In this document: positions 1-64,000 of the stretch, piece after piece
How positions within the stretch are numbered: the stretch's first letter is position 1
Layout: each line of letters opens with the position of its first letter
From: Thermophilibacter mediterraneus
GTDB lineage: Bacteria; Actinomycetota; Coriobacteriia; Coriobacteriales; Atopobiaceae
Assembly: GCF_900119385.1 (NCBI RefSeq)
Contig: NZ_FPKO01000009.1
Location: 581,405-645,404, forward strand
Length of the DNA stretch: 64,000 bases
Direction: 5' to 3'
Made by a program: the position numbers and the translations under genes
The notes under the pieces: generated by a model
Seen by the model: only the letters and a program-made list of their open reading frames with translations
What the model was told of the DNA's origin: nothing
Databases searched by the model: none

Positions 1-1124
1 AGCTCCGCCATGTAGCTCATGGCGTCCGGGGGGACCTCCCCCGAGAGCGCGGGCACGTCCTCGCGCTCGGCGTCCTCGCGCATGCGCTCGCAGAAGGCCT
101 CGATGAGCCTGAGCTTGAGCTCGTAGCTTGGAACCTGCACGGGGGTGGTGAAACCGGAGCCCAGGCGGCTCGTCACGCGCTCGTCGAAGCCGTCCTTGCC
201 GAGGCCGAGCTGGGCCGGGGTGCGGTCCGCCGCGAGCACGATCTGCTTGCCGTTTCCGATGAGCTCGTTGAAGGTGTCGAAGAAGAACCCCACCGTTCCG
301 ACCTTGCCGACCATCTTCTGGATGTCGTCGATGATGAGGACGTCGATGTCCGCGTAGTTCTGGCGCAGCACCGAGGCAGCTGAGCGCTCGCTGTGCCGCA
401 TGGCCTCGGTGTAGTCGGTGATGAAGCTCGAGGCGTCGCGATAGACGCAGAGGCGAGACGGGTCGTTCCGAGCGATGTAGTTCTGGATCGCCCGCAGGAG
501 GTGGGTTTTGCCCAGCCCGCTCTTCCCGTAGATGAACAGGGGGTTGTACGTGCTGTTCATGCCGTTTGCGACCTGAAGCGCGGCCTGGTAGGCGATGTCG
601 TTCTCCTCGCCGCGCACGAATCGCTCGAAGGTGAGCTTCGAGGTGGCGTCCGAGATGTCCTCGACGAGGGGGTTCCTCGCCCTTCGCCTCCGGGCCTCCT
701 CCTCGCGCGCCTCCTCGGTGCGCCGCTCGTCCCAGGTGTCCTCGACGATGCTCCGGGGCACCCGCGCCGCCGCGGTGCCGTCGCCCGTCTCCGCGGTCCA
801 GGCGGCCACCTCCGCGCGCGACATGCTCGACCGAGCGGGCGTAGGTGCGCTCGCCTCGCCCGCCGGGGCGAAGGAGACCTCGAGCCGCATGGGCTCGAAG
901 GCAGCCTGGGTGAGGCACGTCTCGACCGCGGCGGCGTTCTTCGACACCGTCTTGAGCACGAGCCGCATGGGGGTCGTGACCCTGAGCACGCCCCCGTCCA
1001 TGCTGACGGGCGTGCAGTTGCGCAGCATGGCGAGGACCGACTCGGGGAGCCCCTGCTGGGCGGCGAGAAGGTCGAGCGTGTCCTGCCACAGCGCCTCGGC
1101 GTCAGATTCGAGTGATAGTTCCAT
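1..1124 (-). CDS. dnaA: Chromosomal replication initiator DnaA (3' end cut by window)
   Basis: This gene encodes the AAA+ initiator that binds DnaA boxes at oriC and melts the origin. Translating the minus strand from the ATG at 1124 gives about 374 residues: an N-terminal domain, a short charged linker, then the ATPase with Walker A FIYGKSGLGKTHLL and Walker B VLIIDDIQ. The C-terminal DNA-binding domain lies outside the window. The start MELSLESDAE is preceded by an untranslated region with two DnaA-box-like 9-mers, which suggests autoregulation. It is transcribed away from the origin in the same direction as the HATPase gene upstream of it, 65 bases apart. Identity is certain; only the 3' part is missing. 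Confidence 0.95.
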   Translation of the reverse strand, partial: MELSLESDAEALWQDTLDLLAAQQGLPESVLAMLRNCTPVSMDGGVLRVTTPMRLVLKTVSKNAAAVETCLTQAAFEPMRLEVSFAPAGEASAPTPARSSMSRAEVAAWTAETGDGTAAARVPRSIVEDTWDERRTEEAREEEARRRRARNPLVEDISDATSKLTFERFVRGEENDIAYQAALQVANGMNSTYNPLFIYGKSGLGKTHLLRAIQNYIARNDPSRLCVYRDASSFITDYTEAMRHSERSAASVLRQNYADIDVLIIDDIQKMVGKVGTVGFFFDTFNELIGNGKQIVLAADRTPAQLGLGKDGFDERVTSRLGSGFTTPVQVPSYELKLRLIEAFCERMREDAEREDVPALSGEVPPDAMSYMAE

Positions 1125-1141
1125 GAGTCCGCATTCTCGAT

Positions 1142-1184
1142 TGTTGAAAACAGCGTCTCTCAGTATAGCGATGATTGTTGATAA
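1142..1184 (-). promoter_or_regulatory. Two DnaA-box-like 9-mers in the dnaA leader
   Basis: Read on the minus strand, TTTTCAACA (1142-1150) and TTATCAACA (1176-1184) match the DnaA box consensus TTATCCACA at 7 and 8 of 9 positions. They lie between the HATPase stop and the dnaA start, where DnaA autoregulation sites are usually found. Binding is inferred. Confidence 0.6.
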
Positions 1185-1189
1185 CTGAC

Positions 1190-2308
1190 CTAGAGGTGTC
1201 TTCCGAGGGCGCGGCCGTATTCGGTGAGTTGATACTTCTGTCCTCCCTTGCGCACCGCCCCCTGCGACGAGAGCGCGGAGAGGGTCCTCGACCACGTCGC
1301 CGCCGAGGAGCCAAAGGCCTGCACGAGGTCGGTCGGCCCCGCGGACCCGCGCTCGGAGAGCAGGGAGAGCGCCTGCCTGCCGCGGTCGTCGAGCGAGGCG
1401 GCCACCTGGGCGGCGAGCTCCTCTGCCGCGGACGCCGCCGGAGGGGCCTGCAGGGGCGCCGCCTGCGCCTGGGGCCACCCCTGCTGCGGCAGCGGGCCCG
1501 TCCCGGGCGCGACCTGCGACGGCCAGGGGGACGCGCCCTGCACCGTCCCGGGCGCGACCTGCGACGGCCAGGGGGACGCGGCCTGCGTCCCGTAGGGCTG
1601 CGGGACCGCCTGCGACCAGGGCTGCTGGGGTTGGGGGGAGAAGGGCTGCGGCCACCCCCATGCCGCCTGGGTCTGGGCGCCGACCTGGTTCCAGCCCCAC
1701 GCCTGGGGACTCGGGACCCCGACCGGGACCTGAGGCTCTTGCTGCTGAGCGATGTTGGCGACGTCGCGGGCCCCCTCGGCGGGCTGGGTCGAGATCGTCA
1801 CGACGGTGCCGCCCGAGATGTTGTCCTCTATCTCGAGGCTTCCTCCCTTGTCGACCATGTACTGCTGGGCGTATGGCAGCCCCGAGCCCACCCCGCGGAT
1901 GTAGTGGCGCATCTCCTCCGTCGCCGAGGTCGTTCCGTACTCGAGCGCGCGGTCCTTCTCGCGGATGCCCGGCCCCTGGTCGGAGAAGCGAATGGTGTTT
2001 CCGCCGTCGAGGATCGTGATCGTGGGCGCCTGGAAGTACGCGTGGACGAAGTTCTCGACGACCTCGCGTATCACCATGAACGGAATGGTGCCCCCCTGCT
2101 CGCGGGCGAGCCTGGTGACCGTTGCCGTGACCTCCTCGAGGAAGCCGCGGACGTCGCGGGGCTCAATCACCACGACGCGCGGAGCCGCCGCCGCGTCGTC
2201 GTAGACGGCTATGCGCGCGGGATTGGTGACCTCGAGCGCCCCTGTGCCGCCCGTCCCCTCCCCACCCGTGGGGTCATCCTCGACAAAGGGGTAGAAGTCC
2301 CGCGCCAT
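1190..2308 (-). CDS. HATPase-fold ATP-binding protein with C-terminal winged helix, beside dnaA
   Basis: The function is not recognised. The 372-residue product has a GHKL/HATPase domain at about residues 50-175: N-box REVVENF with N86, G1 box DQGPGI at 110-115 and G2 box GVGSGL at 139-144. There is no HisKA dimerisation/phosphoacceptor region, no receiver and no membrane segment, so it is closer to cytoplasmic anti-sigma or serine-kinase-like ATPases than to a sensor kinase. A Gln/Pro/Trp-rich low-complexity linker (about 175-295) follows, then a winged-helix-like C-terminus (about 295-372). It lies between oriC and dnaA and points the same way as dnaA, so the two could be cotranscribed. A role in initiation control or dnaA transcription is inference from position. 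Confidence 0.75.
   Translation of the reverse strand: MARDFYPFVEDDPTGGEGTGGTGALEVTNPARIAVYDDAAAAPRVVVIEPRDVRGFLEEVTATVTRLAREQGGTIPFMVIREVVENFVHAYFQAPTITILDGGNTIRFSDQGPGIREKDRALEYGTTSATEEMRHYIRGVGSGLPYAQQYMVDKGGSLEIEDNISGGTVVTISTQPAEGARDVANIAQQQEPQVPVGVPSPQAWGWNQVGAQTQAAWGWPQPFSPQPQQPWSQAVPQPYGTQAASPWPSQVAPGTVQGASPWPSQVAPGTGPLPQQGWPQAQAAPLQAPPAASAAEELAAQVAASLDDRGRQALSLLSERGSAGPTDLVQAFGSSAATWSRTLSALSSQGAVRKGGQKYQLTEYGRALGRHL
1500..1580. repeat. In-frame 45-bp-period direct repeat in the HATPase linker
   Basis: A 36-base segment at 1500-1535 recurs exactly at 1545-1580, giving a 45-base period that keeps frame. In protein it duplicates the motif SPWPSQVAPGT inside the Gln/Pro-rich linker. The copy number could vary by slippage. 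Confidence 0.85.
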
Positions 2309-2551
2309 TGCTGCCCACTTTCAACATTCGATGAACACGTGTCGAAAACTTTTCAGTGAGAATCCGATATGGATGAACGATTTCAACAAGCGACAAAAAC
2401 TTGTCGAAAACTGCGGATATCAGGCTGAAACCCGTGGAAAGAGCATACCATTGCGGCGTTATCTTTCATCCATATGCAAGGATGGATTCTTTCGTGTGCA
2501 AGATTCCACAGGCGTGGAACCATCTGGTAATTCGATTCTTTTGAGAAGAAT
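2309..2551. other. oriC: Probable chromosomal replication origin (oriC)
   Basis: This AT-rich gap lies between the dnaA-side operon and rpmH, and transcription diverges from it. It carries DnaA-box-like 9-mers in both orientations: CTTTCAACA 2318-2326, ATTTCAACA 2380-2388, TTTTCGACA on the minus strand at 2340-2348 and 2402-2410, CTTTCCACG on the minus strand at 2433-2441, GATTCCACA 2502-2510 and GGTTCCACG on the minus strand at 2514-2522. None is a perfect TTATCCACA. The gene order dnaA/oriC/rpmH-rnpA is the standard origin layout. The rpmH promoter closes the region on the right. Confidence 0.8.
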
Positions 2552-2581
2552 TTGACAGGTAATCCGCAAGACCTTTACAAT
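2552..2581 (+). promoter_or_regulatory. Promoter of the rpmH operon
   Basis: TTGACA at 2552-2557 and TACAAT at 2576-2581 are separated by 18 bases, a near-consensus housekeeping promoter, about 50 bases before the rpmH start. Confidence 0.7.
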
Positions 2582-2632
2582 CTCTGAGCTATTTGCAGGT
2601 GATGTCTATACCCACAACCGGGAGGAATAGCT

Positions 2633-2767
2633 ATGAAGCGCACCTACCAGCCCAACAAGCGCAAGCGCGCCACCACGCACGGCTTCCGTGCCCGCATGGC
2701 CACCAAGGGCGGCCGCGCCGTCCTGGCCCGTCGTCGTGCCAAGGGCCGCAAGCGTCTCACCGTCTAG
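2633..2767 (+). CDS. rpmH: 50S ribosomal protein L34
   Basis: The 44-residue basic protein begins [20 protein letters not shown] and ends GRKRLTV, the typical L34 length and sequence. It is a small rRNA-binding protein of the large subunit. A GGGAGG ribosome site lies at about 2620-2625. It starts the rpmH-rnpA-yidD-yidC block and follows a clear promoter, next to oriC as in most bacteria. Confidence 0.97.
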
Positions 2768-2776
2768 CAAGGGCCG

Positions 2777-3097
2777 ATGAAGACCATCAAGTCCAAAAGA
2801 GATTTTGAGCGGGTCTTCTCACGCGGGAGGCGCTACAACGAGGGTCTCCTGCGCATACGAGTGGCGACGAGCGACGAGGGCGTCCCGGGGAGGGTCGCCT
2901 TCGTCGCTGCTAAGAGACTGGGGAACGCGGTCTTCAGGAACAGGTGCAAGCGCGTCCTGCGCGAGTCGGCGCGGGCGTGCGGGCTCCCCAGGGACGGCTT
3001 CGACATCATTCTCTTCTCGACTTCTCGGACGCACGACAGCTCTCCCGAGCAGGTCGCCGCTTCGCTGAGAAGGCTGCTCGACAAGGCGGGGATCTGA
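2777..3097 (+). CDS. rnpA: Ribonuclease P protein component
   Basis: The 106-residue basic protein subunit of RNase P assists the catalytic RNA in 5' maturation of tRNA precursors. The conserved core is visible as VAAKRLGNAVFRNRCKRVLRE, matching the family's RNR-type signature (RNRxKRxxRE). It begins nine bases after the rpmH stop, the usual coupling of these two genes, and its stop is next to the yidD start. Confidence 0.95.
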   Translation: MKTIKSKRDFERVFSRGRRYNEGLLRIRVATSDEGVPGRVAFVAAKRLGNAVFRNRCKRVLRESARACGLPRDGFDIILFSTSRTHDSSPEQVAASLRRLLDKAGI

Positions 3098-3098
3098 G

Positions 3099-3317
3099 AT
3101 GGCCGGCGGCGCCCGTGTGGCGCTCTCGGCCATTCGCTTTTACCAGCGACGGGTCTCGCCTCTTTTGGGTGCGCGCTGCATCTACGTCCCCACCTGCTCG
3201 GAGTACGCCCGGCAGGCAATCGAGCGCTATGGGCTCGCACGAGGGGCGCTGCTCGCCGCCCGTAGGATTCTCAGGTGTCACCCCCTGCACGAAGGCGGAT
3301 ACGATCCCGTCCCCTAG
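3099..3317 (+). CDS. yidD: Membrane protein insertion efficiency factor YidD
   Basis: The 72-residue product has the YidD family signature: AIRFYQRRVSPLLGARC, then PTCSEYARQAIERYG and the terminal CHPLHEGGYDPVP. YidD is a short, amphipathic membrane-associated protein that works near YidC. It starts one base after the rnpA stop and lies 20 bases before yidC, so it is part of the same operon. Length and motifs fit the family well. Confidence 0.95.
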   Translation: MAGGARVALSAIRFYQRRVSPLLGARCIYVPTCSEYARQAIERYGLARGALLAARRILRCHPLHEGGYDPVP

Positions 3318-3337
3318 TGGGGCGGAGCGGAGGAACC

Positions 3338-4096
3338 ATGTGGGACTGGTTTATTAACTTTCTGACGTGGGTGCTTGCGAGCATCCAGGGACTCGTGGGC
3401 GACTGGGGCCTCGCGGTCATCATCCTCACGGTCATCATTCGAATCATCCTGACGCCGCTCATGGCGCACTCCACGAAGTCGACGGCGCGCATGCAGGTGA
3501 TGCAGCCCAAGCTCATGGAGATCCAGGAGCGCTACGCTGACAACCCCGAGCGCCAGGCCGAGGAGATGCGCAAGATCTATGCCGAGATGAAGTTTAACCC
3601 CCTCGGCGGCTGCCTCCCCATCTTCCTGCAGATGCCGGTCTTCTTTGGCCTGTTCACGGTTGCCCGTCAGGTTCCGGCCGATGCCTGCTTCTATGGCATC
3701 CTGCCCTCCATTGCCCAGTCCGCCCAGGGTGTCTTCGAGGCCGGCGGCCTCGTGCCTGCCCTCCCGTACATCATCTTTGACGTGCTCTTCGGCGTCCTGA
3801 CGTTCATTCCCATGGTGCTCAACGTCAAGACCCAGCCGGAGGGTCAGCGCAGCCAGACCCTCATCATGGGCGGCGTCATGGCCCTCATGATGCTCTGGTT
3901 CGGCTGGGGCGTCCCTGCCGCGGTCCTGCTCTACTATGTCGCCTCCGCCATCTGGCAGGTCGTCCAGCAGCAGGTCATCACCAAGCGCGTCATGGAGAAG
4001 GCCAAGGCTGACGCTGAGGCCGCTGCTGCGAACAAGCCCATCGAGGTCGACGTCGTTCGCAAGGAAAAGAAGAGCCGTCCCCATAAGAAGAATTAA
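3338..4096 (+). CDS. yidC: Membrane protein insertase YidC/Oxa1
   Basis: The 252-residue 60 kDa inner-membrane-protein family insertase starts MWDWFINF at an ATG preceded by GGAGG. Hydrophobic segments surround the conserved FNPLGGCLPIFLQMPVFFG region (about residues 88-106), followed by further transmembrane segments and a Lys-rich cytoplasmic tail (KEKKSRPHKKN). It is short, without the large periplasmic domain of Gram-negative YidC and without an obvious lipobox. It inserts membrane proteins together with or independently of Sec. The in-frame upstream extension lacks a ribosome site and overlaps yidD. Confidence 0.95.
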   Translation: MWDWFINFLTWVLASIQGLVGDWGLAVIILTVIIRIILTPLMAHSTKSTARMQVMQPKLMEIQERYADNPERQAEEMRKIYAEMKFNPLGGCLPIFLQMPVFFGLFTVARQVPADACFYGILPSIAQSAQGVFEAGGLVPALPYIIFDVLFGVLTFIPMVLNVKTQPEGQRSQTLIMGGVMALMMLWFGWGVPAAVLLYYVASAIWQVVQQQVITKRVMEKAKADAEAAAANKPIEVDVVRKEKKSRPHKKN

Positions 4097-4146
4097 GTTT
4101 ATTAATTTAAATACATTATTAGTATCGTATATATTGGGAGGTTGGT

Positions 4147-4719
4147 ATGGAGGAAGAGATCCTCGAGAGCTCGGAGGAGACGCTGGACGAGTCCGCTCCT
4201 CAGGACGAGTTCGCCTCCATCCGAGAGCACTACGAGTCTGGTGTCGCTCTGACGGACGAGGAGACCGACGTGGTCGCCGACCTCGCGGTCGGTTTCCTCA
4301 AGGAGATCCTCTCGCTCTTTGGTGAGACCTCCTCATCAATCGATGAGTATGACGGCGAGGATGGTGAGCTCATTCTCGATGTCAACGGCGGCGACCTTGC
4401 CGTTCTTATTGGTCGCCACGGGCGCACGCTCGACGCGCTTCAGATGGTTCTCTCCTCGCTGCTGAGCAGCAGGCTCAAGTTCTACTATCCCGTCGTCGTA
4501 GATATCGAGGGATACAAGAACCGTCGCAGGAAGAAGATTGAGGAGCTTGCGCTCTCGTCTGCTGCGCGCGCCAAGCGTCGTCATGGTAAGGTCACCCTTG
4601 CTCCCATGAATGCCTATGAGCGTCGTCTCGTTCATCTAGCTCTTCGAGATGATGAGGGCGTTGTGACTCACTCCGAGGGTGAGGACCCCGATCGTCACGT
4701 GGTTATCACGGCCATCTAG
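4147..4719 (+). CDS. khpB: KH/R3H RNA-binding protein (Jag/KhpB)
   Basis: The 190-residue product has an acidic N-terminus (about 1-40), a KH-like domain with IGRHGRTLDALQ, and a C-terminal R3H domain ending near NAYERRLVHLALRDD. KhpB/Jag proteins bind RNA and affect cell division and elongation, and the gene normally follows yidC as here. A conspicuously AT-rich 50-base spacer (4097-4146) in an otherwise GC-rich region separates it from yidC and may hold its own promoter. The ribosome site is GGGAGG at 4137-4142. Confidence 0.92.
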   Translation: MEEEILESSEETLDESAPQDEFASIREHYESGVALTDEETDVVADLAVGFLKEILSLFGETSSSIDEYDGEDGELILDVNGGDLAVLIGRHGRTLDALQMVLSSLLSSRLKFYYPVVVDIEGYKNRRRKKIEELALSSAARAKRRHGKVTLAPMNAYERRLVHLALRDDEGVVTHSEGEDPDRHVVITAI

Positions 4720-4742
4720 CCGGGCGTACATGGTATGGTCTG

Positions 4743-4776
4743 GGGAGGATGCTTCGGCGTCCTCCCTCTTTTTTTG
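4743..4776 (+). terminator. Rho-independent terminator after khpB
   Basis: A 10-bp stem (4743-4752 with 4757-4766, one G-U pair) closed by a TTCG loop is followed by a T-rich run. It ends the rpmH-khpB operon. Confidence 0.88.
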
Positions 4777-4818
4777 TGACAGAATTTCTCGCTTCACTAG
4801 TTTTTGTCAGGAGGCCAT

Positions 4819-5559
4819 GTGAGAGACACTTCAGCCGAGCGACTTATCCATGAGATAACAAGTCAGCTTTCACTCTATGGCATCGCGTGCACTGAGCGCC
4901 AGGCCAGTTTGCTCGCTCGTCACCTCAGGCTTGTCATAGAGAAGAACAAGGTTATCAATCTCACAAGAATCGTTGATCCCCTTGAGGCAGTGTGTCTTCA
5001 TATTGTTGACTCGTTGCTCCCGCTCGCATCTGATGTCTTTGTGCTTGGGTCATCGGACTTCTTCCTTGATATGGGAACCGGCGCCGGGTTCCCCGGAATT
5101 CCCCTTGGAGTAATGACAGAAGCTCATGGCATGCTTGTCGACTCTGTGGGTAAGAAGGTCGAAGCGGTCGATGAATTCACTTCACGACTTGGGCTATCAA
5201 AGCTTCATACCCGTCATGCCCGCCTCGAGGATCTTGCCTGTGAGATGAGGTCAAGTCAGGATATGGTGTGCGCACGTGCCGTTGCGCAAACAAATGTCCT
5301 CATTGAGTATGCCACCCCCTTTCTTAAGATGGGCGGGCATCTTGTCATCGAGAAGGGGCGGCCGGCACCTGAGGAAATCGACGCCGCCCTCCATGCGGGT
5401 GACATCTGCGGACTGACCCTTGTTTCACGTGAATCCTTTGAACTTCCCCAGCACCTTGGTCACAGAGAAATTCTGTTCTTCGAGAAAGTAAAGCCCTCTC
5501 GTATTGCCCTTCCAAGAAAGGTCGGTGAAGCAAAGAGAAGACCCCTTGGAATCGCGTAA
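4819..5559 (+). CDS. rsmG: 16S rRNA (guanine527-N7)-methyltransferase RsmG
   Basis: This methyltransferase modifies G527 of 16S rRNA in the decoding site. The SAM-binding motif DMGTGAGFPGIPLGV and the downstream VCARAVAQ segment match RsmG (GidB). AGGAGG at 4809-4814 lies four bases before GTG 4819; the ATG at 4817 is followed directly by a stop, and a TTG at 4804 lies upstream of the ribosome site, so GTG 4819 was chosen (246 residues). The gene is visibly AT-richer than yidC and begins the less GC-rich block that continues to parB. A parS-like site is embedded in it at 5421-5436. Confidence 0.93.
   Translation: MRDTSAERLIHEITSQLSLYGIACTERQASLLARHLRLVIEKNKVINLTRIVDPLEAVCLHIVDSLLPLASDVFVLGSSDFFLDMGTGAGFPGIPLGVMTEAHGMLVDSVGKKVEAVDEFTSRLGLSKLHTRHARLEDLACEMRSSQDMVCARAVAQTNVLIEYATPFLKMGGHLVIEKGRPAPEEIDAALHAGDICGLTLVSRESFELPQHLGHREILFFEKVKPSRIALPRKVGEAKRRPLGIA
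5421..5436. promoter_or_regulatory. parS: parS-like site inside rsmG
   Basis: TGTTTCACGTGAATCC matches the bacterial parS consensus TGTTTCACGTGAAACA at 14 of 16 bases. It is within the 3' part of the rsmG coding sequence, about 550 bases before parA. Confidence 0.65.
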
Positions 5560-5595
5560 GAGACTAGGAACAGATGACATATGAAGTGAATTGTG

Positions 5596-5640
5596 AATCG
5601 CCTCGGGCTCAGGTAATGAGTCCGAGGCGATTGTGTTCTC
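5596..5640 (+). terminator. Terminator after rsmG
   Basis: An 11-bp perfect stem (5596-5606 with 5622-5632), extended by a few pairs around the loop, is followed by a moderately T-rich tail. It separates rsmG from parAB. Confidence 0.7.
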
Positions 5641-5699
5641 GATACGGTATGTGATGTTGGAGCGATCTGAGTCATATTGAACGCAACATAATGCCCTGA

Positions 5700-5715
5700 T
5701 GTTCCACGTGAAACA
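5700..5715. promoter_or_regulatory. parS: parS site
   Basis: TGTTCCACGTGAAACA differs from the parS consensus at one of 16 bases. It is in the rsmG-parA intergenic region. Confidence 0.88.
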
Positions 5716-5851
5716 CGAGCTGAAGGGCTAGTAGTGTATGAATGAGCGAAGTACTCAGAATAATTCAAATGATCAGCACTGCGAAAAGATAAGGCTCTTA
5801 TTTGATTTGAGGCTATAGATGGACTGCAAAAGAGACTCAAAGCATCCGCAC

Positions 5852-5867
5852 CGTTTCACGTGAAACA
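5852..5867. promoter_or_regulatory. parS: parS site
   Basis: CGTTTCACGTGAAACA matches the parS consensus at 15 of 16 bases, with the full 14-base palindromic core. It is the best core of the cluster. Confidence 0.92.
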
Positions 5868-5912
5868 AACTGCTGGAATTGTTCGACACGAAAAACTGAA
5901 GAAGAATGTCAG

Positions 5913-5928
5913 TGTTCCACGTGAAACC
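5913..5928. promoter_or_regulatory. parS: parS site near the parA start
   Basis: TGTTCCACGTGAAACC matches the parS consensus at 14 of 16 bases and lies 48 bases before the parA start. ParB binding here could also affect parAB transcription. The rest of the 417-base rsmG-parA gap holds no credible gene. Confidence 0.85.
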
Positions 5929-5976
5929 ATCGAATATGATTGAGACAAAGCACATTGCAGTAAATACGGAGGACAA

Positions 5977-6777
5977 ATGAACTATACAGAAGTAAAAAGA
6001 GGTCTTCCCCAGAGAAACCCAAGAGTATGTGCCGTAATCAATCAAAAGGGTGGAGTAGGAAAGTCGACTACGGTCGTCAATCTGTCTGCATGTCTTGGTG
6101 ATGGCAAAAAGAAGGTCCTTGTCATCGACTTTGACCCTCAGGGTAATGCAACAAGTGGATTTGGCGTCGAGAAAGAGAACCTCGAGCAGGATATATACGA
6201 TGTAATCCTGCATGACGTGCCCATTGAAGAGGTTATTCAAGAGACGTGCGCTTCGAATGTGTTTATCGTTCCCGCAACGATACAGCTGGCAACAGCTGAG
6301 ATTGAACTTGTGTCGGCAATGGCACGAGAGTCAATTCTCAAAGATGCAATTCAGAGTATTCGCGAGCAGTTTGACTACATATTTATAGATTGTCCCCCTT
6401 CACTCGGCTTGTTGACGATAAATGCACTTGTTGCTGCTGACTCGCTCATTATCCCGATTCAGTGCGAATACTACGCACTTGAAGGGGTTGCAAAGCTGCT
6501 TGAGTCAATGCAGATGGTCAAAAGAAGGATGAACCCAGAGCTCGAAATCTTTGGTGTCGTAATGACGATGTACGACAGCAGGACGACGCTATCCAAGCAG
6601 GTTGTGGATGAAGTTCGTGATTACTTCGGAAAGAAGGTCTTTAAGACAGTAATACCTCGAAACGTAAAGCTTTCTGAGGCACCAAGTCATGGACTTCCCG
6701 TATCGATGTACGCACGTGTGAGCAAGGGTGCACTCGCCTATTCAAACCTCGCGAAAGAGGTGGTGATACGTGGCTAA
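5977..6777 (+). CDS. parA: Chromosome-partitioning ATPase ParA (Soj)
   Basis: ParA is the nonspecific DNA-binding ATPase that positions ParB-parS complexes and helps separate origins. The 266-residue product has the deviant Walker A KGGVGKST (24-31), Walker B-like VIDFDPQGNATSG and DYIFIDCPPSLG. GGAGG lies at 5970-5974 before ATG 5977. The gene follows a parS cluster and overlaps parB by eight bases, so the pair is translationally coupled. Codon use is AT-richer than in most of the window. Confidence 0.97.
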   Translation: MNYTEVKRGLPQRNPRVCAVINQKGGVGKSTTVVNLSACLGDGKKKVLVIDFDPQGNATSGFGVEKENLEQDIYDVILHDVPIEEVIQETCASNVFIVPATIQLATAEIELVSAMARESILKDAIQSIREQFDYIFIDCPPSLGLLTINALVAADSLIIPIQCEYYALEGVAKLLESMQMVKRRMNPELEIFGVVMTMYDSRTTLSKQVVDEVRDYFGKKVFKTVIPRNVKLSEAPSHGLPVSMYARVSKGALAYSNLAKEVVIRG

Positions 6778-7639
6778 GAAGAGCGGTTTGGGAAGAGGAC
6801 TCGGTGTTCTTGTTGGAGAAGCCGATGCTGAGACTGCTGGTATGCGTCCAGACTCAACGCTTCCCATTGATGAGATACATCCTAACAAGGGGCAGCCTCG
6901 AAAGCGGTTTAAAGAGGATGAGCTCGAGGAGCTCGCAGACTCGATTCGTCAGAACGGCGTGCTTCAACCCCTCCTCGTTCGAAAGGTCGGATCTTCGTAC
7001 GAGATCGTGGCTGGAGAACGACGCTATCAGGCGGCTCAGAGGGCTGGGCTCAAGGAACTCCCGGTCATTATCAGGGAGATTTCTGATGATGAGGTCTTCA
7101 AGCTTGCACTCATTGAGAACCTGCAACGATCTGACCTCAGCCCTCTTGAAGAAGCAAATGGGTATCGTCAGCTCATCAAAGAAAGAGGTTTGACGCAGGA
7201 GGAGCTGGCAAAGATTCTCTCAAAGTCACGTTCAACAATTACGAACACACTCCGTCTGCTTGATCTTCCCGAGGAAGTTCAGCGTCTCGTTGAGGAGGGG
7301 GAACTGACCGCTGGACACGCGCGAGCTATTCTTGCCGTTCCCTCAGAGGAGGGTCGCATCGCTCTGGCACAGAAGGTAGTGGAAGAGCGACTTTCCGTTC
7401 GACAGACAGAAAGTCTCGCGTCGATGTTTTCTGTCAGTGAAGATACATCAGAGCGTCCTCGAAGAGAGCCTCTCCCTCAGTCGTTCAAACGAGCCGCGCG
7501 CCAGATTCGTCTTGCCCTCGACACCAATGTCAAGGTCAAGAACGTGCGCGGTAAGAACAAGGTGGAGATTGAGTTCTCCTCAGAGGAAGAGCTCGCTCAC
7601 ATAGTGGATCTTCTCGCCGGACCTGGGTCGTGGTCCTGA
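6770..7639 (+). CDS. parB: Chromosome-partitioning protein ParB (Spo0J)
   Basis: ParB is the CTP-dependent clamp that loads at parS and spreads on DNA. The 289-residue protein starts at a GTG inside the end of parA. It shows the CTP-binding box region IVAGERRYQAAQRAG, the ENLQRSDLSPLEEA motif, a helix-turn-helix (LTQEELAKILSKSRSTITN) and a C-terminal dimerisation region. The parS sites it should bind lie just upstream of parA and in rsmG. Confidence 0.97.
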   Translation: MAKKSGLGRGLGVLVGEADAETAGMRPDSTLPIDEIHPNKGQPRKRFKEDELEELADSIRQNGVLQPLLVRKVGSSYEIVAGERRYQAAQRAGLKELPVIIREISDDEVFKLALIENLQRSDLSPLEEANGYRQLIKERGLTQEELAKILSKSRSTITNTLRLLDLPEEVQRLVEEGELTAGHARAILAVPSEEGRIALAQKVVEERLSVRQTESLASMFSVSEDTSERPRREPLPQSFKRAARQIRLALDTNVKVKNVRGKNKVEIEFSSEEELAHIVDLLAGPGSWS

Positions 7640-7881
7640 TGAAGCGCGCTGTCCCCATGATTGTGATCACGGGCTCACTCGTTGGAGCAGGATACGTTCT
7701 GTATCGATATATGCTGAGCGATGAGGCAAAAAGCGCGGTTAAGACTGCGGCGCAGAGTATGAAACAGGCGTATGAGAGTGTTTCAGATCTCATGGCACAG
7801 GCGTACGGGCACGTAGTGGAGGAAGAGGTGACAGACCACCAGCGCGAGATACGGTCAAAGTGGGATGCTCTAGGAATCTAA
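7639..7881 (+). CDS. Small single-pass membrane protein coupled to parB
   Basis: The 80-residue product is not recognised. It has one N-terminal hydrophobic segment (about residues 5-27, IVITGSLVGAGYVLYRYML) and a C-terminal amphipathic, charged helix that ends REIRSKWDALGI, resembling YtxH-type small proteins in shape only. Its ATG overlaps the parB TGA (TGATG at 7637-7641), so it should be translated by reinitiation after parB. Such coupling suggests a role linked to segregation or to anchoring at the membrane, but there is no direct evidence. Confidence 0.75.
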   Translation: MKRAVPMIVITGSLVGAGYVLYRYMLSDEAKSAVKTAAQSMKQAYESVSDLMAQAYGHVVEEEVTDHQREIRSKWDALGI

Positions 7882-7914
7882 AACAGAACATCTGTTCGTA
7901 TCAATATATACAAA

Positions 7915-7947
7915 GATGCGGGTCGGGCACATGTCCCGACCCGCATC
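7915..7947 (-). terminator. Terminator between convergent parB operon and rlmN
   Basis: A perfect 13-bp stem (7915-7927 with 7935-7947) has a 7-base loop. The T-rich tail is on the minus-strand side, so it mainly serves rlmN, and it may also block read-through from parB. Confidence 0.85.
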
Positions 7948-7964
7948 CGTGAAGAGGGGCTCTG

Positions 7965-9050
7965 CTACGAGGAGCGTCGTCCGATGACGCGCTGCCTGAG
8001 CTGACCACATGCGGCATCAATGTCAGAGCCGCGGGAGTTTCTGACGGTGGCCTCAACACCCACCGCGGCGAGCCGCCTTACGAAGTCCTGAGCACGAAGA
8101 TCGGTCGACGGTCGGAACTTGGACCCCTCGACCTCGTTGAGCTGGATGAGGTTGACATGCACGAGCGTGCCCTCGCAGAAGTCGCAAAGCGCCTGGAGCT
8201 CGGCGTCGGTGTCGTTGACGCCACCAATGAGGGCATACTCATAGGTGGGACGTCGTCCGGTCTTGTTGACGTACTCTCCCATCACGTTGTAGAGGTTGAT
8301 GAGTGAGTACTTGCGGACACCGGGCATGAGGGCGTTTCTCGTCCGCTGAACGGCCGAGTGGAGCGAAATGGCGAGCGTGAACTGCTCGGGCTCGTTGGCG
8401 AAGCGCATGATCTGAGGAATGACGCCGCAGGTTGAGACCGTGAGATGACGCGCGCCGATGCCGGCACCGTCGGGGTCGTTCAGCTTCCTCAGCGCCGCGA
8501 GCGTGGCGTCGTAGTTCATGAAGGGCTCCCCCTGCCCCATCATGACGACGCTCGTCACGCGGGAGTTGAAGTCGTCACGAACGTGCATGACCTGCTCGTA
8601 GATCTCGGCGGCAGTGAGCGAGCGCGACAGGCCGGCCGCTCCCGTGGCGCAGAATGCACAGCCCATGGCGCAGCCTGCCTGAGTGGAGACGCACACGGAA
8701 AGCTTGCTGCGAGAGGGCATGCCCACGCACTCGACGCTGACTCCGTCGGTGAAGCGAAGGAGGTACTTCCTGCTCCCGTCGGAGGAGACCTGTCGTGCCA
8801 CCTCCACGGCCCCGCCGAGGGTGAGTCGCTCGGCGAGCGCCTCGCGAAGGGACTTCGGGAGGTTGGTCATCTCGTCGAAGGAGCGGGCGTTCTTGGACCA
8901 GACCCACTCCTCGACCTGCTTCGCCCTGAAGGAGGGCTGGCCAAGCGAGGCGAGAAGCTCGGCGAGTTCGCCGTGGGTCAGCGTGTGGAGGTCGCGCCGC
9001 TGGGCGGCGGGGTTGGCGGCAGCGTCGTTCTTCTCGGTATCGCTCGGCAT
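7965..9050 (-). CDS. rlmN: 23S rRNA/tRNA (adenine-C2)-methyltransferase RlmN
   Basis: This radical SAM enzyme makes 2-methyladenosine in 23S rRNA (A2503) and some tRNAs. The iron-sulfur motif is C127-x3-C131-x2-C134 (AGCAMGCAFCATG), followed by MGQGEPFMNYD. The C-terminal ACGQLR supplies the second catalytic cysteine of the family. The start ATG 9050 (MPSDTEKNDA) follows AGAGGA at good spacing and gives 361 residues; longer in-frame extensions overlap ddl and lack a ribosome site. The gene is transcribed toward parB and divergently from ddl. Confidence 0.95.
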   Translation of the reverse strand: MPSDTEKNDAAANPAAQRRDLHTLTHGELAELLASLGQPSFRAKQVEEWVWSKNARSFDEMTNLPKSLREALAERLTLGGAVEVARQVSSDGSRKYLLRFTDGVSVECVGMPSRSKLSVCVSTQAGCAMGCAFCATGAAGLSRSLTAAEIYEQVMHVRDDFNSRVTSVVMMGQGEPFMNYDATLAALRKLNDPDGAGIGARHLTVSTCGVIPQIMRFANEPEQFTLAISLHSAVQRTRNALMPGVRKYSLINLYNVMGEYVNKTGRRPTYEYALIGGVNDTDAELQALCDFCEGTLVHVNLIQLNEVEGSKFRPSTDLRAQDFVRRLAAVGVEATVRNSRGSDIDAACGQLRQRVIGRRSS

Positions 9051-9161
9051 TTGCAGTCCTCTGTTTGTCATCGAACGTCTAGAGTATTCTTCGGTAAGAA
9101 GGGTGACACCCGTGTGTAAGTCTAGCGTACGTACGGGGCGCGACTGCCTGAGGAGCATTTG

Positions 9162-10124
9162 ATGGACAGAGAAGAACTGCTGAGCAAGAGCGTTGTCGTC
9201 ATCTGTGGCGGGTGGTCGGACGAGCGAGAGATATCGCTGCTCTCGGGAGAGCAGTGTGCCCTGGCGCTCCAGGAGGCGGGATTCGCCCGGGTCGACACGC
9301 TCGACCCCGCAGATGACGGATTCGTGAGCTCGCTCTCCTCGGGCGGGTACGACGTCGCCTTTGTCGCCATGCACGGGCGCTACGGTGAGGACGGCTGCAT
9401 TCAGGGCCTTCTTGAGGTCATGCGCATTCCGTACACCTTCTCGGGCGTGTCGGCGTCCGCTGCGGCGACGGAGAAGGAGATAACCAAGGCGATCTACGCC
9501 GCGGCGGGCATCAGGGCGCCGCGCGGTATCGACGTGTCGGCAGGGTGCAGCCTGAGCGACGAGCAGATTGACCGCGTCATCGGCGAGCTCGGGCTTCCGC
9601 TCTTCGTGAAGCCTGCGGCGAACGGCTCCTCATACGGAATCACGCGCGTGACGGAGCGCTCCGCACTCAATGGGGCCATTGCCCTTGCGGGGCGCGGTGG
9701 GGGGCGCGTGCTCATCGAGGAGTGCGTCGAGGGCACGGAGATCACCGTTCCCGTCATCGGCAACGACGAGCCCCGTGCACTTCCCATCGTGGAGATCGTC
9801 ACAGGCTCCGAGTTCTATGACCTCAAGGTCAAGTACGAGCCGTCCGCGATGCACCATGTCATCCCCGCGCGGCTCGAGCCTGGAATCTACGCGCGGGCAC
9901 AGGAGATCGCGGTTCGCGCCCACCGTGCGCTCGGGTGCAGCGGCTGCTCGCGCAGCGACTTCATCGTGAACGCCGAGGGCGAGCCGATCATCCTGGAGAC
10001 CAACACCATCCCCGGCATGACCTCCGAGAGCCTCCTGCCCGACTCGGCCCGACACGGAGGGATCGAGTTCCCCGAGCTGTGCCGGCGCTTCGTAGAGTAC
10101 GCGCTCGACCGCGCGAGCCGCTGA
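9162..10124 (+). CDS. ddl: D-alanine--D-alanine ligase
   Basis: This ATP-grasp enzyme joins two D-alanines for peptidoglycan precursors. The 320-residue protein has the family start motif CGGWSDEREISLLSG, substrate-binding FYDLKVKYEP and the metal-binding ETNTIPGMTSESLLPDSA. The KY pair of D-Ala-D-Ala type ligases is present, so a D-lactate-type resistance ligase is unlikely. The start ATG 9162 follows GAGGAGC. Its stop overlaps the start of the helicase gene (TGATG at 10122-10126). Confidence 0.94.
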   Translation: MDREELLSKSVVVICGGWSDEREISLLSGEQCALALQEAGFARVDTLDPADDGFVSSLSSGGYDVAFVAMHGRYGEDGCIQGLLEVMRIPYTFSGVSASAAATEKEITKAIYAAAGIRAPRGIDVSAGCSLSDEQIDRVIGELGLPLFVKPAANGSSYGITRVTERSALNGAIALAGRGGGRVLIEECVEGTEITVPVIGNDEPRALPIVEIVTGSEFYDLKVKYEPSAMHHVIPARLEPGIYARAQEIAVRAHRALGCSGCSRSDFIVNAEGEPIILETNTIPGMTSESLLPDSARHGGIEFPELCRRFVEYALDRASR

Positions 10125-13069
10125 TGGCCGCGCGCGACACCTCCACCCTCGAGCAGATCATCCTGCCCGGGACGCCCGATGACGTGCGTGCCCGCTACCT
10201 GAGCCTCGAGACGAGGGCGCATGGGGAGAGCTTCGGGGCACTCGAGGAGGACGTCGTCGTGCTCGACACCGAGACGACGGGCCTCTCCTTCAGGGACTGC
10301 GACCTCATCGAGATCTCGGCGGCGCGCCTCTCGGGGAGGGAGGTCGTCGAGCGCTTCGAGACCTTCGTTCACCCGGGCTACCCGATTCCGCAGGAGATCG
10401 TGCGCCTCACGGGCATCACCAACCAGGACGTGGCCGATGCCCCGAGCGCCCGCGAGGCCGTTGCGGAGCTCGCCGAGTTCGTAGCGGGAAGTCCCGTCGT
10501 CGCGCACAACGCCACCTTCGACCGCACCTTCATCGAGGCGGTCCCGGGCGGCGCCGACGTCTCGGACGTCTGGATCGACTCTCTCTCGCTCTCACGCATC
10601 GCCCTCCCACGCCTGTCGACGCATCGCCTGGCCGACATGGCATCGGCGTTTGGATGCTCCTCGGTCACGCACCGGGCATCAGACGACGTGGATGCCCTGT
10701 GTGGGATGTGGCGCATCATGCTCCTCGCGCTCTCCGACCTTCCGGGCGGCCTGCTGTCCCTTCTCTCGTCCATGCACGACGAGGTCGACTGGCCCATGCG
10801 CCCGATCTTCTCCTATCTTGCGCAGGTTCGCGACGCCGCCTCGCGGCCCTTCTCGCTCAAGGAGGTTCGCACGTCCCTCGTGCGTCGATGCCCCCATGAG
10901 CCCCGTCCCGATGCCGCCGAGCTCGAGCGCGTGAGCGGGCCGGGTGACGACGAGGTGGAGGAGGGCTTCGGTCCCGGGGGCGTCGTCTCGAGGATGTACG
11001 AGCGCATGGAGCGGCGTCCCGAGCAGGTGGTCATGGCGCGCGAGGTCGCGGCTGCGCTGAGGAGCTCGACTCATCGTGCGGTCGAGGCGGGGACCGGCGT
11101 CGGCAAGTCGATCGCCTACCTGCTCCCCGAGGTGCTCTTCGCCAGGCGCAACAACGTCACGGTGGGCATTGCCACCAAGACGAACGCGCTGACCGACCAG
11201 CTCGTCTCGCACGAGCTCCCGGCTCTCGCCGAGGCGATGTCCGGCGACCTGAGCTTCGTGAGCCTCAAGGGATACGACCACTACCCCTGCCTGCACCGCC
11301 TCGACCGCTCCGTCACCGAGGAGCTCCCGCTCGCCGCCGTGGCGCATGACGGCAGGTCGGACAACGCCGTGGCCTGTGACATGCTCACGGCCATCGCGGT
11401 GACCTACGCGTACTGCTGCCAGTCGCCGGACGGTGACGTCGACGCGCTCGGCATCAGGTGGCGCTACGTGCCGCGACAGATGCTCACGACCACGCCGGGC
11501 GAGTGCCTGCGCGCCAGGTGTCCCTACTTCCCCAACGAGTGCCCGCTCCACGGCGCCCGCCGTCGTGCGGCGGCCGCGGACGTCGTTGTCACGAACCACT
11601 CGCTGCTGCTGAGAAACGTGACGGCAGACGGGAAGATTCTTCCCCCTATTCGCAACTGGGTCGTCGACGAGGCCCATGGCTTCGAGGCCGAGGCGCGGCG
11701 CCAGTGGGCGGTCGAGGTCTCGGGGGACGAGGCCCGCGCCGCATTCGAGCTGCTCGGTGGCGTGCGCACCGGGACGATTCACTCCCTCATGTCCCAGGCG
11801 ATGGGTCTCGAGGGCTCGACCCTCGCGATCGGCCTGCTCACCAAGGCCGCCGCAACCGCCGCTCGGGCGTCCGTGAGCGTGGCGGACCTCTTCGTGGCCG
11901 TCCATGATCTCGCGCCGCTCGCCCGGTCGGACGGGGGGTACGACGCCGTTACGCTCTGGCTCGGCGAGGAGGTGCGGTCCACGGGCGAGTGGGCTGCCGT
12001 CCTCGAGGCGGGCCGCGCGGCGGCGGACGTCCTCGGCGAGGCGGTCAGGCAGCTCGCGGAGGCGGCCGAGGCGCTCGCCGCCGAGGCTCCCGCGCTCGGG
12101 GCCGACCTCGGGGAGTCGACGCGCTTCCTGCGCGACCTCTGCGCGGGCATCGAGCTCATCTGCGAGGGGAGCGACCAGACGTACGTGTACTCTGCGCAGC
12201 TCACGAGGTCCAAGCGAAAGATCGCCACCGAGCGGCTCGTGGCTGAGAAGCTCGACGTTGGGTCCGATCTCGCGACGCGCTGGCTTCCCGAGATGCAGAG
12301 CGTGGTCTTTACCTCTGCTACGATTGCCGTCGGGGAGGACTTCTCGCACTTCGACCATGCCGTGGGGCTTGACCTGCTGCCCGAGGGGTCCCATAGGGAG
12401 GTGAGGCTCGACTCGAGCTTCGACTTCGACGACCACATGTCAGTCGTCCTCGCCCGCGACCTTCCGGCCCCGAGCGACAGGGCCTACCTGCCCGCGCTCG
12501 AGGACCTTCTCTACAGCGTCCACGTTGCCATGGGCGGCTCGGTTCTGACGCTGTTCACCAATAGGCGCGAGATGGAGCGCGTCTACGACGCCCTGCAGCC
12601 GCGGCTCGCCGCGGTGGGTCTCGACGTCGCGTGCCAGAGCCGGGGATCCTCCCCGCGCCGCCTCCGCCAGCGCTTCATGGAGGAGAAGACCCTCTCGCTG
12701 ATGGCCCTGCGCTCCTTCTGGGAGGGGTTCGACGCGACGGGGGACACGCTGCGATGCGTGGTCATACCCAAGCTCCCGTTTGCGAGCCCCAATGACCCGC
12801 TCGTCCGCGAGCGGGACCTTCGCGAGGACCGTGCGTGGTGGAGGTACTCGCTGCCCGACGCGGTCATCTCGGTCAAGCAGGCGGCGGGGAGGCTCATCCG
12901 GTCCTCCACCGACACGGGTGTGCTTGTGCTCGCGGACTCGCGGGTCGTGACCAAGGGGTACGGCAGGCTCTTCGTGAGCTCGCTTCCCTCGCGAAGCGTT
13001 ACGCGCCTCGAGAGTGCCAACGTCGGCAGGTTCCTCGGCATGTGGCGCGCGGGGCACGAGCGCTCGTAG
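10124..13069 (+). CDS. dinG: DnaQ-type exonuclease fused to DinG/XPD-family helicase
   Basis: The 981-residue protein combines an N-terminal DEDD 3'-5' exonuclease (VVVLDTETTGL at about 44-54, HNATFD later) with a superfamily 2 helicase: Walker A AGTGVGKS near 324-331 and DEAH box VVDEAHGFE near 512. Cysteines in ECLRARCPYFPNEC fit the iron-sulfur cluster of the XPD/DinG group. This architecture is that of Gram-positive DinG. It is likely involved in nucleic-acid repair or unwinding; substrates are not visible. It is coupled to ddl and converges on pafC with a five-base gap and no terminator. Confidence 0.92.
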   Translation: MAARDTSTLEQIILPGTPDDVRARYLSLETRAHGESFGALEEDVVVLDTETTGLSFRDCDLIEISAARLSGREVVERFETFVHPGYPIPQEIVRLTGITNQDVADAPSAREAVAELAEFVAGSPVVAHNATFDRTFIEAVPGGADVSDVWIDSLSLSRIALPRLSTHRLADMASAFGCSSVTHRASDDVDALCGMWRIMLLALSDLPGGLLSLLSSMHDEVDWPMRPIFSYLAQVRDAASRPFSLKEVRTSLVRRCPHEPRPDAAELERVSGPGDDEVEEGFGPGGVVSRMYERMERRPEQVVMAREVAAALRSSTHRAVEAGTGVGKSIAYLLPEVLFARRNNVTVGIATKTNALTDQLVSHELPALAEAMSGDLSFVSLKGYDHYPCLHRLDRSVTEELPLAAVAHDGRSDNAVACDMLTAIAVTYAYCCQSPDGDVDALGIRWRYVPRQMLTTTPGECLRARCPYFPNECPLHGARRRAAAADVVVTNHSLLLRNVTADGKILPPIRNWVVDEAHGFEAEARRQWAVEVSGDEARAAFELLGGVRTGTIHSLMSQAMGLEGSTLAIGLLTKAAATAARASVSVADLFVAVHDLAPLARSDGGYDAVTLWLGEEVRSTGEWAAVLEAGRAAADVLGEAVRQLAEAAEALAAEAPALGADLGESTRFLRDLCAGIELICEGSDQTYVYSAQLTRSKRKIATERLVAEKLDVGSDLATRWLPEMQSVVFTSATIAVGEDFSHFDHAVGLDLLPEGSHREVRLDSSFDFDDHMSVVLARDLPAPSDRAYLPALEDLLYSVHVAMGGSVLTLFTNRREMERVYDALQPRLAAVGLDVACQSRGSSPRRLRQRFMEEKTLSLMALRSFWEGFDATGDTLRCVVIPKLPFASPNDPLVRERDLREDRAWWRYSLPDAVISVKQAAGRLIRSSTDTGVLVLADSRVVTKGYGRLFVSSLPSRSVTRLESANVGRFLGMWRAGHERS

Positions 13070-13074
13070 CGCCC

Positions 13075-14037
13075 CTATGGCGTTCGCGCCCGCCCATCGA
13101 GGCGCTCGAGCTGCCCGAGCGCATGGGCGCGGACCAGGCCCGTGAGCTCGTCGTCATCGGTTCGCGCGGCGTCGCCGCACGCGGCGAGCATGCGGACGAG
13201 CCACGACCCCCCGTAGTAGGGCGTCTCGGCGACGATGGACCCGTCGTCGGAGCGCTCGACGATTCGCAGGTCGTGCCAGGGGAGAAGGTCGAGGAGTCGC
13301 GGGTCGAGGAGGCGTATGCGGACGACCCTCGCCCCCCGTGCCCCCCGCTCGCCCTCCCGGGCGGTCGCGTCGCCCTCGTCCCTCGGGGTGCCCTCGAGAG
13401 CGACGTCGGACATGCGGTCGAGGCGGAAGGTCCTCTCCCCACCACGGTCGAGGTCCGCTGCGTCCAGGTACCACGCCTCGTGCTCGCAGCGCAGGCGCAG
13501 GGGGAGGGCCCGCCGCCGCTCGGCACGCCGAGCGTCGACGCGACGATAGGAGAAGCCGAGGGCGCTGCCCGAGAGAATCGCCTGGGAGCAGGCCGCCACC
13601 TGCTCGCGTACGGACCCCGCGCCGGCTCCGAGCGTTCTGCGGACGAGCGCGTCGTCGACGGGAGAGGTCTCGAGGGACGCCTCGAGGGCGTCGCGCAGCT
13701 CGTCTGCGCCCGACGTCCCCATCCGGTCGAGCGCTGCGAGCAGGGCGACGGTCTCGGCGCGCGTGAGGCGCAGCCGCCTCCCGCGGACCCCGCGACTCGT
13801 GAGCAGCGAGACCCCGTCCTTCTCCTCGATGAGGGGAAGACCGAGCCCGTCGCCGACCGAGGCGGTGAGCACGAGCTCGATGAGCTTCTCGGCGCGCTCG
13901 AGGGAAACGCCGAGCTTCGAGGCGACCGCCTGCGCGGTGAGGGCGTCGCCGGCCTCGCTGAGGCTCGCCACCAGTGCGACGAGCTCGCGCGCCTCCCCGA
14001 GCGCACCCCCGCCCGCTGCGACCATCTTAGGAGGCAT
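13075..14037 (-). CDS. WYL-domain transcription regulator, PafC-like
   Basis: The 320-residue product starts MPPKMVAAGG and has an N-terminal helix-turn-helix (about 15-60, TAQAVASKLGVSLERAEKLI) and a C-terminal WYL region with LRCEHEAWYLDAADLDRG. It overlaps the end of the upstream WYL gene by 11 bases. Two adjacent WYL proteins in this order are typical of actinobacterial PafB-PafC, whose complex activates DNA-damage genes in mycobacteria. The neighbouring exonuclease-helicase fits such a theme. Assignment as PafC rests on domain and pairing. Confidence 0.85.
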   Translation of the reverse strand: MPPKMVAAGGGALGEARELVALVASLSEAGDALTAQAVASKLGVSLERAEKLIELVLTASVGDGLGLPLIEEKDGVSLLTSRGVRGRRLRLTRAETVALLAALDRMGTSGADELRDALEASLETSPVDDALVRRTLGAGAGSVREQVAACSQAILSGSALGFSYRRVDARRAERRRALPLRLRCEHEAWYLDAADLDRGGERTFRLDRMSDVALEGTPRDEGDATAREGERGARGARVVRIRLLDPRLLDLLPWHDLRIVERSDDGSIVAETPYYGGSWLVRMLAACGDAARTDDDELTGLVRAHALGQLERLDGRARTP

Positions 14038-14989
14038 CGCCCAACACCCCCTCGAGGACGTTCCTCCACGCGTCGACGACCTCGGCCGGTCCCAGCGGCA
14101 CGAGCCCCTCGGCGACTGCCCATCGCGCGGCACCCTCCACGCTGCTCACCTCGACCTCCCACACGAGCCTGCCCCCCTGCCTGAGAAACGACCCGCTCGC
14201 TCCGGCGGCGGACCTGAGATCGTCCGCGCGCTCCGCAGGGACCTCGAAGGACGCACGGGTCGACGTGGGTCCGATCTGAAAGGGGAGCCTCCGCCAGTCG
14301 AGCACCGAGAACCCCTCGGGGACCTCGCAGGCCACGTCCTCGACGACCTCTGCGCTCACGACGCGTCCCACGCGGTACGTTCTCGTGTTGTTCGGGACGA
14401 TGCGCCCCTCGTCGTCGAGCAGCCCAGCGACGAGGTAGAGCTCGTCCCTCAGTCCGAAGAAGCCGTACGGCGCGATGCGTCTCGTCGTCGTCTCGCCCCG
14501 CGCGTCCGTGTACGTGATGCGCGCGGCGCGAGCGCGAACGAGCGCCTCGCGCAGGGGCGCGAGCGTGCGGGGCTCCTGTCGACTCTCCCGGGAGCCTGCG
14601 GTCTCGTCGACGAAGGCGCGCGAGACCTTGGCGAGCGCGATCCTCAGGTCGCCCGACAGCGGAAACTCGGGGTCGGAGAGCAGCGGTTGACAGGCGACCT
14701 CGAGGGCCGCGGCCTCGCGCGCCCCGAGCTCGAGGGTCCCCGCGAAGGAGGAGTCCCCCGCCCGCCACGACGACTCCCCCGCGACCTCGCCGGCCTCCTC
14801 AACGTGCATGCCACACACGTCGAGCACGGCCCGGTCGCGCGAGAACGCGCGCCTGAAGCTGTCGGGACTCAAGTCAGGGTAGAAGCGCCTCGCCACCTCC
14901 GATGACGGGAGGGGCGCCGAGGCGTTCATGAACGCCAGCGCCAGCGAGCAGATTCTTCGTGCTCGCTCGTCGTCACGTGTCGTTCTCAC
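14027..14989 (-). CDS. WYL-domain transcription regulator, PafB-like
   Basis: The protein has an N-terminal winged HTH (LPSSEVARRFYPDLSPDSFR) and a WYL-like core with ITYTDARGETTTRRIAPYGF and RDELYLVAGL. The start is uncertain: GTG 14989 follows a GAGGGGG ribosome site (320 residues); ATG 15040 would add 17 residues but has no ribosome site. It is first in a two-gene operon with the PafC-like gene and is divergent from the M28-like gene. WYL domains sense ligands, possibly single-stranded nucleic acid in the PafBC case. Confidence 0.85.
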   Translation of the reverse strand: MRTTRDDERARRICSLALAFMNASAPLPSSEVARRFYPDLSPDSFRRAFSRDRAVLDVCGMHVEEAGEVAGESSWRAGDSSFAGTLELGAREAAALEVACQPLLSDPEFPLSGDLRIALAKVSRAFVDETAGSRESRQEPRTLAPLREALVRARAARITYTDARGETTTRRIAPYGFFGLRDELYLVAGLLDDEGRIVPNNTRTYRVGRVVSAEVVEDVACEVPEGFSVLDWRRLPFQIGPTSTRASFEVPAERADDLRSAAGASGSFLRQGGRLVWEVEVSSVEGAARWAVAEGLVPLGPAEVVDAWRNVLEGVLGDAS

Positions 14990-15051
14990 GAGGCCCCCTC
15001 TCGACGCAGCCCCTGCCGCCCAGCCCCCTGACCGAGGCATCTGCGTGTTTT

Positions 15052-15081
15052 TTAACGAATGCAAGTGCCAAGACGTATACT
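15052..15081 (+). promoter_or_regulatory. Promoter of the M28-like gene
   Basis: TTAACG (15052-15057) and TATACT (15076-15081) are 18 bases apart, about 62 bases before the ATG at 15143. The divergent pafB-like gene probably has its promoter in the same region. Confidence 0.55.
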
Positions 15082-15142
15082 CTCTAGATTGTATGCACGT
15101 CAAAGAAATGCCCGCGAGACTCTCTTCAAAAGGACGCCCAAC

Positions 15143-17344
15143 ATGGCTATGACACACGACTACTTGGACTACCTCAACCAGAGGGTCGGAATCGCACCCG
15201 CCAACAGCCAGGAGGAGCTGCAGGCGGCGCAGACCATCGCCTCGCTCATGGGGCAGCACGACCTCGAGCCGCAGGTTGAGGAGTTCGACGCCCCCGCGAT
15301 CAGCGGTCTTGTGCCCGCCGTCCTCTCGCTGGTGATGCTCGTCGGCATCGTGATCGCGGGCGTCGGCGTGATGGCGCTCTCCGTCATCGGCCTCCTGCTC
15401 GCCCTCGTCCCGACGCTGCTCGCGGTCATGAGGCTCTTCGGCCGTGAGCCGTCCCTCTCCTTCGGCCCGAGCGCCCGGAGCCAGAACGTGGTGGCGGTGC
15501 ACCGCGCCTGCGGACCGCTCGTGGCAAAGGGCAACCGCCCCATTGTGGTCGTCGCCCACTACGACACGCCGCGCGAGAGCTTCCTCTACTCCTCGCCGAT
15601 CGCGCCCTACCTCCCCCTCGTCACCAAGGCCGCCGGCCCGTGCTCCTATGTCGTCGCTGTGTGCGCCCTCCTTCAGCTCATGGCCTTCATCCCCTCCGCC
15701 GCGCGCGTCGTCCTGTGGGTCGTCGGCATCGTTGCGGCGCTTCCGAGCGTCCTGCTCGCCGTGGGGGCGATCTACGAGCGCGTCTCGGCCTGCACCCTCG
15801 GCGCCAACGACAACAAGTCGTCCGTTGCCGCCATGCTGGGCGTGCTCGAGAACGTCCGCCCGAGCGGCCTGGTGCCGACGCCGCGGGAGACCGAGGAGCC
15901 GAGTGACGAGAAGGACCTCGGGCAGGGGGACGAGTCTCACGAGGGGCCTGTCGAGGAGGGTGCCGTCGAGGAAGGTGCGCCCGCCTCTCCCGCCGAGACC
16001 ATCCTCGTGCCCGCGGAGGTCCACGGAACCCGTCATGGGGCGGACGTGCTGAGGGAGCTCGAGATTCTGCCCGCCGACTGCGAGATCGTCTATGACGTCC
16101 CGCTCGTTCCCGTCCCCGCGCCGTCCCCCGCCGAGACGGCGGACATGGTGCCCCTCACAGAGCCGAAGCGTCCCATCGACGCGCGCCCCGAGCCCGGCAC
16201 CGCCCCGATGCAGCCCGTCGCCGCCGACGCGGGGACGACGCGCGACGACCTGCTCTCGACGGGCCAATTCTCGCTCGTCATGGACGAGGGCGGACATGGC
16301 GTCGGCCCGAAGGACTCGAGCGGCCTCACTGCCATGAACGAGACCGACGATCTCGACGCCACGCAGCCAACGCCCAAGACGCCCTCCGTCCGTCCCGCGG
16401 CCCCCGAGGACCCCGAGTGGGGGAAGGCAACGTATCGCCCGCAGGTGTCCAGCGTCGCCCGGAGGGCGTCGCTCTTTGACCTCCCCGACCCCTCCCTGAA
16501 CGAGTCGGATGGTCTCGGCGACCCGTCGGCGACCCGCGTGGCCCCCGTCAGCAAGCGCGTCCCCCTGCAGAGGGAGCCCGAGGCTCCGCAGGACGTCGCG
16601 CCCGCGCCCCAGGCGCCGGAGCCTGTCGAGACCCTCGCGTCTTCCGAGCACAAGCCCAAGGGGCGTCTCTCCGGGCTTCTTGGCAAGATCAAGGGCGCGG
16701 TTGCGTCGCGCGCGCCGCAGTCCTCGGGAGACGGCGGGTCCGAGGGCTGGATCGGGGATGATGACGAGGGCACCTCTGATGACCAGGTCTGGCGCGGCGG
16801 TGCCGCGCCGCGAAGCGGCCTCAGGCTCGTGGACGACGAGCAGGACGGGCCGACCGAGGAGGAGCTGCGCGAGGCTGCGCTCTCCCTCGGCGACGACGCC
16901 CTCATCGCGCACGACGTGTGGTTCGTCGCGCTGGGCGGCTCCGCGCTCGACCATGCGGGGATGCGCGCCTTCCTCAGGCAGCATCGCCACGACATCCGCG
17001 GTGCCTTCATTATCAACCTCAGCTGCGTCGGCGCAGGCGAGCTGAGCCTGCTCACGCGTGAGGGGCTCGCCGCGAGCCGTCGCGCCGACCGACGCCTTGG
17101 TCGCACCATCTCGAACGTCGCGCGCGACCTTCACGTTGAGGTCAGCCAGCGCGAGCTCGACTGGTCCTCCACGGACGCTCTCCCCGCCATGCGCTCGTCC
17201 ATGCGCTCGCTGACGATCATGGGCATGGGGGAGAACGGGCTGCCCGCGCTCTCACGGACCCCGCTCGACGTCGCGGAGAACGTGAGCGGCGACCAGGCGG
17301 CCCTCGTCGCCGACATGGTCACCGAGGCCATTCGTCGCGCGTAG
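15143..17344 (+). CDS. M28-like peptidase-fold membrane protein with long acidic insert
   Basis: The 733-residue protein begins MAMTHDYLDY after an AAAAGGA site. It has two transmembrane segments near 54-95, an M28-type first motif VVVAHYDTP (H139, D141), two or three more hydrophobic segments (165-210), then GANDNKSSVAAML (D223). A roughly 330-residue Pro/Glu/Asp-rich, probably disordered stretch (about 245-580) splits the fold before VWFVALGGSALDHAGMRAFL and IINLSCVGAG. The Glu-Glu and later Asp of active M28 peptidases appear as Gly-Gly and Ser, so it may be catalytically altered. Role unknown; orientation of domains is inferred. Confidence 0.75.
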   Translation: MAMTHDYLDYLNQRVGIAPANSQEELQAAQTIASLMGQHDLEPQVEEFDAPAISGLVPAVLSLVMLVGIVIAGVGVMALSVIGLLLALVPTLLAVMRLFGREPSLSFGPSARSQNVVAVHRACGPLVAKGNRPIVVVAHYDTPRESFLYSSPIAPYLPLVTKAAGPCSYVVAVCALLQLMAFIPSAARVVLWVVGIVAALPSVLLAVGAIYERVSACTLGANDNKSSVAAMLGVLENVRPSGLVPTPRETEEPSDEKDLGQGDESHEGPVEEGAVEEGAPASPAETILVPAEVHGTRHGADVLRELEILPADCEIVYDVPLVPVPAPSPAETADMVPLTEPKRPIDARPEPGTAPMQPVAADAGTTRDDLLSTGQFSLVMDEGGHGVGPKDSSGLTAMNETDDLDATQPTPKTPSVRPAAPEDPEWGKATYRPQVSSVARRASLFDLPDPSLNESDGLGDPSATRVAPVSKRVPLQREPEAPQDVAPAPQAPEPVETLASSEHKPKGRLSGLLGKIKGAVASRAPQSSGDGGSEGWIGDDDEGTSDDQVWRGGAAPRSGLRLVDDEQDGPTEEELREAALSLGDDALIAHDVWFVALGGSALDHAGMRAFLRQHRHDIRGAFIINLSCVGAGELSLLTREGLAASRRADRRLGRTISNVARDLHVEVSQRELDWSSTDALPAMRSSMRSLTIMGMGENGLPALSRTPLDVAENVSGDQAALVADMVTEAIRRA

Positions 17345-17462
17345 GCGCGCTCGCCTCCGATGTGCGCGCTCGAGCGCTCGCCGCGGCGAGCTGAGCGCGA
17401 CCGGCATGGCCGACCGCGAGCGGGGCTCCCCCGCGCAAAGCGTCCCCTCCCATCAGGCGAGA

Positions 17463-17499
17463 CGTGGGCGCCGCACGTGACGCGTGCGGCGCCCACGTT
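17463..17499 (+). terminator. Strong hairpin after the M28-like gene
   Basis: A perfect 15-bp GC-rich stem (17463-17477 with 17483-17497) with a 5-base loop stands about 120 bases after the stop codon. There is only a weak T tail (TTGCATT), so it is either a terminator or a 3'-end protecting hairpin. Confidence 0.65.
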
Positions 17500-17917
17500 G
17501 CATTCTGAGTCCCTGGGGCTGTGGTCCGTGGCTTCATGTGGCCTCCTTTTGCATGACGTGGGCTCAATACGCTAGCGCCCGGAGCGCTCGCGCCGCTGCC
17601 GCCGAGCCCTCGCGGCTCTGCCATGAACCTGCCTCGCGCCTATTTGCGGCGGTCCTCGCGCAGGGAGGGAGGCACAGCACCCCCGTGCGTCACCTGCCCC
17701 GCCCTCCAGCGCCGCCGCGGTAGGGCACCATATCTCCACATGATCGATCGGCGCGCGCAGAGCTTCGGGACTGTTGGACGCCTCGGGCCCTGAGCTGGTC
17801 CTGCGGTTGCCAGCTCCGTCGGGGAGGGCGCTTCGGGTTGCTCGGTCGTGCGTATAGCATGGACGGCTGCGAAGACAGCTGCCCTCTTGGTCTCGCTGTG
17901 GTAGAATCCTCTCGCGC
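17500..17917. other. Gene-free gap before tRNA-Gly
   Basis: No open frame here has a credible ribosome site or recognisable product. The only signal is TAGAAT at 17902-17907, a likely -10 element for the tRNA; no -35 element is clear. The same TAGAAT hexamer precedes tRNA-Lys, tRNA-Arg(CCT) and purB. Confidence 0.5.
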
Positions 17918-17992
17918 GCGGGCATCGCCAAGTGGTAAGGCATCAGCTTCCCAAGCTGACATTCGCGGGTTCGAGTCCCGTTGCCCGCTCCA
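17918..17992 (+). tRNA. tRNA-Gly (anticodon CCC)
   Basis: A full cloverleaf is visible: acceptor GCGGGCA pairs with TGCCCGC, the anticodon loop reads CTTCCCAAG, the T-arm contains GGTTCGAGTCC, and CCA is encoded (17990-17992). Confidence 0.97.
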
Positions 17993-18001
17993 GGACGCGC
18001 C

Positions 18002-18023
18002 GGGCCCCGAAAGGGGCCCTTTC
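18002..18023 (+). terminator. Terminator after tRNA-Gly
   Basis: A 7-bp all-GC stem (18002-18008 with 18013-18019) with a GAAA tetraloop is followed by TTTCTG. Confidence 0.8.
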
Positions 18024-18077
18024 TGTGTGTGAGGGTTGCCCCCGTCCCCTCTTGGCTCTCTTCCTGAAAGGACTGCC

Positions 18078-19358
18078 GTGGCACCGCTTCCCATGACCGA
18101 CGAGGAGTGCCGTCTCGGAATCGAGGCGCTCTCCGATCAGATCGACCTCTACGCCAGCCTTCTCGTGAAGAAGGGCGTCTCGCTGCAGGAGGGACAGGAG
18201 CTCGTCCTCCAGGCGCCCGTCGATGCCGCCGACTTCGCCCGCCGCGTGGTCCGTGTCGCCTATCGAGCGGGTGCGGGCCACGTGACCGTGATCTGGCACG
18301 ACGACGTCGTGAGCCGCCTCACGTACGAGAGCTGCCCGCTCTCCTTCTTCCAGAGCACCCCCTCGTGGCAGGTCGAGCAGCTCAACTCGCTCGCTGAGGC
18401 CGGCGCCGCCTTCCTGTTCCTCGAAGGGGCGGACCCGGCAGCGCTGAGGGGGGTCGACCCCGCCAAGCCCGCCGCTGCCGCAAAGGCCCGCAACACCGAG
18501 TGCCGCTCCTTCCGTGACGGCATGGACTTCGGGCACAACACGTGGTGCATCGCCGGTGTGCCCGTCGAGCCCTGGGCGCGCGAGGTGTTTCCCGACGTCT
18601 CGCCGCACGAGGCACTCTATAGGCTGTGGGTGCTCGTGCTCGAGGTCGCCCGGGCGGACGGAGAGGACCCCACGAGCGCGTGGGAGACGCACAACGCCTC
18701 GTTCGAGAAGACAAAGCGCTTCCTGAACTCGCATCGGTTCGACGCATTGCGCTACGAGGCCGCGAACGGCACCAATCTCACGGTCGGCCTGCCGAAGGGC
18801 CACGTCTGGGACGGTGGTGCCGGGCGCACGCGGTCTGGGGTTACCTTCTTCCCCAACATCCCGACCGAGGAGGTCTTCACCTCCCCTGACCGCCTGCGTG
18901 CAGACGGCGTCGTCTACTCTGCGCTGCCGCTCGTGCGCTCCGGACAGGTCGTGCGAGACTTCTGGCTGCGCTTCGAGTCCGGGCGCGTCGTCGACTTCGG
19001 CGCCGAGCAGGGTCGCGAGGTGCTGCGCCACATCATCGAGACGGACGAGGGCTCGTGTCGGCTCGGTGAGGTGGCCCTCGTCTCGAAGAACACGCCCATC
19101 CGACAGAGCGAGACGCTCTTCTTCGACACGCTCTACGACGAGAACGCGAGCTGTCACCTCGCACTCGGCATGGGGTTCCCCGAGTGCCTCGAGGGCGGCG
19201 TCAACCTCGGCAAGGACGAGCTCGCGGCGCGCGGGGTCAACCAGAGCAGCACCCACGTCGACTTCATGATCGGCACCGATGACCTCAACGTCTTCGGCGT
19301 CTCCGAGGACGGGGTCGAGACTCCCGTCTTCGTGAACGGGCAGTGGGCCTGGGAGTAG
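18078..19358 (+). CDS. M29-family (thermophilic/AmpS-type) aminopeptidase
   Basis: The 426-residue cytoplasmic metallo-aminopeptidase removes N-terminal residues from peptides. Family features include RFESGRVVDF, the histidine region ENASCHLALGMGFPECLEGG and the C-terminal NQSSTHVDFMIGTDDLNV, which carry the two-metal ligands. The start GTG 18078 follows GAAAGGA. The gene stands alone between two tRNA genes and was probably transcribed from a promoter within or after the tRNA-Gly terminator. Length agrees with AmpS/PepS enzymes (about 410). Confidence 0.92.
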   Translation: MAPLPMTDEECRLGIEALSDQIDLYASLLVKKGVSLQEGQELVLQAPVDAADFARRVVRVAYRAGAGHVTVIWHDDVVSRLTYESCPLSFFQSTPSWQVEQLNSLAEAGAAFLFLEGADPAALRGVDPAKPAAAAKARNTECRSFRDGMDFGHNTWCIAGVPVEPWAREVFPDVSPHEALYRLWVLVLEVARADGEDPTSAWETHNASFEKTKRFLNSHRFDALRYEAANGTNLTVGLPKGHVWDGGAGRTRSGVTFFPNIPTEEVFTSPDRLRADGVVYSALPLVRSGQVVRDFWLRFESGRVVDFGAEQGREVLRHIIETDEGSCRLGEVALVSKNTPIRQSETLFFDTLYDENASCHLALGMGFPECLEGGVNLGKDELAARGVNQSSTHVDFMIGTDDLNVFGVSEDGVETPVFVNGQWAWE

Positions 19359-19373
19359 CCGCGCGGCGCGTGG

Positions 19374-19379
19374 TAGAAT
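19374..19379 (+). promoter_or_regulatory. -10 element of tRNA-Lys
   Basis: TAGAAT in the context GGTAGAATC lies 10 bases before the tRNA. No good -35 element is present. Confidence 0.5.
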
Positions 19380-19388
19380 CGTGCACGC

Positions 19389-19464
19389 GCGCCGTTAGCT
19401 CAGTTGGTAGAGCAGGGGACTTTTAATCCCAAGGTCCAGGGTTCGAGGCCCTGACGGCGCACCA
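19389..19464 (+). tRNA. tRNA-Lys (anticodon TTT)
   Basis: Acceptor GCGCCGT pairs with ACGGCGC, the anticodon loop is ACTTTTAAT, the D-arm reads AGCTCAGTTGGTAGAGC, and CCA is encoded at 19462-19464. Confidence 0.97.
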
Positions 19465-19474
19465 TCGTAAAACA

Positions 19475-19509
19475 GCAGGTCAGAGGCGTTGCGTCTCTGA
19501 CCTGCTTTT
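19475..19509 (+). terminator. Terminator after tRNA-Lys
   Basis: An approximately 13-bp stem (19475-19487 with 19493-19505, one mismatch) is followed by TTTT. Confidence 0.85.
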
Positions 19510-19567
19510 CATGCGCCGCGTTGCGGGCCGAGGGGTCGGCCCGCGGGATGACTCTCTCCGATCTCTC

Positions 19568-20110
19568 CTACCAGAGGCTGGCAACGGCGGCGGATGCCTC
19601 GGATATGGCGTCGACCACGTCGCGCCGCCCCTCGTCGCCGATGCCGCGTGCGTAGCGCATGTACGTCGCGTGACTCCCGTGCACCTGGTAGGTGAGCAGC
19701 ATGTTGAAGCGCATGTCGCTTTCTAGCTCGGGGCTGGCGGAGAGTATGCGCCGTCGCAGCTCCCGCTCGACGCTCTCTATGAGGGCGTGCTCCTGGCCGC
19801 GCGAGAAGAGGACGTCAATCTCGTCAGCGTGCTCAATGAACGCCAGGAAAAGCTCGCGCGTGAAGCGCCGCGGGTCCGCGAGGGGTCCTCCGGTCTCCCC
19901 GAGGCCCGATACGATGTCGCTGACGACCGCCTCCTGAAGCTCCCTCGAGAGGTCCACGACGCTGTGGTAGTGCAGGTAGAAGGTCGCCTTGCTGATCTCC
20001 GCCCGCTCGCAGAGCTCTCTGACGGTGACCTTCTCGAGCGGGCGTGTGGCACGCATCTCGAGAAACGCCCCTCGTAGCGCGCGACGCGTCTTTCTGGTGC
20101 GAAGGTCCAT
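19568..20110 (-). CDS. TetR/AcrR-family transcription regulator
   Basis: The 180-residue regulator has an N-terminal TetR helix-turn-helix (VTVRELCERAEISKATFYLH, about residues 28-47) and a variable C-terminal ligand domain. The ATG 20110 follows AAGGAGA. It is transcribed divergently from glgB, with a 15-base inverted repeat CTAGT-N5-ACTAG in the shared promoter region that is a good operator candidate. The effector cannot be read from the sequence; control of glgB and of itself is inferred. Confidence 0.88.
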   Translation of the reverse strand: MDLRTRKTRRALRGAFLEMRATRPLEKVTVRELCERAEISKATFYLHYHSVVDLSRELQEAVVSDIVSGLGETGGPLADPRRFTRELFLAFIEHADEIDVLFSRGQEHALIESVERELRRRILSASPELESDMRFNMLLTYQVHGSHATYMRYARGIGDEGRRDVVDAISEASAAVASLW

Positions 20111-20193
20111 GTTCTTGTCTCCTTGGAGAAAGCGTCAAGTAATGGACGGGTGCGCGGAGGTGTGTATGGTGTCGTCCCCGCGCCGACCCTATA

Positions 20194-20222
20194 TTGATGC
20201 TAGTCAAATACTAGACGATAGT
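20194..20222 (+). promoter_or_regulatory. glgB promoter with embedded TetR-operator candidate
   Basis: TTGATG (20194-20199) and GATAGT (20217-20222) are 17 bases apart. Exactly between them lies the perfect inverted repeat CTAGT (20200-20204), CAAAT, ACTAG (20210-20214). Binding there would occlude RNA polymerase. Confidence 0.6.
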
Positions 20223-20243
20223 AAAGCAACAGAGGGGGACGCG

Positions 20244-22055
20244 ATGAGCACCTGGGACAACGTCGACCTTGCCGCATTCTATGCGGGAACCGATCCCGAG
20301 TGCTGGCGCTGGATGGGTGCCCGCCCCCAGGGCGATGGAGTTGACTTTCGCGTGTTCGCGCCGTCTGCGCGTGCCGTGTCCGTCCTGGTGAACGGACGCG
20401 AGGTCGGCATGGAGCGGTGCCTCAACGGGGCGTTCCTCGAGGCGCACGTTGTCGGTGCCCGTACGGGGGACTCCTACGAGTACCGGGTGTATCGTCAGGA
20501 CGGTACGTTCCAGGACCATGCCGACCCCTATGCCCTCGAGTCCGAGCTTCGCCCCGCGCATCGCTCCGTGGTGCGCGACCTCTCGGGATACCGGTTTTGC
20601 GACGAGGGATGGATGAGGACGCGCTCGACCTGCGAGGACGCGCCCCTCGGCATCTATGAGCTGCACGCCGGATCGTGGAGGAGGCCCGGTGGCCCCGATG
20701 CTGGCGAGGGCTCATGGTACGCCTACGACGAGCTCGCGGCCCCGCTTGCCGAGCACGTGCGCTCGCTCGGCTGCACGCACGTCGAGTTCCTCCCGCTCGC
20801 CGAGCACCCCTTTGACGGGAGCTGGGGCTACCAGGTGAGCGGGCCCTTCTCGCCCACGCGTCGATACGGCACTCCCGAGCGGCTCATGGCCCTTGTCGAC
20901 CAGCTTCACCGCGCGGGGGTCGGGGCGATTCTCGACTTCGTTCCCGTGCACTTTGCCACGGACGCCTGGGCCCTCGCGAACTTTGACGGAACGGCGCTCT
21001 ACGAGTACCCCAACGACGCCGTGGGCATCTCGGAGTGGGGCAGCCACAACTTCATGCACTCGCGCGGCGAGGTGCGCAGCCTCCTGCTCTCTGCCGCCGA
21101 CCTGTGGCTCGGCGCCTATCACTTTGACGGGCTGCGGCTCGACGCCGTGAGTCGCATCGCATATTGGCAGGGCGACGAGCGTCGCGGGGTCAACGGTATG
21201 GGTGCGGACTTTCTTCGCACGTTCTGTGACGTGCTCCACGACCGCCACCCTGGGTGCATGCTCATCGCCGAGGACTCGAGCAACTTCCCGGGCGTCACGC
21301 GGCCCACGAGCGAGGGAGGGCTCGGCTTTGACTACAAGTGGGACCTCGGCTGGATGCACGACACGCTCTCGTACTTCCAGAAGCCCCCGCTCGAGCGCCG
21401 CGACGCGGAGGGACTCCTCACGTTCTCGATGATGTACTTCGGCAACGAGCGCTACCTGCTGCCGCTCAGCCACGACGAGGTGGTTCACGGCAAGGCGACG
21501 ATCGCGCAGAAGATGAACGGCGACTACTGGGGGAAGTTCCCGCAGGCACGCGTCCTCTATCTCTACATGACGGCGCATCCCGGGAAGACCCTCGACTTCA
21601 TGGGCAACGAGATCGCGCAGCTCCGTGAGTGGGACGAGGCCCGTGAGCAGGACTGGTGCCTGCTCGACTTTCCGGTTCACGACGCGTTTCTGAGGTACCG
21701 CCGCGAGCTCGGTGCGCTCTACCGCGCGCACCCGTCGCTCTGGGAGAGGGACTACGGACCCGATGGCTTTGCCTGGCTCGACTGCGCGCAGCTCGCCCCG
21801 TGCTGCACCGCGATGCTGAGGAGCTCGCCAACGGAGCGCGTCGCCGTGCTGCTCAACATGGACGACGCTCCCCACGCCTACGAGGTCCCCCTGCCCGAGG
21901 ACCTCGCGACGGCACGGGCGGAGGTGCTGCTCAACACGGACTGGCAGCGCTTTGGCGGGGACACGCCCGACGGATCTACGACGTGTCACGTGGAACGCGG
22001 GGCCATCGTGGCGGACCTCGCACCCCTCTCGGGCGTGATGGTGCTGCTGAGGTAG
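20244..22055 (+). CDS. glgB: 1,4-alpha-glucan branching enzyme
   Basis: GlgB adds alpha-1,6 branches to glycogen. The 603-residue protein has an N-terminal CBM48 domain (about 30-125) and a GH13 barrel with GAYHFDGLRLDAV (nucleophile D300), IAEDSS (acid/base E343) and LSHDEVVHGK (D412), followed by a C-terminal beta domain. The start MSTWDNVDLA follows GAGGGGG. It is shorter than E. coli GlgB because it lacks the first N-terminal module. It stands alone, away from other glycogen genes, opposite a TetR regulator. Confidence 0.95.
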   Translation: MSTWDNVDLAAFYAGTDPECWRWMGARPQGDGVDFRVFAPSARAVSVLVNGREVGMERCLNGAFLEAHVVGARTGDSYEYRVYRQDGTFQDHADPYALESELRPAHRSVVRDLSGYRFCDEGWMRTRSTCEDAPLGIYELHAGSWRRPGGPDAGEGSWYAYDELAAPLAEHVRSLGCTHVEFLPLAEHPFDGSWGYQVSGPFSPTRRYGTPERLMALVDQLHRAGVGAILDFVPVHFATDAWALANFDGTALYEYPNDAVGISEWGSHNFMHSRGEVRSLLLSAADLWLGAYHFDGLRLDAVSRIAYWQGDERRGVNGMGADFLRTFCDVLHDRHPGCMLIAEDSSNFPGVTRPTSEGGLGFDYKWDLGWMHDTLSYFQKPPLERRDAEGLLTFSMMYFGNERYLLPLSHDEVVHGKATIAQKMNGDYWGKFPQARVLYLYMTAHPGKTLDFMGNEIAQLREWDEAREQDWCLLDFPVHDAFLRYRRELGALYRAHPSLWERDYGPDGFAWLDCAQLAPCCTAMLRSSPTERVAVLLNMDDAPHAYEVPLPEDLATARAEVLLNTDWQRFGGDTPDGSTTCHVERGAIVADLAPLSGVMVLLR

Positions 22056-22158
22056 TTCTCCGTCCGCATCTTCCCGGGCCGTCGGGGAGAATGTTTCAAG
22101 AAGGAGTCTCTTCTCGCCGGGACGTCGCGGCTGTCCTATAGTCACGACGTCAGACAGC

Positions 22159-22177
22159 CGCGGGCCAATAGCCCGCG
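22159..22177 (+). promoter_or_regulatory. Hairpin before the arginine leader peptide
   Basis: CGCGGGC (22159-22165) and GCCCGCG (22171-22177) form a 7-bp stem with a CAATA loop, 17 bases after a TATAGT hexamer (22137-22142) that may be the argG -10 element. It has no T tail; its role is unknown. Confidence 0.4.
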
Positions 22178-22207
22178 CCCGCTCAACTACTGAGGAGGCC
22201 AACGTTG

Positions 22208-22306
22208 ATGAACGTTTTCGGTGCGCGCGTGCCCGCCGCCCTCCTCCTCATCGCTCGACGCCAGATCCGACGAATCACGCCCGCGACGTCGCGCGCGACG
22301 CTCTAG
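22208..22306 (+). CDS. Candidate arginine-rich leader peptide of argG
   Basis: A 32-residue frame starts at ATG 22208, preceded by GAGGAGG, and ends at TAG 22304-22306. It contains six arginines, four of them in the cluster RRQIRR (codons 17-22). Three of the six are CGA, a codon hardly used in argG. All six codons (CGC/CGA) are read by a tRNA-Arg with anticodon ACG, which is encoded at 50759-50835. Placed about 100 bases before argG, it looks like a ribosome-stalling attenuation peptide. There is no homolog evidence; the frame could be chance. Confidence 0.55.
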   Translation: MNVFGARVPAALLLIARRQIRRITPATSRATL

Positions 22307-22363
22307 CTTGACGGTTCTTGTCGACAGACCGAGCTCCAGCGCCCCGCGACGTCGGGGCATTTC
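22282..22363 (+). promoter_or_regulatory. Candidate attenuator of argG
   Basis: A GC stem GCCCCG/CGGGGC (22341-22346 with 22353-22358) is followed by ATTTCTG and can act as a terminator. The 12-base palindrome at 22282-22293, inside the leader frame, is complementary to 22345-22354, so it can form an alternative antiterminator. A ribosome held at the RRQIRR codons would leave it free; one at the stop codon would cover it. The T tail is short. Confidence 0.45.
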
Positions 22364-22404
22364 TGTGGATACCGGTTCATTCACCCGATAGAAGGGAACT
22401 CATC

Positions 22405-23634
<1,230 letters not shown>

Positions 23635-23698
23635 GAGACAAGGGACGGTCTCTTCGCATCCCTTCCGCCCGTCGGCCGACAAACCGAGGGCAAACGTT

Positions 23699-23781
23699 AA
23701 TCCCCTCTCAAGGTGAGGTTAATCTGGCCCTGAGACCCTGTTCTCAGGGCCAGATCTGGCAACCGACCGAGAGAGGGGATT
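23699..23781 (+). promoter_or_regulatory. Nested 5'UTR structure that pairs the ribosome site of the next gene
   Basis: A perfect 14-bp hairpin (23722-23735 with 23742-23755, loop CCCTGT) is enclosed by an 11-bp outer stem: AATCCCCTCTC (23699-23709) pairs with GAGAGGGGATT (23771-23781). The right outer arm is the ribosome-binding site of the gene starting at 23785. The inner hairpin lacks a T tail, so translational control is more likely than termination. The ligand or factor is unknown. Confidence 0.6.
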
Positions 23782-23784
23782 GCC

Positions 23785-24576
23785 ATGGAGAAGATTGAGC
23801 TTGTGGAGACCGTGCGCGAGAAGGCCGGCGTGGGCTATGCGGACGCGAAGGCGGCGCTCGACGCCTGCGGAGACGACATTCTGGACGCACTCGTATGGCT
23901 CGAGGAGCGCGGCTACTCGCAGACGGGGACGGCTCGCGCGTCGACCGGCGTGCCGGGCGCGGGCGTCTCGAGCGAGATGCGCGCGGCGCAGGACGCCTAC
24001 GCGCGCTCGGCGCAGTCGGGACGGCGCGCGGCCGCGGGCTGGCTCTCGCGGATGGCGGCGGCATGCCGGCGCTTCCTGCGCCGCGGCATGGACAGCAGGG
24101 TGGTCTCCTACCGCAACGGCGAGAAGTCCGTGCAGCTTCCGCTGCTGCCCACCGTGTTGGGCGAGGCGCTGTGGCTGCTGCTCTCGTCGGCCTCGGCCGG
24201 GCGCGCCGTCTACCTGGGTCCGTTCCAGCCCATCTGGTGGATGGCGCTCATCTTACCCCTTATCTGCCTCGTCTACCTGGTCTTCTTCTGTCGGGTAGAG
24301 AGGCCGGCCGAGGAGGCGGAGGGGCCTCGCGCGGCGACTCGCGCGACGGCCCCCGCGCCTGCTCCGGTGCCCGTGCCGGCCCCTGCCCCGCGTCCGGTGA
24401 CCCCGTCGCCCGAGCAGCGTGCGGAGGAGCGCACGGCCCCCGAGCCCGTTGCGCCGACGAGGCCGACCGCGCCGGAGCCCGAGGCCGCCGACGAGCCCGC
24501 GTCCTTCTCGCCGGATGACGGGGCCGCGGCCGAGAAGCCCGACGCGGGTGCCGCCGAGGAGTCAAACAATGACTAG
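23785..24576 (+). CDS. UBA-like DUF4342-type membrane protein
   Basis: The 263-residue protein has an N-terminal helical UBA/DUF4342-like module (MEKIELVETVREKAGVGYAD, to about residue 48), a basic middle region, one or two membrane segments near 128-170 (WWMALILPLICLVYLVFFC) and a Pro/Ala/Glu-rich tail (about 175-263). Its end overlaps the start of the response regulator by eight bases, so it is cotranscribed and coupled with the two-component system and may be an accessory or target. Its ribosome site sits in a 5'UTR stem. Molecular function unknown. Confidence 0.78.
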   Translation: MEKIELVETVREKAGVGYADAKAALDACGDDILDALVWLEERGYSQTGTARASTGVPGAGVSSEMRAAQDAYARSAQSGRRAAAGWLSRMAAACRRFLRRGMDSRVVSYRNGEKSVQLPLLPTVLGEALWLLLSSASAGRAVYLGPFQPIWWMALILPLICLVYLVFFCRVERPAEEAEGPRAATRATAPAPAPVPVPAPAPRPVTPSPEQRAEERTAPEPVAPTRPTAPEPEAADEPASFSPDDGAAAEKPDAGAAEESNND

Positions 24577-25258
24577 GATCCTGCTCGTCGAGGACGAGGA
24601 GAAGCTCGCACGCTTCGTCGAGCTCGAGCTCGCGCACGAGGGCTATGAGGTCACGAGGGTCGCGGATGGGCGCTCGGCCGTTGACCGGGCGCTGGACGCG
24701 GACTTTGACCTCGTCCTCCTGGACATCCTGCTTCCCCAGCTCAACGGCATGGAGGTCCTGCGGCGCATCCGGCGCGAGAAGGACGTCCCCGTCATCATGC
24801 TCACGGCGCGCGACGCGGTGATGGACAAGGTTGCCGGCCTCGACGCCGGCGCGGACGACTATGTGACCAAGCCCTTTGCCATCGAGGAGCTTCTCGCCCG
24901 CGTGCGGGTGGCGCTCAAGCGGCACGCCCCCGCCGCGTCGCCCGGGCCCGACGCCTCGGGCGTCCTCGCAGCCTGCGGGGTGACGCTCGACCCCGATCGC
25001 CATGTCGTCTCGGTGCGCGACGAGCCCGTGGAGCTCACCAACCGCGAGTTCGAGGTTCTGCGCGCCCTCATGGAGCACCCCGGGCGCGTGCTCACGCGCG
25101 TCCAGCTCGCGCAGGAGGCCCTCGGATACGACTACGTGGGGGAGACCAACGTGGTTGACGTGCACATAGCCCACCTGCGCGCCAAGCTCGACGACCGCTT
25201 CGGCGTCAAGCTCATCACCACCGTCCGAGGGGTTGGTTACGTTGTCAGAGAAGGCTGA
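24569..25258 (+). CDS. OmpR-family response regulator
   Basis: The 229-residue regulator has a receiver domain with acidic VEDEE, phosphoacceptor D52 (LVLLDILLP), Lys in TKPFA, and a C-terminal winged helix (VELTNREFEVLRALMEHPG ... VRGVGYVVREG). It overlaps both the upstream membrane protein and the downstream kinase, so all three are one coupled operon. Target genes are not evident; argG and argH flank the cluster. Confidence 0.93.
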   Translation: MTRILLVEDEEKLARFVELELAHEGYEVTRVADGRSAVDRALDADFDLVLLDILLPQLNGMEVLRRIRREKDVPVIMLTARDAVMDKVAGLDAGADDYVTKPFAIEELLARVRVALKRHAPAASPGPDASGVLAACGVTLDPDRHVVSVRDEPVELTNREFEVLRALMEHPGRVLTRVQLAQEALGYDYVGETNVVDVHIAHLRAKLDDRFGVKLITTVRGVGYVVREG

Positions 25259-26570
25259 GCCTCCCAGCACCCAGCTCGCGGCGGGTGAGAGGCGCTCCTC
25301 CTCGATTGCGTGGAGAATCGCGCTCGGCTTCTGGTGGAGGCGGCTGGTGCGGTGGGTCCTCGTGGACCTGATCGTTCTTCTTGCTGTGTTTGCCGCGCTC
25401 TGGGTGGGGTACGCCCGGGACCTCCCGCCCGACGCGCTCGCCTATGGCATCATCCCGGCTGACCACGTGACCTGCGAGCTCTTCTTCAGCACGGATCGCA
25501 GCGGGCTCGACGCGCTGGCGCTCGCCGTCAAGGCGGGGCCGACCCCGGCGGGCGACTGGTTCTTCTTCGAGCCTGGCTCCGACCTCATCTCCCTGTGGCC
25601 CGTGGGCGCGGCCCTTCTTGTCGTCGAGCTGCTGAGCCTGCTGGGCATCTTCTCGGACGTTCGGCGAATCCGGCGTCGGCTGCAGCCCCTGAACGCGCTT
25701 GCCCTGAGCGCGGAGGCGCTCGGGTCCAAGGACATCATGGACGCGAGCAAGATCGAGAGCCTCGAGCAGGCCATCGAGCGAGCGTCAGTCGATTCGCCGC
25801 AGGTAAAGACCGGCGTCGACGACCTGGCGAGCATCGAGGTGGCACTCAACGGGCTGCTGCGCCAGATGCAGGAGGCCAAGCTCCAGCAGATTCGCTTCGT
25901 CTCCGACGCGAGCCACGAGCTGCGCACGCCGATCGCGGTCATCCAGGGCTACGTGAACATGCTCGACCGCTGGGGCAAGGACGACCGCGCGGTCCTGGAG
26001 GAGTCCATCGCCGCGCTCAAGGCCGAGGGCGCGCACATGCAGGAGCTGGTGGAGCAGCTGCTGTTCCTCGCGCGCGGGGACTCGGGGCGCAACACGCTCA
26101 ATCTCGCGTCCGTGAACCTTACGGCGCTCGTGAGCGAGGTGGCGAGCGAGTCGGCCATGATTGACGCTGACCACGTCTACGAGCTGGGCTTCTCGGACGC
26201 CGCCACGAGCGACGATCGCTTCGTCGTGACCTGTGACGCGTCGATGGTCAAGCAGTCGGCGCGCGTGATCGTGCAGAACGCGGCGCGCTACTCGGCGACG
26301 GGCACGAGGATCTTGCTGGACGTGGCGGCAGATGTCGACGCCGTCTCCTACTCCGTGCGCGACGAGGGGATGGGCATGTCGCCCGAGGAGGCCACCCACG
26401 TCTTCGAGCGCTTCTGGCGCGCCGACGCGGCGCGCGACGCGTCCAAGGAGGGAACGGGCCTGGGGCTGGCCATAGCGCGCTGGATCGTGGAGGAGCACGG
26501 CGGCACGATCGACCTCGTCTCGCACGAGGGCGTGGGCACGCGCTTCACCGTGCGGATTCCCCGCGCCTGA
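25242..26570 (+). CDS. Sensor histidine kinase
   Basis: The 442-residue kinase has two membrane segments (about 38-56 and 120-138) around an extracytoplasmic loop of about 65 residues, a short linker, HisKA with H225 in SDASHELRTPIAV, and HATPase with QNAARYSATG, DEGMGM and TGLGLAIARWIVEEHGG. TTG 25242 lies nine bases after GAGGGG and was preferred to TTG 25233. It overlaps the end of its response regulator. The signal is unknown. Confidence 0.92.
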   Translation: MSEKAEPPSTQLAAGERRSSSIAWRIALGFWWRRLVRWVLVDLIVLLAVFAALWVGYARDLPPDALAYGIIPADHVTCELFFSTDRSGLDALALAVKAGPTPAGDWFFFEPGSDLISLWPVGAALLVVELLSLLGIFSDVRRIRRRLQPLNALALSAEALGSKDIMDASKIESLEQAIERASVDSPQVKTGVDDLASIEVALNGLLRQMQEAKLQQIRFVSDASHELRTPIAVIQGYVNMLDRWGKDDRAVLEESIAALKAEGAHMQELVEQLLFLARGDSGRNTLNLASVNLTALVSEVASESAMIDADHVYELGFSDAATSDDRFVVTCDASMVKQSARVIVQNAARYSATGTRILLDVAADVDAVSYSVRDEGMGMSPEEATHVFERFWRADAARDASKEGTGLGLAIARWIVEEHGGTIDLVSHEGVGTRFTVRIPRA

Positions 26571-26598
26571 GCGCGGCGCCGGTGCATGAGCGCGATTC

Positions 26599-26654
26599 GT
26601 AGGAGCTTGCCGACACGTTTATGGGCGAAAGCGTCGGCATGTTCCTACCGTTTT
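26599..26654 (+). terminator. Terminator after the first two-component operon
   Basis: Long arms at 26599-26617 and 26630-26648 pair with a few mismatches around a 12-base loop, followed by CCGTTTT. It separates the sensor kinase from argH. Confidence 0.75.
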
Positions 26655-26730
26655 CCGGTGCCTCCCGTCCACCCTTCAGCGTCACCGCTTTGGTAAGCTA
26701 GACGCGGCAAAACGCGAGGAAGGAGCCGAG

Positions 26731-28128
26731 ATGGCACTCTGGGGCGGCAGGTTCGAGAAGGGCGTGGACCAGTTCACGCAGGAGTTTGGCGCGAGCCTCG
26801 AGGTCGACAAGAGCATGGCCGCCCAGGACATCGCCGGCAGCCGAGCGCACGCCCGAATGCTCGCCGAGCAGGGCATCATCTCCCCCGAGGATCAGCGTGC
26901 CATTGATCAGGGGCTGGCCGATATCGCCGACCAGATCGAGGGCGGCACGTTCGTCTGGGACGTCAACGACGAGGACGTCCACATGGCCGTGGAGGGTGCC
27001 CTCACCCGCGCCATCGGCGCGCCCGGCGGACGACTGCACACGGGCCGCTCGCGCAACGACCAGGTCGCGACCGACATTCGCCTGCTCGCAAAGGACCTCT
27101 GCGAGCAGCTGCTCACCGGTAACGTCGCCCTGCGCCGGGTCCTCCTCGAGGTGGCGGAGAAGAACCTCGACGTCGTGATGCCCGGCTACACGCACCTCCA
27201 GCACGCACAGCCGGTCCTGCTCTCGCATCACTTGCTCGCCTACTTCTGGATGTTCTCGCGCGACTTCACGCGCCTCGTCGCCGCCCGGACCGCCGCGGAC
27301 GCCAACCCGCTCGGCGCCGCTGCGCTCGCCGGGACCACCTACCCGCTCGACCGCGCCCGCACCACGGAGCTCCTAGGGTTCGCACGCGCGATCCCCAACT
27401 CGCTCGACGCCGTCTCCGACCGCGACTACCTGCTCGACCTCGAGTACGCGTGCGCCGTCTCGATGATGCACCTCTCGCGCCTGTGCGAGGAGATCGTGCT
27501 GTGGAGCTCCACGGAGTTCGGCTTCATCACGCTCTCCGACAGCTACTCCACCGGCTCCTCGATCATGCCGCAGAAGAAGAACCCCGACTTCGCCGAGCTC
27601 ACGCGCGGCAAGACCGGTCGCGTGTACGGCGACCTCATGGCGCTGCTCACCACGATGAAGTCGCTCCCGCTGGCCTACAACAAGGACCTCCAGGAGTGCA
27701 AGGAGGGCCCGCTCGACGCCGCGCGCACGCTCAGCGACTGCATGGAGATCGCGGCGGGCATGGTCGAGACCATGACCGTGAACGCCGACGTCATGCTTGC
27801 CCAGGCGGGCACGGGATTCTCGGCCGCCACGGATGTGGCCGACTACCTCGCCAAGAAGGGCATGCCCTTCCGCGAGGCGCATCGCGTGGTGGGCGAGCTC
27901 GTGCTCTATTGCGAGAAGAGCGGCAAGGGCCTCGAGGACCTCACGGCGGAGGAGTTCAAGGCCGCGAGCCCCCTCTTCGAGGAGGACATCGCGCGCGACC
28001 TGGATCCGGCGGGCATCGCCAACGCGCGCGTGACCTACGGCGGCACCGGCCGCGACGCCGTGGTGGTCCAGCTCGAGGAGGCCCGCGCGAGCCTGGCCGC
28101 GGACGAGGGGGTCGCCCCCCAGGCCTAG
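26731..28128 (+). CDS. argH: Argininosuccinate lyase
   Basis: ArgH cleaves argininosuccinate to arginine and fumarate, the last step of the pathway. The 465-residue fumarase/aspartase-family protein shows MALWGGRFEKGVDQFTQEFG, GRSRNDQVATD and the signature GSSIMPQKKNPDFAELTRGK. The start follows GAAGGAG. It pairs functionally with argG upstream, although a membrane protein and a two-component system lie between them and a terminator precedes it, so it probably has its own promoter. Confidence 0.97.
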   Translation: MALWGGRFEKGVDQFTQEFGASLEVDKSMAAQDIAGSRAHARMLAEQGIISPEDQRAIDQGLADIADQIEGGTFVWDVNDEDVHMAVEGALTRAIGAPGGRLHTGRSRNDQVATDIRLLAKDLCEQLLTGNVALRRVLLEVAEKNLDVVMPGYTHLQHAQPVLLSHHLLAYFWMFSRDFTRLVAARTAADANPLGAAALAGTTYPLDRARTTELLGFARAIPNSLDAVSDRDYLLDLEYACAVSMMHLSRLCEEIVLWSSTEFGFITLSDSYSTGSSIMPQKKNPDFAELTRGKTGRVYGDLMALLTTMKSLPLAYNKDLQECKEGPLDAARTLSDCMEIAAGMVETMTVNADVMLAQAGTGFSAATDVADYLAKKGMPFREAHRVVGELVLYCEKSGKGLEDLTAEEFKAASPLFEEDIARDLDPAGIANARVTYGGTGRDAVVVQLEEARASLAADEGVAPQA

Positions 28129-28203
28129 CGCTGCGCATCAATCGATATCATGTGCGCTCTCCGTCTGACGCGACCCTCCCAGGGCCTCTCCACGCCCGTG
28201 CGG

Positions 28204-28209
28204 TAGAAT
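28204..28209 (+). promoter_or_regulatory. -10 element of purB
   Basis: TAGAAT in the context GGTAGAATC is identical to the element before tRNA-Lys. It lies 36 bases before the purB start. Confidence 0.45.
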
Positions 28210-28244
28210 CGGTAGGCACACGTCGCGACGCCGAAGGAGCCCTC

Positions 28245-29591
28245 ATGATCGACCGCTACACTCGCCCCGAGATGGGCCACATCTTCTCGCTCGAGAACAA
28301 GTACCGCATCTGGCAGGAGATCGAGGTCCTGGCCTGCGAGGCGCACGCCGAGATGGGCAAGATCGGCATCACGCGCGAGGAGGCCGCCTGGATCCGCGAG
28401 CACGCTGACTTCAACAAGGACGAGGTCGACGCCATCGAGGCGGTGACCAACCACGACGTCATCGCCTTCCTTACCAACATGGGCGAGTACATCGACCGTG
28501 ACGTCCCCGAGGGCGAGCCCAAGCCCTCCCGCTGGGTCCACTTTGGCATGACCTCGTCCGACCTGGGCGACACGGCCCTGTGCTACCAGCTCGTCCAGGC
28601 GACCGACATCCTCATCGAGGACTGCCGCAAGCTCGGAGAGATCTGCAAGCGCCGCGCCTTCGAGGAGCGCGACACCCTCTGCGTGGGCCGCACGCACGGC
28701 ATCCACGCCGAGCCGATGACGTTTGGCATGAAGTTCGGCAGCTGGGCATGGGAGCTGCGCCGCGACCTCGACCGCCTCATTGACGCGCGCGCCAACGTCG
28801 CCTTTGGCGCCATCTCCGGCGCGGTGGGCACCTACAGCTCCATCGACCCGTTCGTCGAGGAGTACGTCTGCGAGCACCTGGGCCTCGTTCACGATCCGCT
28901 GTCCACGCAGGTCATCTCCCGCGACCACCACGCCTACCTCGCCGGCGTCCTGGCAACCACCGCGGCCACGTGCGAGCGCATCGCCACCGAGATTCGCAAC
29001 CTCCAGAAGACCGACACCCTGGAGGCGGAGGAGCCGTTCAAGAAGGGGCAGAAGGGCAGCTCGGCCATGCCGCACAAGCGCAACCCCATCACGCTCGAGA
29101 AGGTCTGCGGCCTCTCCCGCGTGGTCAAGGCCAACGCCCAGGTGGCCTTTGACAACGTGGCCCTCTGGCACGAGCGCGACATCTCGCACAGCTCCGCCGA
29201 GCGCGTCGCCCAGGCCGACAGCTTCATCGCGCTCGACCACATGTTCCAGTGCCTCATCCGCATCGTGGACGGCCTCATCCTCTACCCGGCGCAGATGCTC
29301 GCCAACCTCAACAAGACGCGCGGGCTGATCTACTCCTCCAAGGTGCTTCTCGCCCTCGTGGAGACCGGCATCACGCGCGAGGAGGCCTACGCCATCGTGC
29401 AGGAGAACGCCATGGCCACGTGGCGCGAGGTCCAGCAGTGCGAGCCGGGAACCACCTTCCGTGAGAAGCTCGAGGCCGACCCGCGCTGCACCGTGGCCCC
29501 CGACGAGCTCGATCGCATCTTCGACCCCCGCGCCTTCCTCACCCGCGCCGGCGTGGTCTTTGACCGCCTCGAGCAGCTCAACTTCGACTAA
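28245..29591 (+). CDS. purB: Adenylosuccinate lyase
   Basis: PurB acts twice in purine synthesis, on SAICAR and on adenylosuccinate. The 448-residue protein starts MIDRYTRPEMGHIFSLENKY after GAAGGAG and carries the signature GSSAMPHKRNPI and the GRTHGIHAEPMTFG substrate region. It belongs to the same superfamily as the preceding argH. A paired inverted repeat lies just after its stop. Confidence 0.97.
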   Translation: MIDRYTRPEMGHIFSLENKYRIWQEIEVLACEAHAEMGKIGITREEAAWIREHADFNKDEVDAIEAVTNHDVIAFLTNMGEYIDRDVPEGEPKPSRWVHFGMTSSDLGDTALCYQLVQATDILIEDCRKLGEICKRRAFEERDTLCVGRTHGIHAEPMTFGMKFGSWAWELRRDLDRLIDARANVAFGAISGAVGTYSSIDPFVEEYVCEHLGLVHDPLSTQVISRDHHAYLAGVLATTAATCERIATEIRNLQKTDTLEAEEPFKKGQKGSSAMPHKRNPITLEKVCGLSRVVKANAQVAFDNVALWHERDISHSSAERVAQADSFIALDHMFQCLIRIVDGLILYPAQMLANLNKTRGLIYSSKVLLALVETGITREEAYAIVQENAMATWREVQQCEPGTTFREKLEADPRCTVAPDELDRIFDPRAFLTRAGVVFDRLEQLNFD

Positions 29592-29599
29592 CCGCGCGC

Positions 29600-29678
29600 C
29601 GTGCAAAAGGGACAGTCACTTTTGCACGCCGGAGACCGACATCAGAGAGCGTGCAAAAGTGACTGTCCCTTTTGCACG
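29600..29678. repeat. Pair of 29-bp inverted repeats (REP/BIME-like) after purB
   Basis: The segment 29600-29628 and its exact reverse complement at 29650-29678 are separated by 21 bases. Each arm is itself an imperfect palindrome: GTGCAAAAG at one end and CTTTTGCAC at the other. It can form one 29-bp hairpin or two small ones. It ends at the ribosome site of the TSCPD gene. Dispersed-repeat identity is an inference; no second pair was seen in the window. Confidence 0.75.
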
Positions 29679-29690
29679 GGAGGAGCGGAC

Positions 29691-29957
29691 ATGCACTTTG
29701 ACTACACCCCGCGCGGCGTCTGCTCGCGCGCCATCCACATCGACCTCGCCGATGACGGCTCGACCATCGAGGCCGTCTCCTTCGAGGGCGGCTGCAACGG
29801 CAACCTCAAGGCCGTGAGCAAGCTCGTCGCCGGCCATTCCGTCGACGAGATCGTGGGCATCCTCGCCGGCAACACCTGCGGTCCGCGCCCGACCTCCTGC
29901 GCCGACCAGCTCTCCCGCGCGCTCGTCGAGGCGGCTGCCGCCGCGCGTCAGGCGTAG
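29691..29957 (+). CDS. TSCPD-domain protein (TIGR03905-like)
   Basis: The 88-residue protein consists of the TSCPD domain found at the end of some ribonucleotide reductases and as short stand-alone proteins: MHFDYTPRGVCSRAIHIDL, GGCNGNLKAVSKLVAG and CGPRPTSCADQLSRAL. Conserved cysteines suggest metal or redox function, which is not established. It starts after GGGAGGAG, five bases before the next gene's start context, so the two may be cotranscribed. Confidence 0.9.
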   Translation: MHFDYTPRGVCSRAIHIDLADDGSTIEAVSFEGGCNGNLKAVSKLVAGHSVDEIVGILAGNTCGPRPTSCADQLSRALVEAAAAARQA

Positions 29958-29962
29958 GGGCC

Positions 29963-31168
29963 ATGCGCCTGCCCAAGCTCACGCGTCGCACGTTCCTCAA
30001 GACCGCTGCCGCGGGGGGCGCCGCGGCAGCGGTCGTCGGCGTGCTCCCCGGCTGCACGCATACGCCTGACGAGGTGGTCGACGCCGACCCCACCGTGGTC
30101 GACGCGAGCGAGGCCGAAAGTGCGCTCGAGTCCTTCGAGGAGGGGGAGTCGCCGCTCGTTGCGGAGAGCTCTTGGACGCTTCCCCTGGGCAACGTCCTGC
30201 GCCCCTCCGAGGGAACGTGGGCCCCGGTGATTACGGCCGGCTCGTCGGCGACGCCCATGGTCAAGGCATCGGCCCTCTCCCTCGCGTCGGGCCAGCTCCT
30301 CGAGGTCGTATCCGCTCCGCTCGGAGCGGCTGCCACGACCGTCATCTATGACGTCCGCTGCTCGGACGAGGTCTACGCATGGGTCGAGCTCGACCTTGTG
30401 ACCCGCTCCTGGGCGCTCTACGCCTCCGAGTTCGCCGACGGCCAGCTCTCGGGGGAGACCAAGACGCTGTGGGAGGGTACCTCCGACTACGATCCGGCTC
30501 CCTTCGCCGTGTCCGGCTCGCGCGTGATCTGGCAGGTCCAGCCATCCACGAGCGGGTCCAAGACGACCGAGCACTCGTTCTGTTACCTCTGGCACGCTGG
30601 AGATGCCGACGCGCAGTCGGTGGTCGAGTCCCCGGGGCGCTTCGCCACGGCGCCGACCGTCTCCGGTGGCGCGGCGATTCTCACGCCTCGCGTCCACGAC
30701 AGCGAGGGCGTCTACTACGGCGCTACCGCCTACTCGCTCTCGGATGACCTCGCGACCCGCATCGACCAGCTCGTCTTCCCAGTGAGCGTGAGGCCGTTCC
30801 GCGCCACGCGCGTCGGGGAGCGCTTCCTCGTCTCCGTCGAGGCGAGCTACAGCTCCGGCGGCCTTCTGAGCGGGATGGGTACGTACATGGGCACGTCGTC
30901 CGCGGGCTTCGTCAAGCTCGACCGAGAGCCCTCGGAGTGCGGCTGCGGCAAGGGTGACGTGTTCGTCATCAAGAGCAACTCCTCCTATCTCGTTCTTGAC
31001 CTCGCGGCGCGCACCTACTCCTCGCTCGTCCCCACGGACCGCTCGGTCGACTACGGGGAATTCCCCGCTCGCGTCGGGGAGTGCGACCAGTTCGTCACCT
31101 TCTCCACCGTCAAGGACGCCAGCACGGGCTACCCCGCTTCCGTAGCCGTCCGTACCTTCCGCCTGTAA
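29963..31168 (+). CDS. Tat-exported lipoprotein of unknown function
   Basis: The 401-residue protein begins with a twin-arginine signal (RRTFLKTAAAGGAAAA, residues 8-23) followed by VLPGC (about C30), a likely lipobox. The mature part is rich in beta-type stretches with repeated SGSRVIWQV-like and SGGAAILTP-like segments, which suggests a beta-propeller-like fold. No family is recognised. It starts five bases after the TSCPD gene and precedes a two-component system by 86 bases. It would be anchored on the outside of the membrane. Confidence 0.8.
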   Translation: MRLPKLTRRTFLKTAAAGGAAAAVVGVLPGCTHTPDEVVDADPTVVDASEAESALESFEEGESPLVAESSWTLPLGNVLRPSEGTWAPVITAGSSATPMVKASALSLASGQLLEVVSAPLGAAATTVIYDVRCSDEVYAWVELDLVTRSWALYASEFADGQLSGETKTLWEGTSDYDPAPFAVSGSRVIWQVQPSTSGSKTTEHSFCYLWHAGDADAQSVVESPGRFATAPTVSGGAAILTPRVHDSEGVYYGATAYSLSDDLATRIDQLVFPVSVRPFRATRVGERFLVSVEASYSSGGLLSGMGTYMGTSSAGFVKLDREPSECGCGKGDVFVIKSNSSYLVLDLAARTYSSLVPTDRSVDYGEFPARVGECDQFVTFSTVKDASTGYPASVAVRTFRL

Positions 31169-31254
31169 GAGGGAATCCCCCGTGCCTCCGTGGGGTAAAC
31201 TAATCGTGCTTACGGCCGGCTTCGGCGACGCGATGAGGTTACAGGGAGGCCAAC

Positions 31255-31977
31255 ATGGCTTCAGACGAGAAGAAGATTCTGCTTGTTGAGGACGAGAAGG
31301 CGATCAGGGACGCCGTCGCCGCCTATCTCGAGCGGGAGAACTACATCGTGCGCGGGGTCGGTGACGGCCAGAGCGCCGTGGAGGAGTTTGAGAAGCATAC
31401 CTTCGACCTGGTGATTCTCGACCTCATGCTCCCGAAGCTCTCCGGCGAGCGCGTCTGCCGCGCCATCCGTGAGACCTCCAACGTCCCCATCATCATGCTC
31501 ACCGCCAAGGGCGAGGTCGAGGACCGCATCATCGGCCTCGAGCTCGGGGCGGACGACTACCTGATCAAGCCCTTCTCGCCTCGCGAGCTCGTCGCCCGCG
31601 TGCGCGCGCTGCTCAGGCGAGCCCACGCTGAGGCGGAGCCCCAGCTCGAGGTGCTGGACTTCGGCGACCTCGTGATTGACATCTCCGGCCACAAGGTGCT
31701 CGTCGAGGGCCGCGAGGTCGACCTTACGGCGTCGGAGTTCAAGCTGCTCACCACGCTCGCGCGCTACCCGGGCCGCGTCTACACGCGCATGGAGCTCGTC
31801 GAGAAGGTCCTCGGCTACGACTTCGAGGGGTACGAGCGCACCATCGACTCCCACGTCAAGAACCTGCGCGCCAAGCTCGGCGACGACCCGCGCAACCCGC
31901 GATGGCTCTACACCGTCCACGGGGTGGGGTATCGCTTCGAGGCGCCCGAGAAGGCCGCAGAGCCCGCCTCGCGCTAG
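31255..31977 (+). CDS. OmpR-family response regulator
   Basis: The 240-residue regulator has a receiver domain (LLVEDEKAIRDA, phosphoacceptor D56 in LVILDLMLP, LIKPFSPRELVARVRA) and a C-terminal winged helix (VDLTASEFKLLTTLARYPG, HGVGYRFE). It lies nine bases before its kinase gene. A TAAACT hexamer at 31196-31201 may be the -10 element. Overall it resembles MtrA/PhoP-type regulators, but the target is not visible. Confidence 0.93.
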   Translation: MASDEKKILLVEDEKAIRDAVAAYLERENYIVRGVGDGQSAVEEFEKHTFDLVILDLMLPKLSGERVCRAIRETSNVPIIMLTAKGEVEDRIIGLELGADDYLIKPFSPRELVARVRALLRRAHAEAEPQLEVLDFGDLVIDISGHKVLVEGREVDLTASEFKLLTTLARYPGRVYTRMELVEKVLGYDFEGYERTIDSHVKNLRAKLGDDPRNPRWLYTVHGVGYRFEAPEKAAEPASR

Positions 31978-31986
31978 GCAGCCCGC

Positions 31987-33501
31987 ATGTCCGCGCGCTT
32001 TGTGATGGGCGAGGAGCCGCCCTCCGACGAGGACGGCTCGCTGGGTCGCACCTCGCGCAACTCGTGGAACACCATAAAGCCCTCCCCGAAGCGGGGCACC
32101 CCGTATGCGACGAGCCTCACCCTGGCGTTCGCGCTCACGGCGATCATGACCGCAGGCGTGCTCGTCGCCGTGCTCGCCGTGGTCTGGGAGGGCCAGTTCA
32201 TGGCGTACGCGCGCCAGAACATGCAGTCCATCGCCGATTCGGCGGCCGCGAGCATCTCCGAGGCCTACCAGCGCACCGGCAAGCTCGACGAGGCCGCGGC
32301 CTCGTCGGGGGCCGCGACGTCGAGTCTCTCCCCGGACATCGTCGTGCAGGTGAGCGACGTTGACGGAAACGTCCTGTACGACGACACCTGGGTGCGTCGA
32401 GGGCTCGAGTCGGACGAAGACCCCGCTCCCACCCCCGTCCCCACCGAGCAGGAGGACCTCGTCAGCGCACAGATCGTCAACCGAGCCGGGGAGACCGTCG
32501 GCACGGTCAAGCTCTGGGCCATCGGGTCCGAGACGCTCCTCACGAGCAGCGATGCGTCCTTCCGCTCGAACTCCTACGGCGCCATCGCCACGGCCGCGGC
32601 CATTGCGGCGATCCTAGCCTGCGTCATCGGCTACTTCGTGTCGAGGAGCATGGCCAAGCCCATCCAGCGCATCACCTCCACCGCCAAGCAGATCAGAAAC
32701 GGCGACCTTACGGCACGCACCGGGGTGTCCGGTGCCGACGAGATCGGGCAGCTCGGCGAGACCTTCGATGACATGGCGAGCACCATCGAGCGGGACATCA
32801 AGCTCGAGCACCGTCTCACCGGCGACGTCGCCCACGAGCTGAGGACCCCGCTCATGGCCATGCAGGCGACCGTCGAGGCCATGCAGGACGGCGTGCTTCC
32901 CGCTGACGACGAGCACTTCGAGGTCGTGGCGTCCGAGGTCCGTCGCCTCTCCCGACTGATTGACGCCATGCTCAAGCTCTCCCGCCTCGAGAACGGGTCG
33001 ACCGAGTTCAACAGCGAGCGCACCGACATCGTCTACCTGGTTCGTGGACTCGTCTCGTCCCAGCACCAGCTGTTCCACGAGCGCGGCCTGCACCTGCGCT
33101 TCGTGGACGAGACCCCGCACGGCGAGCTCTACGCCGACGTCGATCCCGACCTGCTTCGCGAGGCCATCGTCAACCTCATGAGCAACGCAATGCGCTACAC
33201 CAACGCCGGCGGCTGGGTGAAGGTCTCCCTCAGGCAGGACCGCTCCGACGTGCTCATCTCGGTCCAGGACACGGGCATCGGCATCGCCAAGGAGGACATC
33301 CCCCAGACCTTCGCGCGCTTCTGGCGCTCTGACGTCAGCCGAGAGCGGGAGTCGGGGGGCCTGGGCGTCGGACTCGCCATCACCAAGGAGATCGTCGACC
33401 GTCACAACGGGACGATTCTTGTGGAGTCCGAGCTCGGCAAGGGAACGACGTTCACCCTTCGAATCCCGCAGCGCAGGCCTCGCAAGTCCCAGGAGCGTTA
33501 A
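31987..33501 (+). CDS. Sensor histidine kinase with HAMP domain
   Basis: The 504-residue kinase has a cytoplasmic N-terminus, a membrane segment at about 42-66, an extracytoplasmic sensor domain (about 70-195), a second membrane segment at about 198-218, HAMP (SMAKPIQRITSTAKQIRNGD), HisKA with H283 (DVAHELRTPLMAMQ) and HATPase with MSNAMRYTNAG, DTGIGI and GLGVGLAITKEIV. No strong ribosome site precedes ATG 31987; ATG 32005 is an alternative. The signal is unknown; the lipoprotein upstream may be related. Confidence 0.92.
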   Translation: MSARFVMGEEPPSDEDGSLGRTSRNSWNTIKPSPKRGTPYATSLTLAFALTAIMTAGVLVAVLAVVWEGQFMAYARQNMQSIADSAAASISEAYQRTGKLDEAAASSGAATSSLSPDIVVQVSDVDGNVLYDDTWVRRGLESDEDPAPTPVPTEQEDLVSAQIVNRAGETVGTVKLWAIGSETLLTSSDASFRSNSYGAIATAAAIAAILACVIGYFVSRSMAKPIQRITSTAKQIRNGDLTARTGVSGADEIGQLGETFDDMASTIERDIKLEHRLTGDVAHELRTPLMAMQATVEAMQDGVLPADDEHFEVVASEVRRLSRLIDAMLKLSRLENGSTEFNSERTDIVYLVRGLVSSQHQLFHERGLHLRFVDETPHGELYADVDPDLLREAIVNLMSNAMRYTNAGGWVKVSLRQDRSDVLISVQDTGIGIAKEDIPQTFARFWRSDVSRERESGGLGVGLAITKEIVDRHNGTILVESELGKGTTFTLRIPQRRPRKSQER

Positions 33502-33568
33502 GGTCGGCGCATCGCGGGCGGTGACGGTATACTAAGAGTTTGACCGCAACGCCGTCGAAGGGAAAACC

Positions 33569-34450
33569 ATGGCCGAGATGGAGCTTCGTCCTGATTCGCA
33601 TGGCAAGGTGAGGGACATCTACGACTGCGGGGACAGCCTGCTCATGGTGGCGTCCGACCGCATCAGCGCCTATGACTTCATTCTGCCCGATGAGATTCCG
33701 CACAAGGGCGAGATCCTGACGCGCATCTCCGCGTTCTGGTTCGAGCGCTTTGCCGACCTCATCCCCAACCACATGATCAGCTGCGACGTCCAGGATCTTC
33801 CTGAGGAGTTCAAGCCCTATGCCGACTACCTCTCCGGTCGCTCCATGCTCGTGCGCAAGGCCCAGACCGTGCCCATCGAGTGCATCGTGCGCGGCTATCT
33901 CACCGGCTCGGGCAAGAAGACCTACGACGAGGACGGCACCGTCTGCGGCATCAAGCTGCCCGACGGCCTGACCGAGGCGTCCAAGCTCCCCGAGCCCATC
34001 TTCACGCCCTCCACGAAGGCAGAGATCGGCGACCACGACGAGAACATCTCCTTCGAGCGCTGCTGCGAGATCGTGGGGACCGACCTCGCGGAGCAGCTCC
34101 GCGACGCCTCGCTCGCCATCTACCGCGCAGCGGCTGACTATGCTGCCACGCGCGGCATCATCATCGCGGACACCAAGTTCGAGTTCGGTATCATCGACGG
34201 CAGGCTCACCCTCATCGACGAGTGCCTGACGCCCGACTCCAGCCGCTTCTGGCCCGCCGACGGCTACGTCGAGGGCCGCGTCCAGCCGAGCTACGACAAG
34301 CAGTACGTGCGTGACTGGCTGCGCGCCAACTGGGATATGACCGGCGAGCCCCCGCGCATCCCCGCCGAGGTCATCGAGGGGACGTCCGCGCGCTACCAGG
34401 AGGCGTTCCAGATTATCACCGGCACCGAGTTCAAGCCCGTGAGGGCGTAA
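33569..34450 (+). CDS. purC: Phosphoribosylaminoimidazole-succinocarboxamide synthase
   Basis: PurC joins aspartate to CAIR in purine synthesis. The 293-residue protein shows GKVRDIYD, SDRISAYDFILP, VECIVRGYLTGSG and the signature LTLIDECLTPDSSRFWPAD. The order and length fit the longer PurC type. A TATACT hexamer (33528-33533) lies 35 bases upstream. PurB, which uses its product, is encoded 4 kb upstream. Confidence 0.97.
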   Translation: MAEMELRPDSHGKVRDIYDCGDSLLMVASDRISAYDFILPDEIPHKGEILTRISAFWFERFADLIPNHMISCDVQDLPEEFKPYADYLSGRSMLVRKAQTVPIECIVRGYLTGSGKKTYDEDGTVCGIKLPDGLTEASKLPEPIFTPSTKAEIGDHDENISFERCCEIVGTDLAEQLRDASLAIYRAAADYAATRGIIIADTKFEFGIIDGRLTLIDECLTPDSSRFWPADGYVEGRVQPSYDKQYVRDWLRANWDMTGEPPRIPAEVIEGTSARYQEAFQIITGTEFKPVRA

Positions 34451-34458
34451 GGAGACCA

Positions 34459-35100
34459 ATGTCACTGCGTGATACCATCGAGGGCGCCCGTCGCGAGGCC
34501 GAGGGCAATTCCGTCGGCAGGCCCAAGAAGGAGGCGGAGAGCGTCGTCGCCGCGGGTGACGAGGAGCGCAAGGGCTTCTCGCGCAGCTCCGCCGCCAAGG
34601 CCAAGCCGAGCCGTGAGGCGGCGGCCTCGGTGCGCGTCGCCACAAAGCCCAAGCAGGGTGGCGCCCCGGGCGGCCCCGCCGAGACCAAGGAGCAGAAGCG
34701 CGAGCGAAAGCGTCGCGAGCGCGAGGAGCAGGACTTCCGCAACCGCGCCTATGACATCATCCTGAGGAGCGACCCGGGCTACAAGCAGAGCGAGCGTACC
34801 TTCTGGATCATCTTGGGATGCGGCATGGCGTTCGCGATCACCGCGCTCGTCTGCGTCTACCTCTTTGGCCAGGAGCCCGACATGTCCTCGTGGCAGGGCA
34901 TCCTCTCCGTGGGCTCGCTCGTGGTCGCCTACGCGCTCATCATCGCGAGCTTCTTCTATGACTGGAAGCGCCGCCGCCCGTACCGCAAGGCCGCCGAGGC
35001 GCGCGTGCACGGTCTCAGTGACAAGAAGATGCTCGAGCTGCTCGAGCGCGGTCGTGCCGACGAGCTCGCTCGCAAGGGCGAGAAGGGCAAGAAGAAGTAG
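34459..35100 (+). CDS. Two-helix membrane protein with basic N-terminal tail
   Basis: The 213-residue product is not recognised. It has a long Lys/Arg/Ala-rich N-terminal half (to about 112) ending in an EQKRERKRREREEQ helix, two membrane segments (about 115-136 and 150-172, separated by a short loop GQEPDMSSWQG) and a basic C-terminus ending KGKKK. It begins eight bases after purC with AAGGAGA and is probably cotranscribed. Confidence 0.75.
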   Translation: MSLRDTIEGARREAEGNSVGRPKKEAESVVAAGDEERKGFSRSSAAKAKPSREAAASVRVATKPKQGGAPGGPAETKEQKRERKRREREEQDFRNRAYDIILRSDPGYKQSERTFWIILGCGMAFAITALVCVYLFGQEPDMSSWQGILSVGSLVVAYALIIASFFYDWKRRRPYRKAAEARVHGLSDKKMLELLERGRADELARKGEKGKKK

Positions 35101-35121
35101 GCACAAGCGCGACGAGGGTGC

Positions 35122-35127
35122 TAGAAT
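35122..35127 (+). promoter_or_regulatory. -10 element of tRNA-Arg(CCT)
   Basis: TAGAAT lies 10 bases before the tRNA; no clear -35 is seen. Confidence 0.45.
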
Positions 35128-35137
35128 AGCATTCCAT

Positions 35138-35213
35138 GCCTTCGTAGCTCAGGGGATAGAGCACCGCTCTCCTAAAGCGGGTGTCGGCCGTTCGAATCGG
35201 CCCGGGGGCACCA
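35138..35213 (+). tRNA. tRNA-Arg (anticodon CCT)
   Basis: Acceptor GCCTTCG pairs with CGGGGGC using two G-U pairs. The anticodon loop is CTCCTAA, the T-arm contains CCGTTCGAATCGG, and CCA is encoded at 35211-35213. It reads AGG. Confidence 0.97.
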
Positions 35214-35221
35214 GGGAAATC

Positions 35222-35263
35222 GCAGGTCGGGGGTTTGCAAGCTGCTCCCGACCTGCTTTTTTA
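35222..35263 (+). terminator. Terminator after tRNA-Arg(CCT)
   Basis: A perfect 10-bp stem (35222-35231 with 35247-35256) with a 15-base loop is followed by TTTTTT. Confidence 0.9.
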
Positions 35264-35344
35264 TCGTGCGAGAAGGACCTGGGGGACGGACCTCCCCCTG
35301 GGGGTGCCGCCGTGCGCCGCGCCGCCCGCCGCTCGGTCTAGAGT

Positions 35345-35396
35345 CCTCTCAAGCGAAAGGAGGCCGCCTGCGCGACATGGGTGCGCAGGCGGCCTC
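35345..35396 (-). terminator. Terminator of the pknB operon
   Basis: A perfect 14-bp stem (35360-35373 with 35383-35396) with a 9-base loop lies just after the pknB stop. On the minus strand it is followed by CTTTCGCTT. Confidence 0.82.
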
Positions 35397-35429
35397 AGTC
35401 AATGGGGCTCGGTCGTGGTGCGGGTCTCG

Positions 35430-37394
35430 CTAACCCTCCTCGGGCGTATCGGTCGCAGTGTCTCCGTTGCCCGAGCCCTGCTGGCTCTGAGTGGTCAGCA
35501 CGATGCTCGTTCCCTCGGGCGCGGAGCCCGTCACGGACTGGTCGATGACCTCGCCGTCGTAGGAGCTGCCCGTAGCGAGGGAGACCTGGAAGCCGAGGCT
35601 CGTGAGGGTGTTGTAGGCGTTGCTGTACTTCATGCCGATGACCGAGGGAACCGTGACCGGCTCGCTGGGCTCGGGGCCGTTCGAGATGTAGATCGTGACG
35701 GTGGAGCCGACGCTGGCCTCCGTGCCCACGCCCGGGTCCACGTCGAAGACCTGCCCCTGCTCGTAGGTGGAGCTGTACTGCCAGCGCGTGCTGATCACGA
35801 ACTTGCCGTCGCTCTCCGAGAGCGTGGTCTGGGCGTCCTCCCAGTAGGAGCCGATGACGTCGGGAATCGTCGCGGTCGACGCACCCGAGGAGACGTAGTA
35901 GGTGATGGTGCTGCCCGCGTTGGCCTTCTCGCCGCCCTTCTTGTCCTGTTCGCAGACCTTGCCGGCCTCGATCTCGTCGCTCTCGCGCTCCCCGCCGTTT
36001 CGAGGGAGCAGCCCGCGGTCGGTGAGCGCCTTCTCCGCGTCCTCGGGGGTCATGTTGGTGAGGTCGGGAACCTCGACCTGCTCGACGGGGGCCTCGCCGT
36101 TGGAGATGCGGATGTTGATCTTGGTCCCCTCGGGCATCATGCGCGTGGCGTTGGGGCTCTGCTCGTAGATCTGGCCCTCGGGATACTCCGAGGAGTAGCC
36201 CTCGCCAACGTCGCCGATGGCAAACCCCTCGCTCTCCACCGCCTGCTGCGCCTCCTCGAGGGTCATGCCGAGGAGGTGGGGGACCTCCTTGTTCTGCGTT
36301 CCGGAGCCCAGTACGGTGACGACGGCAAACACCACGAGGCCAATGGCCACGATGGCGCCGAGAACCCCGAGCACGACGTTGCGGCGGTGCCTGCGCTCGC
36401 GCGCGGCGCTCTCCTCTGCCGCCTGCTCCGTTGCGCTCTGCGCGCGGTAGCGGTTGGTGCGCTCAACACGCGGCATGGACGCGGTGCCGCCGGTGACGGG
36501 CTTGACGCCCGCCCCGCTCTCGATCTTGCTCGTGGGCTGCGCGGGCAGCATGGAGGTGGCGCTGTTGACGGCCTGCATGCGTCCCGCGAGGTAGTCTCGC
36601 AGCGTACGGTAGAGCTCGTCGGCGGTCTGGAAGCGCGCCGCGGGGTCCTTCTGCATGCACTTGAGGATGATCGACTCAAGGGAGGGGTCCACGGCGGGGT
36701 TGAGCTGGCTGGGCGGCTTGGGCTGCTCGTTGACCTGCTTCAGGGCGACGGTGATGGCGTCGTCGCCCTGGAAGGGAACCTGACCGGTCGCCGCCTCGTA
36801 CATCACGATGCCGAGCGAGTAGATGTCGGTCGTCGGGCCGAGCTCCTTGCCCTGGGTCTGCTCGGGGGAGACGTAGTGGGCCGTGCCGAGGACAGAGTTG
36901 TCCTGGGTGAGGTGGCTGTTCTTCGCCCGCGCGATGCCGAAGTCCATCACCTTGATGTTGCCGTCGGGCTGCACCATGATGTTCTGCGGCTTGATGTCGC
37001 GGTGAATGATGTCGTGCCTGTGGGCGACCGAGAGCGCCTGGGCGATCTGCGAGCCGATCTGGGCGACCTTCTTGCAGTCGAGGGCTCCGTGCTTGCGGAT
37101 GCCGCTCTTGAGGTCGGTTCCGCGCAGGTACTCCATGACGATGTAGTACGTGTCGGCGTCCTTGCCCCAGTCGTAGACGCTCACGATGTAGGGGCTCTGC
37201 AGCGCAGCGGCGGCCTGCGCCTCCTGCTTGAAGCGCGCGGCGAACGAGGGGTCGCTCGCGTACTGGGGGAGCATCGTCTTGATGGCCACGGTGCGCCCGA
37301 GCACCTCGTCAAGGCCACGATAGACGGTGGCCATGCCGCCAGTGCCGATCTTGTCCTGAACCTGATAGCGTCCGCCGAGAATCATCCCTGGCAT
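35430..37394 (-). CDS. pknB: PASTA-domain Ser/Thr protein kinase (PknB-like)
   Basis: The 654-residue membrane kinase has an N-terminal Hanks kinase (glycine loop GTGGMATVYRG, K39, HRDIKPQN with D133, DFG at 151-153), a juxtamembrane linker, one membrane segment (about 340-362) and four extracellular PASTA repeats (each containing a VPxLxGM-type start). PASTA domains bind muropeptides or lipid II, so it senses cell-wall state. The start ATG 37394 follows AAGGAGA. It is last in the wall-regulation operon, 113 bases after the RodA-PBP fusion. Confidence 0.96.
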   Translation of the reverse strand: MPGMILGGRYQVQDKIGTGGMATVYRGLDEVLGRTVAIKTMLPQYASDPSFAARFKQEAQAAAALQSPYIVSVYDWGKDADTYYIVMEYLRGTDLKSGIRKHGALDCKKVAQIGSQIAQALSVAHRHDIIHRDIKPQNIMVQPDGNIKVMDFGIARAKNSHLTQDNSVLGTAHYVSPEQTQGKELGPTTDIYSLGIVMYEAATGQVPFQGDDAITVALKQVNEQPKPPSQLNPAVDPSLESIILKCMQKDPAARFQTADELYRTLRDYLAGRMQAVNSATSMLPAQPTSKIESGAGVKPVTGGTASMPRVERTNRYRAQSATEQAAEESAARERRHRRNVVLGVLGAIVAIGLVVFAVVTVLGSGTQNKEVPHLLGMTLEEAQQAVESEGFAIGDVGEGYSSEYPEGQIYEQSPNATRMMPEGTKINIRISNGEAPVEQVEVPDLTNMTPEDAEKALTDRGLLPRNGGERESDEIEAGKVCEQDKKGGEKANAGSTITYYVSSGASTATIPDVIGSYWEDAQTTLSESDGKFVISTRWQYSSTYEQGQVFDVDPGVGTEASVGSTVTIYISNGPEPSEPVTVPSVIGMKYSNAYNTLTSLGFQVSLATGSSYDGEVIDQSVTGSAPEGTSIVLTTQSQQGSGNGDTATDTPEEG

Positions 37395-37507
37395 CGTGTC
37401 TCCTTATCCCGCCGCGGCGCTGCCGCGAGTGTGTTGGTCATGGGTGCGTATGAGCTGTGAGTGTGTTGTGTCTGCGCTGCGTCGTGTTTCGTCTGTTCCC
37501 GCCCCCG

Positions 37508-40450
37508 TCACGTGCCGGCGCCAGATGACTGGACCTGGAGCGCCTGGGCGAGGACCTCGCCGGCGAGACCGGCGGCAAACCCCTCGACGTCCACTCCCTG
37601 TCCCTCGACGCAGGCCGAGATGACCAGCGTCGGGTTGTCATACGGCGCGAAGCCGATAAAGAACGAGTTGATGTTGCCGTTCTCCACCTGGGCGGTGCCA
37701 GTCTTGCCGGCGACCTGCGTGCCCGAGACCTGGGCGTTGGTCCCGGTGCCATGGTCGACGACGCCGAGCATGGCCTCCTTCAGCTGCTCCGCGGTGTCGG
37801 CTGAGATGGCCTGGCCGAGGGACCGCGGACTCGTTCGGGAGGTCACGACCCCCTCGGGAGAGAGCACGTGGTCGATGACGTAGGGGTCCATGGCGACGCC
37901 GCCGTTGGCGATGGCCTGGGCGACCACGGCGTTCTGCATGACCGTGGTCTGGGGTCCCGCCGGGCTCTCGTGCTGGCCGACGGGCTGCCCGCAGGCGGCC
38001 CATGCCGTCTCCCACTCCGTCATCTCCGAGGGCGTGGGCATGAGCGAGGCGAGGGTGGTGAAGTCCTGGCCGAGCGAGCGGCCGTAGCCGAACGCGTTCG
38101 CGTAGCTCACGAGCAGGTCGGGGCCGACCTCGACGCCCAGCTGTCCGAACGCGGTGTTCGACGAGAGGGCGAGCGCCTCCTTGAGCGTCAGGTCACCGTA
38201 GTCGTTGTGGTCGTAGTTGATGACCTCGGCCCCGCCGATCTCGAGGGAGGGCCCCGCGTAGTAGACGTCGTCGAGGGTCGCGGTGCCCGAGTCGAGCGCC
38301 GCCGCGAGCGTGACCGTCTTGAATGAGGAGCCGGGCGAGTAGAGCGCCTGGGTCGTTCGGTCGAGGAGCTCGGTGCCGCCGCCGCTGATGAGCGAATCGA
38401 GCTGGTCGACGGTGTAGGTGGGGCTCGACGCCTTGGCGAGCACCGCGCCCGTCTCGGGGTCGAGGACCACGATGGCGCCGGTGTATCCCTCGAGCGCCTC
38501 CTCGGCGGCGCGCTGGATCTGCGAGTTGATGGTGAGCGCGACGGTCGAGCCGGGCTGCTGGATGCCGGCGAGCGAGTAGAGGGTGCTGCGCCAATTGGAG
38601 AAGTCCGCGTGCCCGGTGAGCGTCTCGTTCATGGTGGCCTCGACGCCCGAGCTCCCGTACTGGTTCGAGATGTAGCCGACGGTGTGGCGCGCGAGCGTGC
38701 CCTGCGGGTAGTTGCGCACGTAGGTGCCGTCCGCCTGCTGCACGCTCTCCGCGAGCGTCATGCCGTCGGCGGTGATAATCGCGCCGCGCTGCACGTAAGC
38801 GCTCTTGGCGATCGTGTGGTTGTTCGTCGGGAGGTTGCGCACGCGCTGGGCGTCGACCTCCTGCACGTAGGTGAGGTTGGCGATGAGGACCGCAAAGAGC
38901 ACGGCGAAGGCGGTGATGAGCTTGGTGAGGCGCTTGCCGAGCGCCACGCGGCCGAGCACCCCCGACTCGGACGTCTGGAGCGAGAAGGACGCGCGCACGT
39001 GCGCTCCGTGCACCACCGCCTCCGGGCGCGCGCCGGCAATCCGGCCGGTGAGGGAGAGCACGGGGTCCTCACCGTCCTTCTCGTCCGCGAGACCGCTCAG
39101 AATCTCGGACTCGCGTCCCGTTCCCTCGTCGCCGGCGCGCAGCAGAAGGCCCACCATGACGAAGCAGGCGAGCAGCGAGGTGCCGCCCTGGCTCACGAAG
39201 GGGAGCGTCACGCCGGTGAGGGGCAGGAGCTTGGTGACGCCCGCGACGATGAGGAACGCCTGGAAGACCAGGGCGCTCGTCAGGCCCACGGCGGCGAAGG
39301 CGGAGGTGTCGGAGCGGGCGCGCGCCGCCGTGGCGAGGCCGCGCACGCACAGCAGCAGGTAGAGCATGAGCACGCCCGCACCGCCGAGAAGCCCCGCCTC
39401 CTCGCCGATGGCGGAGAAGATGAAGTCGCTCGAGACGATGGGGATGAGCGTAGGCATGCCCTTGCCGATGCCGGTGCCGAAGAGGCCGCCGTCGGCGAGC
39501 GAGTAGAGCGACTGCACGATCTGATAGCCGCCGCCGGAGGCGTCCGACCACGGGTCGAGCCACATGTTCACGCGGGTCTGCACGTGGCCGAAGAGCTGGT
39601 AGCAGGCGACGCCGGCAACGGCGAGCAGCAGCAGGCTCACCACGACGTAGCTCGCCCGCCCGGTCGCCACGTAGAGCATGATGACGAAGAAGGTGAAGAA
39701 GAGCAGGGCGCTGCCGAGGTCGGTCTCGAAGACGACGACGAGCAGGCTGATGCCCCACATGACCAAAAGCGGCAGCAGCATCCGCGGTCTCGGGAGCCTG
39801 ATCGGGCCGAAGCGGTGCATGGACGCCGAGAGCGCCTCTCGGTTTGCCGCGAGGTAGAACGCGAGGAAGAGCACGATGGCGATCTTGGCGAACTCACCGG
39901 GCTGGAAGCCGAAGCTGCCGATGTAGATCCAGAGCTTGGAGCCGTTGCGCTCGGTGCCCACGAGCATGGGGAGCACGAGCAGCACGATGCCCGCGAGGCC
40001 GAGCGTGTACTTGTAGCTTGCGAGGCGGTCGAGGTTGCGCACGATGGCGAGCACCGCGACCATCACGCCCACCGAGAGGAACAGCCACACGACCTGGCTC
40101 ACGGCGGCCTCGGGGGCGAGCCTTGTGAGGAAGGTGATGCCTATGCCCGAGAGGGCAAAGACGATGGGCAGGATGGCGGGGTCGGCGCCCGGCGCGAGGA
40201 AGCGTATGGCCACGTGCGCGGCGGCGAAGGCCGCAAACAGGCCGAGCGGGACGCCAAGGGTGGACACGCTGAGCTGCGCGTTGGAGGTGACGACGTACAT
40301 CGCGTAGAGCAGTATGACGGGCACCGCGGCGAGCAGCAGCAAGAAGAGCTCGGTGTTTCTGCGGGAGAGGCCCCCCTGGGAGCTGACGGGCGTCGGCTCG
40401 ACGGAGGCGCGGCTGCGTGCCTGAGCGTAGCGCACTCTTCTGGGGCCCAT
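37508..40450 (-). CDS. Fused SEDS glycosyltransferase (RodA/FtsW) and class B PBP
   Basis: One 980-residue frame joins two cell-wall enzymes that are normally separate. Residues about 30-440 form a polytopic RodA/FtsW protein with SEDS motif [14 protein letters not shown] (D299) and [10 protein letters not shown] cytoplasmic linker (about 440-505) and one membrane segment (about 511-527) lead to a PBP transpeptidase with SSFK (catalytic S708), SSN (763-765) and KTG (916-918). All catalytic motifs of both halves are present and topology is consistent. It lies between pstP and pknB, exactly where rodA and pbpA stand in other actinobacteria. Confidence 0.93.
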
Positions 40451-40451
40451 G

Positions 40452-41707
<1,256 letters not shown>

Positions 41708-41711
<4 letters not shown>

Positions 41712-42121
41712 CCGCGGCTCACCCGCATGATGGTGTCGCCCACCTGGACCTCGTCATCCTCCCTCAGCGTGACGGGCTGATCGATGAGGTGGCCGTTGAC
41801 CATGGTTCCGTTGGTCGAGCCGAGGTCCTCGAGCACGAGCGCGGGCCCCTGGAGGGTGAAGCGGGCGTGGGACGACGAGACGTAGGGCTCGTCGATGACG
41901 ATGTCAGAGGAGGGGGAGCGGCCGACGACGACGGGGCCGAGGATGTCGACGTGCAGGCCGCGCAGGGTCTTCTTGCCCTTCTCGACGTCAACCGCCCAGA
42001 TGGCGGCATCGCGCCGCTGGCCGCGGACCAGGCCGACGCCGGTCCGCATGACCGCGAAGAGGAAGATGTACAGGACCACGACGAGAAGGACGCGTCCCGC
42101 GAACAGGACGAGGTCGATCAT
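41708..42121 (-). CDS. fhaB: Membrane-anchored FHA-domain protein (FhaB-like)
   Basis: The 137-residue protein has one N-terminal membrane segment (about 4-26) and a C-terminal FHA domain with VVGRSPSSDIVID, VSSSHARF and DLGSTNGTMVNG, which binds phosphothreonine. FhaB/FipA proteins link Ser/Thr phosphorylation to cell division and wall synthesis. It overlaps pstP by four bases and its start overlaps the fhaA end. Confidence 0.93.
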
Positions 42122-43222
42122 CGGCGGTTCTCCCTGAACTCGAGGTTGACGAGGCCGAGCGTGATGAGGTCACCGTCCTGCAGCGGGCAGGAGGTGACGT
42201 CGACGTCGTTGACGAGGGTGCCGTTGGTCGAGTTGAGGTCGGTGATGCGCCAGCCGGTCCCGTCGAAGGAGAGCTCCGCGTGGCGTCGAGACACGTTGGG
42301 GTCGCGCAGGACGATGCTCGCCTGGGAGCGCTCGCGGCCGATGACGGCCGAGGGGCCCTGGGCGGTGAAGGTCCGACCGGTCTGACGGTCGATGAGCAGG
42401 CACGACGCGGAGTCGTGCGAGGGAGCCGCGGCATGGGCGGGCCGGCCCGCGGGCTCGGCGGCGCTCGTGACGCGCCTCATGTCGACGAGCGGGACGTTGC
42501 GGCGCTGCGTCTGGGGCACGGGCACGGCCGCCGGGGACGCTGCGGGCACCACGACGGGCGCGTCGGCCAGGGGGACCGGCATGGGGGTCGACTCGGATGC
42601 GGAGGGCGACGGGGGAGGGGGCCATGACGTCGAACTCCGGGGGGATGACGTCGAGCCCGGCGTCGGTGCCGCCCGCAGAGGTAGTGGCCCTGCGCGGCGC
42701 GGGCGCGGCGAAGGCGTCCTGCTCCTCGGCGCGCTGACGGGCAGAGGGCTTGGGAGTGGGCGTCGCGCGACGGTTGACCTGGGCGGCGGCGCCCCCCGTG
42801 GTGGAGTTGCCGGCCAGGAAGGCGCGCTCCTCCTCGCGCAGGCGTCCGAGCGTGCGCGCGTCGACGTTCTCGGCGAAGACGGCGAACTTCCCCGACTTCA
42901 GGGAGGGGTCGACCATGAAGCGCACGAGCGGGTTGCCCACGAAGGCGTAGCCCTTCTTCTGGGCCTGAGCGGACACGAAGGCCGCGGTCTCGTAGGTGAT
43001 CTGCTCGTAGAGCGGCCTCATGAGGGAGTCATCCGTGGCCGAGACGAGCACGGTGTAGAGAGCGGGCGCGGTGTCGACGCCGTCGATCTCGTACGTCTCG
43101 TTCTCCATCTCGCGCGCGGCGCGCTTGGCGAGCTTTTTGAACGAGAAGGGCTCGGTGTAGCCCTGCGGAGCGGCCCCGAACACAGAGCCGATGCGCCCCT
43201 CGAAATCGCTTAGGAAGCTCAT
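42118..43222 (-). pseudogene. fhaA: FhaA-like protein, reading frame broken at a G-tract
   Basis: The N-terminal part (start ATG 43222, about 205 residues) is a DUF3662-type FhaA N-domain: MSFLSDFEGRIGSVFG, ENETYEIDGV, KKGYAFVGNPLVRFMVDP. The C-terminal FHA domain (SAVIGRERSQASIVL, VSRRHAEL, LNSTNGTLV) is intact but in the +1 frame, ending at 42118. The switch point is the run GGGGGAGGGGG at 42610-42620; one base fewer there would join them through a Pro/Ser linker. Without correction the N-part would read into an Arg-rich frame to 42170. It may be a sequencing error, a phase-variable tract or a real mutation. Confidence 0.82.
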
Positions 43223-43225
43223 ACG

Positions 43226-44971
43226 CTATTCATCGCCTTCCTGGTCCTCGAAGAGCGGGCCTCTCAGGACAGTCGCGGTGCACAGAAGCACGAATAAGAG
43301 TACAGCAACGATTATGGCCTCCCAATCGGGAGTGCCCCATATACCGCCATTCTCCATTCTGGCAGCGAGGAGCTCCGAGCCGACGATGCAGCAGAGGCCG
43401 AGGGCCTGGCCGCAGACGCCCGCCGCGACGGTTCCCCGCAGCGCGACGGCCGAGGAGACGAGCGCGCAGGCCACCGCGCCCGCCAGCAGCGCGAGCGATG
43501 ACGGCTCCGACCAGGCCTGTGCGAGCTGGGCCACGGTGGCCTGCGCGGAGAAGCCGCTCGAGGCTGCGGCGTGGAAGAGGGATCCGAGCAGGTAGCCGAA
43601 CGCCCCCGTCGCGGCAGCGGCGGCGGGGTCGAGGGCGTATCCGGCGAGCGCGCTGCCGGCGGAGGGGGAGGGCAGGCAGCACGGAAGGAGTGCGGCGGCG
43701 CTGCCGAGCCGCTCGAGCCGACCGGCCAGCGCCCACCAGAGCGCCGAGGCCACGACCACGAGGGCGGCGACGGGAAACGACGCCGGCGTGGGCGAGACGA
43801 GCGCGAGGGCAAGGGAGAGGCCGGCGCAGACGAGCGGCGCGCCCAGGGGCGGCCAGAGCGCGGTCGCGGCGGCGCAGGCGAGCGAGGCCACGGCCACGAA
43901 CTGCTCCGTCGCGCCCTCGAGGGCCGGCAGCACGAGCCTCAGGGCGGAGAACACGAGAAGCGCCGTGACGCCCCGGGCGATCGCGCCCGCGACATGAGGG
44001 CGCGCGAGGTCGACGAGCGACGCTCCGCGCGGGGCTTCGTCGGCCCCGTCGTCGCGCTCCGCCTGCTCGACGAGGTCGCGAAGGGACGACGCCCCCTCGC
44101 TCGGGTCACCGAGCCCCGCAATGAGCTCGTCGGCGAAGTCGATGACGTCGGCGGTCCGCCCCGCGGGCTCGACCGCGAGCGCGGCGAGCAGGGTCTGCTC
44201 CGTCGCCGCTGCGAGCTCCGGGCAGTCGCGCAGGGCTCGCTGTGCCGCGCCGCGGCGAATCTTGTCGAGGGAGGCGGCGGCAGTGGGCGCCGCGAACGGG
44301 TCCGACCCCGTGAGGGCCTGGCACGCGACGACGGCGAGGGAGAACACGTCGGAGCGCTCGTCGACGAGCATGCCCTCTATCTGCTCCGGCGGCATGTAGC
44401 CGACCGTGCCGCCCCGCGCGTCGCCGTAGCCGGCGGCGGACGAGAGCGTCGCCATGCCGAAGTCGGCGAGCTTCACCGTTCCCTGGCGGTCGATGAGGAT
44501 GTTGGTCGGTTTGATGTCGAGGTGGAGCACGCGGTTCTCGTGGGCGTACGCGAGGGCACGCGCCACCGAGTCGACCACGTGCCCGCACTCGGCGGGGGTG
44601 AGGCGCCCTCCCTCGACGCGCGCGAGAAGCTCGGCGAGGTTGAGGCCGTCGACGTACTCCATGACGAGGTAGGCATACGTCCCGTCCGACTCGAAGTCGA
44701 GCACGGTGACGATGTTGGGGTGGCCGAGCATGCAGGCGGTGCGCGCCTCGGCGAGCGCCTCCTCGGCGGTGGTTCCGCCGCCCGAGAGCAGCGGCATGCG
44801 CTTGATCGCGACGCGTCGCTGCAGGCGCAGGTCCCAGCACGTGCAGACCGTGCCGAAGCCGCCGGTGCCCCGGCGGGCGAGCACCCGGTACCTCCCGAGG
44901 AGGGTCTCGTCCGGGGCGCGCCGGGCCGTGTCGGGGCCGACCGCGCCTGTCGTGCGTGGCGATTCGCTCAC
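43226..44971 (-). CDS. Ser/Thr protein kinase with polytopic membrane domain
   Basis: The 581-residue protein has a Hanks kinase at about 28-290 (GTGGFGTVCTC, K57, catalytic loop HLDIKPTN with D152, DFGMA) and about eight hydrophobic segments after 330. The usual HRD arginine is Leu, so it is a non-RD kinase. There is no PASTA region. The start GTG 44971 follows GGGAGGAG. It is first in the operon and may play the role of PknA. What its membrane domain senses is unknown. Confidence 0.92.
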   Translation of the reverse strand: MSESPRTTGAVGPDTARRAPDETLLGRYRVLARRGTGGFGTVCTCWDLRLQRRVAIKRMPLLSGGGTTAEEALAEARTACMLGHPNIVTVLDFESDGTYAYLVMEYVDGLNLAELLARVEGGRLTPAECGHVVDSVARALAYAHENRVLHLDIKPTNILIDRQGTVKLADFGMATLSSAAGYGDARGGTVGYMPPEQIEGMLVDERSDVFSLAVVACQALTGSDPFAAPTAAASLDKIRRGAAQRALRDCPELAAATEQTLLAALAVEPAGRTADVIDFADELIAGLGDPSEGASSLRDLVEQAERDDGADEAPRGASLVDLARPHVAGAIARGVTALLVFSALRLVLPALEGATEQFVAVASLACAAATALWPPLGAPLVCAGLSLALALVSPTPASFPVAALVVVASALWWALAGRLERLGSAAALLPCCLPSPSAGSALAGYALDPAAAAATGAFGYLLGSLFHAAASSGFSAQATVAQLAQAWSEPSSLALLAGAVACALVSSAVALRGTVAAGVCGQALGLCCIVGSELLAARMENGGIWGTPDWEAIIVAVLLFVLLCTATVLRGPLFEDQEGDE

Positions 44972-45032
44972 GGCTCCTCCCTTGTTTGAGCTGCGACCGG
45001 CCGTGTGGGGTCATTCTACCCCGAAAAAACGC

Positions 45033-45061
45033 TTGGCATCCGACGGAGGTTGCGCTACGAT
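45033..45061 (+). promoter_or_regulatory. Promoter of tRNA-Leu
   Basis: TTGGCA (45033-45038) and TACGAT (45056-45061) are 17 bases apart and end 10 bases before the tRNA. It is divergent from the kinase operon. Confidence 0.7.
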
Positions 45062-45071
45062 AATCCAGCAC

Positions 45072-45158
45072 GCGGGCGTGGCGGAATTGGCAGACGCGTA
45101 CGGTTCAGGTCCGTATGGGGGCAACTCCATGAAGGTTCAAGTCCTTTCGCCCGCACCA
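45072..45158 (+). tRNA. tRNA-Leu (anticodon CAG)
   Basis: An 87-base class II tRNA: acceptor GCGGGCG pairs with CGCCCGC, anticodon loop TTCAGGT, a long variable arm (TGGGGGCAACTCC) and encoded CCA at 45156-45158. Confidence 0.97.
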
Positions 45159-45168
45159 TGAATGAGAG

Positions 45169-45197
45169 GGGCCTCGGCAGTGCCGAGGCCCTTTTTT
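45169..45197 (+). terminator. Terminator after tRNA-Leu
   Basis: A 9-bp stem (45169-45177 with 45183-45191) is followed by six T residues. Confidence 0.9.
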
Positions 45198-45239
45198 GGC
45201 TCGAGCGGATCGAGGCGCCCCGGCGCCGCGGGGCGGGGA

Positions 45240-45428
45240 CTACTCCTCGTCGTCCCCGAAGAGGTCCCAGTCGCCCTCGCCCTTCTCGTGGTTGAAGTAG
45301 CGTCGCTTGGTGGTGCGCTCCATCACGAGCGCGATGACGAGGCACAGGACAACGCCTCCGGCGATGAGACACAGAACCCCCGTGCGATCGTTGAAGAGCC
45401 ACGTGAAGAAGTCTGCGACTGCCTGCAT
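45240..45428 (-). CDS. Small single-pass membrane protein
   Basis: The 62-residue product starts MQAVADFFTWLFNDRTG at ATG 45428, preceded by GGGAGG. One membrane segment (about 17-35) is followed by a basic stretch (RTTKRRYF) and an acidic end (GDWDLFGDDEE). No family is recognised. It is divergent from serS, and both share a palindromic promoter region. A longer in-frame reading would run into serS and is not supported. Confidence 0.7.
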   Translation of the reverse strand: MQAVADFFTWLFNDRTGVLCLIAGGVVLCLVIALVMERTTKRRYFNHEKGEGDWDLFGDDEE

Positions 45429-45464
45429 CTGCTGCCTCCCGGGAAGGTGTCGATTCATCCGCAC

Positions 45465-45476
45465 AAGTATATACTT
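45465..45476. promoter_or_regulatory. Symmetrical bidirectional -10 element, serS and small membrane gene
   Basis: The perfect palindrome AAGTATATACTT contains TATACT on the plus strand (45470-45475) and TATACT on the minus strand (45466-45471). Genes start 57 bases to the right (serS) and 38 to the left. No clear -35 is present on either side. Confidence 0.6.
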
Positions 45477-45531
45477 GGATGGCCGCGCGCACGCGCCGGC
45501 AAACTGCACGCACCCAAGGCAAGGAGCCAAC

Positions 45532-46818
45532 ATGCTCGACATCAAGTTCGTCCGCGAGAACCCCGACCTCGTTGACAGGGCCTGCGAGTCTCGCCAGAAC
45601 GCGCACTGGGACCGCGACAGGTTCTTCGAGCTTGACGAGGAGCGCCGCTCCGTCATCGCGGAGGTCGAGAAGCTCCAGGCCGAGCGCAACGCCGTCTCCA
45701 AGGAGATCGGCCAGCTCATGCGCGAGGGCAAGCGCGACGAGGCGGAGGCGGCCAAGCAGCGCGTGGCCGCCAACAAGGACCGTATCGCGGAGCTCGACCA
45801 GCGCCGCGGCGAGGTCGAGGACGCGCTCTTTGCCCTGGTCGCCGCGATTCCCAACATCCCGCACGAGAGCGTGCCCTACGGCAAGGATGACTCGGACAAC
45901 CCTGAGGTTCGCCGCTGGGGGGTGCCGCGAGAGTTCGACTTCGAGGCCAAGGCGCACTGGGACCTCGGTCCGGACCTCGGCATCATCGACTTCGACCGCG
46001 GCGTCAAGATCGCCGGCGCCCGCTTCTACGTGCTCGGCGGCATGGGCGCCCGCCTCGAGCGCGCCCTCATCAGCTTCATGATCGACACCCACGTCAAGGC
46101 CGGCTTCAAGGAGTGGTGGCTGCCCGTCATCACCAACCGTGAGACGCTCTTCGGCACGGGCCAGCTGCCCAAGTTCGAGGACGACCTCTACCACGTGAAC
46201 CCCGACCTCTACCTCATCCCCACCGCCGAGGTCATGCTCACCAACCTCCATCGCGGGGAGGTCCTCGACGCCTCGCAGCTCCCCCTCTGGTACACCGCCT
46301 TCACCCCCTGCTTCCGCGAGGAGGCGGGCTCCGCGGGCCGTGACACGCGCGGCATCATCCGCGTCCACCAGTTCGACAAGGTCGAGATGGTCAAGTTCGC
46401 CAAGCCCGAGGACTCCATGAACCAGCTCGAGAGCATGGTCGCCGAGGCCGAGGCGGTGCTCCAGGCCCTTGGCCTGCCCTACCACGTGGTGACCCTCTGC
46501 ACCGGCGACATCGGCTTCTCGGCGGCGAAGTGCTACGACCTCGAGGTCTGGCTGCCCAGCTACAACGCCTACAAGGAGATTTCCTCCTGCTCCAACTGCT
46601 GGGACTTCCAGGCTCGCCGGGCCAACATTCGCTACAAGGACCCGTCTGAGTTCAAGGGCACGCGCTACGTGCACACGCTCAACGGCTCGGGCCTTGCGGT
46701 CGGGCGCACGATGGCGGCAATCATCGAGAACTACCAGAACCCCGACGGCTCCGTCACCGTGCCCGAGGCGCTCGTGCCCTACATGGGCGGCGTCGAGGTC
46801 ATCCGCCCCGAGGCTTAG
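45532..46818 (+). CDS. serS: Seryl-tRNA synthetase
   Basis: This class II synthetase charges tRNA-Ser (also tRNA-Sec). The 428-residue protein has an N-terminal coiled-coil tRNA-binding arm (about 25-105) and a catalytic core with PTAEVMLTNLH, TPCFREEAGSAGRDTRGIIR and LNGSGLAVGRTMAAIIENYQ. The start ATG 45532 follows AAGGAG. Its substrate tRNA-Ser(GCT) is encoded at 51002-51093. Confidence 0.97.
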   Translation: MLDIKFVRENPDLVDRACESRQNAHWDRDRFFELDEERRSVIAEVEKLQAERNAVSKEIGQLMREGKRDEAEAAKQRVAANKDRIAELDQRRGEVEDALFALVAAIPNIPHESVPYGKDDSDNPEVRRWGVPREFDFEAKAHWDLGPDLGIIDFDRGVKIAGARFYVLGGMGARLERALISFMIDTHVKAGFKEWWLPVITNRETLFGTGQLPKFEDDLYHVNPDLYLIPTAEVMLTNLHRGEVLDASQLPLWYTAFTPCFREEAGSAGRDTRGIIRVHQFDKVEMVKFAKPEDSMNQLESMVAEAEAVLQALGLPYHVVTLCTGDIGFSAAKCYDLEVWLPSYNAYKEISSCSNCWDFQARRANIRYKDPSEFKGTRYVHTLNGSGLAVGRTMAAIIENYQNPDGSVTVPEALVPYMGGVEVIRPEA

Positions 46819-46834
46819 GACGAGGGTTGCATGG

Positions 46835-46866
46835 GGCCGCCCGCATCGCGCGGGCGGCCTTCTTCG
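46835..46866 (+). terminator. Terminator after serS
   Basis: A perfect 10-bp stem (46835-46844 with 46850-46859) is followed by TTCTTC. Confidence 0.8.
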
Positions 46867-46877
46867 GCACAGAAAAA

Positions 46878-46904
46878 GAACACACGTTCTGGGAACGTAT
46901 GTTC
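46878..46904. promoter_or_regulatory. Two tandem LexA (SOS) boxes
   Basis: GAACACACGTTC (46878-46889) and GAACGTATGTTC (46893-46904) both match the Gram-positive LexA box GAAC-N4-GTTC, 15 bases apart. TATACT follows at 46908-46913, so LexA bound here would block the promoter of the next gene. Confidence 0.8.
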
Positions 46905-46946
46905 TGATATACTCAGGACTACGAAGTCTTGAGAGGGGTGGTCGTG

Positions 46947-47300
46947 GTGCATGAGTTCGAGACGGCGCGCTTTGAGCACGCGGGTGACGTCAGGAGGATG
47001 CTGCTCGTCGAGGAGGGCGAGAAGATCGTGGTGGTCGAGGAGCTCAGCGGCCCCTCGGCGCTCGTGGCGTACGGCAGGGAGGCGCTCACCCTTCGCGCGT
47101 CCTTCTCGCCCGAGGCGCTCTCCGCGCTCATCGCGCGGGTTGGCTTTACTGGTGCCGACGCGCTCTGGGGGTACCTGGCCGACGAGCGCCATGACATCGT
47201 GGATCTCATGGACCTGTGCGACCGACATGGCATAACCTATGAGTTCCGTTCCGACGCTCAGGATGGGGACGGCCGATCCGCTCCCGCAGAGACGGCCTAG
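46947..47300 (+). CDS. SOS-box-controlled small protein of unknown function
   Basis: The 117-residue soluble protein begins MHEFETARFEHAGDVRRMLL if the GTG at 46947 is used, eight bases after GAGAGGGG; GTG 46944 and TTG 46929 are alternatives. It is acidic, alpha/beta in pattern (EGEKIVVVEELSGPSALVAY), with no membrane segment and no known motif. It stands alone behind two LexA boxes and converges on the GntR gene. DNA-damage induction is inferred; a damage-related or checkpoint role is possible. Confidence 0.7.
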   Translation: MHEFETARFEHAGDVRRMLLVEEGEKIVVVEELSGPSALVAYGREALTLRASFSPEALSALIARVGFTGADALWGYLADERHDIVDLMDLCDRHGITYEFRSDAQDGDGRSAPAETA

Positions 47301-48004
47301 GCCCTTCGAACGTCTATCTCGAAGCTGTTCGACGCTCCGCGGTAGCTCGCGATGGAGTACTCGGCGGGGACCCCCTCCGCGTTTCTCGCCACGGTGTGGA
47401 AGAGGAGGAGGGGGTCTCCCGGGTCGACATCAAGAAGCGCCGCGGACGGTCCGTCCGCCCTGATGGCCTCGAGCCGTCTTCGCGCCGACATCACGGGGCT
47501 CCCGCAGCGCCCCATCGCGTCGTAGAGGCTCGTTTCGTTGAAGTCGAACTCCTCGAGGCCGGGGTAGAGATCCCGTGGCACGTAGCTCTCAACGAAGACG
47601 TTGGGGATGTCGTCGGCGTATCGCAGGCGAACGAGCCGATAGACGGGGTCGTCCGTCGAGATCTCCAGGGAGCTCGCAACGTCCTCGCCCGCATCCTCGC
47701 ACCTAAAGACGAGTACGTTGGTCCTGGGCATGTGACCGGCGAGGCGCATGGCGTCCTCAAAGCTGGTGATGGTCATCGTGAACGACTGGCTGATCTTCGG
47801 GCTCGTGACGATGGTCCCACGTCGACGACGCTTTTCGAGGTAGCCATCGTCCGCAAGGAGCTGGAGCGCCTGTCGCACGGTTGGTCGGCTCACACCATAG
47901 ATCTCTGCCAGCTCGAGCTCCGAGGGGATCGTCTGCCCCTCGGGGTAGGTGCCGTCCTTTATCTTGGAGAGGAGGTCCTCTCGTATGGATTCGTAGAGCG
48001 TCAT
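47297..48004 (-). CDS. GntR/HutC-family regulator with UTRA domain
   Basis: The 235-residue regulator has a GntR winged helix (IPSELELAEIYGVSRPTVRQ, about 28-47) and a C-terminal UTRA ligand-binding domain (VYRLVRLRYADDIPNVFVES). The start ATG 48004 (MTLYESIRE) follows GAAGGA; starts up to 48049 are in frame but lack ribosome sites. It is divergent from deoC, with palindromes between, and overlaps the stop of the SOS-box gene by four bases. It probably controls the deoC operon in response to a sugar phosphate. Confidence 0.9.
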   Translation of the reverse strand: MTLYESIREDLLSKIKDGTYPEGQTIPSELELAEIYGVSRPTVRQALQLLADDGYLEKRRRRGTIVTSPKISQSFTMTITSFEDAMRLAGHMPRTNVLVFRCEDAGEDVASSLEISTDDPVYRLVRLRYADDIPNVFVESYVPRDLYPGLEEFDFNETSLYDAMGRCGSPVMSARRRLEAIRADGPSAALLDVDPGDPLLLFHTVARNAEGVPAEYSIASYRGASNSFEIDVRRA

Positions 48005-48036
48005 GGTGGAAAAGTCCTTCGTTTCTTGCTCATAAT

Positions 48037-48088
48037 ATGACATAAACATGACATATCGGAGTAATCTTGATAGTATGTTAGCAACATA
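48037..48088. promoter_or_regulatory. Operator candidates between GntR gene and deoC
   Basis: A direct repeat ATGACATA (48037-48044 and 48048-48055) and a perfect inverted repeat TATGTT-AGC-AACATA (48074-48088) lie in the 112-base divergent region, which is AT-rich. TTGATA at 48067-48072 may be a deoC -35 element. Which repeat the regulator binds is not known. Confidence 0.5.
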
Positions 48089-48116
48089 TTGAGCAGGGGG
48101 AAAGGAAGGACAACCA

Positions 48117-48827
48117 ATGGCCCGCTACACGCTCAACGACCTCGCGCGTCTCGTCGACCACACCAACTTGCGTCCCGATGCGACCCGCGCGGACATGGAG
48201 AGGCTCTGCAACGAGGCAAGGAGCCACCACTTCAGGATGGTTGCCGTCAACTCGGTCCAGTCGCGCCTCTGCGCGGAGCTGCTCGAGGGCACCGACGTTC
48301 ACGTGGGCGCGGCGATATCCTTTCCGCTCGGGCAGACCACGATTGCCGCCAAGGTCTTCGAGACGCGTGACGCGCTCTCGAACGGCGCCGACGAGATTGA
48401 CTACGTGGTCAACCTCACCGAGGTCAAGGCGGGCGACTGGGACTACGTTCGAGAGGAGATGAGTCAGGTCGTGGCAGCCTGTCGCGAGGTGGGGGCGGTC
48501 TCCAAGGTGATCTTCGAGAACTGCCTGCTCACCCAGGGGGAGAAGCTCAGGCTCTGCGAGATCGCAAGCGAGGTGCTGCCCGACTTCGTCAAGACCTCGA
48601 CCGGCTTCTCCAGCGGAGGGGCCACCGTCGAGGACGTGCGCCTGATGCGCGGGCATGTTGACCCACGCGTGAAGGTCAAGGCGGCGGGCGGCATCCGGAC
48701 GGCGGACGCGTTCCTTGACATGGTGCGAGCCGGTGCGGAGCGCATAGGGTGCAGCGCCGGAGTCGCCATCGTCGAGGAGCTCGCCTCCCGAATCGCCGCG
48801 TCGGGCACCGATGCGATCGAGCTCTAG
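48117..48827 (+). CDS. deoC: Deoxyribose-phosphate aldolase
   Basis: DeoC splits 2-deoxyribose-5-phosphate to glyceraldehyde-3-phosphate and acetaldehyde. The 236-residue TIM-barrel enzyme has the Schiff-base lysine K159 in FVKTSTGFSSGGAT, the second active-site lysine K188 in VKVKAAGGIRT and VGAAISFPLG. The start follows GGAAGGA. It heads a three-gene set with a mannose-6-phosphate-isomerase-like gene nine bases downstream, under a divergent GntR/UTRA regulator. Confidence 0.95.
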   Translation: MARYTLNDLARLVDHTNLRPDATRADMERLCNEARSHHFRMVAVNSVQSRLCAELLEGTDVHVGAAISFPLGQTTIAAKVFETRDALSNGADEIDYVVNLTEVKAGDWDYVREEMSQVVAACREVGAVSKVIFENCLLTQGEKLRLCEIASEVLPDFVKTSTGFSSGGATVEDVRLMRGHVDPRVKVKAAGGIRTADAFLDMVRAGAERIGCSAGVAIVEELASRIAASGTDAIEL

Positions 48828-48836
48828 GGGGCGGAG

Positions 48837-49784
48837 ATGGGTCCTCTGCTCCTCAGGCCCAACTACATCTCCCCCGTGTGGTCGGGGCCGCGCGTCAACG
48901 AGGCGCGCGGCCTTGCGGGGGAGACCCTCTACGGGGAGTCGTTCGACGTCTCCGTGCACGAGGGCCTGGTCAACACCGTCGAGGGTGGCCCCTTCGACGG
49001 GGTGCCGCTGGACGAGCTCATCCGCGCGCATCGCACGGAGATCATGGGAGAGCTCGCGGACGACGGCGTCGTGCAGATCATCGTGATGGACGCGGGCGAG
49101 AACCTCTCGGTGCAGGTGCACCCGGACGAGGCCTACGCCCGGGCCCACGAGAGCGACCACGAGAAGACCGAGTCCTGGTACATCCTCGCCGCCGACCCCG
49201 GCGCCTTCATCTACTGCGGCACCACGACAGACGACGTGGAGGCCCTGCGCGCCGCGGCCGCGGACGACACGCTGGGCGAGAAGTACGGCCGCAGGGTGCC
49301 CGTCTCCGAGGGCGACTTCGTCCTCATCCCTGCCGGGACGCTCCACGCCATGGGCAAGGGCGTCTTCGCCCTCGAGGTGGGGAGCCTCGGCTTTAAGACC
49401 TATCGGATCTGCGACTGGGGCCGCGGCCGGGAGCTTCATGTGGAGCGGGGCTTCGACGTGCTGCGCACGGAGAGCCGCCCCGAGCCCAACCGGCTGGGTC
49501 CGTTTGACCCCGCCGCCGGCCCGGGCGTCCGGCGCGGCGTGACCCACCGGGTCTTCGCCTCCGACGTCATCGACGTGCGCGGGTCGTGGGAGCAGGGCAT
49601 GGAGGGCCGCTACGAGGTGCTCTCCTGCGTGGCGGGGACCGCCCGCGTGCGCACCGAGGATGGCGCGTGCGAGCTGCCGTTCACCCGCTCGCTGCTCATG
49701 CCCGCGAGTGCCGGCTCGTATATCATCGAGGGAACGTGCCGGGTGCTGCGCAGCTACGCCACGCGCCCAGGCGAGGCCGAATAG
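48837..49784 (+). CDS. Class I mannose-6-phosphate isomerase-like protein
   Basis: The 315-residue cupin-type enzyme resembles short bacterial ManA/YvyI: zinc-site motifs LSVQVHPDEAYA, EKTESWYIL and IPAGTLHAMGKG, the later LEVG, and a C-terminal cupin-like half. It would interconvert mannose-6-phosphate and fructose-6-phosphate, though a different sugar phosphate is possible given its operon with deoC and an epimerase/reductase. It starts nine bases after deoC. Confidence 0.85.
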   Translation: MGPLLLRPNYISPVWSGPRVNEARGLAGETLYGESFDVSVHEGLVNTVEGGPFDGVPLDELIRAHRTEIMGELADDGVVQIIVMDAGENLSVQVHPDEAYARAHESDHEKTESWYILAADPGAFIYCGTTTDDVEALRAAAADDTLGEKYGRRVPVSEGDFVLIPAGTLHAMGKGVFALEVGSLGFKTYRICDWGRGRELHVERGFDVLRTESRPEPNRLGPFDPAAGPGVRRGVTHRVFASDVIDVRGSWEQGMEGRYEVLSCVAGTARVRTEDGACELPFTRSLLMPASAGSYIIEGTCRVLRSYATRPGEAE

Positions 49785-49793
49785 GAGAGAGAC

Positions 49794-50663
49794 ATGAGAC
49801 GAGTTCTTGTCACGGGCGCACGAGGCTACCTTGCGAGCCTGGCCCAGCTCTACAACGCGGGCCGCTACGAGTTCGTGCGCGTCTCGCACACCGACGTCGA
49901 CTTCCGGGACCCCGCGGGGGTCGAGCGCTTCTTCGGCGAGGCAGAGTTCGACATCTGCCTGCACATGGCGGCCGACGCCACGACCGCTCACTGCGAGCAG
50001 GATCCCGAGGGCACGCATCGCGTGAACACGGAGTCGGCCATCGCCGTCGCGCGGGCGTGCCGCGAGCGCGGCAGGCGCGTCGTGTTCATCTCCACCGAGC
50101 AGTGCTTCAACGCCTCGCCGGGCTCCGCGCCCTTCTCGGAGGAGGACGAGCAGGCGTCCACCACGCGCTACGGCCAGCAGAAGATGGAGGCGGACGCCTG
50201 GATTCGCGAGAACGTGGACGACTACCTCATCCTGCGCTTCTCGTGGATGTTCGGCCTGGCCCTGCCTGGGGTGCGCCCCTCGCCCAACATCCTCACCAAC
50301 GTGCTTGGCGCCCTGCGCTCCGGCACGCCCGCGGCCTTCCGCGTGCACGAGCGGCGCAACATGACCTACGCGCAGCGCTTTGCCGGGCAGCTGCCGGAGA
50401 TCCTGGCCCTGCCGAGCGGGGCCTACCACTTCGCCAGCCAGAACGGGCGCACCACCTACGAGACCGCGCGGCTCGTGGCCGAGCGCCTGGGCTGCCCCAA
50501 GGGGGAGGTCGATCGCCTCATCCTCCCGGACGAGAAGACCTACGCGGAGCGCCCGCGAGACTTCCGCCTGGCGTCCGACAAGATCCGTGCCGCCGGTATC
50601 GAGCTGGGGACCTTCGAGGAAGACCTCGAACTCTGCCTGCGCGACTTCGGGCTCGCCTCGTAA
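49794..50663 (+). CDS. NAD-dependent epimerase / RmlD-like sugar reductase (SDR)
   Basis: The 289-residue extended short-chain dehydrogenase has an N-terminal Rossmann motif VTGARGYLA, LHMAADATTAHCE, FISTEQCFNASPGSAPFSEE and a YGQQK catalytic pair (Tyr and Lys). The overall pattern is closest to dTDP-4-dehydrorhamnose reductase-like proteins, but its substrate is not clear. It is third in the deoC operon, nine bases after the isomerase-like gene, which suggests a shared carbohydrate pathway. Confidence 0.85.
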   Translation: MRRVLVTGARGYLASLAQLYNAGRYEFVRVSHTDVDFRDPAGVERFFGEAEFDICLHMAADATTAHCEQDPEGTHRVNTESAIAVARACRERGRRVVFISTEQCFNASPGSAPFSEEDEQASTTRYGQQKMEADAWIRENVDDYLILRFSWMFGLALPGVRPSPNILTNVLGALRSGTPAAFRVHERRNMTYAQRFAGQLPEILALPSGAYHFASQNGRTTYETARLVAERLGCPKGEVDRLILPDEKTYAERPRDFRLASDKIRAAGIELGTFEEDLELCLRDFGLAS

Positions 50664-50724
50664 CGGCTGCGGCGCCGGGTTCTTCTCGCCCGGCGCCGCC
50701 CCTGAGATTGGGTACCGAGAACGC

Positions 50725-50748
50725 AAAAGGGGCTCCCGAAGGAGCCCC
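50725..50748 (-). terminator. Terminator of tRNA-Arg(ACG)
   Basis: An 8-bp stem (50729-50736 with 50741-50748) with CGAA loop is followed on the minus strand by TTTT. It may also stop the deoC operon. Confidence 0.85.
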
Positions 50749-50758
50749 CAAGTTTGCG

Positions 50759-50835
50759 TGGTGCGGCGTATAGGATTCGAACCTATGACGCCCTGATTCG
50801 TAGTCAGGTCCTCTATCCAGCTGAGGTAACGCCGC
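50759..50835 (-). tRNA. tRNA-Arg (anticodon ACG)
   Basis: On the minus strand acceptor GCGGCGT pairs with ACGCCGC, the anticodon loop is CTACGAA, and CCA is encoded (50759-50761). With inosine at position 34 it reads CGT, CGC and CGA, the codons used in the argG leader peptide. Confidence 0.97.
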
Positions 50836-50957
50836 GTGCGATTGAGAATAATGCCACGCATCCCCCGTCCCGTCAAGCGAAATTGAAAAATGTGTCCGAA
50901 TTGTGTGCGCCCTCTGACCGGTTGCCGCGCGCCGGCATCGCTCGTCGGACAGGCACA

Positions 50958-50992
50958 AGAAAAAGCCCGCCTCGCGATGCGCGGGACGGGCT
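50958..50992 (-). terminator. Terminator of tRNA-Ser
   Basis: GC-rich arms GCCCGTCCCG / CGAGGCGGGC on the minus strand form an imperfect hairpin followed by TTTTTC. Confidence 0.7.
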
Positions 50993-51001
50993 CGAACAGT
51001 C

Positions 51002-51093
51002 TGGCGGAGAGCTGGGGATTCGAACCCCAGATAGGATTTGCATCCTATACTCGCTTAGCAGGCGAGCACCTTCGGCCTCTCGGTCAGCTCTCC
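51002..51093 (-). tRNA. tRNA-Ser (anticodon GCT)
   Basis: A class II tRNA on the minus strand: acceptor GGAGAGC pairs with GCTCTCC, anticodon loop CTGCTAA, long variable arm (TATAGGATGCAAATCCTAT) and encoded CCA at 51002-51004. Confidence 0.97.
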
Positions 51094-51141
51094 AAGGGTG
51101 GTGCCAGAGCATCATACCCCACAACGGCGCAACTCACAACT

Positions 51142-52092
51142 TCAACGCACGATGCTGGCAAGAAATTCGTCGTCCACGACGATGTCCTCGCGGTGCGCGG
51201 CCACCTTCTCCCACGAGAAGGTGCCGACGAGCTCGGCGGGAGTGAGGTCCACCTCGTCATCGATGAGTCCCGCGGCGCGGGCGAGCGCGCCCACGATGCG
51301 CTCCGGGGCGACCCCGCGCGAGCGCAGCGCCCCCAGGTCAAGGTCCCGGTCGCGCTTTGCGAGGCGCCTCCCGCCGGGGGCCACGAGCAGGGGCACATGG
51401 CCGTAGCACGGGGGCTTCCAACCCAGCAGGCGAGCGAGATAGCTCTGGCGCGCGCAGGAGGGAAGGAGGTCGTGGCCCCGCACCACCTGCGTCACGCCCA
51501 TGAGGGCGTCGTCGACCACCACGGCGAGCTGGTAGGCGACCACACCGTCGCTGCGCCTGACGAGGAAGTCCCCGCAGTCGCGCGCGAGGACCTCGCGGCG
51601 TGGGCCGTACGCGAGGTCGCAAAACTCGATCGTGCCGGCGGGGTCGTCCTCTCCCGGAACGCGCAGGCGCAGCGAGGGAGGGCGAAGCGAGGACCGGCGC
51701 TCGACCTCTTCGGGCGGGATCCCCCGGCAGGTTCCCGGGTACACGAGCGCCCCGTCGGATGCGTGCGGCGCCGACGCCGCGCGCAGGTCCGCCCGCGTGC
51801 AGAAGCAGGGGTAGAGGAGCCCTAGGTCCTCCAGGCGCTCCAGCGCGCGGGCGTAGACCTCCGAGCGCGCGCTCTGGAAGACGGGCCCCTCGTCCCAGGT
51901 GAGCCCAAGCCAGGCGAGGTCGTCGATCAGCGTCTCGGCGACGCCGGGGCGCTGCGCACGGGGGTCGAGGTCTTCGATGCGCAGCACCATCTCCCCGCCA
52001 CCGGCCCGCGCGGAGAGCCATGCCACAAGCGCGGAGAAGGCGTTGCCCAGGTGCATCCGCCCGGAGGGGGTGGGCGCAAAGCGCCCGCGCAA
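51142..52092 (-). CDS. gluQ: Glutamyl-Q tRNA(Asp) synthetase
   Basis: GluQ attaches glutamate to queuosine on tRNA-Asp. The protein has the class I motifs GRMHLGN and KRDRDLDL, the zinc-site C-F-C and YPGTC, and lacks an anticodon-binding domain, as in GluQ. The start is uncertain: TTG 52092 (MRGRFAPTPSG, 316 residues) follows GGAGAGG, while ATG 52128 adds 12 residues, overlaps the acetyltransferase gene by 23 bases and has no ribosome site. A queT-like transporter gene occurs at 62368, consistent with queuosine use. Confidence 0.9.
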   Translation of the reverse strand: MRGRFAPTPSGRMHLGNAFSALVAWLSARAGGGEMVLRIEDLDPRAQRPGVAETLIDDLAWLGLTWDEGPVFQSARSEVYARALERLEDLGLLYPCFCTRADLRAASAPHASDGALVYPGTCRGIPPEEVERRSSLRPPSLRLRVPGEDDPAGTIEFCDLAYGPRREVLARDCGDFLVRRSDGVVAYQLAVVVDDALMGVTQVVRGHDLLPSCARQSYLARLLGWKPPCYGHVPLLVAPGGRRLAKRDRDLDLGALRSRGVAPERIVGALARAAGLIDDEVDLTPAELVGTFSWEKVAAHREDIVVDDEFLASIVR

Positions 52093-52105
52093 CGGAGCCT
52101 CTCCG

Positions 52106-52756
52106 CTAGAGCTCCTGGTCGTAGACATAGACGTGGAACTCGTCGGTTGCCGGATCGACGCCGGGCCAGTAGGCGCCCGAGAGACGGCTCATCGCGCGCC
52201 GCAGGCCCTTGTGCTCGTAGAAGCCAAAGTCGCAGCTGTCGTCCGTGAGCAGGTGGTAGCCCCGCGCGCCCGTCTCCCGCAGCCGGTCAAGGGCGGCAGA
52301 GAAGAGCCTCCCGCCGATGCCGAGGCCCTTGGCGTCCGGGGAGACGATGAGCAGCTTGATCGTCGCGTCCGTGCCCGCGCCGCCGGCGGCCAGGTACTCG
52401 AGCTCGAGGGCCGCCTCCTCGCGCACGCCGTCCATCTCAACGCGCACGGCCTCCGCGAGCTCGGGGTCCCCCTCGGCCCCGTCGGTCAGCCGCGCCTCGA
52501 GCGCGGCCCAGTCCTCGCCGCCGATCCCCTCGCGGTCCCGCTCGGCGAGAAGCACCGCCCCCAGGATCTCGTCCCCGCGCTCCGCCACGAGCGACCACGT
52601 GCTCCGGGCAAGGTAGTGCGCGAGCTCGATCTGGCTCGCCGCCCGCTGGGCCCGTGCGGGGAACTCGGGGAGCCAGGTGCGCCCGAGAAGCCCCGCCGCG
52701 CGCTCGAAGTCCCCCGGCGCGAAGGCGCGCCACGTCAACTTTTCTGTCTGCGTCAT
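52106..52756 (-). CDS. GNAT-family N-acetyltransferase
   Basis: The 216-residue protein starts MTQTEKLTWRAFAPGDFER after GGAGGG. It has the GNAT core: LLIVSPDAKGLGIGGRLFSAAL is the acetyl-CoA binding motif A, followed by FGFYEHKGLRR. The substrate is unknown. It is divergent from purH and upstream of gluQ on the same strand; the two are probably cotranscribed. Confidence 0.88.
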   Translation of the reverse strand: MTQTEKLTWRAFAPGDFERAAGLLGRTWLPEFPARAQRAASQIELAHYLARSTWSLVAERGDEILGAVLLAERDREGIGGEDWAALEARLTDGAEGDPELAEAVRVEMDGVREEAALELEYLAAGGAGTDATIKLLIVSPDAKGLGIGGRLFSAALDRLRETGARGYHLLTDDSCDFGFYEHKGLRRAMSRLSGAYWPGVDPATDEFHVYVYDQEL

Positions 52757-52825
52757 GTTGCCCTCCAGCTGCGGTATCGTAGAGAAGACGGTACAACATG
52801 TCGTCGTCAAACCCAAGGAGGGGCC

Positions 52826-54457
52826 ATGGCAGATACTCCCATCAAGCGGGCGCTCGTCTCCGTCACTGACAAGACGGGCGTCGTCGACTTCGTCAAGGCG
52901 CTCGAGGACGAGTTCGGCGTCGAGGTCATCTCGACGGGCGGCACCGCTCGCGTGCTCGAGGAGGCGGGCGTCCACGTGGTGCCCATCGAGCAGTACACGG
53001 GCTTTCCGGAGATGATGGACGGTCGCGTGAAGACCCTGCACCCCAAGGTGCACGGCGGCCTGCTCGCCCGTCGCGACAACCCGGCCCACATGGCTGAGGC
53101 CTCCGAGCACGGCATCGGCATGATCGACCTCGTGTGCGTGAACCTCTACGAGTTCGAGAAGACCGTCGCCAACCCTGAGGTCACCTTCGACGACGCCATC
53201 GAGCACATCGACATCGGCGGCCCCTCCATGCTGCGCTCCGCGGCAAAGAACGCCGACTCCGTGACCGTGGTCTCAGATCCCGCCGACTACGACGAGGTTC
53301 TCGAGGAGATGCGCGCCAACGAGGGCTGCACCTCGCTCGAGCTGCGTCGCTACCTCCAGCTCAAGGTCTACGAGACCACGGCGAACTACGACGCCGCCAT
53401 CGCCGTGTGGCTCGCCGATCGCTACGACGAGGAGTTCGCCGACGCCGAGTGCGAGGACGAGCCCGAGCTTCCCGAGGAGATCGGCCTCTATCTCGAGAAG
53501 GTCGATGACCTGCGCTACGGCGAGAACCCCCAGCAGAGCGCCGCGGTCTACCGCTTCGCGGACGAGGCGGCGGGCGCCTTCTCCTCCGCCAACCCGCTCG
53601 TGGGCGCCGAGCAGGTCCAGGGCAAGCCGCTCTCCTACAACAACTACCTTGACGCTGACGCCGCCTGGAACCTCGTGCGCGAGTTCGACGGTCCGGCCTG
53701 CGTGATCCTCAAGCACCAGAACCCCTGCGGCTCCGCCGTTGCCGACGACGTCACGTGCGCCTACGACCGCGCCTTCGCGTGCGACCCCAAGAGCGCCTTC
53801 GGCGGCATCATCGCCTGCAACCGCGAGGTCCCCTTCGAGCTGGTGGAGCACGCCTTCGACGAGAACGGCCAGTTCGTGGAGGTCATCATCGCCCCGAGCT
53901 ACACGCCTGAGGCGCTCGAGCGCATGGCCAAGCGCCCCAACCTGCGCGTGCTTGCCACCGGCGGTGCCGAGGGCCACGCGCGCTACGAGCTGCGCACCGT
54001 GGACGGCGGCGTGCTCGTCCAGAACGTCGACGTCGTGGCCGAGGACCCCGAGACCTTCACCTGCCCGACCGAGCGCAAGCCCACGCCCGAGGAGATGGAC
54101 GAGCTCATGTTCGCGTGGCGCGTCTGCAAGGGCGTGAAGTCCAACGCCATCCTCGTCTCCAAGGGCAAGGCCGGTATCGGCATGGGCCCCGGTCAGCCCA
54201 ACCGCGTTGACTCCGCGCTTCTCGCCTGCCAGCGCGCCGACGAGGCCTGCGAGCGCATGGGTGTCGAGAAGGGCGGCTACGCCTGCGCGTCCGACGCCTT
54301 CTTCCCGTTCCGCGACAACGTGGACGTGCTCGCCGAGCACGGCGTGACCTGCATCATCCAGCCCGGCGGCTCCAAGCGCGACGACGATTCCATCGAGGCC
54401 TGCAACGAGCACGGCATCGCGATGGTCTTCACCGGCAACCGCCACTTCCGCCACTAG
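52826..54457 (+). CDS. purH: AICAR transformylase / IMP cyclohydrolase
   Basis: PurH catalyses the last two steps of IMP synthesis. The 543-residue bifunctional protein has an N-terminal MGS-like cyclohydrolase domain ([45 protein letters not shown]) and a C-terminal formyltransferase ([43 protein letters not shown]). The start ATG 52826 follows AAGGAGG. It is one of three scattered pur genes in this window. Confidence 0.97.
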
Positions 54458-54474
54458 ATCGGACTGACAGCGTG

Positions 54475-54514
54475 GGGTGCGCCCCGGCGGCCGGACGGCC
54501 GCCGGGGCGCACCT
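54475..54514 (+). terminator. Strong hairpin after purH
   Basis: A perfect 17-bp stem (54475-54491 with 54496-54512) with GGAC loop stands 18 bases after the stop. The T tail is only TT, but stability is high. The next gene starts 15 bases later. Confidence 0.75.
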
Positions 54515-54528
54515 TCAGAGGGGGACGC

Positions 54529-55194
54529 ATGAGGGAAGAGAGAGGCCTCCAGATGGAGGGCTTCACGCTGGGGTCGCCGAGCCTGGTGTGCCGGTGGCGC
54601 CTTGCGTCGCGGGGGCTTCCGCTGGAGAACCGCCACCTGCGCGCGCTGGGCGGTCGCACGGTGAACGGGGCGCCCGTTCCCACCGCACTCGTCGCGTGGG
54701 CGAAGCAGCACATCGAGTGGACGCTCGCCGAGGGGGCGGCGGCTCATCCCGACGGCGTCCTCATGCTGCTCGTGGACGAGCGGGGGAGGGCAGCCATGAC
54801 GGTGGGGCCCTACGAGCCGCTCTCGCCCACCACCGCCTCGGCGCTCGCCGACCGGGCCCGCCTCGCGTCGCGCGAGGCGGCGCAAACCGGGGTGGCCCCC
54901 GAGTCGCTCTGGGTCCTGAGCGGCTCTCGGCTGATCTGGGGGATCGGCCCCGACGAGCGCCCCTCGGGCGCGGCGTCGCTCATGGCGGACCTCGCGAGGA
55001 CGCTCGGGTTTGCCATGGAGCGTCGCGAGGGCCTCGCGCTGGAGCTGCTCGACGGGACCGTGGAGCGAGACGAGGTCCTCCTGGTTTCCGACGAGCACGG
55101 CATCGTCGCCGCGTCAGACGCGCCGACCCGTCGCGCGGAGCGCTTCGTCGAGGGATATCGACGGCTGCTCGACTCGTTCGGGCGGCGCAGGTAG
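54529..55194 (+). CDS. Uncharacterised soluble protein
   Basis: The 221-residue product is not recognised. It starts MREERGLQMEGFTLGSPSLV after AGAGGGGG. There is no membrane segment; the sequence is Arg/Leu/Ala-rich with VLMLLVDERGRAAMTVGPYEPL and VLLVSDEHGIVAASDAPTRR, a pattern that resembles class IV aminotransferase fragments, although the pyridoxal lysine is not identifiable. It converges on the C39-like lipoprotein gene. Confidence 0.65.
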   Translation: MREERGLQMEGFTLGSPSLVCRWRLASRGLPLENRHLRALGGRTVNGAPVPTALVAWAKQHIEWTLAEGAAAHPDGVLMLLVDERGRAAMTVGPYEPLSPTTASALADRARLASREAAQTGVAPESLWVLSGSRLIWGIGPDERPSGAASLMADLARTLGFAMERREGLALELLDGTVERDEVLLVSDEHGIVAASDAPTRRAERFVEGYRRLLDSFGRRR

Positions 55195-55211
55195 CGTCGC
55201 TGGCCTCGCCC

Positions 55212-55892
55212 CTAGGCGAGGGACATGACCCATACCCCCGCCGCCTCTTGGCAGATGAGGTCGAGGTCCCATGTGCGCATGCTGCGCCCGACGCTGTTGG
55301 AGTCGTGAACGAGGGCCTTGCCGTCCGAGCCGAGCCGCTCGATGACGATGAAGTGTCCGATCTCCGTGAAGGTGCCCGGGTTCATGACGCAGACGAGCGG
55401 GTTGCCCGCCTCGAGGGCGGAACGGAGGTTGTCGGTCGAGGCGTAGATCATCTGTCCTGAGAGCCCGAGCTGCGCGGCGCCCTCGCTCATGAGCGTCCAC
55501 GACGTGCCCTCGCCCTCGGTGGCGTATCCGTTGTCGGTGCTGAACTGCGCCATCTGAACGGGGTCGAGGTCGGTGTTGCCGGTGAGGTAGATGTAGACCA
55601 TCGAGAGCGCCGTCGGCCCGCAGCCGGTCTCGGAGAACGTTCCCCCGGCGTACTCGGCGTCAGCCCACTCCGGGTCGATCTGGTAGAGGTAGGGCATGGA
55701 GCCCTTGCGCCACAGCTCGCGCGGGGTGCTCGAGACCGTCGCCTCGTCGGCGCGCGCGATCTGGACCGGCTCGGTCACGCCCTGCTCGTCCTTCTCGCCC
55801 GCACAGCCGCTGACGGAGAGCGTCGCCGCGAGGCATGCCGGCACGATGCCCAGCGCAACCGCGGCAATCGCCGCGCGACGTCGTGACGCCAT
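55212..55892 (-). CDS. Lipoprotein with C39-like peptidase fold
   Basis: The 226-residue protein starts MASRRRAAIAAVALG and has a signal peptide with lipobox LSVSGC (C30). The mature domain shows the C39-type triad: FSETGCGPTALSM (Cys), IGHFIVIERL (His) and LVHDSNSVGRSM (Asp/Asn). Such domains cleave or bind peptides at the cell surface. It may be a secreted peptidase or an inactive relative. The 294-base gap to nifJ has only TACACT (56076-56081), a possible nifJ -10. Confidence 0.85.
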   Translation of the reverse strand: MASRRRAAIAAVALGIVPACLAATLSVSGCAGEKDEQGVTEPVQIARADEATVSSTPRELWRKGSMPYLYQIDPEWADAEYAGGTFSETGCGPTALSMVYIYLTGNTDLDPVQMAQFSTDNGYATEGEGTSWTLMSEGAAQLGLSGQMIYASTDNLRSALEAGNPLVCVMNPGTFTEIGHFIVIERLGSDGKALVHDSNSVGRSMRTWDLDLICQEAAGVWVMSLA

Positions 55893-56186
55893 GACCTCGA
55901 CCTCCCCTCGGAGCTGCCCATAGCGGCGATTCTACCACGCCCTTCGCTCCATCGCCGCTCGTCAGCGCCGCGCGCCCCGGAGCGCGGCCGTGCCGCGCGA
56001 CCGCACTCCGTGACGAAAAGGCTACGCTCGGCGAAATTGGCGCGAAGGCGCGTGTGGTTTGCGGCGCGCCGGGGGTACACTGTCAGCATGCGTGGGCCTC
56101 TGGCCCGACTCAGTCATGCGCCTTGTGAGTGAGAGCTGCCTGGGGCCATGGGGGTCCCCGGGAAAGGTTCGTAAGAAGGAGAGGAT

Positions 56187-59723
<3,537 letters not shown>

Positions 59724-59754
59724 AATCGCCCTGTCGCGCGTGATCGCGTAGGCT

Positions 59755-59791
59755 GCGGCCCCCGGATGTGTCCGGGGGCCGCACGTGTTTT
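59755..59791 (+). terminator. Terminator after nifJ
   Basis: A perfect 12-bp stem (59755-59766 with 59771-59782) with TGTG loop is followed by ACGTGTTTT. Confidence 0.85.
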
Positions 59792-59820
59792 GCGGCGCGG
59801 CCCCGGGGCGCTTCCGGGAA

Positions 59821-60003
59821 CGTGCTGGTTGTGGACGCTATCCGACGCGATTCCGACCGCAGCCAGCACGTGTTTCTAGAGCGTGCGGGATGTGGACGGT
59901 TTGGGGTCCAAGACCGACCGTAACCGGCACCTACTTTAGGTGCATGCTGGATGTGGACGGCCTGGCCGAGAAGGTTGGCCGCAAGGCGCGTGTCTTTTGG
60001 CGG
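59821..60003. repeat. Three tandem 61-bp degenerate hairpin repeats
   Basis: Units begin at 59821, 59882 and 59943. Each shares the pattern C(G/A)TGC-GG-TGTGGACG, a variable centre, GACCG or GGCCGCA, then a segment that pairs with the start, then a T-rich end. The first unit has a perfect 8-bp terminal stem (CGTGCTGG with CCAGCACG); the others are imperfect. Nothing here looks coding. They lie between nifJ and the convergent MurT-GatD gene. Confidence 0.65.
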
Positions 60004-60011
60004 GCGCGGCG

Positions 60012-62156
60012 CTAGCGCCGGTCGCGTTCCGCTATGCGCAGGGCCACGTCGTGGGCGAGAACCTCAAGGTCGTCGTCCAGCGCCGCGAGGTCGACGGCGA
60101 GCCCGCGGCGCTCGAGGGCCCGTGCGATCAGCCAGTCGGTGACGCCGGGGTTCTTGGGCAGGATGGGTCCGTGTAGGTACGTCCCCACGACGCCGTCGTG
60201 AAGCACACCCTCTCCGCCGTCCTCGCCGTTGTTGCCGCTGCCGTGGACCATCGCGCGCCCGAGGGGCTTCTCGCCGGCGCCGAGCACCGTGCGGCCCGCG
60301 TGGTTCTCAAATCCCACGATCGGTGCCTCGCAGAGGGGGGAGTCCACGGCGACGTTGCCGATCAGGCGCGTGTTGCCGGCCGTCGTGTCGAGGTCGAGGA
60401 TGTGAAGCCCCTCGATTCGCTCGGCGCCCATCATGTAGGAGTGGCCCAGCAGCTGGTAGCCGCCGCAGATGGCGAGCAGCACGCCGCCGTCCGCGACGTA
60501 GTCGGCGAGCTTCTCGCGCTGGCCCTGGAGCTCGTGGCACACGGCGAGCTGGTCGCGATCGGCGCCGCCGCCGAGCAGCACGACGTCGGCATCGGCGAGG
60601 TCGAGCTCGTCGCCCATGAGCACCTGGTCCACGCGGCAGGGGATGCCGCGCCACTCGCATCGCTTGGACAGCGACGCGATGTTGCCGCCGTCGCCGTAGA
60701 GGTTCAGCGCGTCAGGGTAGAGGTGCACGATGCGCAGCGGTCGGTCGAGCGCGAGGGGCCGCGGCTCGTCGCGCTCGATCCACGAGACTGACGCAGCGGA
60801 TTGCGAATCGAGGCCCGTCCCCGATTTGCAGAGCCTCTCGAGTTCGGTCACGACGGGCGGGAACGCAGTGTAGTTGGCCACGACGTGGAGCTTCTCTCCC
60901 GCCTCGACGTGGCGCAGCGCCCCCTCCACGCTGTCGATGAGCTCGATGGCGCAGGGGAGCTCAGCGTATTTCACGCGCACGGCCATGTCCTCGCGACGCG
61001 TTCCGCCCACGAGAACGCAGCGCAGGTCGGGCAGGTCGCGCAGGCGCTCGAGGTCGATGTCCCAGATCCAGGAGACGTCGTGGCCGTCGGCGTCGTTGTC
61101 GTTCAGGAAGAGCGCGAGGTAGCGGCCCTGCTCGGCGCGCACCTGGGCGATCATGCGGTTGAAGCCTGCGGGGTTCTTCGCGAGCATGCTCACGGCCTGG
61201 CGCCCGCCGTCGAGCGAGAAGGTCTTGCCTCGCCCGCTGGCCGGCTCGTAGGCGTCGAGCGCACCCTGGAAGCCCGCGGCGTCGCCCCCTCCGAGCAGGC
61301 ACGCCACGAGGGCGGCCATCACGTTGTAGACCATGTAGAGGCCGTTGTAGCGGGTTCTGACATGGTGCCGAACGACCTTCTCGCCCCGGCGGTCCTCCAC
61401 GTCGAACTCGTATCCGCCGCAGGTGAGCGTCACGTTCACGGCAGCAAACGCCAGCTCCGGCCGCGCCCACCCGCACTCAGGGCACCGATATGCGCCAAGC
61501 TGCCCGTAGTGTACGTACTCGTAGTCCAGCGGGGCGTTGCAGCGCGCGCAGAAGCGGCTGTCGGAGATGCGGTCGGACTCCGTGTCGGTGGGCTCGTCGA
61601 TGCCGAAGGGCAGCCCCGCGTTGTCCACGCGCGCCGCGATGGAGGCGCACAGCGGGTCGTCGGCGTTGTAGGCGAGGGTGGTCTCGGGAGAGCGGCGCAG
61701 CGCCTCGGCGATCACGTCCTGCGTGTGGTCGATTTCTCCGTAGCGGTCGAGCTGGTCGCGGAAGAGGTTGAGAAGGACGAGCCCTTGCGGCCGCAGGCGC
61801 GGCAGCACGCGCACGGTGTAGAGCTCGTCGCACTCGAAGCAGCCCGTCCGCGCCCCCGTCCCGCGCGCGGCGATGAGGGCCGCGGCGATGCCGGACTCCA
61901 TGTTGTTGCCCGCGCGGTTGCACACGACGCCCGTTCCGAGCGCGTCGGCGGCGAGCCCCGTCGTGGTGGTCTTGCCGTTGGTGCCCGTCACGACCACGCT
62001 GCGCTCGAGGCCGCGTCCGAGCTCGCCGATGATGCCGGGGTCGAGGCGCAGGGCGACGGCCCCGGGGGCGTTGCCCCCGCCGCGGTGCAGCACGTGCACG
62101 GTCCCCCAGTGGGCGAGGTCTCCCGCCAGGCACGCGATTCTCGAACGGGGGTTCAT
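60012..62156 (-). CDS. murT-gatD: Fused MurT-GatD lipid II amidotransferase
   Basis: One 714-residue frame combines two proteins that together amidate D-glutamate of lipid II. Residues 1-450 are MurT: P-loop GTNGKTTTT (58-66), a four-cysteine ribbon (C203, C206, C225, C228) and DUF1727 with DNDADGHDVSWIWD. Residues about 470-714 are GatD, a glutamine amidotransferase with nucleophile C564 (LLAICGGYQLLG) and H662 (GTYLHGPILPKNP). The start ATG 62156 follows AAGGAGA. In Staphylococcus aureus MurT and GatD are separate. Both active sites look intact. Confidence 0.93.
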   Translation of the reverse strand: MNPRSRIACLAGDLAHWGTVHVLHRGGGNAPGAVALRLDPGIIGELGRGLERSVVVTGTNGKTTTTGLAADALGTGVVCNRAGNNMESGIAAALIAARGTGARTGCFECDELYTVRVLPRLRPQGLVLLNLFRDQLDRYGEIDHTQDVIAEALRRSPETTLAYNADDPLCASIAARVDNAGLPFGIDEPTDTESDRISDSRFCARCNAPLDYEYVHYGQLGAYRCPECGWARPELAFAAVNVTLTCGGYEFDVEDRRGEKVVRHHVRTRYNGLYMVYNVMAALVACLLGGGDAAGFQGALDAYEPASGRGKTFSLDGGRQAVSMLAKNPAGFNRMIAQVRAEQGRYLALFLNDNDADGHDVSWIWDIDLERLRDLPDLRCVLVGGTRREDMAVRVKYAELPCAIELIDSVEGALRHVEAGEKLHVVANYTAFPPVVTELERLCKSGTGLDSQSAASVSWIERDEPRPLALDRPLRIVHLYPDALNLYGDGGNIASLSKRCEWRGIPCRVDQVLMGDELDLADADVVLLGGGADRDQLAVCHELQGQREKLADYVADGGVLLAICGGYQLLGHSYMMGAERIEGLHILDLDTTAGNTRLIGNVAVDSPLCEAPIVGFENHAGRTVLGAGEKPLGRAMVHGSGNNGEDGGEGVLHDGVVGTYLHGPILPKNPGVTDWLIARALERRGLAVDLAALDDDLEVLAHDVALRIAERDRR

Positions 62157-62248
62157 GGCGTCTCCTTTGGCACGGCATCCCGACGCAGCAATACTAGCAT
62201 GCCCCGCCCAGGGGCCGGCGCCGTGCGCAACTCTGCTAGTATCAGTGC

Positions 62249-62367
62249 TGTCGTGCCCACGGGGATGCTTCTTTTGGAGTGCTTTCCACCGGGATCCCGC
62301 TGGTCGTGGGCTCGTCGCGCGCCGCCGGCGCGCCCAGAAAAGCCCTCCAGCAGAAAGAGAGAACGCC
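62249..62367 (+). promoter_or_regulatory. Structured leader before queT-like gene
   Basis: Three nested helices can form: 62255-62261 with 62305-62311, 62262-62266 with 62294-62298 and 62275-62278 with 62285-62288. A GC hairpin (62317-62323 with 62327-62333) follows. TAGTAT (62237-62242) may be the -10 element. Since queT genes often have preQ1 riboswitches, this may be a queuosine-related aptamer, but no known preQ1 consensus was recognised. Confidence 0.4.
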
Positions 62368-62988
62368 ATGGAGCACACAAACACCGCCAGGGTCGGAGCC
62401 GCGCCCGTCCGTCGCACCAGAAAGGTCGTCCGCATCGGCATGATAGCCGCGGCCTATGCCGCGCTGACGCTCTTTACCTTCGCCTTCCTGGGGAGCCTCG
62501 CCTGGGGGCCCGTGCAGTTCAGGGTGTCCGAGGCCCTCTGCGTGCTCGCGCTGTTCACGGCCGACGCGGTTCCCGGCCTCGCGCTCGGCTGCGCGATTGC
62601 CAACCTCGCCAACATCGTCCTGTCCGGCACCGGCATGCTCGGCATGCTCGACGTGGTCTTCGGCACGCTGGCGACGGCGCTCGGGGCGTACTTCACGTGG
62701 CGCAACCGCCGCCGCCCGGCCCTCGCGCTGCTCGGCCCGGTGATTGCCAACGCCGTGATCGTCCCGGCGTACCTGCCGCTCATGCTCCAGGGCATCGGCT
62801 ACTACACCATTCCGTTCACCAACATCGCGCTCGAGGGCGCCTACCCCGCGATGTACGCCTTCGGCCTGCTGGCCACGGGCATCGGCGAGGCCGTCGTCAT
62901 GTACGTCCTCGGCCTGCCGCTCGCGAGGTCGCTCTCCAGGACGACGCTTCCCAGGCAGCTGGGCGACGACGTCGAGCAGAGGGAGTAG
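62368..62988 (+). CDS. queT: QueT-family queuosine-precursor transporter (ECF S component)
   Basis: The 206-residue membrane protein starts MEHTNTARVGAAPVRRTRK and has about five or six hydrophobic segments. The QueT pattern is visible in QFRVSEALCVLALF and AVPGLALGCAIANL, then LDVVFGTLATALGAY and ALLGPVIANAVIVPAYLP. QueT is the substrate-binding subunit of an ECF transporter for queuosine precursors. GluQ, which acts on the queuosine of tRNA-Asp, is encoded nearby. It overlaps nothing and precedes the glycosyltransferase gene by nine bases. Confidence 0.88.
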   Translation: MEHTNTARVGAAPVRRTRKVVRIGMIAAAYAALTLFTFAFLGSLAWGPVQFRVSEALCVLALFTADAVPGLALGCAIANLANIVLSGTGMLGMLDVVFGTLATALGAYFTWRNRRRPALALLGPVIANAVIVPAYLPLMLQGIGYYTIPFTNIALEGAYPAMYAFGLLATGIGEAVVMYVLGLPLARSLSRTTLPRQLGDDVEQRE

Positions 62989-62997
62989 GGGGGTCGC

Positions 62998-64000
62998 GTG
63001 AACCCGGCCATCGTCATTCCGTCCTACTGGGCCGAGGGGGACCAGCCCGGAGCGCTCGGCGAGCGCGGCGTCTACGACTACACGACGCCGATCGACAAGC
63101 CGCTGCCCGAGCTCGAGTCGTGCCTCACCTCCCTCGACGGGGTGCGTGGCGTCATCAGGGTCATCGTGCTCGTGGTGGCACCTCCCGAGTGCGAGGAGTC
63201 CGCGCGCGCTCGCGTCGAGAGCATCTGTCGCGCGCACCCGCTGCTCTCCACGCTCGTCATCGGCGCGCGCGAGGCGTCCCACATCGAGTGCGCTGTGGGG
63301 CGGATGGCCCATCACGTCACCGGCGAGACGGTCTCGCTGCGCGGCTACGGCGCCATCAAGAACATGGGCCTTGCCGTCGCCGCCGTCTTCGGCCACGACG
63401 TCGTGGTCTTTCTCGATGACGACGAGGTCGTGCTCGACGAGGACTTTCTCATCAACGCCGTCTTCGGCCTGGGCTCGCTCACTCGCCAGAACCTGAGGAT
63501 CCTGGCGAAGAGCGGCTTCTTCATCGACGCGCTCGACAGCCCCTACGCCGAGCCCTCCGAGGAGTGGAGCGAGAAGTACTGGTCGAAGGCGGCGGACTTC
63601 AACCGGGTGATGGAGCGCGCGCAGACCGCGGGCTCGCGCATCACGCGCTCGAACCACCTGTGCGGGGGCTGCTGCGCGCTGCACGCCGCTGCCTTCTCCC
63701 GGGTTCCCTTCGACCCCTACATCACGCGCGGGGAGGACCTCGACTACGTGCTCAACCTGCGCGCCTTCGGCATGGACGCCTGGTTCGACAACGCATGGTT
63801 CGTGCGGGCCCAGCCTCCCGAGGAGATGGCCCCGACGCCCTCCATCTTCATGCAGGACGTGCATCGCTGGCTCTACGAGTACCGCAAGCTCGACGCCATC
63901 AACGCGCGTCGCGACCTCCGCACGATCACCGCGGAGTCCCTCATGCCCTACCCGGGCAACTGGCTCTCCTCGGGCGTTCGCCGTCGGGTGTTCCAGACGG
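62998..64000 (+). CDS. Family-2-like glycosyltransferase (3' end cut by window)
   Basis: The start GTG 62998 follows GGGGGG, giving MNPAIVIPSYWAEGDQPG and at least 334 residues to the window edge. A GT-A type fold is suggested by the initial AIVIPSYW strand, FLDDDEVVLDEDF with the DxD motif near residue 140, and RGEDLDYVLNLRAFG later. It transfers an activated sugar to an unknown acceptor. It lies nine bases after queT, but functional linkage is not obvious. Confidence 0.8.
   Translation, partial: MNPAIVIPSYWAEGDQPGALGERGVYDYTTPIDKPLPELESCLTSLDGVRGVIRVIVLVVAPPECEESARARVESICRAHPLLSTLVIGAREASHIECAVGRMAHHVTGETVSLRGYGAIKNMGLAVAAVFGHDVVVFLDDDEVVLDEDFLINAVFGLGSLTRQNLRILAKSGFFIDALDSPYAEPSEEWSEKYWSKAADFNRVMERAQTAGSRITRSNHLCGGCCALHAAAFSRVPFDPYITRGEDLDYVLNLRAFGMDAWFDNAWFVRAQPPEEMAPTPSIFMQDVHRWLYEYRKLDAINARRDLRTITAESLMPYPGNWLSSGVRRRVFQT

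Follow-up and report, generated by a model that had tools for sequence, protein, structure and literature searches.

A single-copy gene that directly precedes dnaA in deep branches of the Actinomycetota encodes a protein composed of a GHKL ATPase domain and a winged helix, and is regarded here as a strong candidate for a hitherto unstudied way of controlling chromosome replication. It was analysed in a window of 64,000 nucleotides from Thermophilibacter mediterraneus, whose genome gave one match to the protein. Our judgement is evenly poised on the reading that the protein binds DNA and regulates the dnaA operon or oriC, which best explains the combination of an ATP site with a general base, a winged helix, a tether between both and the place before dnaA. 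The features concerned are the following:

1..1124, minus strand: 5' part of dnaA (519 aa in all), the next gene downstream, 65 bp from the gene
1125..1189, minus strand: 65-bp gap separating the gene from dnaA; contains two DnaA-box-like 9-mers
1190..2308, minus strand: gene of the GHKL-winged-helix protein, 372 aa, ATG start, open reading frame intact
1199..1393, minus strand: winged helix, about aa 306-370 (modelled with confidence by AF2; structure matches; profile)
1394..1783, minus strand: Pro/Gln/Ala-rich linker of variable length (alignment of relatives, AF2 model)
1784..2221, minus strand: GHKL ATPase domain, about aa 30-175 (Pfam HATPase_c, AF2 models, alignment with 3lmm_C)
2309..2632, no strand assigned: putative oriC and operon leader, 324 bp, with DnaA-box-like 9-mers
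2633..2767, plus strand: rpmH, the divergent neighbour

The protein belongs to the GHKL ATPase superfamily and has N, G1 and G2 boxes, as the preliminary description of this DNA had stated; they are set in a Bergerat fold. HATPase_c was its Pfam match above cut-off (E 5.2e-9; 37 bits, where 26.4 are required), and the boxes read E82xxxN86xxH89 (N), D110xG112xG114 (G1) and G139xG141xG143 (G2). Residues N86, H89, D110, G112, G114, G139, G143 and G167 are invariant in 167 of 167 relatives, G141 is glycine in 166, P113 is kept in 165 and E82 is glutamate in 163 (Q in three, S in one). Among 40 members chosen across the phylum E82, N86, H89, D110, G112, P113 and G114 do not vary, nor do G139, G143, G156, G167 and L346. 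The E-x-x-x-N spacing is presumably that of the general-base Glu in ATPases of the GyrB/MutL/SpoIIAB type, and judged by these residues the ATP site is intact, probable general base included; the protein is predicted to bind ATP. Neither HisKA, the phosphoacceptor domain that marks a histidine kinase beside HATPase_c, nor a receiver domain appeared in a Pfam search of the protein up to E 1, HisKA and HisKA_3 were absent among the best 25 Pfam families for the 40 members, and no hydrophobic segment was seen by eye in the 372 residues; the claims that HisKA, receiver and membrane regions are lacking thus held. A search of NCBIfam gave nothing near any cut-off, and no model of the whole protein was found in Pfam or NCBIfam.

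The Gln- and Pro-rich linker noticed earlier was borne out as a Pro/Gln/Ala-rich segment (Pro 17%, Ala 16%, Gln 12% over all members), the length of which ranges from 12 to 240 residues among the 167 relatives with a median of 40. The C-terminus, described before as winged-helix-like, has a winged-helix fold: it was predicted by AF2 at a pLDDT of about 86-98, aligned with MarR, RosR, TubR and Csa3 at Z 11-12, and its profile, to which 16 of the 167 relatives had themselves contributed the sequences, matched 167 of 167. Weaker traces of this fold were sub-threshold HTH models at aa 308-369 in the Pfam search of the protein, weak Pfam matches at E 0.1 to HTH families of transcription factors, namely IclR (34 of 40 members), TrmB (28 of 40) and MarR (21 of 40), and weak winged-helix matches to CRISPR-type regulators in PADLOC. 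The full AF2 model displays the GHKL domain and the confident winged helix at a mean pLDDT of 69 and a pTM of 0.47, which are low because of the N-terminus, the lid and the linker: the roughly 30 residues before the GHKL domain are mostly of low confidence (residues 1-22 under pLDDT 50), as are the lid region at about 114-141 and the linker. AF2 models were built from 17 and 15 class sequences only.

Relatives were sought with a profile of the N-domain at E 1e-10 in a class sample and a phylum sample of 396 genomes each, drawn evenly from larger groups. They were present in 341 of the 396 Coriobacteriia and in 156 of the 396 Actinomycetota, 38 of the latter within the class and therefore 118 of 358 outside it, with one match in each genome among the matches listed. 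A restriction of the gene to Coriobacteriia was rejected on these numbers. Gene order was read in 167 genomes (120 of the 341 class matches and 47 of the 118 matches outside the class), and in 157 of these dnaA follows directly downstream on the same strand, at a gap of -111 to 296 with a median of 41, approximate values as dnaA starts were extrapolated from a profile. Many of the gaps lie near or below zero, which suggests overlap or translational coupling with dnaA in those loci. Nine genomes have a contig end behind the gene: eight (G434, G575, G613, G467, G468, G004, G060, G249) carry dnaA at the start of that contig, as a circular chromosome would give, and the ninth (G648) yields no placement of dnaA. 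Contig-end cases included, 165 of 167 copies directly precede dnaA, so that the search for homologs proposed in the preliminary description found them beside dnaA, not scattered, and reaching beyond Coriobacteriia. The association with dnaA is kept in many deep branches of the actinobacteria and runs deeper than the preliminary description had supposed. A local inversion was observed in G189 (L238/L258), where the gene lies ahead of rpmH and the intergenic region of the origin is shared with a dnaA that is divergent from it.

Seventeen further loci taken from genome contigs, some of them from the same genomes as the 167, all place the gene before dnaA, and the 16 with rpmH in view share one gene order; as 96 of 437 columns are also invariant in the alignment of 17 class members, this conservation is not due to chance. 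Over 108 loci the distances measured for the protein are correlated with those for DnaA (r 0.65, reached by 0 of 999 permutations), which is consistent with largely vertical inheritance of the gene. An origin from mobile elements was tried and rejected, tblastn having returned no match in 72,556 plasmid and 50,697 phage records.

In the window, the gene was correctly placed between the putative oriC and dnaA and immediately upstream of the latter in the same orientation, both genes being on the minus strand and 65 bp apart. DnaA-box-like 9-mers in the gap are TTATCAACA at 1176-1184 and TTTTCAACA at 1142-1150, and in the putative oriC, just before the gene, TTTTCGACA occurs at 2402-2410 and 2340-2348 on the minus strand; all these calls use the consensus of the DnaA box. 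By eye, the TTTTCGACA boxes have inverted partners 13 bp away, at 2380-2388 and 2318-2326 on the plus strand, a pairing that many relatives show as well. Enrichment of 7-mers in the regions from rpmH to the gene was measured against Markov-sampled sequence, the class being divided into four groups of 21, 11, 14 and 20 regions and 41 loci outside it forming a fifth, and words of the DnaA box were among the most enriched in five of five groups. No operator emerged from this enrichment, the enriched leader words being those of the DnaA box and of the rpmH side. An imperfect inverted repeat, CTTTC...TGAAA, was seen by eye between the two box pairs in family f1, for which no operator function is claimed. 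A simple scan of positions 1000-2800 revealed no promoter- or terminator-like site on the strand of the gene, hence co-transcription of the gene with dnaA is plausible. Ahead of rpmH lies a sigma-70-like promoter with 11 of 12 matches (2552-2581, plus strand).

A further observation concerns DnaA itself. In the family of the window, Atopobiaceae, its recognition helix mostly reads GGRSH (DnaA at L115:6970-8529), as against R-D-H in most other lineages compared, and the origin boxes of this family vary at position 6, with TTTTCNACA in place of TTTTCCACA. Helix and boxes have possibly co-evolved in specificity; against a simple link between them, family f3 has R-D-H and yet also TTTTCAACA boxes.

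The 55 class genomes without a match to the gene were searched with the DnaA of the window at E 1e-20. A DnaA match was also missing in 42 of them (26 of 30 and 16 of 25), where the locus is probably absent from the assemblies. In three of the other 13 (G384, G145, G095) the locus is cut at a contig edge, and in ten (G161, G226, G329, G008, G011, G020, G029, G061, G131, G139) dnaA lies behind rpmH, which is divergent, and the gene is missing. Among the 240 genomes of the phylum sample without a match, 30 from outside the class were examined; dnaA was present in 29, and no credible relative was found at these 29 dnaA loci, the absence in at least two of them (G431 and G410), whose contigs begin at or just before dnaA, being read from the whole-genome search only. 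With dnaA present and the gene absent in these ten and 29 genomes, the gene is not universally required and is dispensable in some lineages. A weak profile match beside dnaA in G398 (1.3e-4) was dismissed, as it belongs to an unrelated repressor; the gene in question (L211:2006-2683), outside the class, encodes an iron-dependent repressor of the DtxR type and is divergent from dnaA.

A comparison of two congeners, G161 (L197) and G196 (L262), revealed an in-place deletion of the core of the gene in the former, a natural knock-out. Alignment of the two gave 94% over 1,839 bp towards rpmH and 87% over 2,819 bp towards dnaA, whereas the origin side together with the 5' end of the gene reached 77% over 799 bp. 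What is left in G161 resembles residues 1-81 of the open frame in G196 (57% identity). The gene can therefore be lost while dnaA and the DNA of the origin side persist.

Since gene order near oriC is conserved for reasons of dosage as well, linkage alone does not prove a role in replication. The soberest rival holds that the protein regulates another regulon, takes no part in replication and has remained before dnaA through the inertia of an ancient operon and through dosage close to the origin. Other neighbours are indeed conserved too, rpmH lying divergently upstream in 137 of the 167 loci, and dnaA and the rpmH side are kept in some of the lineages without the gene. However, the gene was never met apart from dnaA or its leader in the 167 loci, bar the contig-end case G648, and even the inverted copy of G189 borders the leader, for which reasons we consider this explanation unlikely.

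A second rival follows from the nearest structural and sequence families. The model of the GHKL domain (mean pLDDT 68) aligned first with DIP2311 of Corynebacterium diphtheriae (3lmm_C; Z 12.9, 169 residues aligned, rmsd 4.0, 16% identity) and next with SpoIIAB (Z 8.0), followed by histidine kinases, PDK and BCKDK at Z 7.4-7.8, a level which is common according to the tool. Ranked by Foldseek E-values for the full model, BCKDK and PDK2 came first and 3lmm fourth, and when PDB chains were searched with the sequence profile of the 40 members, sporulation kinase B (3e-10), BCKDK (1e-7) and CheA headed the matches, of which the best 60 did not include 3lmm. These similarities leave room for a Ser/Thr kinase or a partner switch in the manner of RsbW, RsbT and SpoIIAB, which would phosphorylate or sequester a partner, perhaps DnaA, a sigma factor or a STAS protein, with the winged helix as a targeting or protein-binding module. 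Like those kinases the protein has a GHKL ATP site without HisKA, and SpoIIAB is second in the structural alignment; its NCBIfam model weakly matches 34 of the 40 members at E 0.1, the protein kinases BCKDK and PDK lead the Foldseek ranking, STAS proteins occur in seven of the eight genomes tested, and E82 stands where such kinases have their catalytic Glu. On the other hand, DIP2311 aligns much better than SpoIIAB, a winged helix and a linker are additional to the kinase fold and the former is kept in every member, Pfam HATPase_c_2 matches only six of the 40, and G004, a complete genome with the gene, gives no STAS match. In the curated SpoIIAB family TIGR01925 the protein of the window scored 12.5 bits against a cut-off of 135 and is not a member. 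The structural alignment, the universal winged helix and G004 together disfavour a kinase or partner switch, which appears rather improbable, and thereby weaken the serine-kinase or anti-sigma alternative raised in the preliminary description.

That the protein is a functionless histidine kinase, orphaned or decayed, is extremely improbable: HATPase_c is the best Pfam match and many weak histidine-kinase matches turned up in the PDB profile search and in NCBIfam, but HisKA is lacking, on which ground a histidine kinase was rejected, and ATP-site residues near-invariant over the phylum in a strongly conserved protein rule out an inactive remnant.

DIP2311, a protein of the COG2865 kind with the order AlbA_2, GHKL and winged helix, is closest by structural alignment of the GHKL domain and presumably also shares a winged helix behind it. 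An N-terminal AlbA_2 domain is the defining feature of COG2865-type regulators. The protein studied here gave no Pfam match to this Schlafen-type domain, has only about 30 residues ahead of its GHKL domain, precedes dnaA and is low in sequence identity; it therefore appears to resemble the GHKL-winged-helix part of the DIP2311 family in modelled fold and not in membership.

For the preferred reading, in which a protein gated by nucleotide regulates the dnaA operon, oriC or both, the following course is proposed. Binding of ATP would close the lid of the GHKL domain and drive dimerisation, which would set two tethered winged helices onto the DNA of oriC or of the dnaA-operon leader; the bound protein could then tune transcription of dnaA, assembly of the orisome, or both, and initiation would thereby follow the nucleotide state of the cell. 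ATP binding, DNA binding and target are here predicted from sequence and model. Of the link between nucleotide state and initiation or dnaA expression suggested earlier, which we likewise infer, the attachment to dnaA and the intact ATP site stood up, whereas no binding site or partner was found and the ten class genomes with a readable locus and no gene speak against it. More tentatively, and with some doubt on our part, the protein could be an old regulator of initiation in Actinomycetota: a clamp on oriC, formed by a GHKL domain that ATP gates and by tethered winged helices, which reads the nucleotide state and controls the supply of DnaA or assembly of the orisome. Many other lineages of the phylum lack it, through loss or because they never had it, and within Coriobacteriia it has apparently been lost on more than one occasion. 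If true, this would be a class of initiation regulator unlike SeqA, DiaA, SirA or MtrA.

A literature search covering titles and abstract openings, with few subscription journals, yielded no paper describing the gene. Regulators of the GHKL-winged-helix kind are already known; the position before dnaA and the phylogenetic depth were not found described. To our knowledge, little is known of the control of initiation outside a few model bacteria, and a single-copy gene before dnaA across deep Actinomycetota offers a concrete candidate link between energy state and replication that can be tested directly, natural deletions being available for comparison. Olsenella, Atopobium and their kin are bacteria of the human mouth and gut, and hence the gene is of concern there as well.

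Among known regulators, MtrA and PrpR are not known to be GHKL proteins or to be encoded before dnaA; DiaA, HobA and SirA bind domain I of DnaA and are not known to be GHKL-winged-helix proteins. MtrA and PrpR are DNA-binding proteins controlling dnaA in Mycobacterium, MtrA acting also on oriC (PMC3982210), and thus an actinobacterial precedent for such control; DiaA, HobA and SirA are regulators of initiation restricted to certain taxa (PMC13270200), as the protein before dnaA would be.
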